Source: Crocinitomix sp. (GTDB lineage: Bacteria; Bacteroidota; Bacteroidia; Flavobacteriales_D; Crocinitomicaceae). Taken from it: a DNA stretch of 64,000 nt. The stretch lies in NCBI GenBank assembly GCA_013138735.1, contig WTCE01000090.1, positions 1 through 64,000 of the forward strand. Direction: 5' to 3'. Numbering within the stretch: position 1 is the stretch's first letter; every line of letters starts with the position of its first letter. The position numbers were made by a program, and so were the translations under genes. Positions 1 to 64,000 of this stretch are shown piece after piece. Below the pieces are notes generated by a model that saw only the letters and a list, made by a program, of their open reading frames with translations, was not told the DNA's origin and made no database searches.

Positions 1-61
1 AATACTATATCTTTGGGTAAAAGTTAAATGTTTGTTTCTCATAAATACAAATTTTAGCTTT

Positions 62-94
62 TCCCTTGGTTTTACAATCAAGGGATTTTTTTTT
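62..94 (+). terminator. Rho-independent terminator
   Basis: A perfect 7-bp stem (TCCCTTG / CAAGGGA) with a 10-base loop is followed by a run of nine T on the + strand. It would end a rightward gene lying left of the window. The next gene points the other way, so the hairpin does not belong to it. The 1-207 stretch shows nothing else. Confidence 0.7.
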
Positions 95-207
95 AACTAA
101 AACTTGCATTAGCATTTTAATCTAGGATTGATTTCTATATTTTGAAGAGATAACAAAAACCTATCGTTGCCAATTATTTTAGGTTATCAATGGGCTAGAA
201 GAAGATC

Positions 208-798
208 TTAAAATTTTCTTATCGCTCGAATTCTGTAGTGATTTGTTTTTTTATAATCTGCTACAAAATATCCACCACCAAAACTCGAGTGCCAGGCTTC
301 TGTATTACTATGCTCCGTAGAAGACCAATACCGTCCATAAGTAGGTGCATAATATTCTTGAATCAGGCCGTATGTTTGCTCATTGCCATCATTATCAAGT
401 ACATTTTCAATAACAATGTCATTTGAACACAATTCTGATAGTTCTCTGTTTGATGGTAAATACCAGTCCGTATAGCCTCCCCCTTCATAACTGGAACAGA
501 AGGTAGCGGCCCTATTTATTGTATTATTATCCGTAACTATCGCCGTAGTATTGGCCATGCCATTTGTCATACTTTTACAGCCCACACTAGTAGTTACATT
601 TCCACTCCACGGCACACCTGATCCACCATCTAAGTCATGAAGGCTAGCTATTAGGCCATGAGTTACTTCATTTTCTTCCCATAAAGAAAAGATTATACCG
701 CCTTCAAAGATCTCTCCAACATGATGTTCTGCTTCTATATCTTTCTTTTTGCAGGAAACTGCCAATAGTAGTATTCCTAAATAAATAATCTTTCTCAT
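208..798 (-). CDS. DUF1566/Lcl-like lipoprotein
   Basis: This is a 196-residue protein with a lipoprotein signal: a hydrophobic stretch followed by the lipobox LAVSC, so Cys16 would be lipidated and the protein anchored to a membrane facing the periplasm or surface. The mature part has the features of the DUF1566 (Lcl C-terminal) fold: a GGIIF start, a WYLPSNREL signature, a YWSST segment, and a closing RIRAIRKF strand. This fold is common in secreted and lipoprotein adhesin-like proteins of Bacteroidota, and its biochemical role is unknown. The gene stands alone: the start at 798 is followed upstream by 500 bases with no convincing gene. The family assignment is fairly secure; the function is not. 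Confidence 0.8.
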   Translation of the reverse strand: MRKIIYLGILLLAVSCKKKDIEAEHHVGEIFEGGIIFSLWEENEVTHGLIASLHDLDGGSGVPWSGNVTTSVGCKSMTNGMANTTAIVTDNNTINRAATFCSSYEGGGYTDWYLPSNRELSELCSNDIVIENVLDNDGNEQTYGLIQEYYAPTYGRYWSSTEHSNTEAWHSSFGGGYFVADYKKTNHYRIRAIRKF

Positions 799-1304
799 TT
801 TTGTTTATTCTATTTTCTGCTAAAAAAGATTAGCGTTTAGTTTTAATTTTGGATGAACTCCATTTTAATGGTTCGTTAACTGTTGAAAATGGAGTATGGA
901 TAAATCAATTTCATGATAAAATACTGTGTCATTCGTATATTTTAACTTTTCTAATGGCGGAATGTTACTTGAAAAACAAACTTTACCTCCAGCCTCTTGT
1001 AAATATATTAATTCTTTCTTAAGTATTGGTTCCTTTGAATTTGACGTCATTAGCACGCTGCTGTTTTGCATTCATCAGGGGGTGATGCAAATTTTAAGGG
1101 CTTTATTTCATCAAAACATCCGCCCCTTCTCCCTTTATAAAAACCTTTAAGGTGCATTAAAACTGAAGAGTCCTGCTACTTTATCCGCATGTATTTAAAG
1201 CATCAATTGAAATGATTCAAATAATTACTAATTTTGAAACTAGAACGAAATTAGCTGAACAATTGGCACATAAATTGCTTATTGAAATTTAAAAATACGA
1301 GATC
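799..1304. other. Intergenic region, no convincing gene
   Basis: About 500 bases separate two divergent genes. A 68-codon frame on the minus strand (865-1071) overlaps a 74-codon frame on the plus strand (926-1150). Neither has a signal peptide, recognisable motif or clear ribosome-binding context, so I do not call them. The segment presumably holds the promoters of both flanking genes, but I could not place a clean TTTG/TAnnTTTG pair. Confidence 0.4.
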
Positions 1305-3164
1305 ATGAAAAAAACGCTTACTCTTTGTTTATTTATTTTCACTTTAGTTAGTACACATGCTCAAATTACTAAAGAGCTCATAGTTGCCGGAGTTGCAGAA
1401 AATATTGAAAACGCCATGTTAGCTGGTGACCAAATTAGTTTTAACGGACCTAGTTCTCAATCAAATTTGCACTTAAAAATCACAAGTGATAAAGGAAATA
1501 AAACTTTCCATGCTTGTGTAGATCCAATAATTAATGCTAACGGTCATTATAGCTTTGAAAGAATTATTAAAGTTAAAGAAAACAGCAAAATAACATTTGA
1601 AGGTGAACTGGAAGTTTTTGTTTGGATGGAAACAATTTTTGGAAATAAATTATGGACAAAGGTTACTAGAACTAAAGACAATATTACTGACCCAATTACC
1701 CTTGACCACTATAATCATGAAAAAGACGAGCGGTATGCAGCTTTGAATACATTTAGAATTACCTGTTCGGGTATTCCTTATGATGCAGATTTGAAAGCTA
1801 AGTTAAAAGCTAATAATAATGACGAATTTGTTAATGCTGATCGTGAAGACTTTCATATTTATTTAAAAAATAAAGGAGATGCAAAATGGAAGATTGATGA
1901 ACTTAATAAAACTGGAGCCAAAACAAAAACAAGTGTAAAGGCACTCGTTCAAAACACAGGAGTTTTGGACCTAAAAAAAACTATCGTTTTACGAGTTGAA
2001 TTAACAACAAAAAATGGAAATATTTTATGGGATGAAATAGAAGTAGAAGCACAAGCAATGAGCACTCCTATATGGGGAGTTAACTATAAAATTATAGAAA
2101 CTACAGAAAGCGAAGAAGAAGAAACTGAGGTAGAGGAAACAGAAGAAGTTCCGCCAGTAGACGAGACTAACAATGATGAGAAAGTAGAAGAAATTAATAC
2201 GGCGGCAGAGGTTGAAGAAACGGAACGTGTAAACGTCTCAACAGATAAGGTAAACGTTAATACGGTTACAGCTAAAACAATAGATTTAACAACTAAAACA
2301 CCAAAGGCTTTTTGCACTGAAATGACTAAAGGCGATACAGTAATTACAGTTAGTGGTTCTTCAATTTGTGTTAACAGTCCTAAACCTGCAGGAAGTAAAG
2401 CAAAAACTGCCACGTTAGGTGCTGATTGTAATTTTGAAGTTGGTGGGGTTGTATTTCCAATCAAATCAAATGAAACTATTATGTACAATTTAGCTAACGG
2501 AGCCCTTTTACAAGGCGTTCTTAGAGCTAATGTAACTTATACTACAACTATTGGAGATATTGTTTTAAAAGAAGGATCAATTGTAGTTTTTAAAGCTGAT
2601 AAATTAATTGGTGGATCTTTGGCAGAAAATGCTACACTTAAAATTGGAAACACAACTCTTGAATGTACTCCAAACGGGGCATTAGATAATGACATTCGTT
2701 TTGATAATAAAGGCAGGTTAATGGAATGTACCATTGCTAACGATTTAGAATGGAAAACAGATATAGCATTAACATTTCCAAAAATGAGTCGTTTAAAATT
2801 TAAGAACGAAAGACTTGACAAAGTAGTTTCAATAGCAACAACATCATTTGTTCTTAACGGAAAAACGGTTAATGTACAAGGCCATAAAATAACGAGTGCT
2901 TATGCATTTAATTCAGACGGCCAATTAGAAATGGTTATATCTGGTTCTTCAAATACAATAGATATTGAAGGACAATCTGTCCCCATAGAAGAGGGATCAA
3001 AAATTACGCTAGCCATTGAAGAAGGTTATACAGTTATTGCCAAAGTATTTGCTGCTGAAACTGTGACTATAAAAGTTTACAAAGGAAAATCCGTAAAAGA
3101 AACTACTGTTAAAGCTGGTAAAAAAATCGTAATTGAAAATGGCATAGTTGTTAAGGCAGGATAA
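1305..3164 (+). CDS. Large secreted protein of unknown function
   Basis: This 619-residue protein starts with a clear signal peptide (about residues 1-19, ending THAQ), so it is exported. I do not recognise a family. The N-terminal 260 residues look like beta-rich domains. A strongly acidic Glu/Thr linker follows at about residues 265-310. The C-terminal 300 residues are rich in short alternating strands of the kind found in repetitive beta-solenoid or beta-sandwich proteins. No T9SS sorting domain is visible at the C-terminus, which ends in a Lys/Val-rich strand pattern. The ATG lies after AAAATACGAGATC and fits the signal peptide. It stands alone between a minus-strand lipoprotein and the minus-strand RiPP enzyme. 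A structural or surface role is only a guess. Confidence 0.7.
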   Translation: MKKTLTLCLFIFTLVSTHAQITKELIVAGVAENIENAMLAGDQISFNGPSSQSNLHLKITSDKGNKTFHACVDPIINANGHYSFERIIKVKENSKITFEGELEVFVWMETIFGNKLWTKVTRTKDNITDPITLDHYNHEKDERYAALNTFRITCSGIPYDADLKAKLKANNNDEFVNADREDFHIYLKNKGDAKWKIDELNKTGAKTKTSVKALVQNTGVLDLKKTIVLRVELTTKNGNILWDEIEVEAQAMSTPIWGVNYKIIETTESEEEETEVEETEEVPPVDETNNDEKVEEINTAAEVEETERVNVSTDKVNVNTVTAKTIDLTTKTPKAFCTEMTKGDTVITVSGSSICVNSPKPAGSKAKTATLGADCNFEVGGVVFPIKSNETIMYNLANGALLQGVLRANVTYTTTIGDIVLKEGSIVVFKADKLIGGSLAENATLKIGNTTLECTPNGALDNDIRFDNKGRLMECTIANDLEWKTDIALTFPKMSRLKFKNERLDKVVSIATTSFVLNGKTVNVQGHKITSAYAFNSDGQLEMVISGSSNTIDIEGQSVPIEEGSKITLAIEEGYTVIAKVFAAETVTIKVYKGKSVKETTVKAGKKIVIENGIVVKAG

Positions 3165-3213
3165 TCCGCTTAACATATAAAACATTAGAAACTGGAGCTT
3201 GATTTGTATAGGG

Positions 3214-4425
3214 TTATTGATGTACTTTTTCAATCGGGTTTAGTTCGATAAATTTTGAATAGGTGAAATTATACGGTTGATTAGTCAGGTCTAAATGATT
3301 TAGTTTCTGGTACCAATTATTATTAATTTCAGTCAAATCTGTTTCAATCTTATCATACAATTTTCTTCCTTTGTCAGTGAAAAGGGCATCCAGTCCGATA
3401 CACTCTTTAAGGAATGTGATGTCGTGCCGATACTTGTTGATATAGAAGCAAATTCTTCCGCGCGATTCATGCAGTTTTTGACCCCGGAAAGAATTCATTT
3501 CTAAGGCCTTATTTAAAAAAATTAGTGTGACATAATAAGTGTATAGTGCATGAAACAATATGTAAACCGTTCGCGTACCTTGATTGGTCTTATCTGTGAA
3601 ACTTTGTAAAAGTGTTTCTGGCAATAACTTTATAAAGTGTTCAGGTTCGGCAGTAATTGCATAAAAAATTACATGGCCGGTTTGATGCGCAATATCATCT
3701 ATGAAAAACACTTCATTATATTCAGGTTGGTAACAATGAAAGAATGCAGTACCATTGGCACTTGTAGTTGCAAATGAGTTTCCTGTGCCGTTAATTAAAT
3801 TAAAAACGACCATTTTATTCACTATTTTTTTGGTTAGTTCGTATTGCGCTGGAATTAATTGTTTCATCAATCGCCATGCGTTTTTTAACTGCTGAATTCG
3901 CTCTTTAGTAATTTCAGTTATATCCAATTCGATCTCAACCCCAGATACTTGTGGATGGCAAGCCTTTAAAACGTTTATAGGATACTTAATTATTTCTGGT
4001 CCACCCTCTTCTAGAAGACACAATGGTTCAAGTGTAAAAGCCACTTTTTCATCCTTAATGTATAATTCAATATCAAAATTGGACAGTGTTTTTATTGTAT
4101 ATTCTTGCTTATTAATAGACGTAATTACCCATCCAAAATTTGCCAAATAGATCCTACCAAAATCATCAGAATTAGCAATCATTTCTTTTGGTCTCAGCTT
4201 AGTTTGCATATAACCGTATAGCAAGTTCTCAAGCGTTAAGTTAGATTTATCTGGAAAACAAAATTGCGCAAACAAAAGAGGTTCTTGATAAATGTTTTCA
4301 TCATCAAAATCTATTAAATCAAAAACATCTGGATTATCCTTATACAAAAGGAATTGAATTTTCTCAATAAAATATTGCATCCCTATTTGGACGGTTTCTA
4401 AAAACAACGTTTCTCCTACGCTCAT
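3214..4425 (-). CDS. HExxH-like peptide-modification enzyme (putative RiPP tailoring)
   Basis: This 403-residue soluble protein has no signal peptide or membrane segment. It carries an HxxxH metal-binding motif, His247-Gln-Thr-Gly-His251, in the context DDIAHQTGHVIF. A later conserved-looking block, FHALYTYYV, contains His292, a candidate third metal ligand. This layout resembles the HEXXH-motif peptide-modification family (mod_HExxH), which occurs beside RiPP precursors and includes iron/2-oxoglutarate-dependent peptide beta-hydroxylases. Gln replaces the Glu of HExxH, which argues against a zinc protease. The context supports a peptide-modifying role: four small Gly-Gly-leader peptides lie just upstream on the same strand, separated by 223 bases holding a strong hairpin. 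Family membership is inferred from motif and context, and the reaction is not established. Confidence 0.6.
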   Translation of the reverse strand: MSVGETLFLETVQIGMQYFIEKIQFLLYKDNPDVFDLIDFDDENIYQEPLLFAQFCFPDKSNLTLENLLYGYMQTKLRPKEMIANSDDFGRIYLANFGWVITSINKQEYTIKTLSNFDIELYIKDEKVAFTLEPLCLLEEGGPEIIKYPINVLKACHPQVSGVEIELDITEITKERIQQLKNAWRLMKQLIPAQYELTKKIVNKMVVFNLINGTGNSFATTSANGTAFFHCYQPEYNEVFFIDDIAHQTGHVIFYAITAEPEHFIKLLPETLLQSFTDKTNQGTRTVYILFHALYTYYVTLIFLNKALEMNSFRGQKLHESRGRICFYINKYRHDITFLKECIGLDALFTDKGRKLYDKIETDLTEINNNWYQKLNHLDLTNQPYNFTYSKFIELNPIEKVHQ

Positions 4426-4579
4426 ATATTTGATAACTTATTAAAGTTTGCCACTGTTAATCTTGTCAAGAACAGTTTGGATGGCTGCTTTTCTCTAAAC
4501 TAAAAGATCATATTTTCCATGATAATGTCATTTACGTTCACCCCCTTTTTGGGCTATTCTTTAGTTCATGGATAATACA

Positions 4580-4617
4580 AGAATGCTCCGTACGAATGGT
4601 GCGTTACGGAACATTCT
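4580..4617 (-). terminator. Strong hairpin between precursors and enzyme (attenuator?)
   Basis: Nearly complementary arms of 15-16 bases (AGAATGCTCCGTACG and CGTTACGGAACATTCT) flank a 7-base loop. A T-run follows on the plus strand. On the minus strand, the direction of the surrounding genes, the 3' side reads CTTGTATTAT, a weaker tail. It sits between the last precursor and the modifying enzyme, so it could lower transcription of the enzyme relative to the precursors, or protect the precursor mRNA 3' end. Confidence 0.55.
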
Positions 4618-4648
4618 TTTTTTAAATTAGATTGCTTAGTTAAACTCT

Positions 4649-4789
4649 CTATATGATCTTTATCATTGGGTCGAAGTGACAATCTTGGGCAGTCCCACCT
4701 TTTATTTTATCAAGAACGTCATGTATTGATACATTCGCCGATTTTGCTTTAAAATCTGCAAGGCTCATTTTCTTCTGTTTATTTTTCAT
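4649..4789 (-). CDS. RiPP precursor peptide, divergent core
   Basis: This is a 46-residue peptide. I start it at the internal ATG at 4789 rather than the upstream in-frame ATG at 4831, because MKNKQKK gives the usual basic start of Bacteroidota Gly-Gly leaders and follows an AAAGAAAC stretch. The leader contains MSLADFKAKS and ends DVLDKIKGG, matching the L(N/D)xIKGG end of the three peptides upstream. The 14 residues after Gly-Gly (TAQDCHFDPMIKII) include Cys, His and two Asp and differ completely from the other cores. It is last in the precursor array and nearest the HxxxH enzyme. Gly-Gly leaders are normally removed by a C39 peptidase exporter, and none is visible in the window. Confidence 0.7.
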   Translation of the reverse strand: MKNKQKKMSLADFKAKSANVSIHDVLDKIKGGTAQDCHFDPMIKII

Positions 4790-4840
4790 AATTGTTTCTT
4801 TTTTCGATTTACAATCGTTTATGATGCGCAATTTGAATGA

Positions 4841-4963
4841 TTAAAATCCTACTATGTCCTCAATGATCATAGAGGAAGTTTGTCCTCCCTTAACTTGATT
4901 CAACATTGATTTAATCAGGATGTTTTTGATTTTGAATTGATCTATTTTCTTATTCTTTTTCAT
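4841..4963 (-). CDS. RiPP precursor peptide, paralogue 1
   Basis: A 40-codon gene, found by reading the minus strand. It has a basic start (MKKNKKIDQF), an amphipathic leader, NQVKGG, and the 13-residue core QTSSMIIEDIVGF. The core has Ser/Thr at positions 2-4 and adjacent Glu-Asp at 8-9. That resembles the donor/acceptor arrangement of omega-ester graspetides, although no ATP-grasp ligase is present. The same length, leader and core pattern recurs in the next two genes, which supports selection on the coding sequence. The peptide is the presumed substrate of the neighbouring HxxxH enzyme. The Gly-Gly site predicts cleavage by a C39-type peptidase exporter encoded elsewhere. Confidence 0.75.
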   Translation of the reverse strand: MKKNKKIDQFKIKNILIKSMLNQVKGGQTSSMIIEDIVGF

Positions 4964-5021
4964 GTTGTTAATTTTAAATTTTTATTGATTTTTTTTGTAT
5001 CAAAAAACTAGATTCGTATGA

Positions 5022-5144
5022 TTAAAACCCTAGTATGTCTTCAATGATTATAGAGGAGCTTTGCCCTCCTTTAATTTGATTCAACATTGATTTAATCAGG
5101 ATATTTTTGTTTTTGAATTGATCTATTTTTTTACTCTTTTTCAT
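5022..5144 (-). CDS. RiPP precursor peptide, paralogue 2
   Basis: A 40-codon gene nearly identical to its downstream neighbour: start MKKSKKIDQF, leader end NQIKGG, core QSSSIIIEDILGF. Relative to paralogue 1, the core differs at Thr2 to Ser, Met5 to Ile and Val11 to Leu, all conservative. The spacer to the next gene repeats the same AT-rich sequence, including a CTAGATTCG block, so the unit was copied with its spacer. The ATG at 5144 follows an A-rich leader on the minus strand. It is too short for ordinary gene callers. Confidence 0.75.
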   Translation of the reverse strand: MKKSKKIDQFKNKNILIKSMLNQIKGGQSSSIIIEDILGF

Positions 5145-5192
5145 GTTATTAATTTTAGATTTTTTTTGTATCAAAAGACTAGATTCGCATGG

Positions 5193-5315
5193 TTAAAACC
5201 CTGCTATGTCTTCAATGATTATAGAGGAGCTTTGCCCTCCTTTAATTTGATTCAACTTTGATTTTGTTAAAACTTTTTTGGCGTTAAATTGTGTTATTTC
5301 ATTCTTCTTTTTCAT
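5193..5315 (-). CDS. RiPP precursor peptide, paralogue 3 (first in array)
   Basis: A 40-codon gene at the head of the array, with start MKKKNEITQF, leader end NQIKGG and core QSSSIIIEDIAGF. Its leader is the most divergent of the three (NAKKVLTKSK in the middle), while the core differs from paralogue 2 only at residue 11. Conserved cores with drifting leaders are typical of expanded RiPP families. It lies 156 bases from the triple direct repeat in the divergent promoter region, which makes it the likely first gene of the precursor transcript. Confidence 0.75.
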   Translation of the reverse strand: MKKKNEITQFNAKKVLTKSKLNQIKGGQSSSIIIEDIAGF

Positions 5316-5470
5316 TATGTTTTATTTTTGATATAATGGAAACTGCACCATTACTTGCATTTAACTATTTCATCTTAAAAGTTAGCCTCATAGTAACCGA
5401 TATTTATGACCTGGATTAATGAGATGTTAACCCCAAGATATAACCAATATTCTGATAGATCTTAGTCAAT

Positions 5471-5523
5471 TAGAATCTCGTCAAATTGAATTAGAATTCC
5501 GTTCTATATTGGTAGAATTTCGT
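5471..5523. promoter_or_regulatory. Triple 21-bp-period direct repeat, probable LytTR binding site
   Basis: TAGAATCTCGT (5471), TAGAATTCCGT (5492) and TAGAATTTCGT (5513) are three 11-base direct repeats spaced exactly 21 bases apart, placing them on one face of the helix. LytTR-domain regulators such as AgrA bind paired short direct repeats with this period. The site lies in the 307-base gap (5316-5622) between the precursor array and the kinase/LytTR operon, 156 bases from the first precursor and 100 bases from the kinase start. It could serve either or both. The rest of the gap shows no gene, and I could not place core promoter elements. Confidence 0.65.
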
Positions 5524-5622
5524 ATTGGTGACGTAACCGTTTAATCAATAGCTTATTGATTAAATGAATTAATTTCATAGATTAGAACTTTAGTAAATTC
5601 ATTAACTCACTTAACTAATAAA

Positions 5623-8586
5623 TTGATTGCATTTGTTTTATTCTCACGTCGGACACGGGGCTGGTTTGTCTTTTTTGCAATACTGTTCATTTCTGATTCC
5701 TGTTATGGTCAAAAAGCATCTTATAGCTATGAAATATTGGGGACTGAAGAAGGTCTAGCAAGCTCAGAAGTGTACACCGTAATAGAAGATAGTCGCGGAT
5801 ACCTTTGGTTTGGTACGGATGCGGGTGTCTCTAGATATGATGGTTATGAATTCACTAACTATACGGTTGTAGATGGTTTAATTGATAATACCATCTTTAA
5901 ACTACATGAGGACAATAAGGGGAGAATTTGGTGCATGGGATTTAGGAATGGAATATGTTATATCCAAAATGATCGTGTTCATCCGTATAGATATAACAAG
6001 CAACTAACTGACGCGATTCATGATCTAGGTTGGATATCCAACATTGTCGTTGATTCGAACGAAACAATCAGATTTAATCTAAGTCCTTGGGGATATGGCG
6101 AAATAAACAATCAGGGCATAATTGCGTTGGATGGTCATAAACCCAGAGATACTGTTGTACACAGAATTGTAAACTCGGATGGTTCATTAATCGATTTAAT
6201 TTGTGATTTGTCAAATAGCCCTGTTCGGCGCCTCACAATAATTGATAGGGGTATTAAACGTTTCGACAAACCTCTTGAGGCTAACCCTTTTCATGTTTAT
6301 TCTTACCCCGTTGATTCAGGAGCATACTTTTTTAATTTGGGCACAATAATCGGTTATATTGATAGGGATACAATTCTTGTAAAACATCTTCCAGTTATTC
6401 CAATGTCCTTTAATAGAGATGATAAAGGGCGTGTTTGGATTGCTTATTTGAATAAGGGCATAGCCGTTTATAATTCAGTATTTGACTTGTTTGATGGGAG
6501 GCCTCCCGCATTGCAACTATTAGATGGGTTTAATATTTCGAAAATATTAAATCAACCTGGCTCTGGCATGTGGCTTTCTCTTGAAAACAGAGGTGTTTGT
6601 CATATTTACAACTACGATATAGAAAACTACTTTTTTGATGCGGTAAAACCGAATGGTATTCCTGCCTTAGCTAAAAATGATTCGAATGAACTATTTCTTT
6701 CAGTTCCGAACGGAGATTTTTATAAAATAAATGCGGCAGGCACATTTTTACCAATAATTAAAGGGTATTCTAATGCCAGTGATATTTATGTGGATGAAGA
6801 AAAAAAGAAAATATATGTGGCAACTTTCGACTTCAGGAATGAATCAATAAAGAGTAGCAATGGGTATGAATTCAACTATATCCATGGACGCGGAATAAAG
6901 GTGCTAAATGATAGTTCTATCTGGGTTTTGTCTCCCCAGTCTTTGCAATTAAAAGTCAATAACGAAACTACTTTTAAAACGGAGGGATATCAATTTTTAA
7001 AAACCATTTTTAAAGATGAACAAGGAACTATTTGGCTGGGCGGAAATGGCGGGTTTTTTAAAATGGAAAATCGGAAATTAATTTCCTGTAATGCATTACT
7101 TGGGTTAGAAAACAAACAAATCAAAATAAACAAAATCAGGGGGCTTAAAAATGGAACCATGATGATTGCCACTAAAAATGATGGACTTTTATTGCTTTCT
7201 CCATCCAAAAGTGTCCTTCATATTCCTTTTAAAGAAGACGTTATTTTAGACATGTATTTGGATGATGATGGTGAATTATGGATAGGTACCAATAATGGAA
7301 TTATTCGCTTAAAGCCTAATCTATTGGGTGAATATTCGGTGCAGCGTATCAATCATTTAAACGGGCTTTCTTCGAATCAAATAAACTGTATTAATGGAAT
7401 TGATGATTTTATATATGCAGGCACAGAGAATGGTTTAGTAAGATTCAATAAACGGGAAGTTTTACCTCTAAATTTGATTCCAAAACTTAGTATTCAATCC
7501 ATTTCTGTTAATGGTGATATAACAGGATTAGCCAATGACTATCAATTAAGCCATGATCAAAATAATATAGAGTTTTTCTTTTCTGGACGCTCTCACGACC
7601 ATTCTGGAAACCTAAAATATCGTTATAAATTAAAAGGGGCTGATGAAAACTGGCTTTATACGGGTAATAGAATAGTCCGCTATCCTTCATTAGCGCCAGG
7701 GGATTATCAATTTAAAGTTGCTGCGTCAAACGGTGTAAGTGCTTGGAGCGATTTCAGCCAAATAAACATAACCATAAATAAGCCCTGGTGGAAAACAACT
7801 TATTTTATTCTCGCCCTGATCATTTTAGGACTCACGCTTGTTTTTTCAATTTATTTCCTTCGTCTTAAAAGTAAAACGCAGGAATATGAAAAATCAAGAC
7901 AAATAGAGGAACAAAAACTTAAGCTAATTGAAGCAAAATTGGTGGCCTTGCGTTCGCAAATGAATCCTCATTTCACATTTAATTCGCTGAACGCGATCCA
8001 AAATGTTTTAGTCAATTTTAGTGTTAAAGAGGCCATAAATTATATGAGCAACTTCTCAACACTCATTCGAGGAATTCTAGAAAATTCAGAAAAATTTTAT
8101 ATGCAACTTGATGAAGAGCTAGAGATGCTTAAACTTTATGTTGATCTTGAAAATTTACGTTTTGGAAATACGATTGATTATCAGGTTCAAGTAGATCTTA
8201 TCGCTGAAGAGAGCTTTATCGAAATTCCATCAATGATTTTGCAGCCTTTTATCGAAAATGCCATTATACATGGCTTGGCGCCTAAAAAAAATGGTGATCG
8301 CAAGCTCATTTTAAGTTTTAAAGAAGATGAGCGGAATATATATTGTACCGTTCAAGATTCCGGAATAGGACGAAAAGCAGCAAAAGAAATTAAGGAACAG
8401 AGCGGACTGAAACGGCAATCGTTTGGAATCAAAATTGCGGAAGAACGTCTGAAGTTATTGGCGGGGGGAAAAACAAATGAATTCACTTTTCATATCAGCG
8501 ACTTATATGATCAGAACGGCGAAGTTACTGGAACTAAAGTGACAATTAAATTTAAAAAAGGAATCTATGTCAATGAAAATAATTGA
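5623..8586 (+). CDS. Propeller-sensor histidine kinase (LytS-type)
   Basis: This 987-residue membrane sensor kinase starts at TTG. The first 30 residues form a signal peptide ending CYGQ, which supports that start. The periplasmic part is two-component-regulator propeller repeats (LGLENKQIKINKI and GLSSNQINCI are typical), followed by a Y_Y_Y domain with a YRYKLKG / W signature near 650-715. One membrane helix lies at about 725-748, then a short coiled coil. The His_kinase domain carries the phospho-acceptor His783 in MNPHFTFNSLN; the family usually has Leu in place of that Thr. The HATPase has IENAIIHGL and DSGIGR. It overlaps its response-regulator gene by 20 bases. Facing the RiPP array, it may sense an extracellular cue for it. 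Confidence 0.88.
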   Translation: MIAFVLFSRRTRGWFVFFAILFISDSCYGQKASYSYEILGTEEGLASSEVYTVIEDSRGYLWFGTDAGVSRYDGYEFTNYTVVDGLIDNTIFKLHEDNKGRIWCMGFRNGICYIQNDRVHPYRYNKQLTDAIHDLGWISNIVVDSNETIRFNLSPWGYGEINNQGIIALDGHKPRDTVVHRIVNSDGSLIDLICDLSNSPVRRLTIIDRGIKRFDKPLEANPFHVYSYPVDSGAYFFNLGTIIGYIDRDTILVKHLPVIPMSFNRDDKGRVWIAYLNKGIAVYNSVFDLFDGRPPALQLLDGFNISKILNQPGSGMWLSLENRGVCHIYNYDIENYFFDAVKPNGIPALAKNDSNELFLSVPNGDFYKINAAGTFLPIIKGYSNASDIYVDEEKKKIYVATFDFRNESIKSSNGYEFNYIHGRGIKVLNDSSIWVLSPQSLQLKVNNETTFKTEGYQFLKTIFKDEQGTIWLGGNGGFFKMENRKLISCNALLGLENKQIKINKIRGLKNGTMMIATKNDGLLLLSPSKSVLHIPFKEDVILDMYLDDDGELWIGTNNGIIRLKPNLLGEYSVQRINHLNGLSSNQINCINGIDDFIYAGTENGLVRFNKREVLPLNLIPKLSIQSISVNGDITGLANDYQLSHDQNNIEFFFSGRSHDHSGNLKYRYKLKGADENWLYTGNRIVRYPSLAPGDYQFKVAASNGVSAWSDFSQINITINKPWWKTTYFILALIILGLTLVFSIYFLRLKSKTQEYEKSRQIEEQKLKLIEAKLVALRSQMNPHFTFNSLNAIQNVLVNFSVKEAINYMSNFSTLIRGILENSEKFYMQLDEELEMLKLYVDLENLRFGNTIDYQVQVDLIAEESFIEIPSMILQPFIENAIIHGLAPKKNGDRKLILSFKEDERNIYCTVQDSGIGRKAAKEIKEQSGLKRQSFGIKIAEERLKLLAGGKTNEFTFHISDLYDQNGEVTGTKVTIKFKKGIYVNENN

Positions 8587-9334
8587 TGCGGTAATAATTG
8601 ATGATGAGGCACCAGCAAGAGAAATGCTCAAAACACTGTTGTCTGAATATTTTAATCATATTCGAGTCATAGGAGAGGCTGATTCAGTTCAGGAAGGTGT
8701 TCAAGTTTTAAAAAAATGCAACCCAGCGGTCGTTTTTTTGGACATCAATTTGTCTGACGGAAGTGGTTTTAATCTTTTAGAAAAATTGGATAATGTCCAA
8801 TTTCAAATCATTTTTGTAACGGCTTATAATTCCTACGCAATTAATGCCTTCAAAGTAAATGCATTAGATTATATTTTAAAACCTATCGGCTTATCCGAAT
8901 TGGAAAGAGCAATCGAGCGTCTAAATGAAACTTCTCCAACAATTAGTGAGAATGATTTGCCGGAAATCGTTGCCAATTGGCGGCAGCAAAATAATGACCA
9001 ATCTAGTAAGTTAGCAATTCGAGAATTTGATGGCGTCCGGTTTATTCAGATTGGCGAAATAATTCGGTGTCGATCGCACAACAACTATACTGAGTTTCAT
9101 ATGATGTCAGGTGAAAAAATTATGACATCCAAAACGCTAAAAGAGTATGCCAAAATTCTAGAAAGCTATAATTTCTTTAGAATTTATCAGTCACATTTGG
9201 TAAACCTTTTAATGGTAAAAAAAATCTTAAGCATTGAAGGTTTATATGTTGAAATGAACAATGGTGATGTCTTGGAGCTATCAAGAGATAAGAAAAAAAA
9301 TCTTTTTGAAAAGATGAAGAAACTACAAGCTTAA
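8567..9334 (+). CDS. LytTR response regulator
   Basis: This is a 255-residue DNA-binding response regulator. The receiver domain (about 5-125) has the acidic pocket IIDDEAP, phospho-acceptor Asp59 in VVFLDINLSDGSGF, the T in VTAYNSYA and Lys in ILKPI. The LytTR domain (about 155-250) has the usual IRCRSHNNYTEFH and FFRIYQSHLVNL blocks. The start overlaps the kinase end by 20 bases, so translation is coupled. A start two codons later (MKII) is possible. LytTR domains bind direct repeats about 21 bases apart, and the triple repeat upstream of its own operon is the obvious candidate target. Partner assignment to the adjacent kinase is secure from gene order. Confidence 0.92.
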   Translation: MSMKIIDAVIIDDEAPAREMLKTLLSEYFNHIRVIGEADSVQEGVQVLKKCNPAVVFLDINLSDGSGFNLLEKLDNVQFQIIFVTAYNSYAINAFKVNALDYILKPIGLSELERAIERLNETSPTISENDLPEIVANWRQQNNDQSSKLAIREFDGVRFIQIGEIIRCRSHNNYTEFHMMSGEKIMTSKTLKEYAKILESYNFFRIYQSHLVNLLMVKKILSIEGLYVEMNNGDVLELSRDKKKNLFEKMKKLQA

Positions 9335-9524
9335 TTAGAGGTTTGGATCAAGCTTACCTTTCCTTCCTCTTTCTAAGTGATAGAAGCGTTGGTAGTTCTG
9401 AGTGCATTATTCTTCTTTTCATTTTTCATTCTAAAATTCAACGTTTTTGTAAGCAAATGAAATCAAATACGTCAACAAGTACCAGAAAACTGGAAATAAT
9501 GAGACTTAAATTTAACGTAACAAT

Positions 9525-10097
9525 ATGAAGGTTGTTCTGCTTTCAGAATTTGCAAATCATGACTTTGTTGATTATGTCGCGTCCTTTTTTGAAAACGCCA
9601 AGCGCGAAGTCTTTGCTCTTGGGTACAAACCAAAAGGAATTTCCTTTAGGAAATCAGGAAATTTGTGCAATAATGATGAACTAAAGGGGATTGTCAAAGA
9701 TGCGGCTCTTATAATTATTGCAAGAAACAAGAATCAACATAATGAGAACCACTCGCAAAACGATTCACTTCTCACATTCAATGATTTGACACAAAATAAA
9801 GTCGCGCTGTATTTTGACATTTCTGAATGCGCAGTGCCTTCTTTAAAAACAGAATTAATTGCAAATAGCGCTGTTTTGGAATCAAATAACGAACTAATCT
9901 CTCCTTTCTTTGTTCCAAACTATAAGGAAACATTTAGCAAGGCTGAGGGAATAGTTAATACGGAATTGTATCTTCAATTTATTCGAAAAATCAATGCAAT
10001 AAAATCTAATGAACTTGCTACTTATTTTCGAACAGATAGATTCACGTGTGGAATTGATCCAACTCGGAAATTCTTTGGTGAGGAAGATGGCTATTAA
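9525..10097 (+). CDS. Hypothetical cytoplasmic protein
   Basis: This 190-residue protein has no signal peptide or membrane segment. I do not recognise a family. The start MKVVLLSEFAN followed by a helix, and the later pattern AALIIIARNK, look like an alpha/beta Rossmann-like fold with a strand-loop opening. Length and composition match the neighbouring genes. It stands between the LytTR operon and the zinc-ribbon protein with 190-base and 129-base gaps, so operon membership is unclear. Confidence 0.6.
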   Translation: MKVVLLSEFANHDFVDYVASFFENAKREVFALGYKPKGISFRKSGNLCNNDELKGIVKDAALIIIARNKNQHNENHSQNDSLLTFNDLTQNKVALYFDISECAVPSLKTELIANSAVLESNNELISPFFVPNYKETFSKAEGIVNTELYLQFIRKINAIKSNELATYFRTDRFTCGIDPTRKFFGEEDGY

Positions 10098-10226
10098 GAA
10101 CAGCTCATTAATATTATACTATAATTTATGGCGGATAAATCAAAGTAAATTTGAATTCAATTCGTAATTTCAACATCTATGAATAAAGTAAGATTTTAGA
10201 CTTTAAAAAAAGAAAACAATGCAAAT

Positions 10227-10490
10227 TTGATAGAAAATATTAAGAATTATTTTTCAAAAAAGGACAATGGTGAAAAAGTAGGAGATGCACCCGAGGGTAT
10301 GTGTCCAGTTTGCTGGGGACATAGCGAATATGACGGTCAACATTATGAGATCAAGAAAGATAAACACAATACAAGTGAAGGGCATGTGTATGAAAGTTTC
10401 ATTAGCAAGATAGTTGATGAGCACGTAAGAACAACACACAATTTAAAAGATAAATACATCTGCACTACTTGTGATAAAGTCATAGAATAA
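10227..10490 (+). CDS. Small zinc-ribbon-type protein
   Basis: This 87-residue protein has an N-terminal basic helix (IENIKNYF), then CPVCWG near residue 27 and a C-terminal CTTCDKVIE. The two CxxC knuckles predict one structural zinc. Proteins with the same opening (APEGMCPxCWG) and terminal CxxC are widespread in Bacteroidota and have no known function. The frame opens with TTG at 10227. An ATG with a better A-rich leader (10219-10221) is out of frame by one base and stops after three codons, so either TTG is the true start or one base was lost. Sequence otherwise looks intact. Confidence 0.65.
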   Translation: MIENIKNYFSKKDNGEKVGDAPEGMCPVCWGHSEYDGQHYEIKKDKHNTSEGHVYESFISKIVDEHVRTTHNLKDKYICTTCDKVIE

Positions 10491-10589
10491 ATGAAAGTTT
10501 ATTTTGCTATAAAAAGAGAAGCGGATTTTTGATGAAACTTCAGGCAGAATAAAGACTTATGATAGTATTGATAATTAAGACAAACAAAA

Positions 10590-11081
10590 ATGGACACTAA
10601 TAAAAAAGCATACATAGCGGGCGGTTGCTTCTGGGGAATGGAAGATCTTTTTAGAGTACAAAAAGGAATTTTAAATACCGAAGTTGGATACCAAGGCGGA
10701 CAAAACGATAATCCTACGTATAGAAATCATCCTGGTCATGCAGAAGGAATAGAAATAACGTATGACCCAAATGAAACCTCTTTTAAAGAAATTCTAGATT
10801 TTTTCTTTAGAATTCATGACCCCTCAACTGTTGACCAGCAAGGAAATGATAGAGGGTCAAGTTACAGATCAACTATTTTTATCCAAAATGATGAAGAACG
10901 AGAAATTGCTGCGGAAGTAATTGAGATTGTAAATAAATCTGGCAGATGGAATGCTCCAGTAGTTACAACGCTTGAGCCATTTGCAACCTTTTGGTCTGCA
11001 GAACCGGAACATCAAGATTATTTAGTAAAACATCCGAATGGCTATACATGTCATTTCGAAAGATTCGGCACTTTTTTATAA
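10590..11081 (+). CDS. msrA: Peptide methionine-S-sulfoxide reductase MsrA
   Basis: This 163-residue cytoplasmic enzyme reduces methionine-S-sulfoxide in proteins. The catalytic motif GGCFWG is at the N-terminus, with nucleophile Cys13. The family blocks [25 protein letters not shown] and the closing HPNGYTCHF are all present, and the length is full. Only one other cysteine (in YTCHF) is visible, so thiol recycling may use that residue or thioredoxin directly. It is a single gene with no MsrB partner nearby. The ATG follows GACAAACAAAA, a typical weak Bacteroidota leader. Confidence 0.95.
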
Positions 11082-11444
11082 TTCGGGTGTTGATGGAGAT
11101 GAGATCTGATAGACCAAAGCAGTCGACTATGTTTACTATTATTAAGTTAATAGCCGTGCAACATTATCGTCTTCACAAGAATAATATTACATGAATCCAT
11201 TAATAGTATAATTAGCCTTATTCCTTGATTAAATATAATATTTCCGGAAACAATGTTGGCACGTGAAATACTTCACCTGGGACGGCTTTAAGGAGCTGAA
11301 GTCTATTGTGTTGCTAACAACAGACAAGTTATTCTGAATAATAAAGCGAACAACAAATGGTAGCGATTTTCTTCGTAATATTGCATACCTAGTTTATTAC
11401 ACAATCCTTTTTCTGACAAAAACTACCTTAATAATCAGCTTACT

Positions 11445-13277
11445 ATGAAACAAATATTGAGTTTATCATCCTTTTTAATCATATTAAACTGTTTTGGTCA
11501 AAATGCCTTAGATTTTGATGGAACAAATGATGTTGTGCAAACAACTTATGAAGGAGTTTTGGGTTCAACTAACCGAACCTTTGAGGCATGGATTTATGTA
11601 AGTGCTGATGCCCCAGCATCCAATTTAGCGATTTTGGATTATGGGCAAAATGCAGTTGGATCGAGAAATACATTTTTGGTTGGAGGAGACAGAAGCCTGC
11701 GATATCTATCAGGTGGAGTTGACGCGAATATTGGAACTGGCGCAGATGTCATTCCAGAAGAAGAATGGACCCATGTTGCATTTGTATTAAACAGCGGAAC
11801 GGGATACTTATACGTTAACGGTGTTGAGGAAGGAACAGGATCTTTGACAACGGTAGACACTCCATCTGGCGAAGCCGATATGACTATAGGTCAAAGAGTA
11901 TCTGGCGGCTCACTTCCATTTTACGGAATCATTGATGAAGTACGTATTTGGGATGTCGCACGTACGAGTGATGAAATTTTAGGAGCAATGAACACAGAAC
12001 AATGTATGACAGAGGGCCTAGTGGCTTACTACAGATTTAATCAAGGTGTTGCAGGTGGTGTCAATATTGGTGTTGTTTCGGCTATAGAAGAAATATCAGG
12101 GAATGACGGGGATCTAAATGATTTTGCTTTGACTGGGCTCACTTCGAACTGGGTTTTAGGGGCAGATTTAGAAGCTGCACCGTCTTATAGTATAACAAAC
12201 ACATTTACCGAGTGTGCTGGTTTTTCTGTAACCGTAGGCGACAATACTTATACTACAACTGGTGAATATACAGATGTGTTTTCCGGAGTATTAACCTGTG
12301 ATTCCATCATAATTACGGACTTAACTATTTTGCCGTATGGTGTAAATGATGTGCTGATTGCTGAGTGCACCGGGTTCTCAATTACACTCAACGGAACGTC
12401 TTATGATGAAACAGGTTATTACACAGACACGTTAACCGCAGCAGCTGCCAATGGATGTGATTCAATTATTTTGCTTGATTTAACTATTTATGAAGAAGCA
12501 ATCAACGACTTGGTTATCAATGAATGTGAAGGGTATTCGATAATTGTAAATGGAACAACTTATGATGCCACAGGTGAATACACTGAAACTGTAATTGGAG
12601 GAGGCCTTGGAGGTTGTGACTCTATTATAAATTTAGATTTAACCATATCAGATCATATTATAAATGACTTAACCATTAGTGAGTGCGAGGGATATACCAT
12701 AACAGTTAATGGTACTGAGTATAATTCAACAGGGGTTTATTCAGAAACGATTATCGGAGGTGCGGTCAGTGGTTGTGATTCAATTATCAACTTAGATCTA
12801 ACTGTTGCAGGCCCAGTTGATGTGACAACGACAGTAGATGGACTAACGATTACTGCGAACAATGCGTCCGCTACGTATCAATGGATTGATTGTAATACTA
12901 TGATGGAATTGCCTGGCGAAACCGATCAATCACTTACCGTCACAGAAAATGGTGATTACGCAGTCATTATAACTGAAGGGGGCTGTTCCGACACATCTGA
13001 TTGTATCACCTATACTAATGTAGGATTGAAAGAGATAAGTCAGCAAAGTTCATTAACTGTCTATCCGAATCCCGCAAGCGAAAATATTACAATCGAAACT
13101 GCTAATTCAGGAAGCGCTACTGTTTCAATCTATTCCCTTTTAGGAAAAGTTGCTATCGAACAAGTCTATTTTGAAGACATAATCGCACTAGACATCCAAG
13201 ACTTGCCAGCAGGTTCTTATATTATTGAAGTATCACAAGACGATAAAAAAGAAAGACATTTCTTTGTGAAGCAATAG
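11445..13277 (+). CDS. Secreted LamG-domain protein with T9SS type A sorting domain
   Basis: This 610-residue surface or secreted protein has a signal peptide of about 18 residues (ending CFGQ). A LamG/concanavalin-like domain follows at about 20-205 (DFDGTNDVVQT opening, IDEVRIWDVARTSDEI near its end). Four repeats of about 50 residues follow, each beginning EC(E/A/T)G(Y/F)S and containing NGTxYxxTGxYT and GCDSIINLDLTI; these look like small beta-sandwich stalk units. The last 80 residues are a T9SS type A sorting domain with VYPNPASENITIE and LPAGSYIIEVS. T9SS substrates are exported and often anchored to lipopolysaccharide. It stands alone, with no regulatory element recognised upstream. 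Confidence 0.88.
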   Translation: MKQILSLSSFLIILNCFGQNALDFDGTNDVVQTTYEGVLGSTNRTFEAWIYVSADAPASNLAILDYGQNAVGSRNTFLVGGDRSLRYLSGGVDANIGTGADVIPEEEWTHVAFVLNSGTGYLYVNGVEEGTGSLTTVDTPSGEADMTIGQRVSGGSLPFYGIIDEVRIWDVARTSDEILGAMNTEQCMTEGLVAYYRFNQGVAGGVNIGVVSAIEEISGNDGDLNDFALTGLTSNWVLGADLEAAPSYSITNTFTECAGFSVTVGDNTYTTTGEYTDVFSGVLTCDSIIITDLTILPYGVNDVLIAECTGFSITLNGTSYDETGYYTDTLTAAAANGCDSIILLDLTIYEEAINDLVINECEGYSIIVNGTTYDATGEYTETVIGGGLGGCDSIINLDLTISDHIINDLTISECEGYTITVNGTEYNSTGVYSETIIGGAVSGCDSIINLDLTVAGPVDVTTTVDGLTITANNASATYQWIDCNTMMELPGETDQSLTVTENGDYAVIITEGGCSDTSDCITYTNVGLKEISQQSSLTVYPNPASENITIETANSGSATVSIYSLLGKVAIEQVYFEDIIALDIQDLPAGSYIIEVSQDDKKERHFFVKQ

Positions 13278-13541
13278 GCTTTTTAAGAGAGTGATATCCC
13301 GTATTGAACCATCTGGATTAATGGATAAGTTCAAGAACACTATTTCATTCTGCTCAATTATTTTTAATAATCAATTTCTATGCTAGAGACTTGCATTTGA
13401 AAAACTGCTTTATCTCCAGTCAAGGGACTGGAGCGTAAAACTTGCCCCGAAATTTTCTTATTTTTGATTAACGCTAACCAAAAATTCTATTTTTTATTCT
13501 AATTTAGAGAGATACAAATTGAATTCAATCAAAAAGATACC

Positions 13542-14048
13542 ATGAAAAAAATAATCTTCCAAAGCGCACTTTTACTAATAATCGTAAGCATATCTTCTGC
13601 AGCTCTAGCGCAATCAACCAAAGCCAAATATTTCTCTTCCGAAGCGAAACTCTCCGTTACTTTTCCAAGTAAGTTTGAAACAACTGAAGATGTCAAAGAA
13701 GCGTTTAAATCTGTCAAAACACAGGTTATGGTTAATGGCGCACTTTATTATGTAAGTTATTCAGTCCATAAAAATGACCTGTCTAAGAATGAGTCGCTTG
13801 CCAAGGTTTCACTAGACTCCTTTATCGAAACACTTAACGGTAAAGTAACCAAAGAAGCTATATGGAAGGTACGCAAGAAAAACGGTCTTCAAGCGCTCTT
13901 TAATGTAACCGAAGGGGAATTAAAAGGAGAATATCGGGTTGTTATTATCGGTCAGATCCAATACCAAATTGCGGTTGTTGCACCAAAGGAAAGCTGGGAT
14001 GAAAAGGTAACAAAGAAGTTCTTTAAGTCATTTAAGGTGAAAAAGTAA
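13542..14048 (+). CDS. Small secreted protein of unknown function
   Basis: This 168-residue protein has a signal peptide (about 1-23, ending AALAQ), so it is exported to the periplasm or beyond. The mature part opens with AKYFSSEAKLSVTFPSKFE, a pattern seen in small PsbP-like or lipid-stress-type secreted proteins of Bacteroidota, and ends in a Lys-rich helix. No catalytic motif, lipobox or T9SS domain is present. The gene is single, with a 264-base gap upstream and a convergent gene 35 bases downstream. Confidence 0.65.
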   Translation: MKKIIFQSALLLIIVSISSAALAQSTKAKYFSSEAKLSVTFPSKFETTEDVKEAFKSVKTQVMVNGALYYVSYSVHKNDLSKNESLAKVSLDSFIETLNGKVTKEAIWKVRKKNGLQALFNVTEGELKGEYRVVIIGQIQYQIAVVAPKESWDEKVTKKFFKSFKVKK

Positions 14049-14083
14049 GCGAATCACAATTTCATTTTTAGCTTCTGTAAGTT

Positions 14084-14290
14084 TTAATCAGCAAAACCTG
14101 ATCCCGAGCAAATCTGACATATTCCAGACCCGTTACATTCTTCACATCTAGATTGCTCGTTGACCAAACTAGAACTAAATTGATCTAGCGCATTACCTAA
14201 TCCAGTACCTCTACACTCAGAACATTTACCGTCACCTTCATCCACGAAAATATTTATTTTTATGTCATTACAATCAGGACATTTAGCCAT
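14084..14290 (-). CDS. Small DnaJ-type zinc-finger protein
   Basis: This 68-residue protein is built almost entirely of CxxC knuckles: CPDC, CSECRGTG, CEECNGSG and CQICSGSG. The CxxCxGxG signature is that of the DnaJ central zinc domain, where it binds two zinc ions and unfolded clients. No J domain or peptide-binding domain is present. Free-standing versions occur widely and their role is unknown. The protein is soluble and cytoplasmic. It converges with the secreted protein to its left. Confidence 0.75.
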   Translation of the reverse strand: MAKCPDCNDIKINIFVDEGDGKCSECRGTGLGNALDQFSSSLVNEQSRCEECNGSGICQICSGSGFAD

Positions 14291-14505
14291 ATTAAGTCAT
14301 TTTTTGTTACAACCAAAGTTATTAATCTAAGTAATAATTGTCAATCCGTATTTATACTTACTCTTATAAAAGTGCCTTATAGGCTAAATGAATAATTTGT
14401 GATTTGTCTATTTTCAATTTTAATTACCTCCAACGTATTCAAATCATCAAAAAACAGGTCGTTCCTTACCCTTTTGCGGGTTCAATAATAATCCCCATCT
14501 ATTGC

Positions 14506-14546
14506 AAAAAGGGATAACCGATTTTTAAATCAGTTATCCCTTTTTT
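14506..14546 (-). terminator. Bidirectional intrinsic terminator
   Basis: A long near-perfect hairpin reads GGGATAAC, mismatch, GATTT, TT loop, AAATC, mismatch, GTTATCCC. It is flanked by five A on the left and six T on the right, so it can terminate transcription both ways. It ends the T9SS gene that stops at 14572. To its left, 14427-14483 holds one copy of a degenerate intergenic repeat. Confidence 0.85.
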
Positions 14547-14571
14547 ATTTCCCTGTCCTAAAACAGGAGGT

Positions 14572-16461
14572 TTACTTAAGTTGAATCTTTTTAACAACTA
14601 CTCCTTTTGAAGTAGATGCCTTTAATATATACAAGCCTGGACTATAAACAGAAAGATCAATTTGATTTTCAGTTGTCGTCATAATCAATTCTCCACGAGC
14701 GTTAAATACGCTTGATTGCACAAATTCAGATGTCTTTAAATTTACTATCCCAGTTGTTGGGTTAGGATAAACATCAAAACCGAATTGAGTTTCATTATCC
14801 AGTCCAACAGTGGTGATTGCTTCGCAAGCTGAAGTGTCAACACATGCACCTAATGTTACTTCGCATGAATAATTACCATTATCTGTCGCCGTAAAAGATT
14901 GGCTGGTCTCACCTGAAATTTCAGCATATCCATCAGCACAATCTAACCATTGATAAGATGCTCCTGCTTCGCCAACTGTCAAGGTTTCTCCTGCTAATGA
15001 AATACTATTGTCAATAGCACATGCCTCTCCAAATTTAATGATATACGAATCGACGCCACCAACTGATTCAAATTCTGAAACTGGTGAAGTATTTATATAA
15101 ACTGAATCTGAAAATTCTCCTGTAACAAATATATTGTCATATGAATCTGCACTCATAGAGTTAATGATTGTATAGCCAGTTACTGCAGGCTGGATTATCT
15201 CTACCCAAAGGAGGTCACCATTTTCATCCATTTTTTGAACGAAACCCGCTGGACTTCCGCTTAATGGGGCAGTATGATTTTCTACTCCCACACCTGGGTC
15301 AAAATCAACAGTTCCTCTAAAGTTTCCAGCACTATATAAATTATTATCTGGATCCAAATACATCCCTGATAAAACTACGGTACTATTAACCCACTCAAAA
15401 CTTCCGTCAGACCCTAACTTAACATTGTATGGCTGATTCCCTGGACCATCAGCTGTCATTGTCGAAGTTCCTGCTGAAGGATCAAAATCAACAGTTCCTT
15501 GAAAATTTCCTGAAGCGTGCAAATCTCCACTTGCTTCTATCGTAATTTCATCAACTGCGTGAAAAGTTCCAGTAGCATCATCCACTACATACACCCAGTC
15601 AAAACCAAAATCGTTTGTAATCTTTGTAACAAATCCATATGAAAAGCTAAGTGGGGAGACGCTGAATGTAGTACCAAATGCAAGATTAAAATCTGTTGTC
15701 CCTGAAGATGACCCCGCGATAAATACGTTATCATCCGAGTCAATCTCAATATCCAAAGGCACCGCATACCAATATTTATTGGCATCAATAAAGTCGCCAG
15801 AGGAATTTAACTTTAATAAAAAAGTCGCAGATTCATCTGCCATTGAAGATGAAATAAGGCCATCTGGTCCTGCCGGATCCATATCTACATTCCCAAAAAA
15901 TTGACCTACTACAAAACAATTTCCAGCAGCATCTAAAGCAATATTAAGCGCCCTGTCTCCACTGCTATTACCAAAGGATTTTGCCCAAATAAGCGCTCCA
16001 CTAGCGCTATATTTAGCAACAAATATATCTTCCTGTGAAACACCACTAGCTGTTAAATTTTCAACACCTGCAGTAGGATCAAAGTCTGCCGTTCCCGCAA
16101 AACCTCCAACAATATGAATATTATTATCACTATCTATAGCGCAATCATTAATTCTTACAGAATTGCTTGCTTCTATGGCTATTGCCCAATCTAAGTTTGC
16201 GGAGTCATCATATTTTGCAACATAACCATCAAAATTAGCTGCTGCAGAGGTTAGAGTGGAGCTAGGCCCAGCCATGCCTAGTTCAATTGTTCCTTCAAAT
16301 GAACCTACTATTATTTGATTATCGTCGTTATCTATTTTTGTTATAGATCCGTAGTCGTCCATTGCACTGCCAAAGGAATTTGACCATAAAGCATCTTGAC
16401 CGAAAGTTGAAAATCCTGCAATTAACAGCGCAGTAGCTGGTATTAACTTTAAAAAACCCAT
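14572..16461 (-). CDS. Secreted repeat (SBBP-like propeller) protein with T9SS type A domain
   Basis: I start this gene at the internal ATG at 16461, which gives a clean signal peptide (MGFLKLIP... ending TFGQ). The longer frame adds a charged stretch that would bury it. The 629 residues carry repeats of about 45-60 residues with GSFxGTxDFDPxxG and WAxSFG-type segments, the hallmark of bacterial beta-propeller (SBBP-like) secreted proteins. A short Ig-like segment (ASYQWLDC...GETSQSFTATDNGNYSCEV) follows. The C-terminus is a T9SS type A domain (VYPNPTTGIVNLKTS, LSVYSPGLYILKAST). It ends at a strong terminator. Its upstream neighbour on the same strand is the LytTR regulator, 118 bases away. 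Confidence 0.85.
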   Translation of the reverse strand: MGFLKLIPATALLIAGFSTFGQDALWSNSFGSAMDDYGSITKIDNDDNQIIVGSFEGTIELGMAGPSSTLTSAAANFDGYVAKYDDSANLDWAIAIEASNSVRINDCAIDSDNNIHIVGGFAGTADFDPTAGVENLTASGVSQEDIFVAKYSASGALIWAKSFGNSSGDRALNIALDAAGNCFVVGQFFGNVDMDPAGPDGLISSSMADESATFLLKLNSSGDFIDANKYWYAVPLDIEIDSDDNVFIAGSSSGTTDFNLAFGTTFSVSPLSFSYGFVTKITNDFGFDWVYVVDDATGTFHAVDEITIEASGDLHASGNFQGTVDFDPSAGTSTMTADGPGNQPYNVKLGSDGSFEWVNSTVVLSGMYLDPDNNLYSAGNFRGTVDFDPGVGVENHTAPLSGSPAGFVQKMDENGDLLWVEIIQPAVTGYTIINSMSADSYDNIFVTGEFSDSVYINTSPVSEFESVGGVDSYIIKFGEACAIDNSISLAGETLTVGEAGASYQWLDCADGYAEISGETSQSFTATDNGNYSCEVTLGACVDTSACEAITTVGLDNETQFGFDVYPNPTTGIVNLKTSEFVQSSVFNARGELIMTTTENQIDLSVYSPGLYILKASTSKGVVVKKIQLK

Positions 16462-16579
16462 TTTTTCTTTTTTTTTCGAAATATATGGGCTTGTTTTTTT
16501 TGATTTACCTAATTGTTCATTAACGACCAATTTTCTGCATGAACGGCTTTTTAGTGATTCATCTATTGCCGATCAAACA

Positions 16580-17326
16580 TTACCTGGCCGCTAAAGAATC
16601 CTCGAATTGAACCTTTTTAAATCTTGAAAGTTTGGCAAAAAAACCACCCGCCATCTCAATGGTCAAAGCCGATTTGGAAAATTTTTGGACAAAAGAAGTG
16701 TTCACCATCCAAGATTTGTGGGTGCGGACAAAATTTGAATTATTTTCTAAAAGCTTCTCAAAGTATTTCAAGTTTTTGCTGTAGACAAATTTTTCGCTTT
16801 TCGTATGAATTTCAGTATAGGATTCGCTTGCTGACATCACAATAATTTCATTGACACTGATTGATTTTTGCCCTCCAATTACAGGAACAACAATATTGTT
16901 CACAGTGCCTGTTTTAAGACTTTCTGATAAGACCTCATAATTAAGAGCCGCATCAATTCTGTTTTTTTTCTCATTAAACTTTTGAACCGCTAGTTTGAGT
17001 TCATCAATATCAATGGGTTTAAGAATGTAGTGAACAGCTGCTAATTGAAATGCTTTCAAAGCATAATTTTCATATGCCGTCACAAAAATGATCTCAAAAT
17101 CTATTTTATCGAAAAAATTTACAATTTCATAGCCCGCATAATTCGGCATTTCAATATCCAAAAAAACTACATCTGGTTTATTTTTCTTGATTGAAACAAC
17201 TGCTTCTTCCACATCTTGACAACTATCTATAACCTCAACAGAATCACAATAATCCGTTAATAAACTAAGTAAGGTGTTTCTTGCACTTTCTTCATCATCA
17301 ACAATAATTGCACGCATTTTTTTCAT
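16580..17326 (-). CDS. LytTR response regulator (second pair)
   Basis: This is a 248-residue response regulator. Its receiver has IIVDDEES, phospho-acceptor Asp57 in VVFLDIEMPNYAGYE, the conserved VTAYENYA and ILKPID. The LytTR DNA-binding domain occupies about 145-245 (NEIIVMSASESYTEIHTKSE and FVRTHKSWMVN). It lies 42 bases after the sensor kinase on the same strand, so they form an operon. Starts at Met1 and Met4 are both possible. Likely targets are direct repeats about two helical turns apart; candidates in this window are noted at 16518-16545 and 23667-23702. Confidence 0.92.
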   Translation of the reverse strand: MKKMRAIIVDDEESARNTLLSLLTDYCDSVEVIDSCQDVEEAVVSIKKNKPDVVFLDIEMPNYAGYEIVNFFDKIDFEIIFVTAYENYALKAFQLAAVHYILKPIDIDELKLAVQKFNEKKNRIDAALNYEVLSESLKTGTVNNIVVPVIGGQKSISVNEIIVMSASESYTEIHTKSEKFVYSKNLKYFEKLLENNSNFVRTHKSWMVNTSFVQKFSKSALTIEMAGGFFAKLSRFKKVQFEDSLAAR

Positions 17327-17368
17327 CTCTTAAATATAGCTTTTCTGGCAGAGATTATTCTAGTAGAA

Positions 17369-20236
17369 TTAAAATTTATTTCGGAATGGGAATTTGATGA
17401 TAACCTCAGTGCCTTTTGCTTCACCAGACTCTTCAATATCAAGATATTCTACACCCAAATCTTCCGTGTACACCTCTTTCAACAATTCCATTCTTTTTTC
17501 AATAGAATTTAAGGCAAAAGATCTATTTTGATTCATTTGTCTTTCCTTTATTTCAAGCGCCTTTTTACGACCTATGCCATTATCAATTACGCGGCAGATA
17601 ATAATCGCTTGTTTTTGTTCAAAAAGTATGCGCAGATTCTTCTGTCCCTTTTTATGCAATAGCCCATGTTTAATTGCGTTTTCAACAATGGGTTGAATTA
17701 ACATTGGAGGGATTTCTATATCTTCAATATCTCCATATTCAATTGTATAATCAAAGTCTTTCTTAAATCGAAGTTGTTCTAATTCTAGATAAACATTTAA
17801 GAGCGCTACCTCTTCCTCCATATCAATAAATTCCGCGTCAGACTGGTTAAGTATTTTCCTAACTAATAAAGCAAATTTACTAATGTATTTGTACGCCCCT
17901 TCTTTCTTCTCTTGAAGAATAAGATCCTGTATAGAAGTCAAAGAGTTAAAAAGAAAATGGGGGTTCATTTGAGACTTCAATGTAGCCAATTGGAATTTTG
18001 CCAACTTTTGTTCTACTGCTGCTTTTCGTTTATACCTTCTTTTTTGGATGAAATAAATGGATAAAATTATCAAAATGAATGATACCGCTATAAGTACCAA
18101 AAACCAGGTGCGAAGCCAAAAGGGCGCAAGAACAGTAAATGGGAATGATAGCTTCTCACCTTGCTCTCCCTCCCACTCGGCAAATACTTCAAAGGTATAA
18201 TTGCCAGATTGGAGTGATTTATATTCAACATTTCTTCCTGAATAATTGACCGTGATCCAGCTTTCTTCTAATCCAACAAGTCGATAAAAATAAGTAATAT
18301 CTTCCTTATGCCTTAATGACTTGCAGCCAAAACTAAAGTTGAATTTATTGTTTGTTAAATCGAATTCAGTTCCAGCAACTACGGCATCTTCATTACTAAA
18401 AGCATTCAAATAATTCAATTCAGGTACATAATTCCCTTTTTGCATTGAATTTAGAGGCATATACTGAAGTCTGTTATCCGAAACTAACCACAAAACATCA
18501 TCAATAACTTCAAAATCAGTAACATTATTAGAATTTAAACCGTCAGATCTTGTAATTGTTTTCTGGATCTTTCCACTTAAGTCACTTTGGAAAAAGCCTT
18601 TTTCCGTGGTACCAAACAAATTACGGTCTTGAATTTTAATTTGTTTCACTTCATTAGAAATGAAACCAGACGCAACATTCCATTGCTCAATTAATTCACC
18701 ATCCTTAAAGATTAAAATCCCATTATTTCTAGTTGCGATATACACTTTCTCTTCAAAAAACTGGATATCATGACAAATTATTGGATCACCGTTTAATTCA
18801 AAAAATGCAGCATTATTTGGCACCCCAATCTTAAGGCCATTCACGGTTCCAGCATAAAAAACTCTATTTATAGTATCATAACTAGCAACATAACTTCTCT
18901 CGAGAAAAGAATTGATATGAGCAATGTCATTCAAAAATGTAAAGCTAAAATTGTGGTGATTTTTCTTTTGAGGATCATACCAAATTACGCCGTCATTTGT
19001 AGCGAACAAAAGTTCTTGCGGAAAGACCTCCAACACACTTTTTGGGCTACCAATTGACATAATAACCGATTCATTTTTTTCCGGATCATATAACACTTTT
19101 TTTGGTAAATTTAATATCAGTTTACCTTCTGATTCAATTGCTTCTAGGAATTCAATTTGAACTTGCCCTTCAATAGAAAGCTTTTCAGGTTTATTTGCTT
19201 TTACTTTAAACAATTCACCTTTATTGGTTCCAAAATATAGCATTCCGTTTAACTGGCAAATCTTCGTGACTTTTGATAAGTCATTGTTAATAAGGAGATT
19301 TTTTACATCCATATTTGGCATTACAATAATTCCTTCTCCAAAAGTTCCAGCTAGTTTATTTCCCTCGCTATCTTCATGAAAACAAGAGATAATTTGTCTT
19401 TCAAAAAAAACCTCATTTGGTTTTCTAGAATCATATATTCCACCCGTTCCTTTTGTCGCAAATAACTCTTCTTCAACATTAAAAAATAGTCCTTTATGCA
19501 ATTTTTCTGCTTCCCAAACAGGCCCTTGGTATATTTTTTCACCATCAAACCAACCAAGAAGCTTTCCATCTACGTTGTGGTAGATTGCTACTAGGCCATT
19601 CCCCATTTGGATTGTTTGAGGAATTACTTTGGGTTTACATACTATTTGATCGATAAGCTTTGTTTGGTCATTACGAATTCGAATAATTTCCATTGTATCT
19701 AAATGAACAGTCATGAAATAAAGATCCTCTTTGAAATCAAAAAGCCAAACATCTGATGCTTCAGTATTGTCATGAATTACAATGACTTCATTCGAGTCGT
19801 TAGGAAAGAACACAGTTCGCCCTAAAATAGCCATTCTGTTTTCTTTTGTGAAACCATAATTCATATCCTTATTCATTGATTCATCAGGCACTTGATAGAC
19901 CAGATTGGCAGAATCATTTTCAATCTTAAATAGCTGACCTGCAAGATTGTGGCAATAAAGTTCCTTATTCTGATCTTGTTTAAAATTGAAAAGCGAATTA
20001 CTTTTTGCTTTTTCAATGGGGATCTGCATAAATTCAAAACAGTTGTATTTGTACAAGCCATTGTTGGTTGCAATCCAATAATCTTTTAGACTATCCTGAA
20101 AAATATTGTAAATGTTTACACCAGAGAGTTCCTTTTCGCCTATTTTGAAGTAAGCCGGTTCCTGCGAAAAACCAACAGTCGAAAAAATGATAACTAATAT
20201 GTAGAATAAACACTTCAAAATATCCAAAGATCGCAT
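17369..20236 (-). CDS. Propeller-sensor histidine kinase (LytS-type, second pair)
   Basis: This 955-residue sensor kinase has a signal peptide (about 1-24, ending GFSQ). The long periplasmic propeller is degenerate but has YNIFQDSLKDYWIATNNGLYKY typical of regulator propellers. A Y_Y_Y domain follows (FYRLVGLEESW, YKSLQSGNYTFEV). One membrane helix lies near 695-718, followed by a short helix. The His_kinase motif is canonical, SQMNPHFLFNSLTS, with His760. The HATPase part shows IVENAIKHGL and DNGIGR. The architecture copies the first kinase in this window, but the sequence is clearly diverged. It is co-transcribed with the LytTR regulator downstream. The ligand is unknown. Confidence 0.9.
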   Translation of the reverse strand: MRSLDILKCLFYILVIIFSTVGFSQEPAYFKIGEKELSGVNIYNIFQDSLKDYWIATNNGLYKYNCFEFMQIPIEKAKSNSLFNFKQDQNKELYCHNLAGQLFKIENDSANLVYQVPDESMNKDMNYGFTKENRMAILGRTVFFPNDSNEVIVIHDNTEASDVWLFDFKEDLYFMTVHLDTMEIIRIRNDQTKLIDQIVCKPKVIPQTIQMGNGLVAIYHNVDGKLLGWFDGEKIYQGPVWEAEKLHKGLFFNVEEELFATKGTGGIYDSRKPNEVFFERQIISCFHEDSEGNKLAGTFGEGIIVMPNMDVKNLLINNDLSKVTKICQLNGMLYFGTNKGELFKVKANKPEKLSIEGQVQIEFLEAIESEGKLILNLPKKVLYDPEKNESVIMSIGSPKSVLEVFPQELLFATNDGVIWYDPQKKNHHNFSFTFLNDIAHINSFLERSYVASYDTINRVFYAGTVNGLKIGVPNNAAFFELNGDPIICHDIQFFEEKVYIATRNNGILIFKDGELIEQWNVASGFISNEVKQIKIQDRNLFGTTEKGFFQSDLSGKIQKTITRSDGLNSNNVTDFEVIDDVLWLVSDNRLQYMPLNSMQKGNYVPELNYLNAFSNEDAVVAGTEFDLTNNKFNFSFGCKSLRHKEDITYFYRLVGLEESWITVNYSGRNVEYKSLQSGNYTFEVFAEWEGEQGEKLSFPFTVLAPFWLRTWFLVLIAVSFILIILSIYFIQKRRYKRKAAVEQKLAKFQLATLKSQMNPHFLFNSLTSIQDLILQEKKEGAYKYISKFALLVRKILNQSDAEFIDMEEEVALLNVYLELEQLRFKKDFDYTIEYGDIEDIEIPPMLIQPIVENAIKHGLLHKKGQKNLRILFEQKQAIIICRVIDNGIGRKKALEIKERQMNQNRSFALNSIEKRMELLKEVYTEDLGVEYLDIEESGEAKGTEVIIKFPFRNKF

Positions 20237-20671
20237 TTAGCAATACTCATTTTTATATGGTTTTTGTTTGAGATTAGAATAATCGTTATTAGACAAATTT
20301 ATAATTTCTAAAACAATAACGACTTAGATGATTTATAAAAAGAGATTAGATTCATTGCTGTTTTGGATCATACTTCAACGAAAGATCAGACTGCCGCTAA
20401 AAAATCATTTGGCATCTTCGTTAAAAGCTCATCCAACGTCTTTACATCCTAAAAAATGAACTTACCGACCCTTTGACGGATTCTTGTCTACACGAATTTT
20501 CGATATTATGACGTGAATCGTCCCCCTACTCTACGTAAGACAGTTTTGTCTGAGTAGTTATCGGGAGTGATTCTAGCCTCTCCGTTCACTGACGCAAGCA
20601 ATAGGTTCAAACTTGAATAAGTTCGTAAAATTTGACGCCATTGTGATAAAGTAACCGTGCTTATATTATTA
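20237..20671. other. Intergenic region with degenerate repeat copy
   Basis: About 435 bases hold no gene I can support. 20283-20322 contains an inverted pair, TCGTTATT and AATAACGA, close to the kinase start and possibly regulatory. 20428-20483 is one of three copies of a degenerate AT-rich repeat also found near 14427 and 31114. The stretch 20505-20640 is richer in G+C and has small hairpins but no recognised RNA family. Confidence 0.45.
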
Positions 20672-20687
20672 ATCGTATATTTGCGAT
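20672..20687. promoter_or_regulatory. ArsR-type operator 1
   Basis: ATCG-N8-CGAT lies 9 bases before the ArsR-family start codon. The same arrangement recurs at 21019-21034 in front of the next gene, followed in both cases by AA. Two matching palindromes in front of a repressor gene and its neighbour strongly suggest autoregulation by the repressor. Confidence 0.65.
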
Positions 20688-20695
20688 AAGCAATT

Positions 20696-21001
20696 ATGAA
20701 AAGAACATTATTAGATAGTAATTTTGATGAACAAACTGAGCAATTGGCAGCATTTGCTAAAGCCCTTGGTCATCCTACTAGAGTTACAATTTTGAAACAT
20801 TTAGAAAAACAAAGTTGTTGTTTTACGGGAGATTTGGTTGAAGTTCTTCCAATTTCTCAATCAACTGTTTCACAGCATTTAAAAGAATTAAAGAATGCTG
20901 GCTTAATTCAGGGTGAAATTAAGCCCCCAAGAATCAAATATTGTATTGACAAAGAAAATTGGGCAAAGGCAAAATCGCTTTTCGCTACCCTATTTGAATA
21001 A
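20696..21001 (+). CDS. ArsR-family winged-helix repressor
   Basis: This 101-residue repressor has the full ArsR/SmtB fold: ALGHPTRVTILKHLEK, recognition helix PISQSTVSQHLKELKNAGLI, then the wing GEIKPPRIKYCID. The Cys-Cys pair in KQSCCFTGDL sits near where ArsR sensors bind arsenite or related soft metal(loid)s, so a thiophilic ligand is plausible. It heads a five-gene operon for a thioredoxin-like protein, permease, lipoprotein and ArsG-like exporter. Two matching palindromes flank the gene and suggest autoregulation. Confidence 0.9.
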   Translation: MKRTLLDSNFDEQTEQLAAFAKALGHPTRVTILKHLEKQSCCFTGDLVEVLPISQSTVSQHLKELKNAGLIQGEIKPPRIKYCIDKENWAKAKSLFATLFE

Positions 21002-21018
21002 AAAAATTTATAAAACGT

Positions 21019-21034
21019 ATCGCCTATTGGCGAT
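21019..21034. promoter_or_regulatory. ArsR-type operator 2
   Basis: The perfect inverted repeat TATCGCC-TATT-GGCGATA spans 21018-21035, in the 48-base gap before the thioredoxin-like gene. It shares ATCG-N8-CGAT with operator 1. It implies an internal regulated promoter for the rest of the operon. Confidence 0.7.
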
Positions 21035-21049
21035 AAACAAATATTTATT

Positions 21050-21283
21050 ATGAAAACAATTAAAATTTTAGGTACTGGTTGTCCAAAATGCAAAGCCATG
21101 GAGACAACTGTAAGGGAAGTGATTCAGGAGAATAATATAAATGCAGAAGTAATTAAAGTTGATGATATTATGGCAATAATGGAGTACAATGTATTGTCTA
21201 CACCAGTATTAGTAATTGATGAAGCAATTAAAATTAAAGGGAGAGTGCCATCAAAATCGGAAGTGGAAGAATTATTAAAATAA
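21050..21283 (+). CDS. Thioredoxin-like redox-active disulfide protein
   Basis: This 77-residue glutaredoxin/thioredoxin-fold protein has the active site GCPKCK (Cys11, Cys14) and the cis-proline segment LSTPVLVID. Size and pattern match the redox-active disulfide protein 2 family. Such proteins often accompany DUF318-type permeases and ArsR regulators and are thought to handle thiol-bound metal(loid)s or reduce partner proteins. In arsEFG-type systems a small CxxC protein plays an accessory part; whether this is its equivalent is inference. Confidence 0.85.
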   Translation: MKTIKILGTGCPKCKAMETTVREVIQENNINAEVIKVDDIMAIMEYNVLSTPVLVIDEAIKIKGRVPSKSEVEELLK

Positions 21284-21307
21284 GCGCCTAGAAACAGTAA
21301 AAGAAAT

Positions 21308-21400
21308 ATGTCTCACAACAACAATAAAAAAGGTCGCTACAGGAACTATCCTGTTGTTTGTGATGTTTACAGACTTATAAGGCTAAATAGTAATGTTTGA
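21308..21400 (+). CDS. Possible 30-residue small ORF overlapping permease start
   Basis: An ATG at 21308, preceded by AAAAGAAAT, opens 30 codons (MSHNNNKKGRYRN...) ending in a TGA that overlaps the permease start by 8 bases. The layout would allow translational coupling. The peptide is basic with one Cys and has no recognised family. It may also be chance in a 109-base gap. Confidence 0.25.
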   Translation: MSHNNNKKGRYRNYPVVCDVYRLIRLNSNV

Positions 21401-22370
21401 TTGGCTACAAAATATTGCAGATTGGTTGGTCTATGATACGATCGGCTTGTCTTCAGAAGAACATTTAGCTCAGGCGTTAAACTTCTTCATCTATGACGCT
21501 ATAAAGATAATACTGCTACTTTTTATCATTATTTTTTTGATGGGAATCATTAATAGTTATTTCCCAGTAGAAAAAGTAAGGAATTACTTATCTAGAAAAA
21601 AGCTTTATGGCCTAGAGTATCTAATGGCATCTTTATTTGGTGTTGTAACTCCATTTTGCTCATGCTCTTCAGTACCACTATTTATTGGCTTTGTTAAAGG
21701 TGGAATTCCTTTAGGCGTAACCTTTTCCTTTTTAATTACTTCTCCACTTGTAAATGAGGTTGCTATTGCCTTATTCTTTGGAATGTTCGGACTAAAAATT
21801 ACAATCATCTATATTATTAGTGGGGTTATATTAGGAACATTTTCCGGTCTTCTTTTAGAAAAACTCAAATTGGAGCGTTTCCTTACTCCGTGGGTTCAAA
21901 ACGTCATAAAAAACGCAGAAAGAGAAAGTGAGGAATTTAAGCAGGGAAATGAAACATTTAAACAGCGGTTACCTGTGATATGGAAAGAGGCCATGAATAT
22001 AATTAAAGGAATTCTGCCTTATGTAGTCGTTGGAATTGCTATTGGTGGATTAATGCATGGTTACATTCCTGAAGGATTTTTCGAGCAATATATGGGTAAA
22101 GAAAATTGGTTCGCCGTTCCTGCAGCTACCATACTTGCTGTGCCAATGTATTCAAATGCTTCGGGCATTCTTCCAGTAGTTGAAGTGCTAGTTGCTAAAG
22201 GCATTCCATTAGGAACCGCAATTGCATTTATGATGGGAGTTGTAGGGTTATCCTTTCCCGAAGCCATGCTTTTGAAAAAGGTTATGACATGGAAATTGAT
22301 CGGCATATTTTTCGGAATAGTAACGCTATGTATTATTCTTTCAGGCTACATTTTTAATCTAATATTTTAA
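21393..22370 (+). CDS. DUF318/ArsP-type permease
   Basis: This 325-residue integral membrane protein has about eight hydrophobic segments. The signature VTPFCSCSSVPLFIGFVKGGIPLG and a second related loop in the C-terminal half (PMYSNASGILPVVEVLVAKGIPLGTA) mark the two inverted halves of the DUF318 permease family. Members include ArsP, an exporter of trivalent organoarsenicals, and others whose substrate is unknown. The Cys pair in FCSCSS is the conserved thiol motif. Placement after ArsR and a CxxC protein favours thiol-reactive metalloid efflux. The substrate is inferred, not shown. Confidence 0.88.
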   Translation: MFDWLQNIADWLVYDTIGLSSEEHLAQALNFFIYDAIKIILLLFIIIFLMGIINSYFPVEKVRNYLSRKKLYGLEYLMASLFGVVTPFCSCSSVPLFIGFVKGGIPLGVTFSFLITSPLVNEVAIALFFGMFGLKITIIYIISGVILGTFSGLLLEKLKLERFLTPWVQNVIKNAERESEEFKQGNETFKQRLPVIWKEAMNIIKGILPYVVVGIAIGGLMHGYIPEGFFEQYMGKENWFAVPAATILAVPMYSNASGILPVVEVLVAKGIPLGTAIAFMMGVVGLSFPEAMLLKKVMTWKLIGIFFGIVTLCIILSGYIFNLIF

Positions 22371-22380
22371 AACAAATACA

Positions 22381-22812
22381 ATGAAAAAATTAATTTATTT
22401 AATGAGTGCTGTACTACTAATTTCGTGCGGTCAAACGAATGAGCAAAGCGCTGAGTCATCAAGTTCTGAACCAAAAATGGACCATATTGCCGTTTATGAT
22501 TTTCATACAGATCATAGATGTGAAACTTGTTTAGCTATCGAAGAAGCCACAAAAGAAACACTTAATAATGATTTCAAAGCGCTACTTGATGATGAAACTA
22601 TCACCTTTACGCTTATCAATGCTGATGCTGAAAAAAACCAGGAACTGGCTGAGGAGTACGGCGCATTTGGAACGACTTTGGCCATCACTATTTTTAAAGG
22701 TGAAACGAAAGAGATAATTGATATTACTAATTGGGCATTTGATGCCGTACATGGCGATAACTTTGAATCAGAATTCACAGAGAAGTTAAATGAGGCATTA
22801 GCTAAATTATAG
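22381..22812 (+). CDS. Thioredoxin-like CxxC lipoprotein
   Basis: This is a 143-residue lipoprotein: signal with lipobox LLISC (Cys16), then a low-complexity Ser/Glu linker. The domain after it has HRCETCLAIEEATK, a CxxC at a thioredoxin-like position, followed by TLINADAEKNQELAEEYG and a strand-rich end. It resembles the small CxxC component that accompanies ArsG-type exporters (ArsF-like), but this match is from context and length. It sits 10 bases after the permease and 1 base before the exporter gene, so co-translation is likely. It probably acts on the periplasmic face. Confidence 0.7.
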   Translation: MKKLIYLMSAVLLISCGQTNEQSAESSSSEPKMDHIAVYDFHTDHRCETCLAIEEATKETLNNDFKALLDDETITFTLINADAEKNQELAEEYGAFGTTLAITIFKGETKEIIDITNWAFDAVHGDNFESEFTEKLNEALAKL

Positions 22813-22813
22813 C

Positions 22814-23518
22814 ATGTTTGAATATTTATCCAATCTAGCGCATACTTCGGAAATAGCATTGTTCAGTGCTTTCTTTTTGGGTTTATTAACAGCAATTAGT
22901 CCATGCCCATTAGCAACTAACATAACTGCCACTGCCTATATTTCAAAAAATATAAAAGAGCCCAAAAAAGTTTTTTGGAGTGGTGTTATTTACACTTTGG
23001 GTAGAGCTACGAGTTATTCAACAATTGGATTGATTTTATATTTTGGCGCTAGCAAATTCCATGTTGCCAAACTTTTTAGTCAATATGGCGAACGATTTTT
23101 AGGTCCAATACTCATTGTTGTTGGATTAATCATGTTGAATCTAATAAAACTAAATTTTATAGGAAAATCCAACTTTCAAGAAAAATTTTCGGAACGTTTC
23201 AAAGATAAGGGATATTTAGGCTCATATTTACTGGGAATTATTTTCGCTTTAGCGTTTTGCCCTTATAGCGGCGCCTTGTTTTTTGGAGTGCTAATCCCTA
23301 TGACTATTGCTGATGCAAGTGGTTTATTCCTCCCAATAGTATTTGCTGTAGGAACAGGACTCCCAGTAATATTTTTCGCCTACATACTTGCTTTTTCCGT
23401 CGGTAAAATGAGCAGCTATTTCAACAAAGTCCAGCGAATAGAAAAAATAATGAGATACGTCATAGGAGCTGTGTTCATTCTTATTGGATTGTATTATGTA
23501 ATCATGTTTTTTCTTTGA
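22814..23518 (+). CDS. ArsG/CcdA-like membrane transporter
   Basis: This 234-residue membrane protein of the DsbD/CcdA superfamily has six hydrophobic segments. The first transmembrane motif, AISPCPLATNITATAYISK, and the second, AFCPYSGALFFGVL, hold the paired cysteines that shuttle electrons or bind thiophilic substrate. The first motif is that of ArsG, the membrane part of the ArsEFG aromatic-arsenical efflux system. With the neighbouring CxxC lipoprotein and redox protein it forms a complete three-part set. It could instead be a thiol-disulfide relay; the ArsR regulator favours efflux. Confidence 0.8.
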   Translation: MFEYLSNLAHTSEIALFSAFFLGLLTAISPCPLATNITATAYISKNIKEPKKVFWSGVIYTLGRATSYSTIGLILYFGASKFHVAKLFSQYGERFLGPILIVVGLIMLNLIKLNFIGKSNFQEKFSERFKDKGYLGSYLLGIIFALAFCPYSGALFFGVLIPMTIADASGLFLPIVFAVGTGLPVIFFAYILAFSVGKMSSYFNKVQRIEKIMRYVIGAVFILIGLYYVIMFFL

Positions 23519-23666
23519 AAATCTTTTTGATTAAGATTAAATTCTTGTACAAATTGGGGTATTCTTGTCAAAATTTTCAAGTCAACACTTTTTCCAAAAC
23601 AAAGTATATTCAGTAGAAAATGAAGGAGTCATGAATAAATCTTACTCAAAAACAAATGAAACTAAC

Positions 23667-23702
23667 TACCAGTTATGAATTAAAGTATACCAGTTATGAA
23701 TT
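23667..23702. promoter_or_regulatory. 15-bp direct repeat at 21-bp period, possible LytTR site
   Basis: TACCAGTTATGAATT occurs twice, perfectly, at 23667 and 23688, 21 bases apart. The CAGTTATG core recalls the half-site of AgrA-type LytTR regulators, which bind direct repeats with this spacing. It lies in the 395-base gap (23519-23913) before the T9SS type B gene, about 210 bases from its start. No gene is visible in the rest of the gap. Confidence 0.5.
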
Positions 23703-23913
23703 GGATCTATCAATTCTAAAAAATTTTAATTATCATATCACGGACACGCTTTATTAATTTAAGGCTTAACTAAGTGTTTGCGAATGCAAAAATAAAGGCG
23801 CCGTTTTGAATTAGTACCAGGCGGATGTTTTTTAACTTAACGTTTTATGTAGGACACCAATTTGCACGAATAAGCAACGATACCCGTACATTATCGTTTC
23901 CTCAATAGTACTT

Positions 23914-26913
23914 ATGATTAAAGTTTTTATTTGCTTCATAATTTTAACGTTTTTCTCTTGGAACGCATCTGCAGACTGGATTAATAGCCCGCTTTCTAAT
24001 TTTGGATTTGTAGCGAACAATGACCGGTATGAATCGATCATGGATGAGGAAATATTGTTTTATACGAATTACGGTTCCTATAAACTATTTTTTTTCAATG
24101 ATGCCTTTGTGGTTGGAACGAGAAAAAAGCGGTCGGCAAATGAAGAAAGAGAATACAGAGAAAAAATAGAACATGGTGGGCAAGCAGAGCCAGAGGAATG
24201 GTTCTATTATAAAATGGAATTTCAAGGCGCAAATGCTACCTCAACAGTTGAATCAATAAATATTAAATCACACACCCTTAATTACCAAGATTCAGAGCAT
24301 CCCGAACTTACCAAAAAGGCGCATGCTTTTGATCATCTGATCTATAAAGATATTTACAGTAATATCGATATGAAGGTTGAACTGCACACCCAAGGAGGAT
24401 TGAAGTATACGTTTATTGTTCGTCCCGGAGCAGATGCCAGTCTCATTCGGATGAAGTACGTTAATATTGATCCTGAAAAGGATGAAAAGGGACGCTTAAT
24501 ATTAAAAAATGCACTATTTAATTTAGCGGATAGTGCACCCATTTCAGCAGTTGACGATTCCATTATTATAAGTGCGTTTGAGTTGGACAAAAATGAGGTT
24601 TCCTTTTCTATGGATGCCTATGATCACACAAAAGAGTTGATCATTGACCCTTGGTTGACTGCTCCAAACGATACGCTTGACGTTAACAAGGTTTATGATA
24701 TAACGGCAGATAATTTTGGTAATTGTAGTGTTACCTGTAATTTGGGAGAAATGGTTGCGCTGTATAATTCATCAGGCGTTTTGGAGTGGATTTATGATTT
24801 CGGCTACACCAACTCTCCAGGAGACATTACTGTTAAGCCCGAAACGGGAGAAATATTCATGGTAAATGCGCTTGGTTTTACTGTGCGCAAGTTCGAGATG
24901 GATGGAACATTAATTATTTCAACGAATTTTGCCCCTTTTCCAATGACAGAAGGTTTTCGAATCAAGTATGATCCAATTACAGATCAAGTCTATCTTGGAG
25001 GAGGAGGAGTTTTGCCAGGAACACCTCAAATTGTAGTCGTTAATGTTGAACCAGTTACAGCAGTTTGGTATGCAACTTTATTTTTTGATGGATACAATGA
25101 TTTAGTGTTTTTAGAGATCGATCCTATAACTGGCGACGTATATTTTATGGTTGCTCAGGAATCATATCTGCCAGGAGACGGAAATATTATTTATAAACAA
25201 GAGGGCGATCATCTTGAAGGTGAGCTTTACTGGGAAACACCAACAACACACAGTTTTGTAGAGTTAGGAAGTATTCCGTATTCAGAGACCATGTTTAAAA
25301 TGAATGGTTTTAACGGCATGGAGGCCAATGAAACCTATTTATATACCTATGATGGCAATGCATTCTTTCAATATGATAAAATGACTGGAGAAATTTTAGA
25401 CTCACTTACCCTTGATCAAGAAATGTTTGCGCATGGTGGATTGGCCTTAGATGGCTGTGGGCAAATATATTTGGGAACGAGTGATAGCATTTTAGTCTTT
25501 AATGAAGAATTGGAACAATTTGGTGGATATGCCTTACCCGATTCTTGCTATGATATTGTTATCAATGGCGATTTTCTTTATGCTTGCGGCAAAGGTTTTG
25601 TAACACAAATAAAACTCCCTGGAGATTTTTCAATCATTGCTACGCCTGATATCTGCGGTATTTGTAATGGAACTGTTACAATAAATCCTGAATCTGGTTA
25701 TCCGCCATTTGAATATACTATGAATGCTGAAACCAACGAAACAGGTTTGTTCTTTGACCTGTGTGAAGGAACTTATTCGCTAAACATAGTTGATTCGTTG
25801 GGGTGCAGTACAACTCTAGAAGTGATAGTTGGCGCTTTCAATGCGGTGGACTTAGAATTAGTCTCAGTTGCCTCTCCAACTTGCCATGACGATACAAATG
25901 GTGAGATTCACTTAACCATAGCTGGAGACACTAGTGGTGTTTCAATTACTTGGATTCCTGAAAATGAAACAGGCGGATATCATCAAACCAATTTAGCCGC
26001 AGGCGAATATACTATTATCGCTAATGCTGGTGATTGTTCAGATACACTTGTGGTGGTATTAGAAAATTCGCCAGAATTTGTTTTTTCAGAACTTGGCAGC
26101 AGACCTCCAGATTGTAAACTGTATTCTTTTCAAACAGGAAATGGAGTTGTTTTTGCAGCTGCATCTGGTGGAGTGCCTGATTATACCTATGAATGGGTAA
26201 ACCTTGGGACTGGTGAAAACTCAACCAATTCAACTTGGGGCGGATTGAGTGCTGGAAGCTACCAAATAAATATAGTTGATGCGAATGGATGTGAACTAGC
26301 GGAAATATTAACACTAGAACCACTTGTGCCAACGGCGTCCTTCGAAGTGGTTTCGGACCAACTAAACGCAGATTTAGAGGGGACAGAATTAGTCATAGCC
26401 GAATTCCACAATCAATCAACAGGTTTTACGAATGCAGTTGACCCATTGGCGGATACTTTATTCTACTGGAATTTAGATTATCCTACTGCCGACTGGTTCC
26501 TATCGACTGATTATTTTGAAGTACCTGATACCGTTTATGAGGGAGAAAAAATCTACCAAGTATGTCTTGTAGTAATCAATAGCTACGGTTGCACAGATAC
26601 CAGCTGCCAGGAATTAATCGTACATATTACACCCCAATTAACAGCTCCAAATATTTTCTCTCCAAATGAAGATGGTGCCAACGACTTATTCACGTTTGAA
26701 TTTTTAACCATTGGCATTGACAACTTCTCTTGCCAAATTGTAAATCGTTGGGGAATTGTGGTGGCAGAACTAGATGATATTCTCAACGGTTGGGATGGCA
26801 AAGACTTGAACGGCACACTTTGCAATGATGGCGTTTATTTTTATACTTATTCGGCTGTCGCAACAAATGGGACGAATTATGCAGGGCAAGGATCTGTTCA
26901 ATTGGCGCGGTAG
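23914..26913 (+). CDS. Giant secreted protein with gliding-motility-type C-terminal domain (T9SS type B)
   Basis: This 999-residue exported protein has a signal peptide of about 20 residues. The N-terminal 210 residues match the DUF7948 pattern (FDHLIYKDIYSNIDMKVELH, GGLKYTFIVRPGA). The middle is a seven- to eight-blade propeller region (about 240-560), followed by two SprB-like repeats (GTYSLNIVDSLGCS, GSYQINIVDANGCE). The C-terminus is the gliding-motility-associated CTD, opening APNIFSPNEDGANDLF and ending WDGKDLNGTLCNDGVYFYTYSA, a T9SS type B signal. Such proteins are delivered to the surface, usually beside a PorP/SprF-like partner, which is absent here. It stands alone; possible LytTR repeats lie upstream. 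Confidence 0.88.
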   Translation: MIKVFICFIILTFFSWNASADWINSPLSNFGFVANNDRYESIMDEEILFYTNYGSYKLFFFNDAFVVGTRKKRSANEEREYREKIEHGGQAEPEEWFYYKMEFQGANATSTVESINIKSHTLNYQDSEHPELTKKAHAFDHLIYKDIYSNIDMKVELHTQGGLKYTFIVRPGADASLIRMKYVNIDPEKDEKGRLILKNALFNLADSAPISAVDDSIIISAFELDKNEVSFSMDAYDHTKELIIDPWLTAPNDTLDVNKVYDITADNFGNCSVTCNLGEMVALYNSSGVLEWIYDFGYTNSPGDITVKPETGEIFMVNALGFTVRKFEMDGTLIISTNFAPFPMTEGFRIKYDPITDQVYLGGGGVLPGTPQIVVVNVEPVTAVWYATLFFDGYNDLVFLEIDPITGDVYFMVAQESYLPGDGNIIYKQEGDHLEGELYWETPTTHSFVELGSIPYSETMFKMNGFNGMEANETYLYTYDGNAFFQYDKMTGEILDSLTLDQEMFAHGGLALDGCGQIYLGTSDSILVFNEELEQFGGYALPDSCYDIVINGDFLYACGKGFVTQIKLPGDFSIIATPDICGICNGTVTINPESGYPPFEYTMNAETNETGLFFDLCEGTYSLNIVDSLGCSTTLEVIVGAFNAVDLELVSVASPTCHDDTNGEIHLTIAGDTSGVSITWIPENETGGYHQTNLAAGEYTIIANAGDCSDTLVVVLENSPEFVFSELGSRPPDCKLYSFQTGNGVVFAAASGGVPDYTYEWVNLGTGENSTNSTWGGLSAGSYQINIVDANGCELAEILTLEPLVPTASFEVVSDQLNADLEGTELVIAEFHNQSTGFTNAVDPLADTLFYWNLDYPTADWFLSTDYFEVPDTVYEGEKIYQVCLVVINSYGCTDTSCQELIVHITPQLTAPNIFSPNEDGANDLFTFEFLTIGIDNFSCQIVNRWGIVVAELDDILNGWDGKDLNGTLCNDGVYFYTYSAVATNGTNYAGQGSVQLAR

Positions 26914-27104
26914 TATGGAAGTTCTATTTGGATTTAAATCCTGCGCATGATTTCACTGCATCTGATCTAATAAAATTATTCAATTCGACATAAAGTAATA
27001 TATTCCTTATCGTAAAGCAGAATTCTATAGTTGATTTCGGAATTTTCAGAGGAGACCAAAATCGTTCTATTGTCAGCATTAACTTTCAATTTTTTAAAGA
27101 CAAT

Positions 27105-27345
27105 TTGAATAGTGGTTTCATTTATAAACTACAATTGGATGCAGAAACTGATGTGAGTAATTTAGAGATGCATAATGTTCAAGGTTTTACAATTTATCCG
27201 AATCCTACAACTGATGCGTTTACCATAGACTTTGGGACAAATTATTTATTCAGACGAAAAGTCAAACAGACCAATTTTTCGGATTGAAAACTCAGGTTTA
27301 AGATCTGGAGGATACATGATTCTCATATTAGACACAAGTCGAACT
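27105..27345 (+). pseudogene. Decayed T9SS type A C-terminal fragment
   Basis: A short frame encodes SGFIYKLQLDAE and then GFTIYPNPTTDAFTIDFG, the junction and opening of a T9SS type A sorting domain. It breaks off after FGTNYLF. In another frame, about 27270-27345, FRIENSGLRSGGYMILI resembles the closing strand of the same domain. The central part is missing and no start or signal peptide exists. It is the 3' remnant of a larger secreted-protein gene. The remaining bases in 26914-27465 hold no gene. Confidence 0.75.
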
Positions 27346-27393
27346 AATTTCGAAAAAAATATTGATCATGTGTTGTTTGTACCAAAAAAAATA

Positions 27394-27433
27394 TAAATTT
27401 GCCATCAATTAACCTAGTAGCTCGATAGGTCAA
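27394..27433 (+). promoter_or_regulatory. cys operon promoter and palindromic operator
   Basis: TAAATTTG (27394-27401) fits the Bacteroidota -7 element TAnnTTTG. Eight bases later, TTAACCTA-N9-TAGGTCAA (27409-27433) is an inverted repeat with seven of eight matched positions per arm. This places it across the transcription start, the classic position for a repressor. The Rrf2-family protein encoded convergently at the end of the operon is the obvious candidate binder. Start codon of the first gene is 33 bases further on. Confidence 0.6.
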
Positions 27434-27465
27434 CAAGGTTTATTGAAATATTAAAGCAAATTGAG

Positions 27466-27720
27466 ATGATAATTGATTCAATTATAGAAACTAGAAGGCG
27501 CAACGCAACTGAAGAAGGAAAGACGGAAAACTGGAAGCGAAGTCTAGTTAAAACTCTTAGTTGGCGGACAATTGGAACGATAGACACCATTCTGATTTCC
27601 TATTTTTTAACAGGGAATCTTGACGTGGCATTCTCGATTGGAGGAATAGAATTAATCACAAAAATGATGCTCTATTTTTTTCATGAGCGCATTTGGAATC
27701 AAATAAACTGGGGTAAATGA
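27466..27720 (+). CDS. DUF2061 membrane protein
   Basis: This 84-residue protein has a basic start and then the DUF2061 signature (SLVKTLSWRTIGTIDTILISYFLTG) with two hydrophobic segments ending FFHERIWNQINWG. DUF2061 proteins are small inner-membrane proteins that commonly lead sulfate-assimilation operons in Bacteroidota; their function is not known. The stop overlaps the cysH start (ATGA), which shows co-translation. A role in sulfur uptake or sulfite handling is inferred only from this linkage. Confidence 0.9.
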   Translation: MIIDSIIETRRRNATEEGKTENWKRSLVKTLSWRTIGTIDTILISYFLTGNLDVAFSIGGIELITKMMLYFFHERIWNQINWGK

Positions 27721-28334
27721 GTAAAATAGATTTAAAAAAATGGAATAGTGAATTCAAGAATAAATCGCCAGAAGCGATTATCAAATTCGCTTTGGAGCAT
27801 GCAAAAAAACCTGTACTTACTACCAATTTCCGTCCTTACGAAGTAGCCATTTTGAATGCGGTTACGACAGTTGATCAATCCGTTCAAGTAATTTGGTGTG
27901 ACACAGGCTACAATACGCCCAATACTTATAGACACGCCGAAGACTTGAAGCGCCTATTGAATTTAACTATTCAATGTTATGTTCCAAAGCAAACTGTTGC
28001 ACACAGAGATATTGTTTTGGGAATTCCGAGTATAGATGATCCAAAACATGCCATTTTCACTGAGCAAGTTAAACTGGAACCTTTTAAACGCGCTATGACC
28101 GAACATCAACCAGATCTTTGGTTTACCAACTTACGAAAAGGTCAAACAGCATTACGAAATTCACTCGATATCTTTTCGCAAGATGCCAAAGGGTTGATCA
28201 AAGTAAGTCCTTTTTATTATTGGACAGATGAAGCCTTGGACACTTATCTAGCTCAGCAAAATTTACCAAACGAACATAAATATTTTGATCCGACTAAGCA
28301 GTTAGAAAATAGAGAGTGTGGATTACACACATAA
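27717..28334 (+). CDS. cysH: Phosphoadenylyl-sulfate reductase (CysH)
   Basis: This 205-residue enzyme reduces activated sulfate to sulfite using thioredoxin. It has the PAPS-reductase alpha/beta fold with VIWCDTGYNTPNTY, TNLRKGQTA, PFYYWTDEALDTYL and the C-terminal catalytic motif ECGLHT, whose Cys accepts the sulfonate. The CC...CxxC cysteines that bind a [4Fe-4S] cluster in APS-using enzymes are absent, so by family rules it should use PAPS. No APS kinase is encoded in this operon, as a separate gene or as a fusion to CysN, so that step must lie elsewhere or the substrate rule does not hold. It overlaps the DUF2061 gene by 4 bases. Confidence 0.9.
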   Translation: MSKIDLKKWNSEFKNKSPEAIIKFALEHAKKPVLTTNFRPYEVAILNAVTTVDQSVQVIWCDTGYNTPNTYRHAEDLKRLLNLTIQCYVPKQTVAHRDIVLGIPSIDDPKHAIFTEQVKLEPFKRAMTEHQPDLWFTNLRKGQTALRNSLDIFSQDAKGLIKVSPFYYWTDEALDTYLAQQNLPNEHKYFDPTKQLENRECGLHT

Positions 28335-28343
28335 ATTAAAGTT

Positions 28344-29246
28344 ATGAAATCAACAGCAATTATAAATTCATTGGAAAATGAAGCGATTTATATTTTAAGA
28401 GAAGTGGCCGCTCAATTTGAAAGACCTGTATTACTTTTTTCTGGCGGTAAAGATTCAATTACACTCGTTAGGCTGGCTCAAAAGGCATTTTATCCAGGTA
28501 AAATTCCATTTCCATTAATGCATATTGATACGGGGCATAATTTCCCGGAAACAATTGAATTTAGAGACCGATTGGTAAAAGAGTTGGGATTAGAATTGAT
28601 TGTTAGAAATGTGCAAGAGTCAATTGACAAGGGCAAAGTTGTGGAAGAAAAAGGAAAGTATGCGAGCAGAAATATGTTGCAAACAGGCACCCTATTAGAT
28701 GCGATTGAAGAATTCAAATTTGACGCATGTATTGGTGGAGCAAGAAGAGATGAAGAAAAAGCGAGAGCAAAAGAACGCATCTTTTCTGTTCGTGATGACT
28801 TTGGGCAATGGGATGAGAAAAATCAACGACCAGAATTATTTGACATGCTTAATGGGCAAATTGATTTAGGACAGAACGTACGTGTTTTCCCAATTTCAAA
28901 TTGGACTGAATTGGATGTTTGGTCATACATAGCCAAAGAAGGTTTTGAAATTCCGTCGATATACTTTGCTCACCAAAGAAAAGTATTTTTTAGAGATGGA
29001 ATGATTTGGTCTTTTGATGATGATGTAGTGTATCGTGAAGAAGACGAAGTTTGCCAAGAACTAACGGTAAGATTTAGAACGGTTGGTGATATGAGTTGCA
29101 CAGCGGCAGTCTTGTCGGATGCAGCAGACCTTGCATCAGTTGTGCAAGAAATTAGAGATTCCTCTATATCTGAGCGCGGTGCTAGAATTGACGATAAACG
29201 ATCAGATTCGGCCATGGAGAAAAGGAAACAACAAGGTTATTTTTAG
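28344..29246 (+). CDS. cysD: Sulfate adenylyltransferase subunit 2 (CysD)
   Basis: This 300-residue catalytic subunit of ATP sulfurylase is an N-type ATP pyrophosphatase with the PP-loop FSGGKDS. Typical CysD blocks follow: HIDTGHNFPETIEFRD, GGARRDEEKARAKERIFSVRD, FPISNWTELDVWSYI and the C-terminal ERGARIDDKRSDSAMEKRKQQGYF. It makes adenylyl sulfate from ATP and sulfate with CysN hydrolysing GTP. It starts 9 bases after cysH and ends 71 bases before cysN. Length and motifs are complete. Confidence 0.97.
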   Translation: MKSTAIINSLENEAIYILREVAAQFERPVLLFSGGKDSITLVRLAQKAFYPGKIPFPLMHIDTGHNFPETIEFRDRLVKELGLELIVRNVQESIDKGKVVEEKGKYASRNMLQTGTLLDAIEEFKFDACIGGARRDEEKARAKERIFSVRDDFGQWDEKNQRPELFDMLNGQIDLGQNVRVFPISNWTELDVWSYIAKEGFEIPSIYFAHQRKVFFRDGMIWSFDDDVVYREEDEVCQELTVRFRTVGDMSCTAAVLSDAADLASVVQEIRDSSISERGARIDDKRSDSAMEKRKQQGYF

Positions 29247-29317
29247 CAGATCGCGAGTAAACAAAATCAATACTATTTAAGCAAAAAAATCCTCGATAAA
29301 GTTGAGGTATCAAAAAA

Positions 29318-30565
29318 ATGGAAGTTTTAAAAATTGCAACAGCAGGAAGTGTAGATGATGGAAAAAGTACCCTTATCGGTCGCATTTTATATGATACAAA
29401 ATCATTGACAACAGATAAATTGGAAGCCATTGAAAAAACCAGCAAACAAAAAGGATACGATTATTTAGACTTTTCCCTAGCAACAGATGGTTTGGTAGCC
29501 GAACGAGAACAAGGTATTACGATTGACGTTGCTCATATCTACTTTTCAACAGCAAACAAAAGTTATATCGTTGCTGACACACCTGGTCATGTAGAGTATA
29601 CTCGTAATATGGTGACCGGAGCTTCTACATCTCAGGCATCCATCATTCTCATAGATGCAAGGAAAGGAGTGATTGAGCAAACTTATCGTCATTTCTTCAT
29701 CAATAATTTACTTCGAATTAAAGATATTGTAGTTGCGATTAATAAAATGGACTTGGTTGATTATTCAGAAGAAGTATTTAATGCGATTAAAAAAGATTTT
29801 GAAGCATTGATGGAACAAAGAGAATATAGCGACCAAAACATTTCATTTATTCCAATCAGTGCACTAAAAGGGGATAATGTCGTCAATGCTTCTGACAAAA
29901 TGCCTTGGTATAAAAGTAAAACTGTACTTGGACATTTGGAGCAGTTGGACAAAAAAAATATTTTTAATAGTGGAACAGCACGTTTTCCTGTTCAAGCTGT
30001 TGTTCGACCAAAAACAGAAGATTTTCATGACTTCAGAGGGTACCAAGGCAAAGTGTACGGAGGCGACTTAAATGTTGGAGATGATATTGTTGTTTTACCA
30101 TCAAAAACAACCTCTAAGATCAAGGAGATCTATTTTTACAATGAAAAGTATGATACAGCTGCAAGGCGATCATCAGTCACAATTACGCTAGAAGATGATG
30201 TCAATATCAGCAGAGGCGATATGATTGTGAAATCAGATGACCTCCCTCAAATAAACAAATCATTAAATGCTGTAGTGTGTTGGATGGATTCGACAGCATT
30301 GAAACCGAACAACAAGTATACGGTGCAACACGGCGTTAATAAAGTTCTTGCAATTGTTACGGATATTGAACATAAAATTAATCCAGATTTTTCAGGAATT
30401 GACAAAGAAGCAGCTCAGTTAGAGGTGAATGATATTGCTTTGGTTTCTTTTAAACTGAACCGACCTATTTTTTCAGATCGTTTTCAAGATCACCGTACAA
30501 ATGGATCGTTTATTCTAATTGATAACAATACAAATAATACTGTTGGCGCAGGATTTATACAATAG
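29318..30565 (+). CDS. cysN: Sulfate adenylyltransferase subunit 1, GTPase (CysN)
   Basis: This 415-residue GTPase partner of CysD is related to elongation factor Tu. It shows the G1 loop GSVDDGKST, G3 DTPGH, G4 NKMD and the switch DGLVAEREQGITIDVAH, then beta-barrel domains to the end. The length fits an unfused CysN: there is no C-terminal APS kinase (CysC) domain. This is the last gene of the operon on this strand; the convergent Rrf2 regulator begins 22 bases further on. The missing CysC matters because the neighbouring reductase looks PAPS-type. Confidence 0.97.
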   Translation: MEVLKIATAGSVDDGKSTLIGRILYDTKSLTTDKLEAIEKTSKQKGYDYLDFSLATDGLVAEREQGITIDVAHIYFSTANKSYIVADTPGHVEYTRNMVTGASTSQASIILIDARKGVIEQTYRHFFINNLLRIKDIVVAINKMDLVDYSEEVFNAIKKDFEALMEQREYSDQNISFIPISALKGDNVVNASDKMPWYKSKTVLGHLEQLDKKNIFNSGTARFPVQAVVRPKTEDFHDFRGYQGKVYGGDLNVGDDIVVLPSKTTSKIKEIYFYNEKYDTAARRSSVTITLEDDVNISRGDMIVKSDDLPQINKSLNAVVCWMDSTALKPNNKYTVQHGVNKVLAIVTDIEHKINPDFSGIDKEAAQLEVNDIALVSFKLNRPIFSDRFQDHRTNGSFILIDNNTNNTVGAGFIQ

Positions 30566-30587
30566 CGTCCTCAACTTGAGAATGCAT

Positions 30588-30995
30588 TTAGATCAAATCA
30601 GATAAATATGTATTTCTATAAATAGCAAGCATATTATCTCTTACCTGTATCATAAGTTTGTTTACACTGCAAGAAATTTCATCTGGACAATCATCACATT
30701 TTTCATAATAATTGAGACTTACGCAGGGTACCATAGCAATAGGACCTTCTAATACGCGCATAACATGGGTCATTTTGATCTCGTTGGCTGGTTTTAGCAA
30801 ATAATAGCCACCGCCTTTGCCTTTTTTAGAAGCTAATAATCCATTTTTTCTCATTTCGATCAAAATACTCTCTAAATATTTTAAAGATATATTTTCCCTT
30901 TCAGCAATGACATACGTTTGAATTGGCTTAAGATCACCACTTCTAGCGATACAAGCCAAGGCCTTTATTCCGTATTTTGTTCTTTTTGAGATCAT
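30588..30995 (-). CDS. Rrf2-family regulator
   Basis: This 135-residue winged-helix regulator has the Rrf2 N-terminus (YGIKALACIA), recognition helix region (ISLKYLESILIEMRKNGLLASKKGKGGGYYL), and a C-terminal cysteine set CVSLNYYEKCDDCPDEISC. Spacing C-x8-C-x2-C-x5-C differs from the IscR C-x5-C-x5-C pattern. It might bind an Fe-S cluster or sense a sulfur metabolite, as CymR does through CysK. It converges on the cys operon and probably controls it. AAACG-N5-CGTTT at 31022-31036, ahead of its start, could be its own operator. Confidence 0.88.
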   Translation of the reverse strand: MISKRTKYGIKALACIARSGDLKPIQTYVIAERENISLKYLESILIEMRKNGLLASKKGKGGGYYLLKPANEIKMTHVMRVLEGPIAMVPCVSLNYYEKCDDCPDEISCSVNKLMIQVRDNMLAIYRNTYLSDLI

Positions 30996-31395
30996 TTAAA
31001 CAGTAAATATAAGCATGTTAAAACGCTAGACGTTTCTTTTATTGATCATTATAGAACAACCTTTTATTTTTTTCAAACTGAATGAAGCATTCCTAACTCA
31101 ATAATTTTAAAAACTCCTCCAACATCTTCAAATCTTCCAAAAGAGGACAAGTCCAACCCTTTGACGCCAGAATTTAAAAGCAATTGAAATCCCTCCTCAA
31201 CCCCATTAAAAATAAAACCAATTATCAGCTTCAAATATATCCCGTTAAACCAACTTAATATGCTGGTTTAATGAAATGATTTACGTGGCTTCTATCTTTG
31301 AAAGAGCTTCATGGTATAAGGTCAACGGAACCTGCTATGAAAGATCTAGAAGGGGGATAAATCAATAAACCCAGACTTGCTGTCTTAATCAAATC
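30996..31395. other. Intergenic region with repeat copy and hairpin
   Basis: About 400 bases between the Rrf2 gene and the end of the isoprenoid operon. 31022-31036 is a small inverted repeat near the Rrf2 start. 31114-31171 is one of three copies of a degenerate AT-rich repeat. TTAAACCA (31245) and TGGTTTAA (31264) form an 8-bp hairpin that may terminate the leftward operon. No gene is visible. Confidence 0.5.
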
Positions 31396-32886
31396 CTACT
31401 CCGATCTAAAAACCTTATTCACTTTTTCCATATCTACCGTTTTCACCAAATGCTTAGCTACGGTCGCCGTTTTTAAAACGGTATCTGTAATCCACTTCAA
31501 ATGCGCCTTGGGGTTATCCTTTACTTCGGTTATGATTTTTGTCAAGAAGTCAACCATCTCCATTCCTGTGTCTAAGGATTTTTCTGGATTCTTGATATGG
31601 GCTTCGAAAGAATTTGTTAGTTCAACACCACCTTGCTTTAATGTTTTAAGAATAAAAGAAAGGTTTAGTGCTTTATAAGAGGGATATGTTCCCTCAAAAA
31701 TTCCAGCTATCGTGTCGGCGTATTCTTTATCAACCTTGGCCTTTGCGATCATGGCTGTTAAGATTTTGATCCACATCTTAGTAAAGGTCTTGTTTCGTGG
31801 AAACTGGACCAGTAAATTGGATAAAGCAAAATCAAAAGCCACTTCTTCTTTCACTTTTACGGTGTAAGTATCCAAATCTTGCGCAGAAAAACGATCTTCC
31901 GCCACGCATTGTTCTATCGTTTCAGTAGCCCAACGCGCACTTAATAGGGCATATTGAATTCCATCACCACTTAATGGATTAATGAGTCCTGCAGCTTCTC
32001 CAACAAGCATTATGCGGTTATCACTTAGCTTTTGTTTCGGATTAAAAAATGTAATTGGCCAACCTTTTATCTTCTCTGCAGGTTCTCCGTCGCCAATTCG
32101 TTCTTTTATGTCTTCATTGTTTTCAATATGTGACAGCAAGATTTTTTTGACATGATCGGGTTTAACGGGAAACGTTTTCGAAATCATTGCAATTCCAATA
32201 TTGGCCCCTGTCGCTCCCTTTGGAAACATCCAAAAAATGCCTGGAAATCCATCTTCATTAAAATAAATATCAACCCGATCATTTGGGCCATTCACATTGT
32301 CATAATACGCACGTAAACCTAAAAGTTGATAGTCATCTTTTGGTTTTCGTCCATGTAATTGCCTTGCTATTGTCGAATTTGCGCCATCAGCACCAACCAA
32401 TAATTTTGTCTTTAATTTAAAAGTTTTGTCGCCCGATTTTAAAGAGACAACAGCGGCATTTTCAGAAGTTGTATATTCGGTAACCGTAGTGCCTTGAATA
32501 AACGTAGCGCCTGCTTTTTTAGCCGCTTCATAGATCCAATTATCTAATTCAATGCGCGGTATAATTCGTGCATGATAGGGCAAATAGTCCGGTTTTGATA
32601 AATCAATAAATACTTTATCATCTTTTAGAAAAAGACCTACTTTATTAATTTCATTTGCTTTTTCAAACTCATCCGCTCCCGTAATCCCCATTTTATCCAA
32701 CTCAGCCAATGCAATGGGGCTAACGCCGTCACCACAAATTTTATCTCTTGGAAAAACAGCAGATTCAACAACTGTTACTTTTATTCCTTTTGAAGCCAAA
32801 TGAAAAGCTAGTCCGCTTCCTGCAGGTCCTCCCCCTACTATCAGAACATCACAATCATATATTATCTTGGGTGTTACACTTATCAT
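31396..32886 (-). CDS. Geranylgeranyl reductase family flavoprotein
   Basis: This 496-residue FAD-dependent oxidoreductase carries the N-terminal dinucleotide motif DVLIVGGGPAGSG, then KICGDGVSP near residue 50, LVGADGANSTIARQL and the second FAD motif LVGEAAGLINPLSGDGIQYAL, all as in the geranylgeranyl-reductase (GGR) family. GGRs saturate isoprenoid chains of lipids, quinones or chlorophyll. The C-terminal 130 residues are longer than in compact GGRs and helical. It lies 5 bases after a prenyl diphosphate synthase, so the likely substrate is a C20-type diphosphate or a lipid made from it. It is the last gene of a seven-gene operon. The enzyme class is secure; the substrate is inferred. Confidence 0.85.
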   Translation of the reverse strand: MISVTPKIIYDCDVLIVGGGPAGSGLAFHLASKGIKVTVVESAVFPRDKICGDGVSPIALAELDKMGITGADEFEKANEINKVGLFLKDDKVFIDLSKPDYLPYHARIIPRIELDNWIYEAAKKAGATFIQGTTVTEYTTSENAAVVSLKSGDKTFKLKTKLLVGADGANSTIARQLHGRKPKDDYQLLGLRAYYDNVNGPNDRVDIYFNEDGFPGIFWMFPKGATGANIGIAMISKTFPVKPDHVKKILLSHIENNEDIKERIGDGEPAEKIKGWPITFFNPKQKLSDNRIMLVGEAAGLINPLSGDGIQYALLSARWATETIEQCVAEDRFSAQDLDTYTVKVKEEVAFDFALSNLLVQFPRNKTFTKMWIKILTAMIAKAKVDKEYADTIAGIFEGTYPSYKALNLSFILKTLKQGGVELTNSFEAHIKNPEKSLDTGMEMVDFLTKIITEVKDNPKAHLKWITDTVLKTATVAKHLVKTVDMEKVNKVFRSE

Positions 32887-32891
32887 ATTGC

Positions 32892-33920
32892 TTAATAATC
32901 TCGGTTAATCATGTAAAGAATAATATTTTCAATTAAGGCTTTGTCTTCGGTATCGTGACATTTAGAAAAGAGTGTATAGAACTCTTTCAAAGCCCCGCCC
33001 GCTAAATATTGCGCTGTTTCTTTTGCCTTTTCAATGGAATCATAATGGTGCATTAAGCCCAATATTGACCTTGCCTCTTCAATGCAACGTTCTTTAATGG
33101 GATTAGCTAAAAATGTCTTAACATCTTTAAACTCGCTAGGTTTACAATTCTCCAATAAATGAATCAGCATCAAAGTGCGTTTTCCTTCAATAATATCCCC
33201 GCAAATTTCTTTGCCATAAACATCTTCCTCAGCAACCAAGTTTAAAATATCATCTTGAACTTGAAACGAAGTTCCCATGAAGTAGCCTAGTCGGTCAAAT
33301 TTACTTGGGTCAACCTGTCCTCTTGTTCCAATAATAGCTCCAATTCTTAAAGGATGCATGCACGTATACCAACATGTTTTTTTCAAAATCATGCGCAAAT
33401 AATCCGCCTCCTTTAAATCACAAACATTATCCCTTCTCCAACCCAATTCCATAGCCTGCCCTTCGACAGATTCTAGAATCATATGTTGCACTTCTAAATA
33501 AACCTGTGTGGCTACACGGTCTCCTAAAATTTCTCGATTTTTATAGAGTGGATAAAGACTTAAAACCTGCATGGCATCACCAACATTTATTGCAATCGCC
33601 TTATTATTTGCCTCATGAAGTGTAGGTTGGCCTCTTCTGATAAAGCTCTCGTCTTCAACATCATCATGTACTAAAAAAGCATTGTGCAAAAGTTCTAACG
33701 TAATTGCAGAATCCATTGCTTCGCTTTGTTTTCCGCCATAAGCTTTGCATGCAGCAATGCACAAACCAGGTCTAAAACCTTTGCCACCGCGATTAGGATA
33801 ATCGGCAACCAAATCGTATAAATATTTACGTGGTTCTTTGTCCGGAATGTATTGATTAATCCCTTTTAATGTTGCAGCACCGTATTCAGCAAGCATTGAT
33901 TTCATTAAAGAATCGCTCAT
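32892..33920 (-). CDS. Polyprenyl (geranylgeranyl-type) diphosphate synthase
   Basis: This 342-residue trans-prenyl synthase has the first aspartate-rich motif VHDDVED (Asp86, 87, 90) with only two residues between the aspartates, as in type III/eukaryote-like geranylgeranyl synthases. The second is DDILN at 223, with Asn at the fifth position. Ala81 and Phe82 lie at -5 and -4 before the first motif, positions that set chain length. That suggests a short-chain product, C15 or C20, but does not prove which. RxxRP-type (KGFRPGL) and GKRTLM motifs are present. Spacing of 2 and 5 bases to its neighbours makes it part of one transcript with the GGR and the Ig-like proteins. Confidence 0.88.
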   Translation of the reverse strand: MSDSLMKSMLAEYGAATLKGINQYIPDKEPRKYLYDLVADYPNRGGKGFRPGLCIAACKAYGGKQSEAMDSAITLELLHNAFLVHDDVEDESFIRRGQPTLHEANNKAIAINVGDAMQVLSLYPLYKNREILGDRVATQVYLEVQHMILESVEGQAMELGWRRDNVCDLKEADYLRMILKKTCWYTCMHPLRIGAIIGTRGQVDPSKFDRLGYFMGTSFQVQDDILNLVAEEDVYGKEICGDIIEGKRTLMLIHLLENCKPSEFKDVKTFLANPIKERCIEEARSILGLMHHYDSIEKAKETAQYLAGGALKEFYTLFSKCHDTEDKALIENIILYMINRDY

Positions 33921-33922
33921 GA

Positions 33923-34579
33923 TTACTTAATTACTTCAACATTTAAAACAACTTTAATCGCATTTGGACCTTCCGTTGATATAAACGCATTGTATTGGTC
34001 GGCTTCCGCATTTTTAGGTACGGTTAAGTCTACCATAATTTCTTGCGCCTCGTTTGGTTTCAGTTCAACTTTGTCAGGTGTGATTTTTAGAGCACGCGAA
34101 AAGATGGTGTGATTGTTCAAACCAATTAAGTTTGTTTTTCTAAACGTTAAATTGGTCGTTTCTTCAGTATCTTCTAATAAAGAAAAACAAAATGAAACTT
34201 TTTCACCAGGTTTCACCGGGTTATCGGCATCTAAAACAATGGCACCCTTATTTGTACTTGCTTGCGGAGTTGTTGGCTTTTCCTCGCTAGTTGAATTGTT
34301 CGACTTGAATGCTGCTAGATTATTGACTTGTTTAGAAATTGCGGTAAAAGCATCTAAAAAAAGATCAACAGCTTCATGCGTGTCTCTTCTAATTCTATTG
34401 AGTAAGTCGTTCGGATCACTTCGAATGTCATCAACGTCAATTACTTTTTTTTCTATCTTTTTTGCTGCCAAAATCCCTGCAGCAATTTCTTCTTCTAACA
34501 CATTAACAGCAGAATTGATCAGCCTTTGTGCTCCAGAAAAAATCTCTTCGGTTTTTTTCGTCGTTTTCTTCTCAGTCAT
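33923..34579 (-). CDS. Phasin-like helix plus Ig-like domain protein
   Basis: This 218-residue cytoplasmic protein has no signal peptide. The N-terminal 105 residues are amphipathic helix (NSAVNVLEEEIAAGILAAKK, then VDLFLDAFTAISKQVNNLAAF) in the style of phasins and other lipid-surface proteins. A Ser/Thr/Pro linker follows, then an Ig-like beta-sandwich (AIVLDADNPVKPGEKVSFCF, LKPNEAQEIMVDLTVPKNAEADQY). It lies 2 bases from each neighbour. It is the same design as the next two proteins upstream, so they look like paralogues or co-evolved partners. No family name is recognised. A coat role on a lipid-like body is speculation from layout. Confidence 0.65.
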   Translation of the reverse strand: MTEKKTTKKTEEIFSGAQRLINSAVNVLEEEIAAGILAAKKIEKKVIDVDDIRSDPNDLLNRIRRDTHEAVDLFLDAFTAISKQVNNLAAFKSNNSTSEEKPTTPQASTNKGAIVLDADNPVKPGEKVSFCFSLLEDTEETTNLTFRKTNLIGLNNHTIFSRALKITPDKVELKPNEAQEIMVDLTVPKNAEADQYNAFISTEGPNAIKVVLNVEVIK

Positions 34580-34581
34580 TT

Positions 34582-35295
34582 CTAGGCAATCAATTTACTA
34601 TTTTTTCTAACGACAATAATTCGAATTAAGAAATAAAGGGGTTCAAAACCTTCCACTTGAACCTTACTTTGATAGGTTCCAAGTTTCATATCTGAATCAA
34701 TGGTCACACTTATTGCAACAGCTTGTGACGCATTCATTTCTAATGAAAATGATTGCGGCTCGAAATCCGTTTTAAGCGCATATGTTTCTGTTGGATCATC
34801 AACATTAACAAAATCGAAATTAACGAATTTGCAAAGCACTTTTTCTTCCTTAATATTGTCTAATAAAAACTGAAATTTTAACACCCCTTCTTTACAACCA
34901 GTTCCGGTCAAGATAAAAGCGGGTTCATTCACATAATCTTCAGAAACCGTCATTTCTTCTACTTCGGCTTCTTCAACTGTATCTTTTGGGTCGGTTGGGT
35001 CTGTAGGCTCGGTTGGTTCGCTCGTATCACCCGTGTTTGAAAAAGCGTTTTTAGTAAACTCAAAACCGAGTTCCATCACATTTTTATAATGTTCTATATT
35101 TAATTCAGCAAACGCAGATAATGCTCCCATTATTTCGCCGGATTCTGGCGCTTTAAAAGCCTTAGCCTTTTTGCCAGAACCTCGAGCTTCACTTACAAGG
35201 TCTTTTCCTTGTTTAAAATAGTCTTTATTGATGTCAACCATTTTTTTGAAGATCCCTTCTAAGCCTTTGGCAAAATCATTTTTCTCTTCACTCAT
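34582..35295 (-). CDS. Phasin-like helix plus Ig-like domain protein
   Basis: A 237-residue cytoplasmic protein. Residues 1-90 are helical with the phasin-like rhythm (LEGIFKKMVDINKDYF, LSAFAELNIEHYKNVMELGFEFTKNAF). A striking Pro-Thr-Glu/Asp linker (TEPTEPTDPTDP) follows at about 97-108. The C-terminal half is an Ig-like sandwich (PAFILTGTGCKEGVLKFQF to LKLGTYQSKVQVEGFEPLYFLI). It starts 16 bases after the upstream neighbour ends. I do not recognise a family, but linker plus helix plus Ig-like is the same plan as its neighbours. Confidence 0.65.
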   Translation of the reverse strand: MSEEKNDFAKGLEGIFKKMVDINKDYFKQGKDLVSEARGSGKKAKAFKAPESGEIMGALSAFAELNIEHYKNVMELGFEFTKNAFSNTGDTSEPTEPTDPTDPKDTVEEAEVEEMTVSEDYVNEPAFILTGTGCKEGVLKFQFLLDNIKEEKVLCKFVNFDFVNVDDPTETYALKTDFEPQSFSLEMNASQAVAISVTIDSDMKLGTYQSKVQVEGFEPLYFLIRIIVVRKNSKLIA

Positions 35296-35311
35296 TTATC
35301 AGTAGGTTTTA

Positions 35312-36043
35312 TTAACTTTTTAATTGCATTACAGCTTCTCTTGCTTCTTTATCCGGTACTGCCTCATCTGCTGTTTCTTTTTCTGTAATTACGCGATCTC
35401 CTTTTTTAGGTTCACAATAAAAATGCGATTGCCAATTTTGCCATTTGATCTTGAATTTTTTCTCGCTAAATGGTACCGCCGTTATTTCATCATAATAATT
35501 CACTCTTAATCGGAAGCAAATGTTTTGATTGAATTCTTTTTCACGCAATACAATTTCAGTCGCATATTCGGTTCCGTTACTGTAGCCACTTAAATCAATC
35601 ACCATTAATACACGTTCCTTTCTTCCGGGTGCCAGTGTTACTGTAGTTTTATTCAGTACAGGTTGACTTGGCGCAAGATTACCGTCCATATCCTCAAGTT
35701 CTCTCACACCAACGCGATAGGTCTTTGTTGTTGCGCATTCATTTTTGACTAAAAAGGGTACGATAATCCGCTCATTAGCCATTGCTTGTCTTGTAATTGT
35801 GGCAATACAATGCGGCGGGCATGTTTCTTCAGGAGGCGAACAATGACTTGTATTCCCCTTTTGGTTTGATAAATTCAACCTTGGAACCTTACCACTAATA
35901 ATTTGCTTATTTGCCTTTGTTGCATTGTCAAACATATTTTCAACCAGCGGTTTCATAGTGTCGATTGACATATCGGTCATTCTTTGGAAAGAATCTGATA
36001 ATGTTCGCTGAATTTCTGATACTCTTGTATTATTTTCTGCCAT
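35312..36043 (-). CDS. Helix plus Ig-like domain protein with Cys-rich linker
   Basis: A 243-residue cytoplasmic protein with helical residues 1-45 (EIQRTLSDSFQRMTDMSIDTM). A Cys/Pro-rich hinge follows (HCSPPEETCPPHC), which might bind metal or form a crosslink. The Ig-like domain spans about 80-185 (IIVPFLVKNECATTKTYRVGV, LAPGRKERVLMVIDLSGY). The basic tail reads WQNWQSHFYCEPKKGDR. It resembles the two downstream paralogues in plan but has a different linker. The family is not recognised. Confidence 0.6.
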   Translation of the reverse strand: MAENNTRVSEIQRTLSDSFQRMTDMSIDTMKPLVENMFDNATKANKQIISGKVPRLNLSNQKGNTSHCSPPEETCPPHCIATITRQAMANERIIVPFLVKNECATTKTYRVGVRELEDMDGNLAPSQPVLNKTTVTLAPGRKERVLMVIDLSGYSNGTEYATEIVLREKEFNQNICFRLRVNYYDEITAVPFSEKKFKIKWQNWQSHFYCEPKKGDRVITEKETADEAVPDKEAREAVMQLKS

Positions 36044-36054
36044 AACTTAGCTTG

Positions 36055-36822
36055 TTATTTTTTATCAATATGTGATTTAATAGCAACAGATATTCCTTGA
36101 TCCCAGAACCTGAATTCTCCGTCGTAATCCTTTTTCGCATCCGCATTTTCAGGGATGGTAAATAAAACCGTCAATAATTGACTTGCGCCAGATTCGAGCG
36201 TTTGCCCGGCTTCTTTAAGTTTTATTGAAACCCAATCCACCATATTTGCTTTTACATTTTCAGCAACCATATCCATTGTTTTCTCAAAACCTTCTACTTT
36301 AGTCTCTCTAAACCCAGTGCCAAAAGCTCTGCACATCAAATCCATGTCTAACATTGCTGCATGTTTTAGGGTTGGAATACAAAATGGCATATTCCCCCTA
36401 TTTTCAAGCATAAACTGTACTGTATGAATTGTTCCAGGCGCAGTGCCTTGAAAAGTGAAATCGCTATGACTCAACCTAACGTCAATTAGAGGTTGTACAA
36501 TCATTTTTACTGGAAAAGTAGTTTCTCCAATTGTGATATACTTTTGATAAGTTCCCGGGGGTGTATTAATAGGTAATTGATGATCAATTTGTTTTGAAGC
36601 TTGTTCCCCTGGATTTAATCGCAAAGACACGCGCATTACATCATTTACTACTCCTTTTGTTTTTTTATCAGCCAGTCCTAGTGATTTTATTCGTACTGTT
36701 TCAGTATGTTTACTCGCAAATTGTATCCGTCCCTTTAAACGATTTGGTGGGCCGTTCAAAATGATTTCTTTATCTAGAATATTAATTTTTTCTTGATGCG
36801 CATCAGCTGTTATCCTAATCAT
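36055..36822 (-). CDS. Double Ig-like domain cytoplasmic protein
   Basis: A 255-residue protein without signal peptide or helix-rich N-terminus. It holds two beta-sandwich segments: residues 1-110 (KGRIQFASKHTETVRIKSLGLA, LRLNPGEQASKQIDHQLP, GTYQKYITIGETTFPVKMIV) and 115-250 (FTFQGTAPGTIHTVQFMLENRGN, LLTVLFTIPENADAKKDYDGEFRFWD). The GT(Y/I) and PGE patterns recall NEW3/COG1470-type Ig-like domains, which normally face outside, whereas here they appear cytoplasmic. It begins 87 bases after the repeat-protein gene and runs into the other Ig-like genes with an 11-base gap. Function unknown. Confidence 0.6.
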   Translation of the reverse strand: MIRITADAHQEKINILDKEIILNGPPNRLKGRIQFASKHTETVRIKSLGLADKKTKGVVNDVMRVSLRLNPGEQASKQIDHQLPINTPPGTYQKYITIGETTFPVKMIVQPLIDVRLSHSDFTFQGTAPGTIHTVQFMLENRGNMPFCIPTLKHAAMLDMDLMCRAFGTGFRETKVEGFEKTMDMVAENVKANMVDWVSIKLKEAGQTLESGASQLLTVLFTIPENADAKKDYDGEFRFWDQGISVAIKSHIDKK

Positions 36823-36909
36823 AACGGAAAGTTTTTAGAAATGAATTGAAAAAACCTTCAACTTATATGTTGAAGCTATTTATAATTTTATTTAGAATGG
36901 GGTCTAATC

Positions 36910-37425
36910 TTATTTCCTAACAGGAAAAGGCCTTGTATCGGGTTCACAGCAATCAACCTCACAGTTTTCAGCTGCATTTGGAACATAAGGTTGGGTGATC
37001 ACTTGGCTTTCGCCTCCCATAGAAACACTCATTAACTCTACACCCAAAACTTTTAAACAAACATTTGAATAATTTGGCATGCGAACTCGAACGCTCATCA
37101 TGTCTTTAACGTCTTGTAAAGTAAACCTTGGAAGGTTCATGATTTCTATTTTACTATCAGTAGATAATGGGGCTGCAGGATCTCCTCTCAATGTTAAAAC
37201 ATTATCAGTAGCTATGCCACCCGCAAGAGTAGTGGTTAAACCACCGTCCATGGTTGCAGTTACACCTCCATCTATGTTAACACCAATATTATTCAGTAAA
37301 TCTCCATGTAAGTCGACACCAATATTTTCCAATAAATCGCCGTGCAATTCGACATCCATGTTTTCTAACAAATCGCCATGCAAGTTACTTGAATAGTCTG
37401 TTGGGATTTTTAAGCCACCGCCCAT
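36910..37425 (-). CDS. Short-repeat protein heading the isoprenoid operon
   Basis: This 171-residue protein has no signal peptide. Residues 14-50 contain three 12-residue repeats of the form LHGDLLENxxVE/D/N, then shorter DGGVTATM / DGGLTTTL units to about 70. These look like a small beta-solenoid or ladder. Residues 80-145 form a compact beta region (FTLQDVKDMMSVRVRMPNYS). The tail is Cys-rich (CEVDCCEPDTRPFP). It lies 87 bases before the Ig-like genes on the same strand and probably shares their transcript. Repeats this short suggest self-assembly or surface binding. I do not recognise it. Confidence 0.6.
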   Translation of the reverse strand: MGGGLKIPTDYSSNLHGDLLENMDVELHGDLLENIGVDLHGDLLNNIGVNIDGGVTATMDGGLTTTLAGGIATDNVLTLRGDPAAPLSTDSKIEIMNLPRFTLQDVKDMMSVRVRMPNYSNVCLKVLGVELMSVSMGGESQVITQPYVPNAAENCEVDCCEPDTRPFPVRK

Positions 37426-37641
37426 AAGTTTTAGTTTTAAGGTTAAGCATTAAATATAACCAAAAATCTGGCTTAGCATGAAAGTATTTGCATTTAATGA
37501 TTTGGCTTTCAATAAAACTCAGGGCGTTAACGCGCTTAAAATGAGGTTTTTTTTATCCTTTACTTGGGGAAGGGAAATGGGAATAAGCATAAAGAATTAG
37601 TATTAAAAAAATCGAGACGAACTTCTATTTTACCCAAACCA

Positions 37642-38892
37642 CTACTCAAAAAACACCTTCTGTACATAACGCGTTTCATCATTACTTAAGGCAATAATAT
37701 AGATTCCTGTTCCAACCTTTTCTGGAAGTCTTAATTTAAACGTTGTACTTTCGTTCAACCGCTCTTGAATTAGCATAACACCTGCTACATTATAGAGACA
37801 TAGCTCGTTGTACAAATTCTCATCCGGAAACGTGATCAATAAGGTATTATCATCCAATTTAGAAAAGGTTGGATTCTGATCCTCTAATTGCGTATCATTA
37901 TTAGATAAATGACCATAGGAGAATGATTTGCTCAATTGCAGTGAATCATTATAATAATAGCGAATATTCCAAATTCCCTGTTTGCTTAAAGGTGGTGTTT
38001 CAATTGAATGGTTATAATAATGAAACCACCAATCCTGGGTTAAATAAGTGGTAGTTTCTGTTGCATATAAATCGCCATTTGGCTCGTACCATTCTATGGT
38101 AGTTTCATCTCCCAATTTAAGTCCATATTGGAGCGCCCAATAGGTAAAAAAAGGATCATCACTATTGAAGTCTGATTTGAGGCCCAATCTTTCTTTTAAG
38201 GGAACCCAAGTACTTGGAATAAAATTTTCAACCGAGTCGTAATTCACAAAACCACATTCCCAAAGCGCATAAGAAGTGTCATAAATAGGTGGACTTTCCC
38301 AACGGGTACTTCCAGAATCGCAAGGTATTCCCCAGGGGTCAATTGTTGGATCCGTCAACACTCCTGGATTCCATAATTCAAAGTGTAAATGAGGATCGGT
38401 TGAATTACCCGAACTTCCAACCTCCGCAATGATTTCTCCTGCACTAACTAAATCTCCAACCTCAACAATGACTGAACTCGTTCTCAAATGGGCATAATAA
38501 GAATAGGTGTTAGAGCTTGCATGATAAATCCCTACATAATTTCCCAAACCATACTCGACAATCCCTTCCGTTTCTCGATCAAAAAGGTCCTCAGTCACAT
38601 GAATAATTTCCCCAGCTTCAACAGCCATTACATTAACAGAACTGTCCATTTGGGTAAAACCTCTAATAACAAAATCAGTTCCTTGATGTCCGTCATAGGT
38701 TTTGGTTCCGCATTTATGATCTCTTAAAAAGCCGTCTTCTACTAAAACCGGCCCATCATCAAAGTGCCAATCCGGATAATTTACTATGATATAATCAATG
38801 CCATAAGTTCCTTCGATTGGGATGGTTAAGTCTTGTGCTTTTGATGCGCTAGCGCAAATTGTGAAGAAAATAATAAGGAATAATGCTTTCAT
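37642..38892 (-). CDS. Secreted M23 (LytM) metallopeptidase with T9SS type A domain
   Basis: I start this gene at the ATG at 38892, which gives MKALFLII and a signal peptide ending SKAQ; the longer frame begins at TTG. The peptidase domain (about 50-180) has the zinc ligands of M23: HQGTD and HLHFE. Typical surrounding blocks (VMAVEAGEIIHV, GNSTDPHLHFELW) support a functional peptidoglycan or peptide hydrolase. A C-terminal module of about 200 residues follows (YEPNGDLYATETTTY), then a T9SS type A sorting domain (LYNVAGVMLIQERL, VGTGIYIIALS). It is exported to the surface or medium. A single gene. Confidence 0.9.
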   Translation of the reverse strand: MKALFLIIFFTICASASKAQDLTIPIEGTYGIDYIIVNYPDWHFDDGPVLVEDGFLRDHKCGTKTYDGHQGTDFVIRGFTQMDSSVNVMAVEAGEIIHVTEDLFDRETEGIVEYGLGNYVGIYHASSNTYSYYAHLRTSSVIVEVGDLVSAGEIIAEVGSSGNSTDPHLHFELWNPGVLTDPTIDPWGIPCDSGSTRWESPPIYDTSYALWECGFVNYDSVENFIPSTWVPLKERLGLKSDFNSDDPFFTYWALQYGLKLGDETTIEWYEPNGDLYATETTTYLTQDWWFHYYNHSIETPPLSKQGIWNIRYYYNDSLQLSKSFSYGHLSNNDTQLEDQNPTFSKLDDNTLLITFPDENLYNELCLYNVAGVMLIQERLNESTTFKLRLPEKVGTGIYIIALSNDETRYVQKVFFE

Positions 38893-39152
38893 GTTAAAAT
38901 TCAATAATGCTCAAAATTAAGCAATTAAATAAACTATTAACCTCAGCTAAATGCTTTAGAGTACTCTCTTCCTCCCAAATAAATTTTAAAAGACTGAGTT
39001 AGAAAACTATTCTCCTTTCTTAATATAGATTAATGTTATTTCAACTAATTCAATATACTTTTGATCGACGAAAAGAAAGATGGATGTTTGACTAATCTTA
39101 ATCTCAATTCGATCCTTTTAACAAAAAAACGCAAAAAAAGACCACAGAATTA

Positions 39153-40490
39153 ATGTCAAATTTTTCGTCAAAAGAATTAGGAACAAAACCTATTGGAAGA
39201 CTAATATTAAGCCAATCTGTTCCTGCTGCTATTGGTATTTTGGTAATGTCACTAAACATGCTGGTTGACACAATTTTTGTTGGAAATTGGATTGGTTCAG
39301 ATGCCATTGCAGCCATTACTATTGTAATGCCTATCACGTTTTTAATCGCCTCTTTTGGCATGGCTATTGGCATTGGAGGTTCTTCTATTGTATCTCGAGC
39401 ATTTGGAGCAAATAATGATGAAAAAGCGAATCATGTCTTTGGAAATCAAATAATGACATCCGTAACAATTGCGTTAATTCTTTTAGTCTTGGGTTTCTTA
39501 TTTCAGGACCAAGCGTTGCTCTTGTTTGGCGCAAAAGGATCCATACTTGAGCCTGCCAGAGATTATTTTTCTATCGTGTTAGTAGGCATTCCCTTCCTTG
39601 CACTTTTTATGACCGGTAATCCAGTGATCAGAGCAGTAGGGAAACCAATTTTTGCCATGGTAGCCATGCTAATTCCTTCTGTCGCTAATATTATATTGGA
39701 TTATATTTTCATTGTAAGAATGGACTTAGGTATGTCTGGAGCTGCTTGGGCGACTACTATTTCTTATGCCTCAGCGTTTGGTTTTATTGTTTGGTTTTTT
39801 CTATCCAAACACAGCGAACTCAAAATTAGAATTAAATGGTTGAAATTTGAGTGGGAATATGTTAAAGAAATTGCCTCACTTGGTGGTGTAACTTTGGCCA
39901 GACAAGGAGTGGTCAGTTTATTATCGATTATTTTGAATCACTTACTATACAATTACGGCGGAGCCGTTTCTATTACAGTATATGGCATTATTAGTCGCGT
40001 TCTTATGTTTGCCCTATTTCCTGTAATGGGAATAGCACAAGGCTTTATGCCAATAATAGGCTATAATTATGGTGCAAATAATTTTGTACGTGTAAGCGAA
40101 ACCATAAAAAAATCAATTCTATACGCCTCAATATTGGCATTAATTGTATTTGTTTTTATAATGGTTTTTCCAACCGAACTCGTCAGCGTTTTCACGAAAG
40201 ATTTGAAGGTACTTGAACAAACACCAAACGCGCTTCGCATGGTATTTCTAATCACGCCTTTAATAGCGATTCAATTAATTGGATCTGCCTACTTTCAAGC
40301 GGTAGGAAAAGCAAGACTCGCTCTGATACTCACCTTAACAAAGCAAGGGTTTTTCTTAATTCCGCTCATTCTAATTTTACCCAATTTTTTAGGTCTAATT
40401 GGTGTCTGGCTTGCTTTTCCTATAGCAGATTTTTGCGCTACAGCGTTAACAGCTTATTTTCTGCGGAGAGAAATGAAACAGTTTAAATAA
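39153..40490 (+). CDS. MATE-family efflux transporter
   Basis: This is a 445-residue inner-membrane transporter with twelve hydrophobic segments in two similar halves. Typical MATE blocks: PIGRLILSQSVPAAIGILVMSLNMLVDTIFVG, then VGIPFLALFMTGNPVIRAVGKP in the first half and GIAQGFMPIIGYNYGA in the second. It exports cationic drugs or metabolites in exchange for Na+ or H+; the substrate is not predictable. A single gene, preceded by a 260-base gap and followed by a weak AGGCCT hairpin. Full length for the family. Confidence 0.93.
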   Translation: MSNFSSKELGTKPIGRLILSQSVPAAIGILVMSLNMLVDTIFVGNWIGSDAIAAITIVMPITFLIASFGMAIGIGGSSIVSRAFGANNDEKANHVFGNQIMTSVTIALILLVLGFLFQDQALLLFGAKGSILEPARDYFSIVLVGIPFLALFMTGNPVIRAVGKPIFAMVAMLIPSVANIILDYIFIVRMDLGMSGAAWATTISYASAFGFIVWFFLSKHSELKIRIKWLKFEWEYVKEIASLGGVTLARQGVVSLLSIILNHLLYNYGGAVSITVYGIISRVLMFALFPVMGIAQGFMPIIGYNYGANNFVRVSETIKKSILYASILALIVFVFIMVFPTELVSVFTKDLKVLEQTPNALRMVFLITPLIAIQLIGSAYFQAVGKARLALILTLTKQGFFLIPLILILPNFLGLIGVWLAFPIADFCATALTAYFLRREMKQFK

Positions 40491-40550
40491 GGGCTCATTA
40501 CGTTTCTAGTGGCGATTAGTTGCATACCACTTATGAACTTGAGTTCCGAC

Positions 40551-40588
40551 CAAAGGCCTCTTTTGATTAAAAAAAAGGCCTGGATTTT
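40551..40588 (+). terminator. Possible terminator after the MATE gene
   Basis: Two AGGCCT blocks (self-complementary) separated by an A/T-rich loop can form a hairpin: CCAAAGGCCT and AAGGCCTGG. ATTTTAG follows. The U-run is short, so the terminator is weak. Confidence 0.4.
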
Positions 40589-40659
40589 AGACCCCTATTT
40601 TAATTAAACGAAACTATAGTGCCTGTTAAACGTAATAGCGTATAAAAAGCATAAGGATT

Positions 40660-40971
40660 TTGATTTTAGATAAAAATAGTTTTTTGGGTGATCAAAAAAA
40701 CCGGAGACTTATCATTGGTACGCTAGCCGTACTTTTGACAGGTTCAATAGTATACCATTTTCTAGAAGGTTGGGGTTGGATTGATTCTATATATTTTTCC
40801 GTGATAACCCTCACAACAGTAGGCTATGGAGATCTTTCTCCACAGACTGATTTAGGGAAAATATTTACTATATTCTACGTGATTACGGGCATTGGAATTC
40901 TTTTTACGTTTATTAATACATTTTTTCAGCATAGAGTAGACAAAATTCAAACAAAACAAAATAAAAAGTAG
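40660..40971 (+). CDS. Two-TM potassium channel (Ion_trans_2)
   Basis: This 103-residue protein has two hydrophobic segments around a pore loop, with the selectivity filter TTVGYGD at about residue 52. That is the minimal KcsA-like potassium-channel fold; it assembles as tetramers in the inner membrane. The second helix ends FTFINTFFQHRVDKIQ. It starts at TTG, since no ATG is available; AAGGA lies just upstream. It lies 13 bases before the AI-2E transporter gene on the same strand and may be co-transcribed. No cytoplasmic RCK domain is fused. Confidence 0.88.
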   Translation: MILDKNSFLGDQKNRRLIIGTLAVLLTGSIVYHFLEGWGWIDSIYFSVITLTTVGYGDLSPQTDLGKIFTIFYVITGIGILFTFINTFFQHRVDKIQTKQNKK

Positions 40972-40984
40972 GTAAGATAGATAG

Positions 40985-42142
40985 ATGAATATTTCAGAGA
41001 AGACCAAAGCCTATTTGATTGGAGGAACAATTTTAGTTTCACTCGTCATTCTACTTCATTTTGTAGGAGAGATAGTTTTGCCCTTTATTTTCGCACTATT
41101 TATTGCTTATTTGGTTAATCCAATCATTGTAAAAATTCAGAAAAGGATTAAAAACAGAAAACTTGCGCTAACTTCATTTCTACTATTTATAACGGCTTTA
41201 TTTGTGGGTATTGTGTTTCTTTTTGGAGATCACATCATCAATGACACCAAGCGTTTAGTCAATGCGGTTGACAGTTTCGTAGTGCAAAATGAAACTGAAA
41301 TAAATGAGATTAAAAATTCAGTTTCTAACCTTGCGGATGAAGTTTATGAAAGTGAATTAGTACAAAGTCAAATAGAGGCCGCTGACACCACAATTACGGA
41401 GGATCAAGAAAAGGATTTGTTTTCAACTTTAGAACAGGTTTATACCTTTTTTAGTAGTTCAGAAAGCAGTTCAAATGAGCCAGAAAGAGCTCCTTGGAAT
41501 TGGTTTTTTATGGTCATTTACACATTGCTGTATACGATCATAATCCTGTATACGTATGAATACTTTGAAGCAAAGTATCATAAATATTCCGCTAATAAAA
41601 TCCCCGTTAACAAGAACATAATGAAGGTTTGGGAGGATTTTAAATCCGTTTTCTTAAGTTATTTTAGGCAAAGGACAAAAATCGTTTTAATCTGCATGGC
41701 ATTGTTTATATTGAGTTTTTCAATAATGAATCTACCTGGTGCCATAATTATTGGAATAATTGCAGGCTTGCTATGTTATGCCGCTCAATTTCATTATATA
41801 TCTCTTCCAATTGTAGCAATTGGTTGCTGGGTGCTGTCTATTGAACATGATTTAAGTTTCTTTTTATTCTTTGGAATTATTCTCGCGATTTATATCATTG
41901 TGTCAATTTTAGAGGAAACCATTTTCTTTGAGAGGATTATGAAAAGTGTTAAAGGAATGAACGCCGCTATAATGATATTTGCTTTTGCTTTTTGGATATT
42001 CGTTTTTGGGGCTTTTGTTGGAACAATCTTGGCACTTCCTTTAACGCAACTCATTCTGATTTATATGGATCGATTTATCTTATTTTCTACTGAGAAGATG
42101 AGTAAGGCAACTGAAGAATCGGAAAACAATCCAGCCCATTAA
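40985..42142 (+). CDS. AI-2E family transporter
   Basis: This 385-residue membrane protein matches the AI-2E (YdiK/PerM) family: paired N-terminal membrane segments (AYLIGGTILVSLVILLHFVG, LPFIFALFIAYLVNPIIVKI), a soluble acidic insert (about 95-165) and five further hydrophobic segments. The usual family has eight such segments. Members export autoinducer-2 or Na+/H+ in single cases, so the substrate is uncertain. It is 13 bases after the K+ channel gene, which hints at ion or osmotic function. Length is full. Confidence 0.85.
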   Translation: MNISEKTKAYLIGGTILVSLVILLHFVGEIVLPFIFALFIAYLVNPIIVKIQKRIKNRKLALTSFLLFITALFVGIVFLFGDHIINDTKRLVNAVDSFVVQNETEINEIKNSVSNLADEVYESELVQSQIEAADTTITEDQEKDLFSTLEQVYTFFSSSESSSNEPERAPWNWFFMVIYTLLYTIIILYTYEYFEAKYHKYSANKIPVNKNIMKVWEDFKSVFLSYFRQRTKIVLICMALFILSFSIMNLPGAIIIGIIAGLLCYAAQFHYISLPIVAIGCWVLSIEHDLSFFLFFGIILAIYIIVSILEETIFFERIMKSVKGMNAAIMIFAFAFWIFVFGAFVGTILALPLTQLILIYMDRFILFSTEKMSKATEESENNPAH

Positions 42143-42237
42143 AAGGTGTGATTTGAGTTGAGTGGAGCTAATAATTAAAATATTGTGCTTATTAGGGTGG
42201 GGTTAATTTTGAACTTGAGGGCTCTTTTCCTTTAATA

Positions 42238-42711
42238 TTAATCGTCATTGTCAGAAAGTATGTTGATCAATGTTGAGTTGATGTAAACGATTTCACGACC
42301 AATCTTTTTCGGAGGATCAAGAACTGTTATTGCAACTAACTTATCTAAAATTAATGTTGCTGTTTTCCTAGTCTTAACCTTGTACTCAATACTTTCACTT
42401 AAGTGTAACGATTTAATGTACGGCTGAATGAATATTGCTTCAACATATTCTTTGTCTATTTTTGGATCTCGCTCACGAACATAGGCGATAGTCTTTACAA
42501 TAAGCTCGTTGATTTGTTCAATTTTCCGAATTGTATAATTTGCAGTCGACTCAGCGGCGTCGAACATAAATAGTAGCCAAGGCTTCCATGATTGCCTTTC
42601 TGTAACACCTTTAATTAGGTATTGATAATCTTCTTTATTTCACTCTGATAATTGCATGTGATTTAAGAGTTTTCGGTTCGTGAATAACACATCTATTTTA
42701 AAAAACATCAT
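42238..42711 (-). pseudogene. Fic-family protein remnant
   Basis: The minus strand encodes the C-terminal half of a Fic protein: LLNHMQLSE, then EDYQYLIKGVTERQSWKPWLLFMFDAAES, a helical segment, and a winged-helix-like tail ending IVYINSTLINILS. An in-frame TGA (42640-42642) interrupts it before EDYQYL. The catalytic HxFx(D/E)GNGR block and everything N-terminal are missing. A 109-codon frame inside (42238-42567) is only the tail. It is a truncated, dead gene from a toxin/AMPylase family. The rest of 42143-42855 has the duplicated fragment at 42736-42829. Confidence 0.75.
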
Positions 42712-42735
42712 TCTAACAGATCGAAAGCAGCCCCT

Positions 42736-42829
42736 TCAAAATCTATAATTCAAATTAATAAATACATTCATTTCCGTCACATTTAGTATTGACGGATCAA
42801 CGGCCAAACGCTGCATTAAATTGGCATTT
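42736..42829 (-). pseudogene. Duplicated 3' end of an outer-membrane-protein gene
   Basis: This stretch differs at about six of 93 aligned bases from 45596-45689, the 3' end of the 583-residue outer-membrane-protein gene. It even keeps the frame and stop: NLMQRLAVDPSILNVTEMNVFINLNYRF then TGA. No other part of that gene is present. It sits between the Fic remnant and the end of the next gene. It is a partial copy produced by duplication and later deletion. Confidence 0.85.
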
Positions 42830-42855
42830 AGAATGTACTTCCAATTACATCTTTA

Positions 42856-43521
42856 CTACATGCCAAAATTGAATCCGAAACCGAGTGAAAGCGAGGTCAT
42901 ATTCCAATACGGACTTTTATCCCAAGTATAGTTCGTCTTTTTTTCATAGGTATATGGGAAGAAAGTATGTGTTAATCGCGTATTAAGATGGAAATGTTTT
43001 CCGATATAATAGGTATAATTAAGTCCAAGCGGAATGCCCACATCAAGATAGCCTTTACCAAGAACAAGACTAGTACCCCCATTTCCTGAATTATTATAGT
43101 AAACATGCACAACAGCAGATCCACCGCGAAACGATAAACCAATGGCGCCTTTTAATTCTGAACGTTTGGACTGCCATACCGTATACTGATACTGCCATTG
43201 GAAGAGCATAAAGTTTTGATGGCGAATATCCCCTGCCTGTATTTCAGCTAAAGAACTGAAATCTCGAAATGTGTACATATCAATTGAGGCTAACCAAGAT
43301 ACCTTTTCATTGACTTTGTATTGATAATTCAATCCTAAAGAACGTGAAGCAGAATGAGGGGTAAATAGAGTATCCGTTTGAATAATAGGCGTACCGTTAT
43401 AAAAGGTGTAATATGAAATACCCAAACCAATCGAATGTTTATTTGGTATTGTCTCCTCTTGAGAGAAAATACTACCCATGAGTAAAGTCATTAGGACTGT
43501 AATATGTAATTTAATATTCAT
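42856..43521 (-). CDS. Small outer-membrane beta-barrel protein
   Basis: This 221-residue protein has a signal peptide (ending IFSQ). Alternating strands such as HSIGLGISYYTFYNG, RSLGLNYQYKVNEKVSWLASIDMY, GAIGLSFRGGSAVVHVYY and a terminal aromatic (MTSLSLGFGFNFGM) indicate an 8- to 10-strand outer-membrane barrel. Its ATG overlaps the stop of the M4 protease gene (TAATG), so the two are translationally coupled. It may help deliver or anchor the protease, but no family is recognised. Confidence 0.75.
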   Translation of the reverse strand: MNIKLHITVLMTLLMGSIFSQEETIPNKHSIGLGISYYTFYNGTPIIQTDTLFTPHSASRSLGLNYQYKVNEKVSWLASIDMYTFRDFSSLAEIQAGDIRHQNFMLFQWQYQYTVWQSKRSELKGAIGLSFRGGSAVVHVYYNNSGNGGTSLVLGKGYLDVGIPLGLNYTYYIGKHFHLNTRLTHTFFPYTYEKKTNYTWDKSPYWNMTSLSLGFGFNFGM

Positions 43522-45512
43522 TATTTTTTTACAATCCTTTTGCGGAGAATATCGTCTCCATGTTTCACTTCAAGTATATATATACCACGTGCAATTTCAG
43601 GCAATACGATTTGATTGTGATTTGTTATATCTGAAAGAGTTAAAAGTTGTTTTCCGTTCATGTCATATACCACGATATCGAATTGCTCGTATGTATTCCA
43701 ATCAACAATAAAGCTATGTTCAATAGGGTTCGGGTAGATACTCAAATTTCCTAAGTCCGCCTCTTCGTCGAGACTGACCACCCATTCACAGTCTAATGGT
43801 TCACCAACACCCACTGCATACCATGCGTATGCCGTTTGAACATGCGCATCCGAACATTCTCCATAGAACAATTTCGCGCAAGCAATGGCTCCTTCACGTG
43901 CATCACTATATTGTGCGCCTGGTGTCATATAGTCGGTCATATTATGATAAGTTATTTTCGAAGCTTTGGCTGCTCCAATACCTGAAAGATCATAGTAATC
44001 AGTATTATCATTTTCACCTGCACCACCAGCAGTTAACAAATAAAACCAGAAATTTTGTACCCCACTTTTTGCATGGATGTTTCCAAAATCACAATCTGAC
44101 TCATTCCAGTATTCCCCTTGATAGGTGTCTGGCTGCCCAGAATACACAATACAACCACCATCATACACACGGTGTTCTCCAGCCGATTTTGGGTCATTTA
44201 GATTACGAATCCATATTTCGCTATGTCCCATTTGCCAATTAGGATCAGTATCAAGGTCACCGCCCCATGATATTCTCTCTGCCAATGAGCCGAAAATATC
44301 ACAAAAGGATTCGCCGAGTGCACCAGGCTCCCATTCATTAGCCAAGTCTGACGAATGTTTTATAACACCATGTGTAAATTCATGAGACACGACATCATGA
44401 TACTCACCTGTTGATCGACCTGAAAATATTGAGAACGTCATATTATTGGCATACGGCGTCTTATTGTAATATGAATCGTGGCCTGGTCTTGGCTCGTCTA
44501 TATGAATACGAATACGTCCATTATCGCCATCCATACCATCTAGAGATTTGATGTTTTTAAAATACAGCCATGATTGTCGAGCATACCAGTGAGCAGATGT
44601 AGCGTGTTGATGAACAGCATTCCAAGGTTCATCATCTTTGTCAATTTCACCTCGTATCGTCCAAGGGTTATCACTATAGTATTTGGTGTGTATTTTCTTT
44701 TCGTCATTATCCGTTTCTAATACCCAATCATTATTAGGCCACCCTCTTTCGCGCGTATCAATAGAATGAAATGGCCCTCCTGGGGCATGAATAATATTCG
44801 CATCACCATCATGGTAGTCGAGCGGTTGTTCTTTAAATACTTCTCCAGTTTGAGCATCAACAAAATAACTGCTGTACACACGTGAAGGAGATACAACCAT
44901 CACATCAAATTTATATGCTAATCGGTAGCGACTACCTGCGATATAGAAACCTAAATCTTTATAATTATCTACGGCAAGCATAAGCTCACCTGTTGGCTCC
45001 CATGTAGCACCACTTCCCATTTCAGACTGCATTTCATTTTCCCAATCGGTATCATCCCATGCCATTACCCATTGTGTCGGAAAATAATCCATGAGTTCTT
45101 GTTTAGCGGCTGATTCTGAATAATATGGTGTTACCGTCATATCCAACTCAATAGCAAATTTTGCATTCGTTATTATAAGTTTGTCGGAAGCCGAAAAATG
45201 CTCAATGGCATAAGCTGCCTCAACAGGAATACCTTTATACGTTTGCTGAAAACGATAGTGCTTCATGCTTATTGTTGCATCTACCCACGATTTATCTAAT
45301 ATCGCGTTATTAGCCGTGTCACCTGATATAATTCTATATTGTTGAAAACATTGTCCAGGAATAAATGTGTTTGGCTTCCACCATAAAAAACCGCTTACCG
45401 GGTCTTTTATTAATAGTGTGTCAATCATTACATCATAATCTCCAAGTTGAGCCATACCATGACTTGAAATCAGCATGCCAATAAGCAAGCCCCATATTCG
45501 TTTCTTTTTCAT
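43521..45512 (-). CDS. Secreted M4 (thermolysin-like) metalloprotease with T9SS type A domain
   Basis: A 663-residue exported protease with a signal peptide (ending GMAQ), then a propeptide (FTP/PepSY-like, about 60-240: QQTYKGIPVEAAYAIEHF, DAQTGEVFKEQPLD). In the catalytic domain the zinc motif HEFTH (His377, His381) is followed by GALGESFCDIFG with the third-ligand Glu. VQNFWFYLLTAGG and the C-terminal catalytic helix region are present. The last 80 residues are a T9SS type A sorting domain (IYPNPIEHSFIVDW, IARGIYILEVKHG). The domain order is complete, so it should be active. It shares a one-base overlap with the downstream barrel gene. Confidence 0.93.
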   Translation of the reverse strand: MKKKRIWGLLIGMLISSHGMAQLGDYDVMIDTLLIKDPVSGFLWWKPNTFIPGQCFQQYRIISGDTANNAILDKSWVDATISMKHYRFQQTYKGIPVEAAYAIEHFSASDKLIITNAKFAIELDMTVTPYYSESAAKQELMDYFPTQWVMAWDDTDWENEMQSEMGSGATWEPTGELMLAVDNYKDLGFYIAGSRYRLAYKFDVMVVSPSRVYSSYFVDAQTGEVFKEQPLDYHDGDANIIHAPGGPFHSIDTRERGWPNNDWVLETDNDEKKIHTKYYSDNPWTIRGEIDKDDEPWNAVHQHATSAHWYARQSWLYFKNIKSLDGMDGDNGRIRIHIDEPRPGHDSYYNKTPYANNMTFSIFSGRSTGEYHDVVSHEFTHGVIKHSSDLANEWEPGALGESFCDIFGSLAERISWGGDLDTDPNWQMGHSEIWIRNLNDPKSAGEHRVYDGGCIVYSGQPDTYQGEYWNESDCDFGNIHAKSGVQNFWFYLLTAGGAGENDNTDYYDLSGIGAAKASKITYHNMTDYMTPGAQYSDAREGAIACAKLFYGECSDAHVQTAYAWYAVGVGEPLDCEWVVSLDEEADLGNLSIYPNPIEHSFIVDWNTYEQFDIVVYDMNGKQLLTLSDITNHNQIVLPEIARGIYILEVKHGDDILRKRIVKK

Positions 45513-45595
45513 TCTGTAATATTTGGGTTAATAATTTTACTCCCATAAACATATGAAAATCAAAGCGTAAAAGCTATTTTTTATCCCTTATACGA

Positions 45596-47347
45596 TTAAA
45601 AACTATAATTCAAATTAATAAATACATTCATTTCCGTCACATTTAGCAATGATGGATCAACGGCAAAACGCTGCATTAAATTGGCATTTGCAGAAAGCGA
45701 CATTTGCCCTAATTTTTCATTGGCCGGTTTAGGTGTGAAATTAAATGAAACGCGGTGGTTTAAAATATTAGAACTCAAGGCATCATTCCGAATTTGTCTA
45801 TTATAAGTTGATCCCAAACTCAAGGATGCTTTTTGATCCAACAAACTTTTTTGGAAATTCAGTGTTGGTCCAAAAAACGTCGTAACAAAATTGGGTAAGA
45901 TAGATCGATTCACATTTCCTGCAACAGTAACAGCCGCTTTCATAGGAATCAATTGGGCAGTGTATCCTAAATTTACTAGGTGAACATGTGTTGGGATTCC
46001 TGGTGATTCAGATGTCACATTTAAGCCAAATGCGCCACTGCTATTTACATCTCCGTTCAAGCTAGTGGATTCTTGATAGTTATACAAAAGCTGGATAGCA
46101 CTTTTTAAACTATCCCCTCCAAAATTATAAGAAATCATTCCAGATGCAGACTGTGTTAATTGAAAAAAGTTTAAAGTGTCTGCTCCGTTAAAATAAAATG
46201 GATCTGTCGTTGGGCGACTTTGCGTAAATGTGCTAAAATTAGAATAAGTCCCTGTCAAAACAACTCTTTTACTAGGCACATAGGTTGTATTTAAACTTCC
46301 TACCCAACGGCTGGTTGTTGCCGACTCTTCACTTGACAAATTATTGCGTTGATAACCTGTATTAATGGCTACGTTTAATTTTTTCTTAAAGAGAGAAAAG
46401 GAAGGTGCCAAGGTGTAATTCTCCAAATCATTATTAAAGTAATAACCGCCCAATGTTTTATAACCGGGATCGATATGCTCGTATTTTAAAGCAATCTTCA
46501 TAAACTTTAATGAATAGTTCAAAGCCGCATTATAGGCCTGAAAATAATCAGTTGTTTCATTTCCTTTCACCAGACTATGAATTGGAGATTGATTGTCTTC
46601 GCTTAAATCATTTATAGCAAAAGTGTTCTGCGTTAAAGCAGATAAAGCATACTCGGCCGTTAAGTAAAAGCTTGCACTTAATTTCGCTTTACCATCTATA
46701 CTCATCACCAAATTATCCTGTGGTTTTATATTGGTATTGGGTGGAATGAAATTGAGTGAATTCTGATTATCATTCGACTTAAACAAAGTAGCGTTAATCC
46801 CATATCCTTTGTTTTCATAACCCGCTTTTATACCATATGCAAAACGATTGAACACAATTTCATTCAAATTATCATCAATTGGGTCATAATCAATTGCCTT
46901 AATTAAGCGACCCGCCATGACTTTGATATTCCATTTGCCAGGTGTCATTTCAACCCCAGCACCTAAAAACAAATGCCCTGATAGCGTATACGGCGAAAAG
47001 TTCATAGAAACCACCCCAATGTGAGATTTGACCCATTTGTAACTTGGGTGTAAAGCCGTTCTGTTAAATGGTTGTGTGTATTTGCTGCCTTGATTAGAAT
47101 AGGTAAATGTAAATGGCAAAGCCACATCCAATACACTCAATGTTAAATTCCCAGAAGCAAACCATGTAAAAGGTTCTCGGCTTGGACTGGTTAATCCATT
47201 TTGAAAATAAGTGATGGTATTGAAAGAAACGCCACCTTTGACATTGAACATTTCATCCGAACCAATTTTTTCCAAATTTTGTCCGTAGGTTTTTTCCGCA
47301 AAAAATAAAGCGAGTAGGACGAAAAGTATAGAACCGTAACTTCGCAC
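45596..47347 (-). CDS. Outer-membrane beta-barrel protein, large
   Basis: This 583-residue exported protein starts at GTG, overlapping by one base the TAG of the preceding 1200-residue gene (TAGTG). The signal peptide ends TYGQ. The rest is a long run of alternating strands (GGVSFNTITYFQNGL, LSVLDVALPFTFTYSN, VSMNFSPYTLSGHLFLGAG and many more) ending with aromatic Phe after VFINLNYSF, typical of a 20-plus-strand barrel. No TonB box or plug domain is visible. The pairing with the large secreted protein suggests a specific export or anchoring partner, as in PorP/SprF relations, but sequence similarity to PorP is not evident. Its 3' end is duplicated at 42736-42829. Confidence 0.8.
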   Translation of the reverse strand: MRSYGSILFVLLALFFAEKTYGQNLEKIGSDEMFNVKGGVSFNTITYFQNGLTSPSREPFTWFASGNLTLSVLDVALPFTFTYSNQGSKYTQPFNRTALHPSYKWVKSHIGVVSMNFSPYTLSGHLFLGAGVEMTPGKWNIKVMAGRLIKAIDYDPIDDNLNEIVFNRFAYGIKAGYENKGYGINATLFKSNDNQNSLNFIPPNTNIKPQDNLVMSIDGKAKLSASFYLTAEYALSALTQNTFAINDLSEDNQSPIHSLVKGNETTDYFQAYNAALNYSLKFMKIALKYEHIDPGYKTLGGYYFNNDLENYTLAPSFSLFKKKLNVAINTGYQRNNLSSEESATTSRWVGSLNTTYVPSKRVVLTGTYSNFSTFTQSRPTTDPFYFNGADTLNFFQLTQSASGMISYNFGGDSLKSAIQLLYNYQESTSLNGDVNSSGAFGLNVTSESPGIPTHVHLVNLGYTAQLIPMKAAVTVAGNVNRSILPNFVTTFFGPTLNFQKSLLDQKASLSLGSTYNRQIRNDALSSNILNHRVSFNFTPKPANEKLGQMSLSANANLMQRFAVDPSLLNVTEMNVFINLNYSF

Positions 47348-50300
47348 TAACGACTTAGAATAAAAGTGATATAGGCACTATCAAATTCTGAAATAATGTG
47401 CAATACGTAAGTTCCATTCACAGCCTCAGGTCCTAATTCAAATACTTCAACCAATTCATCCACTTCGTCAAACAGTCTTTCTTCATAAACGTAGCCGAGC
47501 ATGTCTTGAACGCCCATTGCGACCCTTTGTTTTTTATAGAATTCAATTTCAGCAGTAAAGGTTCCGTTGGTTGGGTTTGGATAAAGATCGATTGATTTAA
47601 TTCCGTTTTGATTAGTGAAAGAGGCAAATGTTGAATCGAAATCTGACACAAAAATCTCCTTGGTTAGAGAAACCAAACAATCACCGTAATAGGCGTCCAT
47701 TGTAATAATAAAACTACCCGTTTCTGGCAATGCAACTAAAGGTGAACCGTCTAAATCGTCGACATATTCTAACTCTTCAGAAAAAACCCATTGAACACTA
47801 TCTGTTGGAGGATTGCTAACATCCACAACAATTACTGTGTCCATTTGGAAGTTGTAAGTAGAGAATATGAAAAGCGGTGTTGGCAAATCACTCGTCTCAT
47901 CTATCACTGCAGAATATTCGTACAAACAATCTAAAGAATCTTTAACCGTAATGGTATAAGTTCCAAAATCAAGGCCAGTTATAGCGGGTGAATCTTGAAA
48001 AGTAGCACCACCATCAATTGAATATTCGAATGGCGCCAAACCAGAAATTGGACTTGCAATGATTGATCCAGTTGCCCCATCTCCGCAAGGTTGAAAGGCC
48101 TCAAATTCAATTGCGGGTACTGGAGGAATGGCAATATAAACAGTGTCAAAACCATAACAATCATCATCTCCAAAAACTTCTACCACGGCATAGTCATCTA
48201 TTCCCGCAGTATACACAGCTGCAGCGTCAGTCGTTCCGTTATCCCATAAATAGGAAATTCCCGAAATCGTTCCCCCATAAATAACATCCAAAAATAGGAG
48301 ACTCTCATCACAGCCAATGGTATCATTTCCTGCAAAAACATCAATGCTACTGTCAGAAATAACATCAAGCGAATCCACCTCAGAACAACCGTTAACATTT
48401 TTGGTAACGGTTAAATAATATAATCCAGCATCAAAAATGATCAAGGGATTTGGGCTAGGCGAAATTCCGTCCCCTGTCCACTCCATTAAGGTGTCAATGA
48501 AAATAGTGCTCCCATCCAAAACCAAAGAATCATTTGAGCAATTTAGGGCGGTAATCTCAGGTAAAATTACATTTGGTTTTGCAAAATCTGCTGCAATATT
48601 TAATCCAACATAATTAAAGCATCCATTTTCTGTATTCTGCGCCAAAATATAATAGTTTCCTCCTTCAGTAATATCGATAATTGTACCGATTGGATCCGTA
48701 CTGTCCGCCTCCACCCAATTCAAAATAGTACTGGCAGTGTCCGAATAACATTCGAGTGTTAAACTAGGCATATAACAATTGATTGTATCTAGCGGTTCAT
48801 CAACAGGAATATCATCATAACCTGTAATTACAATATTAGGACTGGGTTGATTGAGGTAAACAAAAATTGGCATGTTCAAACTATCTATACAGCCATTTTC
48901 ATTATTAACAGTATAAAATTGATATTGTCCCGGTAGTGTTACATCTATCGGATTATCCAATGTGTCACCCGTACTTAATTGTCTCCAATAAGAGGTAGTG
49001 TCTGTTAAGTTGTTGCAGAATCCTAAATAGGTTCTTACCGTATCTGAACAGGTTAAATCAAAGGGACCCAATATCGGATCAAAGTTTGGTCGCAGCGTGT
49101 CCATAGTGACAATAACAGTATCTGTATTAAGACAACCTATGTCATTGATTACTGTTAAGATGTAGGTTTGCGCAGAATCTACTATCGAGTCTTGAAAAGG
49201 GTGTAAATCTAATACAGGATGCCCTCCCAATTTATTCCATTCATAAACTACATCTAATGTGTCAGAATGACCGTGCAATAATACTTCCGTTCGGTCACAC
49301 GTTAAGGTTGTGTCATTTCCCGCAAATGCGTTTGGAAGAGGATTCGTATCGATATTTATACTTATAGTATTTGAAGATATGATAATACCGTCCGTCAAAT
49401 TATTATTACAGTTTGAAAATGGTGTTACCTTTAATTCACCAGGAGTAAACTCGGCCGAAAAACTAATTTGACGCGTCCATGCGTCGACATCCATATTGTG
49501 CAAAGTATCGCTTAAGTTTTCAGGTGCTCCCGTTGCCCCAATATTTATTCCATTCCCAGTATATTCCCAAATATAACCATCCGCATAGTCCACCTGTGCA
49601 ACCGTGTAGGTTAAGGTATCACTCTGGCATATTGTAGTGTCAAAAATGGTGAAATTTTGAATATCTGCTGGTTCTAAACAATAAACGGCTAAGCCTGTTC
49701 TTGGTTCTCCATCAGTCTCATCTAAGTCGCTTGTGGATGCAAATAACACATTTCTCTCAATGAAAAGATGATCTTTTTCGGTAAATTCAAGCTCGTCACC
49801 TAAGTCATTATTTGTAAATGGTATAGACCATTTTACACTTGGATTTTCTCCTAAACCATTTGGCGCATACATAACTAGTGCTTCTGTCGCTGTATTAAAA
49901 AGTAGCATATCTCCTTTGTACATTTCCATGGCATATCGCGCTGGTGTTGGTCCATCTGGAAAATTGAAAGTATGGGCATCAATATAGTCACCCGTTTCAG
50001 CATTTCGAACATACACTTCTACACCTCGGCTATCACCTCCTCCGATCAATCCTGTTTGCACCATAAGCTCAGTTTCATCAAAACCTATCATTTGAAAATG
50101 ACCAGATACTGACCCGCCCAAACCCGAAAAAGACGGATCTATACTTCCATCAGTTAAGGACTTAATTAATTGACCGCTCCCCCCGTAGTGAATTTCTCCT
50201 GTTTCTACAACATAAAAATCATCTGGTAATGTGGAAACATAGAGGTTTCCATTAAAAAAATGCAAATGGGTAACAACATCTAAAAAGTCAATAGGCAGGT

Positions 50301-50949
50301 TTGGATAACTTGGTAAAGTTGTATTTGTTAAAACATTATACGAAACAAGCGGACCATACACCACATCTATTTCGCCCTCATTCGTATAACCAAAAGATCC
50401 ACCGATCACAATCGTGTCACCTTTCAATTTTAGGTCAAAAACGGCAGGGACAAGCAAAGACATTTCTTCGGATATGTCGGGATTCCAAAAGTCCAAATTG
50501 AAATAATGGTCGCAAGGACTGTAAAAACCAGATTTACTATAATTTAACTTAGCACAGCCATTTTTAGAGAAGCCATTTACATTTGTAAACGCACCGCCCA
50601 AATAAATATAATATTTATGGGTTGGTCCAGGTTCAAAAACTAAATTCGAGTAAAATTCAACTGAATAAATGGGGCCGTTAACTGAAGTAACTATATTAAA
50701 GAATGGATTCTCGTTTACCGTAAAATTACTGTCATTGATGAAAGCGATATTATTAGCTAACTCACCACCAATTGACGTAAAATCTCCAACTACAATGAAC
50801 AATCCATTGTACTTATCATAAGCCACATCATGAATAACTCCACCTTCATTTAAATCAAGCTCAGTCAAAATTAATGACTGCGCAAAAATGCTTTGCCCAA
50901 AACTGAACAAACACAAAATACTGAGATATTTTAGTATATTCGTTAACAC
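47347..50949 (-). CDS. Giant secreted protein with Ig/SprB-like repeats and T9SS type A domain
   Basis: A 1200-residue exported protein with a signal peptide (ending IFAQ). Start is GTG. The N-terminal 420 residues look like a propeller (SNNIAFIND, GSFGYTNEGEID). A series of Ig-like/PKD-like segments of about 90 residues follows, with repeated NAFAGNDTTLTCD, YxLxVTNxxGC and SVDSLDVISD motifs typical of Flavobacteriales adhesins. A SprB-like unit (YSIDGGATFQDSPAITGLDFGTYTITVKDSLDC) is near residue 1010. A T9SS type A domain closes it (DLYPNPTNGTFTAEIEF). Probably a surface adhesin or biofilm protein. It is coupled to the downstream barrel gene. Confidence 0.85.
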   Translation of the reverse strand: MLTNILKYLSILCLFSFGQSIFAQSLILTELDLNEGGVIHDVAYDKYNGLFIVVGDFTSIGGELANNIAFINDSNFTVNENPFFNIVTSVNGPIYSVEFYSNLVFEPGPTHKYYIYLGGAFTNVNGFSKNGCAKLNYSKSGFYSPCDHYFNLDFWNPDISEEMSLLVPAVFDLKLKGDTIVIGGSFGYTNEGEIDVVYGPLVSYNVLTNTTLPSYPNLPIDFLDVVTHLHFFNGNLYVSTLPDDFYVVETGEIHYGGSGQLIKSLTDGSIDPSFSGLGGSVSGHFQMIGFDETELMVQTGLIGGGDSRGVEVYVRNAETGDYIDAHTFNFPDGPTPARYAMEMYKGDMLLFNTATEALVMYAPNGLGENPSVKWSIPFTNNDLGDELEFTEKDHLFIERNVLFASTSDLDETDGEPRTGLAVYCLEPADIQNFTIFDTTICQSDTLTYTVAQVDYADGYIWEYTGNGINIGATGAPENLSDTLHNMDVDAWTRQISFSAEFTPGELKVTPFSNCNNNLTDGIIISSNTISINIDTNPLPNAFAGNDTTLTCDRTEVLLHGHSDTLDVVYEWNKLGGHPVLDLHPFQDSIVDSAQTYILTVINDIGCLNTDTVIVTMDTLRPNFDPILGPFDLTCSDTVRTYLGFCNNLTDTTSYWRQLSTGDTLDNPIDVTLPGQYQFYTVNNENGCIDSLNMPIFVYLNQPSPNIVITGYDDIPVDEPLDTINCYMPSLTLECYSDTASTILNWVEADSTDPIGTIIDITEGGNYYILAQNTENGCFNYVGLNIAADFAKPNVILPEITALNCSNDSLVLDGSTIFIDTLMEWTGDGISPSPNPLIIFDAGLYYLTVTKNVNGCSEVDSLDVISDSSIDVFAGNDTIGCDESLLFLDVIYGGTISGISYLWDNGTTDAAAVYTAGIDDYAVVEVFGDDDCYGFDTVYIAIPPVPAIEFEAFQPCGDGATGSIIASPISGLAPFEYSIDGGATFQDSPAITGLDFGTYTITVKDSLDCLYEYSAVIDETSDLPTPLFIFSTYNFQMDTVIVVDVSNPPTDSVQWVFSEELEYVDDLDGSPLVALPETGSFIITMDAYYGDCLVSLTKEIFVSDFDSTFASFTNQNGIKSIDLYPNPTNGTFTAEIEFYKKQRVAMGVQDMLGYVYEERLFDEVDELVEVFELGPEAVNGTYVLHIISEFDSAYITFILSR

Positions 50950-50981
50950 GATACTTCGTTAATCCAAAAAATGAAAAAATA

Positions 50982-53882
50982 GTGAGAGGGTTAATCCTTA
51001 AGAAACAAATATTGCAAATATTTTTGATATTAGGACTATTTCTATGTCAAAAAATTAGCTTCGCTCAAGATAGTTTGGAACATAACACCATGTATCAGCG
51101 CGTCATGGATCTCACTGAAGCTGTTGACGATCCTGACCGTCAAGTGGGTGAATTTGACCCAAGCAGATCAGCTTCGCTTCCAATTGGCTTGGTTAAAACT
51201 ATTAGTGAAACTCAATATGTAATTGCAATAGACAGTGCTTACTTCCTTAATGATGCGGCTTATTTCTCAGCCTATATGGCGATTGAATTTCCAGGGGCTG
51301 ATAGAAAAATAGCTTTTGCAGCAAAAGACATTCAGTTTAATCCAGAAGGTGTAGTTGGTGGCGATTTGGCCAAACTCATGTTGGTTAGCGATCATATGAT
51401 TGAAATGGGACCTAATACAAAATTAGAGCTCAAAGGTGATGGCAGTAATTATGTCAATTGGAATTGTAATGGATTTCAATCTGTCAACCTACATGGTTCA
51501 TTTTTATTCTCTGGTAATTTATTGGAACCCGCAAATGAAGACACCTGTGTGAGCGCTGAGTTCACAGTAAATGTGCAGGATGTAAACAATATGCTTACTA
51601 CTGTTAGTTTTTCACCCTTTAGCGTTTCAGGGTTAGATGATTTTGATTTTAGTGTGTCCAACGCCTATGTGGATATGAGTGATTATGTGAATCCAGTAGG
51701 CGTTACAATGCCGACTTGTTATAACGAGATGTATCCAGAAGATATTAGTCTTTGGAGAGGATTCTTTTTAGAAAATTTTACGGTAACCTTACCCAGAAGC
51801 ATCTCCGACGACGAAGTACGTACAACACTTTATGCCAGAAATATGTTCATTGATGATGCAGGAGTCACTGGTTATTTAGGAGCGTCAAATGTCCTCAGTT
51901 TAAATCAAGGAGAAACAGATGGGGGTTGGGGATTTTCTGTCGATTCTCTTGAGCTAGGTTTAACCACTAATGAATTAACATCAGGTTTAATGACAGGTAA
52001 TATGCAGGTTCCACTTATGGACAATAATTCGCTTGAATATGTGGCTGCCGTAACTAAGAGTGAACGCGGAAGTGCCATTTATAATTTTGGAATTAACGCT
52101 GAGGAATCTATGGACGTTTCTTGCTTTAGTTCAACCATTGAGCTCTTCCCAACCACCCGATTGGACATGACCATAAAGGATGAAAAATTCTCGCCACAGT
52201 TAACCTTAAATGGTGATTGGACATTGGATCGTGAAAACGCACAATTGAGAGGAATGGCTTTTCAAGAATTAGTAGTCATCACCGAAGCACCTTATGTCAG
52301 TTCGGGTCTATTTTCATTGGTACAGGGAGAACCTGAGTCTGGCGAAGAAGCAGAAGATCCGAATGAATTAGCCACATTCGGGATTTCAATTGACCATCTT
52401 TCCTTGGGAGTTTATCAAGGGCAACCGACCATTGCCACTGAAGTTGGTTTGAATTTCACCAATACGGGTGGCGACGAAGAAGGCGCGGACGGGGGAACGA
52501 ATATCAGTGTAGGTGGTGGATTTAGAATTACTGCAGACGTGAGCAGAAATGCAATTACTGATAAGCAAGAATGGGAAATAGACAAATTTTCTGTGACCAC
52601 AATTGTTTTTGATGTGAGTGTGAATGCATTCGCAATGGATGGATTTGTAGATTTTAGACAAGATGATCCTATTTATGGTGATGGTTTTGCTGGAGCAATA
52701 AACATCTCTATTGGGGACGTTATTTCAGAGATCGGCATGTGGTGTGTCTTTGGAAAATTGCCAACCTATAAATACTTTGCGGTGGATGTTACAGCTCCAA
52801 CAAATATCGCCTTGGGTACAACTGGAATTTCAATCGTTCAATTGTCCGGCGGCTTATCTTATCGCATGGAAAACACGCAAACAGTTGATGATTTGGTGAA
52901 TAGCGTGACGGGTGTAATTGACAGCTTAGTTGATCAAATGGCTGAATACTATATTCCAAATGAGGATATGGGAGTAGGATTTCGAGCCGGAGTTGGATAC
53001 CAAAATGTTGCTTCCGAAAAAACATTAAATGGCGAAGTTTCATTTGCTATCGCATTTAATGCCAATGGCGGTTTAGAAACAATAACACTCATGGGGAGTG
53101 CGTTTATGATGGCGAAAAAGTCTGAACGCGCCACAGCTACAAATGTGGTGAGTGGGACGGTTGTTATTGCCTATGATAATGTGGAACATATTTTAGATAC
53201 AAGGTTAACAGCTGCAGCAAGATTTGAACATGCCCTATTTGCAGACATTTGGTCACAGATTTATATCAGTCCTGATTTATGGTTTTTCCATTTAGGAACC
53301 CCTTCAGTTCCTTGTTCAGTTAACCTGTTAAATTTTGCAACCGCCACGGCCTATTTAATGTTTGGACAAGATTTGCCACCAATGCCAGCACCGCCACCGC
53401 AAGTTGCAGGAGTATTAGGAGGCATGTTAGATGGACGAAACGAAGACGCCATTGCTTTGGGAGATGGAATTGGAACTGGAATGAGTTTAAATGTGGGCTT
53501 TGATCAGTCCCTTGCGTGGAATGCTTTTTCCGTTTATGCAAACGGTTCAATAGGAGCTGGATTTGATATGACCTTTTATAAATATGCACCAACTGCTTAT
53601 TGTTCTGAAACGGGAGATGAATTTGGGGCCAATTCATGGTATTTACAAGGACAACTTTATGCTTACGGTGGAATTAACGCAGGTGTTGCTGGGAATTTTG
53701 CTGGCTCTCCATTTGATTTCACAGTTATTTCCGCATCAATGGCTATGTTGCTACAAGGCAAAATGCCTAAACCCGTTTATGTTTATGGCGGTTTGTATTT
53801 AGAAGCAACACTATTTGGTTTGTTTAATTTGGATTTGACACTAGATTTTGATGCTGGTGAAGACTGTACGATAATTGATTAA
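50982..53882 (+). CDS. Large exported protein of unknown family
   Basis: This 966-residue protein starts at GTG (50982) or at an internal TTG giving a shorter signal peptide ending KISFAQ. No ATG fits: the nearest upstream ATG is out of frame and stops at once. The body is beta-rich, with Asp/Asn-Gly turns, and the last 300 residues (RFEHALFADIWSQIYISPDLWFF, NAFSVYANGSIGAGFDMTFYK, AMLLQGKMPKPVYVYGGLYLEATLFGLFNLDLTLDFD) look like an outer-membrane barrel or large shell. It has no T9SS domain. The downstream FN3 gene overlaps it by one base (TAATG). The start is just 32 bases from the divergent giant gene. Confidence 0.7.
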   Translation: MRGLILKKQILQIFLILGLFLCQKISFAQDSLEHNTMYQRVMDLTEAVDDPDRQVGEFDPSRSASLPIGLVKTISETQYVIAIDSAYFLNDAAYFSAYMAIEFPGADRKIAFAAKDIQFNPEGVVGGDLAKLMLVSDHMIEMGPNTKLELKGDGSNYVNWNCNGFQSVNLHGSFLFSGNLLEPANEDTCVSAEFTVNVQDVNNMLTTVSFSPFSVSGLDDFDFSVSNAYVDMSDYVNPVGVTMPTCYNEMYPEDISLWRGFFLENFTVTLPRSISDDEVRTTLYARNMFIDDAGVTGYLGASNVLSLNQGETDGGWGFSVDSLELGLTTNELTSGLMTGNMQVPLMDNNSLEYVAAVTKSERGSAIYNFGINAEESMDVSCFSSTIELFPTTRLDMTIKDEKFSPQLTLNGDWTLDRENAQLRGMAFQELVVITEAPYVSSGLFSLVQGEPESGEEAEDPNELATFGISIDHLSLGVYQGQPTIATEVGLNFTNTGGDEEGADGGTNISVGGGFRITADVSRNAITDKQEWEIDKFSVTTIVFDVSVNAFAMDGFVDFRQDDPIYGDGFAGAINISIGDVISEIGMWCVFGKLPTYKYFAVDVTAPTNIALGTTGISIVQLSGGLSYRMENTQTVDDLVNSVTGVIDSLVDQMAEYYIPNEDMGVGFRAGVGYQNVASEKTLNGEVSFAIAFNANGGLETITLMGSAFMMAKKSERATATNVVSGTVVIAYDNVEHILDTRLTAAARFEHALFADIWSQIYISPDLWFFHLGTPSVPCSVNLLNFATATAYLMFGQDLPPMPAPPPQVAGVLGGMLDGRNEDAIALGDGIGTGMSLNVGFDQSLAWNAFSVYANGSIGAGFDMTFYKYAPTAYCSETGDEFGANSWYLQGQLYAYGGINAGVAGNFAGSPFDFTVISASMAMLLQGKMPKPVYVYGGLYLEATLFGLFNLDLTLDFDAGEDCTIID

Positions 53883-55873
53883 TGAAAAAAAGACTATTAC
53901 TTTTCATCTTGTGTTTTTGTGGAAGCTTTTCTTTTTCACAGGATAAGGAAATCTATTTGCAATATTTTGTCAAGCCTGATACTGTTCAATTGCGGTGGGC
54001 GGCTACGTCTCCCAATTTATTTATTCGTGGTTTAAATGAAGGCTATTTGATTACAAGAACCAATGCCGAAACAAGTGAAAAAACTGAATTCGAAATTTTG
54101 CCGTTTTCAGATCGTAAAAAGAGTTTGCTAGAATCGACAGATACAATTACTGCATTTACGGCCAGCTTTATTGAAGAATTTTTATCGAATAAAGCAGCAA
54201 ATGAGGCGCAAAGGCAATCGCCTTATTTTATGTTTAGTCTTTCGGCAAGTACCAACCGGTCAATTGCAAATGTATTGGGTGTTTATTGGGAAGATTTAAA
54301 TGCAGGAAACAATACGTTTACTTATACCATACAATTTGCAGGTTCGACAAGCATTGCTGATAAAATGACAATTAATGCTAAGCAAAAAAGTAAAAACATA
54401 CCCTGCTCTGAATTAATTGGAACTTCCAGAGTTGATTTAAAAGAAGCCTATCTAATATGGGAGGCCAAGTCTTTAAACAAGGCGTATGGCGGTTATTGGT
54501 TGCTCAAATCAGAGGATGGTAAAAATTTCAAGCGTCTAAATACCACACCACTTTATTATTTCACCTCACAATATGAACCCTATAAAACAATTATTGATTT
54601 TATTGACACCGCCGTTACAGAAGGAGAAACCTATTACTACAAAGTAGCGCCAATTAATCATTTTGCCGAACAAGGTGAACTTTCAAATGTCGCAGAAGTA
54701 TATATCCAAAGACGTTTAAACGGAATCTGTAATATCGACACGGTGCGTTCGAACAACCTGACTAGGTTGATTGTAGGGAAATATAGAACTGAAGTTAGCG
54801 CAGATGAAATTAGTGCATACGTCCTATTGCGTGGTGACAAAATAGATTCTACTTTTAAAGTGATTGACAAAATAAAGTCAACGTCCAATAGCTTTGAATT
54901 TGCATACGAAACCAACCTACTTTCTGGAGATAGACATTATTTTAAAGTTGCAGCAATTTCACCTGATGCTGATACCGTCCTCTCTTTTCCTTATTATCAT
55001 TTCTCATTGGATCAAGAACCACCAAAAAAACCTACAGCATTTAATTGTGAAATAAATGAAAAAGGAATTGCACATTTATCGTGGACCGCTCCTGCAGATA
55101 AGGACATTCAAGGTTATCGGATTTTTAGGGCAAATTCATTGAAAGAGGAATTTATAGAAGTTACCAAACGTCTTTCGCCAGAACTAACCTATCAAGATAC
55201 CTTGAGATTGGACAACCTGACCTCCGAAGTGTATTATAGAATCCGAACGGTTGACCTCAACTATAATAATTCAAAATCAACCGCAGCAATTTTAGTCATG
55301 AAGCCAGATACCATTGCTCCCGTTCCTTGCGTTATTAAAAAATATAAAGTGGAACCCAAGGGCATTTATTTAGAATGGGCCAATTCTCAAAGTACAGATT
55401 TAGCAGGACAATACTTATTGCGCAAAGGAGCTTCAAAGCTTGACACCTTATTAAAATTTCAAACTGAGCAAGACCAAATCTTAGATACAACATGCCAAAT
55501 TGGAGGGAAATACGAATATCAAATTCTGACAGTTGATCGTTCCAATAATCAAAGTTTTTCTGCACCGCTTTCGGTTACTTATGAAACAGGTTTTCGTGCT
55601 GCACCAACCAACCTTTCTGGAGACGTGAATCGAGAGACCAAAGTGATTTCACTGGCATGGAATTTAAACGCAACAGAACCTATTTATTCCATTCAAATTT
55701 ATCGCGCAAAAAATGAGGGCAAATTTAAATTGCTCCAAACCATTCGCGAGGATGTTACAACCTATGAAGATTTGAAATTGTCGCCAAATAATGTTTACCA
55801 TTATAAAGTAAAAGTGACTTATCAATCTGGTAAGAGTTCGAAGATGAGTGAGGCTGTGGAGGTTGTTTATTAG
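53882..55873 (+). CDS. Exported fibronectin type III repeat protein
   Basis: This 663-residue protein has a signal peptide (about 1-19, ending SFSQ). It contains several FN3 domains, each with a W...P-type core, for example AHLSWTAPADKDIQGYRIF and ISLAWNLNATEPIYSIQIYRA, and closing YYRIRTVDLN and YHYKVKVTYQ strands. At least five copies are recognisable across about 190-660. No sorting domain is visible. The first codon overlaps the stop of the upstream gene, so translation is coupled and the two products probably act together, perhaps on a surface polymer. It is the last gene of this operon. Confidence 0.8.
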   Translation: MKKRLLLFILCFCGSFSFSQDKEIYLQYFVKPDTVQLRWAATSPNLFIRGLNEGYLITRTNAETSEKTEFEILPFSDRKKSLLESTDTITAFTASFIEEFLSNKAANEAQRQSPYFMFSLSASTNRSIANVLGVYWEDLNAGNNTFTYTIQFAGSTSIADKMTINAKQKSKNIPCSELIGTSRVDLKEAYLIWEAKSLNKAYGGYWLLKSEDGKNFKRLNTTPLYYFTSQYEPYKTIIDFIDTAVTEGETYYYKVAPINHFAEQGELSNVAEVYIQRRLNGICNIDTVRSNNLTRLIVGKYRTEVSADEISAYVLLRGDKIDSTFKVIDKIKSTSNSFEFAYETNLLSGDRHYFKVAAISPDADTVLSFPYYHFSLDQEPPKKPTAFNCEINEKGIAHLSWTAPADKDIQGYRIFRANSLKEEFIEVTKRLSPELTYQDTLRLDNLTSEVYYRIRTVDLNYNNSKSTAAILVMKPDTIAPVPCVIKKYKVEPKGIYLEWANSQSTDLAGQYLLRKGASKLDTLLKFQTEQDQILDTTCQIGGKYEYQILTVDRSNNQSFSAPLSVTYETGFRAAPTNLSGDVNRETKVISLAWNLNATEPIYSIQIYRAKNEGKFKLLQTIREDVTTYEDLKLSPNNVYHYKVKVTYQSGKSSKMSEAVEVVY

Positions 55874-55944
55874 TGTTTTCTTTGAGAAATCTCTAAATTT
55901 TGTGCGTCTCGCTAAAACATATTCAAAATTTGAAAAGTCCCTTT

Positions 55945-55996
55945 GATTCGTTAACTTAGTGTGATAATCCGTCAGCTGACGGATGGGTTTTATCCG
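55945..55996. repeat. Palindromic intergenic repeat, copy 1
   Basis: The core ATCCGTCAGCTGACGGAT is a perfect 18-base palindrome, flanked by TTAACTTAGTGTG and TGGGTTTTATCC. A second copy, with one core change, lies at 58164-58220. Both are in intergenic DNA, so this is probably a small dispersed element; a terminator function is possible for the operon ending at 55873. Confidence 0.7.
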
Positions 55997-56022
55997 GGTT
56001 TATACTTCATTAAAGAATAATT

Positions 56023-57171
56023 ATGCTATATATAATTGCTTTTGTGTCATTGATTATAGGAATGGGAGCCATTTTTACTTTGGTCGAAAAATTTCCAGTT
56101 AAACTGCTTTACTATCATTTTCATTTCAGGAAACCTCTTATTTGGAGTATTTTTATTGGTACTCTAACCTATCAAATTTTTAATTCAACGGATGGATTCC
56201 CTACAGGTGCAATAGCCCCTTTTGTAATTATGGGTTTTGCGATAATTCTTACCTATAAGGTGCATCAATCGAATTGGTTTAAGGCTGTCTATTTTCCAAA
56301 ACTGACGGATGATTTTGATTCTCTTCCATTATCAGATGACCAAGAAATGGCTGTTATTGAATATGAAGGCATAACAAAAGCATACCCTTTGGATTATGTC
56401 ATTCATCATCATATCGTAAATGATACATTCAAAGACAAAACAATAGCACTCACTTATTGTGCAATGTGTAGAAGTATTATCCCCTTTGATGTTACAGACA
56501 TAGGCCCCTTATTTGTTGCTTCATTTAAAAATGCCAATATGATTGTGGCTGATAAAAAAACAGGCACATTCTTTCAACAAGCATCCTTCACTTCAATTAT
56601 AGGGAAATTACATCCCCTATCTCTGAAAATGATTCCATTTCAGGTTTTACCGTGGGGGACAGTTAAGAATTTAAAAAATCAGCCTCAAGTTGTGATTATT
56701 AAAAAAGAAGATCTTAGACCTTTTAAACTTCCAATGCCCGGCGTTTGGAAAAAAGTCATGTCCTCTGAATTAACTCCTGGGCTATCGAATAAAGACAAAA
56801 CATTTCCATCTAAGACGCGCATTGTGGGCATCATAGACATTACAATAAGTGAACAGGTATTTTATTTAAAAACAGAAGTCTTAGAACAGAAAGTTGTAAT
56901 AAATGAAAACTTAAATTTCACTTTAATATCAATTGGCAATACAATAAATGGGTTCAGAACCGAGAATATCAATTTAAGACTTAAAGACAATCAAATAATT
57001 GAAGACACCATAAGCCAAACGAATTGGGATGTTACAGGAAAACATCTAGACGGACCAGTTAAAGCGGATTTAGAAAACATTGCAATATCTGATGAATATT
57101 GGTTTTCTTGGAAAAAGTTCCATCCTAAAAGTAAATTAATCAGACTAAAAAACGAAAGCAACATATTATGA
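56023..57171 (+). CDS. DUF3179 domain membrane protein
   Basis: This 382-residue protein has three hydrophobic segments at the N-terminus (LYIIAFVSLIIGMGAIFTL, LIWSIFIGTLTYQIFN, IAPFVIMGFAIILTY). The DUF3179 domain follows, with YPLDYVIHHHIVND-like block and LTYCAMCRSIIPFD, whose two cysteines may bind a metal. Domain function is unknown in general. The end overlaps the next gene by 4 bases (ATGA), so the deaminase is translated from the same message. The N-terminal membrane part is an addition to the usual lone DUF3179. Confidence 0.85.
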   Translation: MLYIIAFVSLIIGMGAIFTLVEKFPVKLLYYHFHFRKPLIWSIFIGTLTYQIFNSTDGFPTGAIAPFVIMGFAIILTYKVHQSNWFKAVYFPKLTDDFDSLPLSDDQEMAVIEYEGITKAYPLDYVIHHHIVNDTFKDKTIALTYCAMCRSIIPFDVTDIGPLFVASFKNANMIVADKKTGTFFQQASFTSIIGKLHPLSLKMIPFQVLPWGTVKNLKNQPQVVIIKKEDLRPFKLPMPGVWKKVMSSELTPGLSNKDKTFPSKTRIVGIIDITISEQVFYLKTEVLEQKVVINENLNFTLISIGNTINGFRTENINLRLKDNQIIEDTISQTNWDVTGKHLDGPVKADLENIAISDEYWFSWKKFHPKSKLIRLKNESNIL

Positions 57172-57644
57172 CTCCTGAAGACAAAGATTTTATGCGAAGA
57201 GCAATAGCACTCGCAAAACATGGAATGAAAAACAATGCTGGAGGTCCTTTTGGTGCTGTGGTTGTTAAAGACGGCAAAATCATTGCCGAGGGATACAATT
57301 TGGTTACTTCTAAAAATGACCCAACTGCTCATGCAGAAGTTGTAGCAATAAGAAATGCATGCGACAAACTTGGATCATTCCAATTAACTGGCTGTACGCT
57401 TTATACTTCTTGCGAACCTTGCCCAATGTGTCTTGGAGCAATTTATTGGGCTAGACCTGATAAGGTGTATTATGCTTGCAACCGAATTGATGCTGCAAAA
57501 ATCGAATTTGATGATCAATTTATCTACAACGAACTTGATGTCAGTATTGAGAATCGAAAAATTGAATTCAATCAGGTATTGAGAGATGAAGCCTTGGAAG
57601 TTTTTAATGATTGGGCGGAAAAAAATGATAAAACAGAATATTGA
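57168..57644 (+). CDS. Nucleoside/guanine deaminase (CMP/dCMP deaminase fold)
   Basis: This 158-residue cytoplasmic zinc enzyme has His55 and Glu57 in TAHAEVVAIRNAC and Cys85-x2-Cys88 in SCEPCPMCLGAIYW, the catalytic set of cytidine-deaminase-like enzymes. The motif context (GGPFGAVVVKDGKIIAEGYN, YYACNRIDAAKIEFDD) matches the guanine-deaminase group, which converts guanine to xanthine. Substrate assignment is from that similarity. It overlaps the DUF3179 gene by 4 bases; that functional link is unexplained. Confidence 0.92.
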   Translation: MTPEDKDFMRRAIALAKHGMKNNAGGPFGAVVVKDGKIIAEGYNLVTSKNDPTAHAEVVAIRNACDKLGSFQLTGCTLYTSCEPCPMCLGAIYWARPDKVYYACNRIDAAKIEFDDQFIYNELDVSIENRKIEFNQVLRDEALEVFNDWAEKNDKTEY

Positions 57645-57714
57645 TTAAAACCCTGTTATATTAGAATAAACCATCTGTTAGACGTTGCGTATATTGTAAA
57701 TCGATAGAAAGAAT

Positions 57715-58104
57715 ATGAATTTAAACCAAATTACAGTTCCATCATTGGATTTGACAAAATCAATCCCTTTTTATGAAAAATTAGGATTAAAATTGATTGT
57801 AAAATCACTACCTCATTATGCACGATTTGAATGCCCTAACGGAAGCTCAACTTTTTCAATTCATCAAACGAAGGTATTGCCAAAAGGTGACGGTGTATAT
57901 GTATACTTCGAATGTGAAAATTTAGACGAACAAGTTGAGAAAATAAAAGAAAACGGAATTAAGTTTGACCAAGAACCAACTGACCAAAACTGGTTGTGGA
58001 AAGAAGCAAGATTAAAAGATATTGATGGAAATCAACTGATATTATTTTATGGTGGAGAAAACAGATTAAATCCACCTTGGAGAATAAAAAACGAGGCGCA
58101 ATAA
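57715..58104 (+). CDS. VOC-family (glyoxalase-like) protein
   Basis: A 129-residue single-domain protein with the betaalphabetabetabeta repeats of the vicinal-oxygen-chelate family: LNQITVPSLDLTKSIPFYEKLGLKLI, then ECENLDEQVEKIKENGIKF and WKEARLKDIDGNQLILFY. Glu in the last segment could be a metal ligand. Family members include resistance enzymes, isomerases and dioxygenases; the substrate is unknown. It is a single gene in a run of one-gene units. Confidence 0.85.
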   Translation: MNLNQITVPSLDLTKSIPFYEKLGLKLIVKSLPHYARFECPNGSSTFSIHQTKVLPKGDGVYVYFECENLDEQVEKIKENGIKFDQEPTDQNWLWKEARLKDIDGNQLILFYGGENRLNPPWRIKNEAQ

Positions 58105-58163
58105 TGAAGTACGTTAAGCCCACAATTCTTTGAAATGTGATTCACTGCAGTATCTTTGTCTAT

Positions 58164-58220
58164 CCGATTCATTAGCTAACTTAGTGCGACGATCAGTCAG
58201 CTGACGGATGGGTTTTAGCC
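58164..58220. repeat. Palindromic intergenic repeat, copy 2
   Basis: GCTAACTTAGTGCGAC, ATCAGTCAGCTGACGGAT (one change from the perfect palindrome) and TGGGTTTTAGCC match 55945-55996 almost base for base. The end of this copy supplies the first codons of the SUMF1-like gene, whose ATG (58208) falls inside the repeat, so the true start may be the GTG 39 bases later. Confidence 0.7.
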
Positions 58221-58945
58221 ATATATTAGCTGCTATAAAAAATAACGTGGAGACGATAAAGAAAATAGATAAAGAAGTGATTGACGAGTTGTTTGTCTCA
58301 ATCCCTGCAGGAACTGTTGATATGAGAGACGACCGAACAAAAGAATCTTGGTCTGTTGATATTAATTGCTTCGAATTCTCTAAATACCCAATAACGCAAG
58401 AATTATATAAAGCAGTAACTAATGAGAGCCCTTCGTCTTTCAAAGGTGATAAATTACCCGTTGAAACAGTTTCTTGGATTGAAGCCGTAATTTTTTGTAA
58501 TAGATTATCTGACTCTTTAGAAAAAGTAAAATGCTATACTATTGATTTAGAGACTGAAAAAATAACTTTAAATTCAAAAACAAATGGATTTCGGTTACCT
58601 ACAGAAGCTGAATGGCAATATGCTTGTCAAGCTGGAACAAAAAAAATCAGATACGGAGAGTTGAGTCAAATTGCTTGGCATAAAAAAAACTCCTTTAATC
58701 AAACTCAAGAAGTTGGATTAAAGAAACCGAACGAATGGGGACTTTACGATATGTTGGGGAATGTTTGGGAATGGTGTTCAGATATATATGATGAAACTGC
58801 TTATGGATCATATCGCGTTTTTCGTGGCGGTGGTTGGTGCGATCAGGAAAGGAGTGTGATGGCTACAACCAGAAGAAGAAGTCATCCATTTTCATTCAAA
58901 ATAGACGACTTGGGATTCAGAATTGCGACCAACTTGCAAAAATAA
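58208..58945 (+). CDS. SUMF1/formylglycine-generating-enzyme-like protein
   Basis: This 245-residue protein has the C-type-lectin-related SUMF1 fold: EFSKYPITQELYKAVTNESPS, the core FCNRLSDSLEKVKCY, GFRLPTEAEWQYACQAG, MLGNVWEWCSDIY, and RVFRGGGWCDQERSVMATTRRR...DLGFRIA. The Trp-rich core and RGG signature are intact, but the paired cysteines of true formylglycine-generating enzymes are not clear. SUMF1-like proteins often act as peptide- or sugar-binding partners rather than oxidases. No signal peptide is visible. The ATG lies in a repeat; Val14 (GTG) is an alternative start. Confidence 0.85.
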   Translation: MGFSHILAAIKNNVETIKKIDKEVIDELFVSIPAGTVDMRDDRTKESWSVDINCFEFSKYPITQELYKAVTNESPSSFKGDKLPVETVSWIEAVIFCNRLSDSLEKVKCYTIDLETEKITLNSKTNGFRLPTEAEWQYACQAGTKKIRYGELSQIAWHKKNSFNQTQEVGLKKPNEWGLYDMLGNVWEWCSDIYDETAYGSYRVFRGGGWCDQERSVMATTRRRSHPFSFKIDDLGFRIATNLQK

Positions 58946-59018
58946 AACAAATGAATCTTTTTAAGATTCAAAGTAGACAACGCAGAAATTAAGAAAAAAT
59001 AAACCGTTGTGCTTTATT

Positions 59019-59513
59019 ATGAAAACGAGATATATAATATTGCTGACAATAACATTTTTAATTTTTTCTTGTGCAAATCCTGAAAAAATTGAATTAACTA
59101 AGGCTATCAGTATTGATTGGACTAATCGAAATGAACTGGAAAAATATGAAGTATTATACGTTCAATTGAACTTTAGCCCTTTTCTTGATGAAGAAATTGC
59201 AGGGCATGGAATTGAAGAATTCATTTATAAAGACAGCATTTACATTTTAGACAACATTGACCAGACCAACTTAACTGAAATCATTTTAGATAGCTCAAAT
59301 TTTAGTAGAGGAGAATGCGGAAATTTTGCTTTAAACGGTGGGTTTATCTTTACTCAAAACGATACCATTAAAGGAATCATTGAAATGGGATGTGGCTATT
59401 CTCAATGGAGTTTTGAGTCATGGAATGAAAATGTATTGGATGGTTCACTTTCGGATATTGGATTTGAAAAAATGAGTGATGTGTTAGATGATATAAACTT
59501 GAAAATGAATTGA
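59019..59513 (+). CDS. Small lipoprotein of unknown function
   Basis: I start this at the ATG at 59019 (MKTRYIILL), dropping the TTG-led extension. The 164-residue product has a lipoprotein signal with lipobox LIFSC (Cys17). The mature domain is unrecognised: a mixed alpha/beta composition with an acidic middle and several Cys (RGECGNFAL, EMGCGYSQWSF). It overlaps the next gene by 4 bases (TTGA). Membrane-anchored; the role is unknown. Confidence 0.65.
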   Translation: MKTRYIILLTITFLIFSCANPEKIELTKAISIDWTNRNELEKYEVLYVQLNFSPFLDEEIAGHGIEEFIYKDSIYILDNIDQTNLTEIILDSSNFSRGECGNFALNGGFIFTQNDTIKGIIEMGCGYSQWSFESWNENVLDGSLSDIGFEKMSDVLDDINLKMN

Positions 59514-60085
59514 ACCAACGCTCAACAAAACCTATGAGCAATGGAGCCATGAATACTGCTAATGGTTGCGCAAAAACCATTGTGCGATATTATAAAAAAG
59601 AAGAATTATTTATAACCTTTGCGACAAATTTATTAGATATGGGTTTTGAATGGGTAACTCTAAAAAACTACAAAAGACATTATGTTTGTTTGACATGTCA
59701 GAAAGGATTTAAACGGCCTTCTGAAGAAGACATGAAGCATCCTAAATCGAAGGATCTATCGGATTTAATGAATGAATATTATACCTCTGGAACGCAACAA
59801 GACATTGTGAAATACATTAAAGCATCATATCAGAAGTTGAAAGTGGTTTGTCCAAATTGTAAAAATCTTATGTTGCAGGTGCATTATGATTTTGAAGTTC
59901 CTCCTCAGCGCGATAAGAAATCATGGAAAAGCTTACAAAAAACAATGTATCCTAAAACTGATCTCAAATATGATACATATATTCAATGGCATCACCTCGA
60001 GTTAAAGAAAGTAGTTGCAAACTCAATTAAATTTAAAACACTAACACAAAATCTGGCAAAGTTGGAAAAAATGCCAACGAACTAA
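59510..60085 (+). CDS. Zinc-knuckle protein with doubtful N-terminus
   Basis: This 191-residue frame starts at TTG. Residues 1-40 lie in DNA that folds as an imperfect hairpin (59538-59585) and look noncoding, so the true start may be the Met at about residue 43 (MGFEWVTLKNY). The remaining 150 residues have two CxxC pairs, HYVCLTCQKGF and VVCPNCKNLML, that would bind one zinc, then a Lys/Trp-rich C-terminus (WKSLQKTMYP, YIQWHHLELKK). The family is not recognised. Confidence 0.6.
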   Translation: MNQRSTKPMSNGAMNTANGCAKTIVRYYKKEELFITFATNLLDMGFEWVTLKNYKRHYVCLTCQKGFKRPSEEDMKHPKSKDLSDLMNEYYTSGTQQDIVKYIKASYQKLKVVCPNCKNLMLQVHYDFEVPPQRDKKSWKSLQKTMYPKTDLKYDTYIQWHHLELKKVVANSIKFKTLTQNLAKLEKMPTN

Positions 60086-60194
60086 AGAATGTTGTTTTAG
60101 CAATTTCTAACGAATCAATTATTTGCATAAATAGAAATTAAGAATCCCTATTTTTGAAAGGAAAAATAAGCCATTAAAAAACACTAACAAGAGT

Positions 60195-60770
60195 ATGAAA
60201 GACGTTGAAGATTTTTGTCCATCAGACAAACGGGAGTGGAGAAAATGGCTCGAATTAAACCATCAAAAGAAAGAAGCGGTTTGGCTCATTTTTTATAAGA
60301 AAAAATCGCCTAATTATAACCTAAGTTGGAGTGAATCAGTTGATGAAGCGCTTTGTTTTGGTTGGATTGATAGCACCAAAAAAACGATAGATACTGAAAA
60401 ATACATACAGTATTTCAGTAAACGAAAAGCAAAAAGTAATTGGTCAAAGATAAATAAGGATAAAGTGCAAACCTTAATTGAACAAGAACTTATGAAAGAA
60501 GACGGTTACAAGAGCATTGAAATCGCAAAGAAAAATGGTTCCTGGACATTTTTAGATGAAGTTGAGGCACTTATAGTTCCTGAAGACTTAAAAGCAGAAT
60601 TTATAAATTTCAAAGGGGCAATGGAACACTTTGATAGTCTAAGTAATTCTGCTAAAAAGATTTTATTGTACTGGATTGTTTCTGCTAAGAGAACTGAAAC
60701 AAGACAAAAAAGAATTATTGAAGTAGCGGAAAATGCAGGTGAAAATTTAAAGCCAAAACAATTTAGGTAG
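60195..60770 (+). CDS. YdeI/OmpD-associated-like protein
   Basis: This 191-residue cytoplasmic protein has the YdeI-like pattern: DFCPSDKREWRKWLELNHQK, VWLIFYKKKSP, WSESVDEALCFGWIDSTKKTID, YFSKRKAKSNWSKINK and the closing KKILLYWIVSAKRTETRQKRIIEVAENA. Members have a helical bacteriocin-protection-type domain; the role is poorly defined. Length and motif order are complete. Single gene with a 110-base gap upstream. Confidence 0.85.
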   Translation: MKDVEDFCPSDKREWRKWLELNHQKKEAVWLIFYKKKSPNYNLSWSESVDEALCFGWIDSTKKTIDTEKYIQYFSKRKAKSNWSKINKDKVQTLIEQELMKEDGYKSIEIAKKNGSWTFLDEVEALIVPEDLKAEFINFKGAMEHFDSLSNSAKKILLYWIVSAKRTETRQKRIIEVAENAGENLKPKQFR

Positions 60771-60810
60771 ACGAAAAACGTCTTATAGAATTAGTGCCCT
60801 CTTAAAAACT

Positions 60811-60926
60811 CTTTATTAGCATTCCCCCTTCAAAACCCTTAACTTTTAGGCATGAATCGATTATTGCTTATCATCACCTTAATTGGATTTTGCTCTGCAA
60901 TATTTACCCGATTAGACATTTTTTAA
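60811..60926 (+). pseudogene. Duplicated 5' end of the BNR/T9SS gene (dead)
   Basis: 60811-60890 matches 61608-61687 at 74 of 80 ungapped bases, including the upstream leader, ATG and most of a signal peptide (MNRLLLIITLIGF). After that the frame runs into unrelated sequence and stops at 60924-60926, giving only 24 codons (60852-60926). It is a remnant of the promoter and start region of the large gene to the right. The tail overlaps the end of the convergent lipoprotein gene. Confidence 0.85.
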
Positions 60927-61480
60927 TAGCCCATATCAAAGCGTCCATTGGTTATTTTTAAAACCTCAGTTGCGCACGATTCATGACTGAGTAAATCCAT
61001 TTCGAATGTTCCAGATATTATATCATTTAGCGTATCTAGATGTGTAATGGTTATTGTTCCTTTATTATTCTCGTCGTGAAAGTATGCTCCACATGACATA
61101 TCTCCCCTATAATTTCTGAACCCAGTTATTTCGTTACTCAACACATCCATTTGGTAAGAGTCAGTAGAATAAATATCAATTCCGTAGAATCGAATAAACT
61201 GAAAAACACTATCGCTATTTGTGTTAATTACACCCTTTAACCACAAAGTCCCCAATACCTCATTATACTCCCCTTCTAATGGAATTGACCCTCCAATTGA
61301 AAATGAAGTACGAGCAACCCATACTTCGTCGTTTACTTTGCATGCGAATAAATTTTTCCCTTCATGCGTCAGAGGTGGAAGCTCCTTTTTAAGTTCACCT
61401 GGTGAATTTTTATTGCAGCCAACCAGCACTGTTAATAATAAAAGGCAAAATGTATATTTTAAGAATTCATTATAACCCAT
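60923..61480 (-). CDS. DUF6252-like lipoprotein
   Basis: This 185-residue lipoprotein has a hydrophobic signal and lipobox VLVGC (Cys22). The mature part opens with a short linker and then LFACKVNDEVWVARTSFSIGG, the entry of the DUF6252-type beta domain common in Bacteroidota; an AYFHDENNKGTITITHLD segment and terminal ITNGRFDMGY follow. Function unknown; membrane-anchored. It sits between two direct copies of the large T9SS gene's 5' end (60811 and 61608) and runs opposite to them. Confidence 0.75.
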   Translation of the reverse strand: MGYNEFLKYTFCLLLLTVLVGCNKNSPGELKKELPPLTHEGKNLFACKVNDEVWVARTSFSIGGSIPLEGEYNEVLGTLWLKGVINTNSDSVFQFIRFYGIDIYSTDSYQMDVLSNEITGFRNYRGDMSCGAYFHDENNKGTITITHLDTLNDIISGTFEMDLLSHESCATEVLKITNGRFDMGY

Positions 61481-61607
61481 CTCTAAAACAGTTTTGTAAA
61501 CTACAAGTTAATAATTTGAGACACTTTATTAAGTAACAGATATCACCCAATCACATGATTCTATACGACAGAGAAAAATCTCATTAAAACAAGCACCCTG
61601 ACAAACC

Positions 61608-61687
61608 CTTTATTAGCATATCCCCTTCAAAATTCTTAACTTTTAGGCATGAATCGATTATTGCTTATCATAACCCTAATTGGATTT
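61608..61687. repeat. Direct repeat, right copy (promoter/start of BNR gene)
   Basis: This 80-base segment contains the leader, start codon and signal-peptide start of the large gene and is repeated at 60811-60890 with six base differences. The two copies are 797 bases apart in the same orientation and bracket the lipoprotein gene. The right copy is the functional one. Confidence 0.85.
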
Positions 61688-64000
61688 AACGCAACAAGCT
61701 TTGCCCAAGTGGATTTTGGTGAGCCTGAATTGGATGACGCTTTGCTGCAATCAAAGCAGTATAAACGGATAGACGACTATCATGCAAAACGACACACAGA
61801 CGGACAAAATGGCGATTGGTTAAAACAACAAGCCTGGAATGAAGTTTTAGCCAATTCCAAACGAATTGATATGGAGCCTTGGCAAAACTTTGGCCCAGAT
61901 ACGGTGAGTGGTCGCATTATCTCAATCGCTTTTCATCCAACAGATGCCAATACTTTTTTAGTGGGTTCCGCATCAGGAGGATTGTGGAAAACAGAAAATT
62001 ATGGGGAGACATGGTTTCCGATTACGGATGCTTTTTTGACCATGGGAATTGGAGCTGTGGCCTATAATCCACAAAATCCGAATTCAATTTTAATTGCCAG
62101 TGGCGAAGGTTATGGATTTGGTAGTGAATTTACACAAGGTTTTGGCGTTTATATCAGTCATGATGGCGGCAATACTTGGAATGAGACGGTAATAGTTGCC
62201 GAATTTGACCAATCCTTTGCAGGAATGGACATTTATTGGAATCCGGTTGACACGAGCAAAATTGCTGTGGCGTCATCCTTTGGGCAATATTTTTCAGAAG
62301 ATGGTGGATATAATTATGTCTATACGTTAGATCGCATTGGAGGTCGCATGATGGCAGATCCATCTGATCCAAACCGCGTTTATTTTACAGCGCGTTATTA
62401 TAGTGCTGATTTCCCTGGAGGCTTATATATCTCAGATGATTCCGGTGAATCGTGGGCACTTTCTGGAAGCGGTTTGCCAATTCCTAGTTTATTCGGTTAT
62501 ACCTCAATTGCCATTCACCCAATAGCCACAAACATTATTTATTTGGCAGTATCGCAAAGCGCCGTTGAGGGTTCTGGCCCCATGAAAGGGTTGTTTAAAT
62601 CTGTTGATTCTGGCGCTAGTTTTGACGAGATTCCATCAACACAAGATATATTTTGTTATCCTGCTCCTTACGATTATATCTGTCAAGGTTGGTATGATAA
62701 TACAATATTGATGGATCCAGAAGATCCAAACATTTTATATGCAGGCGGAACACGCATGTGGAAAAGCATAAACGGCGGTATTGATTGGGAGAATATTGAT
62801 CTTAATCCAGAAGAAACAGCCTATGCTATACATGCAGATCATCACCAAACCATTTTCCATCCCATAACGGGAGATTTATTTGACTGCAACGACGGTGGCG
62901 TCAATTATTCAGGTGATGGCGGTGAAACTTGGACCAGTATTTCAAATGGATTGGTAACCCATCAATTTTACTCCATTGCATTTGCAGAAACGGATCCTGA
63001 CGTGGTAATTGGAGGCGCCCAAGACGTTGGCACTTTTATCTCGACTAATGCACATGAGGGGCATTGGATCAACCCTCTTTCTGGTGATGGTTTTGGGCAT
63101 ATGATTTCGCATACAGACGCGGATGTTTGGTATGGCACAAGCTATATTAACTTACAACGTTTCAAAACAACGAATGCGGGTGTAGATTGGTTCACCATTA
63201 ACGAAGGAACAAGCGGCGACCAATGGAGAATGCCACTTGAAATGCACCCAATATTCCACAATGTTTTACTCACTTCAGACAATGACTTTATATATAAATC
63301 AGTTAACGGCGGTTTAGTATGGTCACCTGTAGCTGCGGTTGGTCCAATTGGTACACTCGAATTTGATGAACAAAATCCTGACTTAGTATACGCCTGCGAT
63401 CTTTTTGGAAGTGATATGTATCGCAGCATAGATGGCGGTAATACATGGGCAATATTAGACAGTTCGCCATTGGGGCCAATTACTGATATTGCATCTGATC
63501 CTTTGGAAACAGGAAAAGTTTACGTGACGGTGGGTAGCTATGGAGAGAATAATCAACTGTATCTGTCAGAAAATGCGGGATTAACATGGTCCAATATTTC
63601 AAATAATTTGCCAAATGTTCCAACAAATACCGTTGCAGTTTCAAGTTACAATAATCAAGAAGTGTACGTTGGTAATGATTTAGGTGTGTGGATAAGTTTG
63701 GATGGCGGTATCAATTATGAGGTGTTTAGTGCAGGACTACCAGCAGCAATTGTGGTGGAAGATTTGCATTTTTATGGGCCTGACACTACGGTTCGAATTG
63801 GAACCTACGGAAGAGGTTATTGGCGAACAGACGCGATTTCTAAAACGTATGCCAATTTGCCTTCACATGAGGCCAAAACGAATCAAATATTCGCTTATCC
63901 AAATCCGTCGAATAATGTTTTTCAACTCTCACAAGCGATTGGAGAATATGTAATTTATGACCAAGCGGGGAAATTCATTGTGAGACAATCCGACCTCATG
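61649..64000 (+). CDS. BNR/sortilin-like repeat protein with T9SS type A domain (truncated by window end)
   Basis: The frame is open from the ATG at 61649 to the last base, 784 codons. A signal peptide (MNRLLLIITL... ending SFAQ) is followed by a short acidic region and then many BNR/Asp-box-like repeats: SGGLWKTENYGETW, VYISHDGGNTWNE, LFKSVDSGASFDEI, MYRSIDGGNTWAI, LYLSENAGLTWSN. These form a sialidase/sortilin-type propeller pair. At the end the T9SS type A domain begins (IFAYPNPSNNVFQL). The missing rest is probably about 40 residues. Exported to the surface or medium; whether it is an enzyme or a binding protein cannot be told. Its promoter and start are duplicated at 60811-60890. Confidence 0.88.
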   Translation, partial: MNRLLLIITLIGFNATSFAQVDFGEPELDDALLQSKQYKRIDDYHAKRHTDGQNGDWLKQQAWNEVLANSKRIDMEPWQNFGPDTVSGRIISIAFHPTDANTFLVGSASGGLWKTENYGETWFPITDAFLTMGIGAVAYNPQNPNSILIASGEGYGFGSEFTQGFGVYISHDGGNTWNETVIVAEFDQSFAGMDIYWNPVDTSKIAVASSFGQYFSEDGGYNYVYTLDRIGGRMMADPSDPNRVYFTARYYSADFPGGLYISDDSGESWALSGSGLPIPSLFGYTSIAIHPIATNIIYLAVSQSAVEGSGPMKGLFKSVDSGASFDEIPSTQDIFCYPAPYDYICQGWYDNTILMDPEDPNILYAGGTRMWKSINGGIDWENIDLNPEETAYAIHADHHQTIFHPITGDLFDCNDGGVNYSGDGGETWTSISNGLVTHQFYSIAFAETDPDVVIGGAQDVGTFISTNAHEGHWINPLSGDGFGHMISHTDADVWYGTSYINLQRFKTTNAGVDWFTINEGTSGDQWRMPLEMHPIFHNVLLTSDNDFIYKSVNGGLVWSPVAAVGPIGTLEFDEQNPDLVYACDLFGSDMYRSIDGGNTWAILDSSPLGPITDIASDPLETGKVYVTVGSYGENNQLYLSENAGLTWSNISNNLPNVPTNTVAVSSYNNQEVYVGNDLGVWISLDGGINYEVFSAGLPAAIVVEDLHFYGPDTTVRIGTYGRGYWRTDAISKTYANLPSHEAKTNQIFAYPNPSNNVFQLSQAIGEYVIYDQAGKFIVRQSDLM

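Follow-up and report, generated by a model that had tools for sequence, protein, structure and literature searches.

A compact locus near one end of the window (the whole stretch of Crocinitomix sp. DNA that was analysed, 64,000 nucleotides) places the gene for a putative peptide-modifying enzyme beside four small genes for peptides with Gly-Gly leaders. This arrangement raises the question of which peptides the enzyme acts on, and what it does to them. The features, by position in the window, are:

3214..4425, minus strand: enzyme gene, 403 residues, HQTGH at 247–251 and His292 (H247, Q248, H251, R285, H292)
4579..4618, minus strand: strong hairpin between the 46-residue peptide gene and the enzyme gene
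4649..4789, minus strand: 46-residue precursor peptide gene, leader ending ...MSLADFKAKSANVSIHDVLDKIKGG, core TAQDCHFDPMIKII (Cys5-His6); predicted enzyme substrate
4841..4963, minus strand: 40-residue Gly-Gly peptide gene, core QTSSMIIEDIVGF; probably not a substrate of the enzyme
5022..5144, minus strand: 40-residue Gly-Gly peptide gene, core QSSSIIIEDILGF; probably not a substrate of the enzyme
5193..5315, minus strand: 40-residue Gly-Gly peptide gene, core QSSSIIIEDIAGF; Pfam ComC match above the gathering score
5334..5353, minus strand: 20-bp palindrome (TAATGGTGCAGTTTCCATTA) lying upstream of the first 40-residue peptide gene
5623..8586, plus strand: LytS-type histidine kinase gene with a Reg_prop/Y_Y_Y sensor, divergently oriented
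8567..9334, plus strand: LytTR response regulator gene, overlapping the kinase gene

The sequence features listed in the first-pass annotation, namely the 403-residue enzyme with its HQTGH and His292 and the four peptides whose leaders all end in K-Gly-Gly, were present on the minus strand, and the locus is real: the four peptide genes stand in tandem ahead of the enzyme gene, spaced about 50 bases apart. The lengths of the 46-residue and the middle 40-residue peptides are counted from an inner ATG; the longest open reading frame in each case starts upstream at a TTG. The genes go beyond chance, with relatives of the enzyme at 45 loci in genome contigs and further copies of the 40-residue peptides in the same genome. 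The hairpin region (4560–4650) folded at −22.8 kcal/mol (z −4.64), none of 200 shuffles being equally stable, and is a possible attenuator or mRNA stabiliser. No Rfam family reached its gathering score within the window, a promoter scan found no more than in shuffles, and a terminator scan gave 4 hits against 1.0 expected, two of them within peptide genes.

The enzyme had been likened to the mod_HExxH peptide-modification proteins. When it was searched as a single sequence against Pfam, NCBIfam and the PDB sequences, only chance-level matches were returned, below every Pfam and NCBIfam cut-off, and a profile of the enzyme family found only weak, unrelated matches among PDB sequences. TIGR04267, the mod_HExxH model, has a curated cut-off of 40 bits; it did not match the window enzyme at E ≤10, nor anything else on its contig. 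It matched 19 of 49 branch members at E ≤1, those listed singly all falling under the cut-off (best E 2.2e-6), and the best score in ten singly scanned relatives was 27.8 bits (30.2 for that gene in a second scan), also below it. Profile–profile alignment recovered the family: hhalign of the 49-member profile with five canonical mod_HExxH proteins gave a probability of 97.2 and an E-value of 4.2e-11 over 183 columns. Loci L046, L049, L062 and L065, with short or broken genes, were excluded from the enzyme alignment (A4).

Structure prediction led to the same family. The AlphaFold2 model of the enzyme (pLDDT 94.4) matched best PDB 22ob, SjiH-Ni (Z 24.4, rmsd 4.3, 349 residues), and 8s5f, the HExxH domain of ChlB, an α-ketoglutarate (aKG) oxygenase (Z 23.9, rmsd 2.9, 282 residues); the next-ranked structure had a Z of 7.1. 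Foldseek E-values for the two top PDB matches were 3e-8 and 4e-8. The best matches are therefore HExxH oxygenases and not an unrelated family, and the proposed resemblance holds as a distant relationship by fold and by profile–profile alignment.

The literal HExxH motif is missing from the window enzyme, which keeps both histidines in HQTGH and has Gln248 for the glutamate. In the hhalign alignment HQTGH sits over HEASH, and R285/H292 over R248/H255, which are invariant in the five canonical members. The three histidines H247, H251 and H292 are jointly kept in 41 of 49 members, while the glutamate position is Gln in 39 and Glu in 5. Position 292 is His in 42 of the 49 rows; position 285 is Arg in only 40, and the role of R285 is therefore less sure than that of the histidines. 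Two HQxxH members have lost H292 (Tyr in L023, Asn in L047), and L030 has Lys for the first motif histidine. Because the 45 loci were found with patterns built on H[QE]xxH or on sequence next to it, this conservation was partly selected for; Cys-His peptides played no part in the selection.

We also considered that the enzyme might be a zincin-type metalloprotease, trimming either leader or core. According to PMC12636437, the HExxH oxygenase fold is itself zincin-like and PflC can hydrolyse its peptide when the leader is lacking, and zinc peptidases do appear among the weak structural matches of the model (Z ≤6.0). However, the place of the catalytic glutamate is mostly taken by Gln, aKG oxygenases match the model far better, and the C39 peptidases at 31 of 46 loci can do the leader cleavage. 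A protease is thus highly improbable and was rejected. Judged from sequence and model, the enzyme appears to represent a divergent branch of the aKG/Fe-dependent HExxH peptide oxygenases, with peptide oxidation, most simply hydroxylation, as its predicted activity.

Members of this branch are spread across Bacteroidota, with three further loci in Proteobacteria. No relative was found in viral contigs, and no match on plasmids. Of nine genomes with an enzyme match, Crocinitomix included, five had E-values of 0.002 to 0.009 and were treated as chance. Canonical TIGR04267 proteins were found in 0 of 198 Bacteroidota genomes at E 1e-8, but the control genomes also gave none, so that absence is not established by this search.

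What accompanies the enzyme elsewhere points to one of the four peptides. With TAQD-CH in its core, the 46-residue peptide is the only one of the window with a Cys-His pattern. At 37 of 46 enzyme loci a script detected a Gly-Gly peptide whose first 20 core residues include Cys-His, and these are all the loci where any Gly-Gly peptide was detected; duplicate records or loci (L014–L020) were excluded from the 46-locus counts. Adding L037 and L056 by eye brings the co-occurrence of enzyme and Gly-Gly Cys-His peptide to 39 of 46. By peptide, 57 of 67 Gly-Gly open reading frames at enzyme loci, some of which look spurious, carried Cys-His. Shuffled cores gave a mean of 4.0 and a maximum of 10. Of 56 Cys-His peptides, 44 have the cysteine at core position 5. 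The seven loci without a Cys-His peptide comprise four on contigs of ≤6.3 kb and three of about 17 kb (L046, L061, L064); L061 does have a Gly-Gly open reading frame, in which Cys-His appears only at the distal end.

As a control, C39 loci lacking the enzyme were examined (18 of 22 C39 matches, 17 loci), where none of 14 Gly-Gly peptides, of mixed leader types, had Cys-His. Three stand-alone C39 proteins of the Crocinitomix genome and a 227-residue open reading frame in G210 were left out, and some of the 17 loci, with open frames of 314 and 455 residues, may encode incomplete exporters. The leaders diverge in step with the enzymes (Mantel r 0.62 over 35 loci, matched by 0 of 2000 permutations, uncorrected for species relatedness). 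Ten Cys-His peptides run against NCBIfam gave no family above cut-off. With the leader profile, the 46-residue peptide scored 35.0 bits and the 40-residue peptides at most 4.7. Only the 46-residue peptide has the leader and Cys-His core that accompany the enzyme elsewhere, and it appears to be the substrate.

It had been proposed that the enzyme acts on all four peptides, including the three with the core SSSIIIEDIxGF, then called new. The tandem genes on one strand ahead of the enzyme gene and the shared K-Gly-Gly ends speak for this, and for the 46-residue peptide the proposal stands. The three 40-residue peptides fit it poorly: their leaders are unlike that of the 46-residue peptide, their cores have neither Cys nor His, and none of their type was seen at the enzyme loci of relatives. 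Their kin occur at two more places in the same genome (contigs C27 and C150) with the enzyme absent there, and the genome has no second enzyme copy. Modification of all four is therefore very improbable, and SSSIIIEDIxGF is probably not a modified core.

The 40-residue peptides are probably a separate family, part of a different system located in the same operon or at the same site, and perhaps serve signalling. The palindrome TAATGGTGCAGTTTCCATTA also lies upstream of both copies of this type on C27, and the related peptides on C150 adjoin a kinase of the same LytS-type class as in the window, making the kinase at 5623..8586 their possible partner. With the ComC family PF03047 (cut-off 20.4 bits), the peptide at 5193..5315 reached 22.7 bits, its two 40-residue neighbours 14.7 and 14.9.

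We consider it likely that the enzyme gene and the 46-residue peptide gene form a minimal RiPP pathway that oxidises Cys5-His6. The enzyme would bind the SL-x-x-FK...GG leader, bring Cys5-His6 to the iron and oxidise the pair, most simply by β-hydroxylation of His6 or Cys5. Cleavage after Gly-Gly and secretion of the peptide would then fall to a C39-peptidase exporter; such an exporter lies in the locus in most relatives seen, and for the window it would be an unlinked C39-ABC/HlyD/outer-membrane-factor operon on contig C126 of the same genome. C39-ABC and HlyD genes are each present in 31 of 46 enzyme loci, representatives having been confirmed. At 10 of 46 loci there are CARME-type (carnosine N-methyltransferase) genes, a pointer to chemistry at His. 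The suggestion that the enzyme may act as a lone tailoring enzyme is consistent with 21 of 46 loci, which had a C39 exporter but, among the gene clusters scanned, none for a methyltransferase, aldo-keto reductase, lantibiotic dehydratase or SPASM protein. The first-pass annotation had also reported that the window has no C39 exporter, ATP-grasp, radical SAM or lanthionine enzyme: a C39 profile found no match on the contig (C54), and the other three were not recognised when open reading frame translations were read (beyond 13.5 kb, those of at least 110 residues), a looser check.

With no exporter, with other neighbours common in relatives missing, and with an enzyme whose branch is long (1.19; median 0.52), the window pathway could be decaying. 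It might then be a remnant in which enzyme and peptide persist and no product is made, as the remains of a leader-like sequence ahead of the enzyme gene might also suggest. Both frames are intact, however, the aligned metal-site residues are all kept, the genome has an unlinked exporter, and ten relative loci of at least 16 kb also lack a C39-ABC cluster member (one, L040, has C39 fragments). We regard decay as quite unlikely.

Within the proposed two-gene pathway, hydroxylation competes with other changes centred on the cysteine, among them an oxidative linkage of Cys to His. What is conserved is the two residues side by side rather than His by itself, and some relative clusters hold CARME/ovoA-C-terminal-like and CmoA-like genes. 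PMC12636437 mentions a Cys-Tyr crosslink made by an aKG enzyme, and PMC12636315 another RiPP in which a carboxy-SAM enzyme carboxymethylates a thiol. On the other hand, the HExxH enzymes reported in PMC13060819 hydroxylate His, Asp, Phe, Gln and Pro, and methyltransferase relatives occur at only 10 of 46 loci, with none seen in the window. We regard a linkage or other Cys-centred change in place of hydroxylation as doubtful. In its widest form, and as a tentative suggestion only, there may be a widespread Bacteroidota RiPP class (Gly-Gly leader, Cys-His at 5–6, HQxGH oxygenase) with an unreported oxidation of Cys-His, such as a linkage, after which the CARME/CmoA-like enzymes of some clusters would add methyl or carboxymethyl groups. 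If so, the window, with one enzyme and a single peptide of this kind, would hold the class in its smallest form.

Among the literature matches listed (HExxH enzymes, Bacteroidota Gly-Gly RiPPs, methyltransferase neighbours and Gly-Gly signalling, in a collection with few subscription journals), we recognised no description of the branch or its Cys-His peptides. HExxH oxygenases have only recently been recognised as peptide-modifying, and their reactions are not yet predictable, as stated in PMC13060819. The branch offers a defined target pair at a near-fixed core position, and with one enzyme and one short peptide, two-gene co-expression from the window could test the whole class. The change from Glu to Gln bears on oxygenase versus protease function within one fold. 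Proximity and a Gly-Gly site are insufficient to assign a substrate; here the conspicuous repeated peptides are probably bystanders.

Among known systems, the aKG-HExxH β-hydroxylases (TIGR04267 mod_HExxH, IPR026337; ChlB-HExxH, PDB 8s5f; PflC/PosC; PesO; BpmH) share with the window the fold, the aligned HxxxH, His and Arg, and a small precursor peptide next door. The window enzyme differs in falling under the TIGR04267 cut-off and in having HQxGH for HExxH, and its locus in the Gly-Gly leader with a Cys-His core, in having no radical SAM fusion and in having no MNIO partner recognised among the open reading frames read. SjiH (22ob, "Crystal structure of SjiH-Ni"), compared by structure and entry title, is the closest structure, at 13% identity. 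Grasp-with-spasm systems touch the branch at L035, from a Fluviicola MAG, where the enzyme relative adjoins an ATP-grasp (TIGR04192, 272 bits, above the cut-off of 230) and a SPASM protein (TIGR04193, 73 bits, below the cut-off of 175); neither gene was recognised on reading the window's open reading frames. The ComC-type Gly-Gly pheromones (PF03047) are matched weakly by the 40-residue peptides, one above the gathering score, and kinase genes are adjacent, but the host is Gram-negative, the locus has no exporter, and signalling is putative. With the Gly-Gly-leader RiPPs that use a C39 transporter, the window shares the leader end, its putative exporter lying outside the locus, on C126.

The locus in the window consists of five genes on the reverse strand, listed here in transcription order:

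5193-5315, 5022-5144 and 4841-4963 (reverse strand): three 40-codon genes
4649-4789 (reverse strand): a 46-codon gene
3214-4425 (reverse strand): a 403-codon gene

The leaders of all four short proteins end in K-Gly-Gly, and the 403-residue enzyme carries HQTGH at residues 247-251 and His292; these features, as described in the first-pass annotation, were all borne out in the sequence. Between two stops at 4444-4494 (reverse strand) lies RKAAIQTVLDKINSGKL, which resembles the end of a second leader (VLDKIKGG) and may be what remains of a precursor gene that was once duplicated.

The enzyme had been likened to mod_HExxH peptide-modification proteins. No Pfam or NCBIfam model reached its cut-off on the window enzyme, and TIGR04267, the mod_HExxH model, did not match it. 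Relatives at E below 1e-40 were found in three other genomes among the 199 near genomes searched, and a search of 395 genomes across the phylum added three further genomes and one with a fragment. A Fluviicola MAG among the genomes with a relative belongs to the family of the window's genome, which is thus probably Crocinitomicaceae. A genome_contigs search, with patterns that required H[QE]xxH or an adjacent stretch, yielded 45 enzyme loci. Three of them (L051, L055, L056) are proteobacterial; the titles of the others name Bacteroidota. When the 49 aligned members were compared with TIGR04267 at E up to 1, 19 matched, the best at 2.2e-6; seven of ten singly scanned members matched, four of these along almost the full model length, but all seven scored under the cut-off. 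The AlphaFold2 model, computed from the 49-row alignment (pLDDT 94.4), was closest in fold to two HExxH oxygenases: 8s5f, the HExxH domain of the α-ketoglutarate-dependent oxygenase ChlB (Foldseek E 3e-8, Z 23.9), and 22ob, SjiH-Ni (Foldseek E 4e-8, Z 24.4), the next match having a Z of 7.1. Profile-profile alignment with five canonical TIGR04267 members from gammaproteobacterial genomes (probability 97.2, E 4.2e-11) placed HQTGH over HEASH and R285/H292 over R248/H255. By fold and profile alignment, the enzyme thus belongs to the HExxH oxygenase superfamily as a branch of its own, which scores under the curated mod_HExxH cut-off; the proposed likeness holds as a distant relationship. At L010 (994-2643; L014 5494-7143), the enzyme ORF extends without a frame change through the small protein that follows it, giving 549 residues, either a true fusion or a lost stop.

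Both HxxxH histidines and the distal histidine were retained in 41 of the 49 rows, with Gln between in 36 and Glu in 5, proportions that are skewed towards intact motifs because of the search patterns used. The distal histidine was replaced by Tyr or Asn in two rows that kept HQxxH, the first histidine by Lys in one, and Arg was found at position 285 in 40. The HE-type rows (L052, L050, L054, L057, L058) all fell inside one 8-row tree group, together with three HQ rows. The remaining five rows were second tandem copies that had no HxxxH motif:

L036 9483-10622
L038 9467-10606
L042 9475-10638
L041 9904-11037
L047 9441-10586

At these loci, the peptide carries two Cys-His pairs. The motif-less copies are possible pseudoenzyme partners.

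Peptides were sought within 6.5 kb around the enzyme, the criterion being Cys-His within the first 20 core residues of a Gly-Gly peptide. Such a peptide was detected by script at 37 of 46 loci, the window included, and two more (L037 and L056) were recognized by inspection, giving 39. Four of the other seven loci (L033, L048, L049, L052) were contigs of 6.3 kb or less; L046, L061 and L064, of about 17 kb each, had no such peptide, the Gly-Gly ORF of L061 having Cys-His only at its far end. Cys-His occurred in 57 of the 67 Gly-Gly ORFs at enzyme loci, compared with a mean of 4.0 and a maximum of 10 in 1000 rounds of core shuffling; for Cys5-His6 the corresponding values were 45 observed, mean 0.25 and maximum 3. 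Of the 56 Cys-His peptides outside the window, 44 have the cysteine as their fifth core residue, and so does the 46-residue peptide of the window. None of the 14 Gly-Gly peptides at 17 C39 loci lacking the enzyme (16 from other genomes and one from the window's genome; eight yielded no peptide) contained Cys-His in this part of the core. Distances between leaders tracked those between enzymes (Mantel test over 35 loci, r 0.62, 0 of 2000 permutations, uncorrected for species relatedness). The leaders nearest to that of the 46-residue peptide came from L022 and L023, which also have close enzyme relatives. On a leader profile built from the 56 peptides outside the window, the 46-residue peptide scored 35.0 bits and the three 40-residue peptides 4.7 or less.

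The enzyme had been proposed to act on all four peptides. Besides the three window copies, the 40-residue family has two copies on contig C27, one intact and the other riddled with stops, and three more-distant members on contig C150 of the same genome, in which no second enzyme copy was found. Matches to the core pattern over 128 sequences, overlapping ones included, came from this genome only, as did the single match among 59 genomes in a sequence search. Because of the low leader scores, the copies elsewhere without a second enzyme and the restriction of matches to one genome, we conclude that the 40-residue peptides are probably independent of the enzyme. The proposed action on all four peptides is therefore unlikely, and the expected co-occurrence stands for the Cys-His peptides, but not for the 40-residue cores.

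Altogether, seven intact copies and one decayed copy are present in the window (4841-5315, reverse strand), C27 and C150, with acidic-hydrophobic cores. At each of these sites, the closest larger gene on one flank encodes a histidine kinase, and a 20-bp palindrome, TAATGGNGCAGTNTCCATTA, lies upstream of several copies:

Window: divergently oriented LytS-type kinase at a distance of 307 bases from the first peptide, accompanied by a LytTR regulator
C150: LytS-type kinase, 333 bases away, same strand as the peptides
C27: GAF/HisKA_2 kinase beside the peptides
Window 5334-5353 (reverse strand): palindrome upstream of the first copy
C27 (L079) 8177-8196 and 8381-8400 (forward strand): palindrome upstream of both copies

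Histidine kinases are common in genomes of this sort; in the 6.84 Mb of this one, 22 LytS-type matches were counted. One 40-residue peptide passed the ComC gathering score. A possible, post hoc idea is that these peptides may be Gly-Gly pheromones in Bacteroidota.

Neighboring genes were named from representatives of similarity clusters, a few small clusters being pooled by reading. C39-ABC genes were present at 31 of 46 loci, HlyD at 31, TPR proteins at 32 and a small protein (cluster c0), whose representative matched neither Pfam nor NCBIfam, at 22. Less frequent were aldo-keto reductases (10), CARME-type methyltransferases (10), intramembrane-protease-like genes (8), metallo-beta-lactamase-fold proteins (5) and lantibiotic-dehydratase-like genes (3). 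CmoA-like genes (7; representative at 149.8 bits, under the NCBIfam cut-off of 193.3) were accompanied by the CARME type in 7/7. This pairing of a carboxy-SAM synthase family member with a protein like carnosine N-methyltransferase or the OvoA C-terminus (the latter confirmed for one representative of each of the two CARME-type clusters) stands beside the oxygenase in L053, L060, L066, L050, L054, L057 and L058. The oxygenase thus occurs in varied RiPP contexts and may in many cases act by itself. In keeping with the suggestion of a single tailoring enzyme, 21 of 46 loci have a C39 exporter while their labelled genes include none from the methyltransferase, aldo-keto reductase, dehydratase or SPASM clusters. 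Like the window, ten of the relatives' loci that span at least 16 kb have no C39-ABC cluster member. Contig C126 of the window's genome (L081) carries a C39-ABC/HlyD/outer-membrane-factor operon and a Gly-Gly peptide with the core GCYSNECCAPSLN (5607-10361 and 11167-11310).

HExxH enzymes are reported (PMC13060819, PMC12636437) to use Fe and α-ketoglutarate, the residues that they hydroxylate being His, Asp, Phe, Gln and Pro. In the proposed mechanism, the leader would guide Cys5-His6 to the iron of the enzyme, where the pair would be oxidized; the peptide would then be cut after Gly-Gly and exported, here via the unlinked C126 operon. We infer the metal, cofactor, reaction and exporter of the window pathway. 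With respect to grasp-with-spasm systems, their type of ATP-grasp was present above cut-off at one enzyme locus, with an adjoining SPASM protein below cut-off. The fold and general function of HExxH oxygenases were already known. The HQxGH branch, the Cys-His peptides and their distribution in Bacteroidota were not recognized among the matches listed in the literature searched, which included few subscription journals, and within the literature covered they are what is new relative to that known fold and function.
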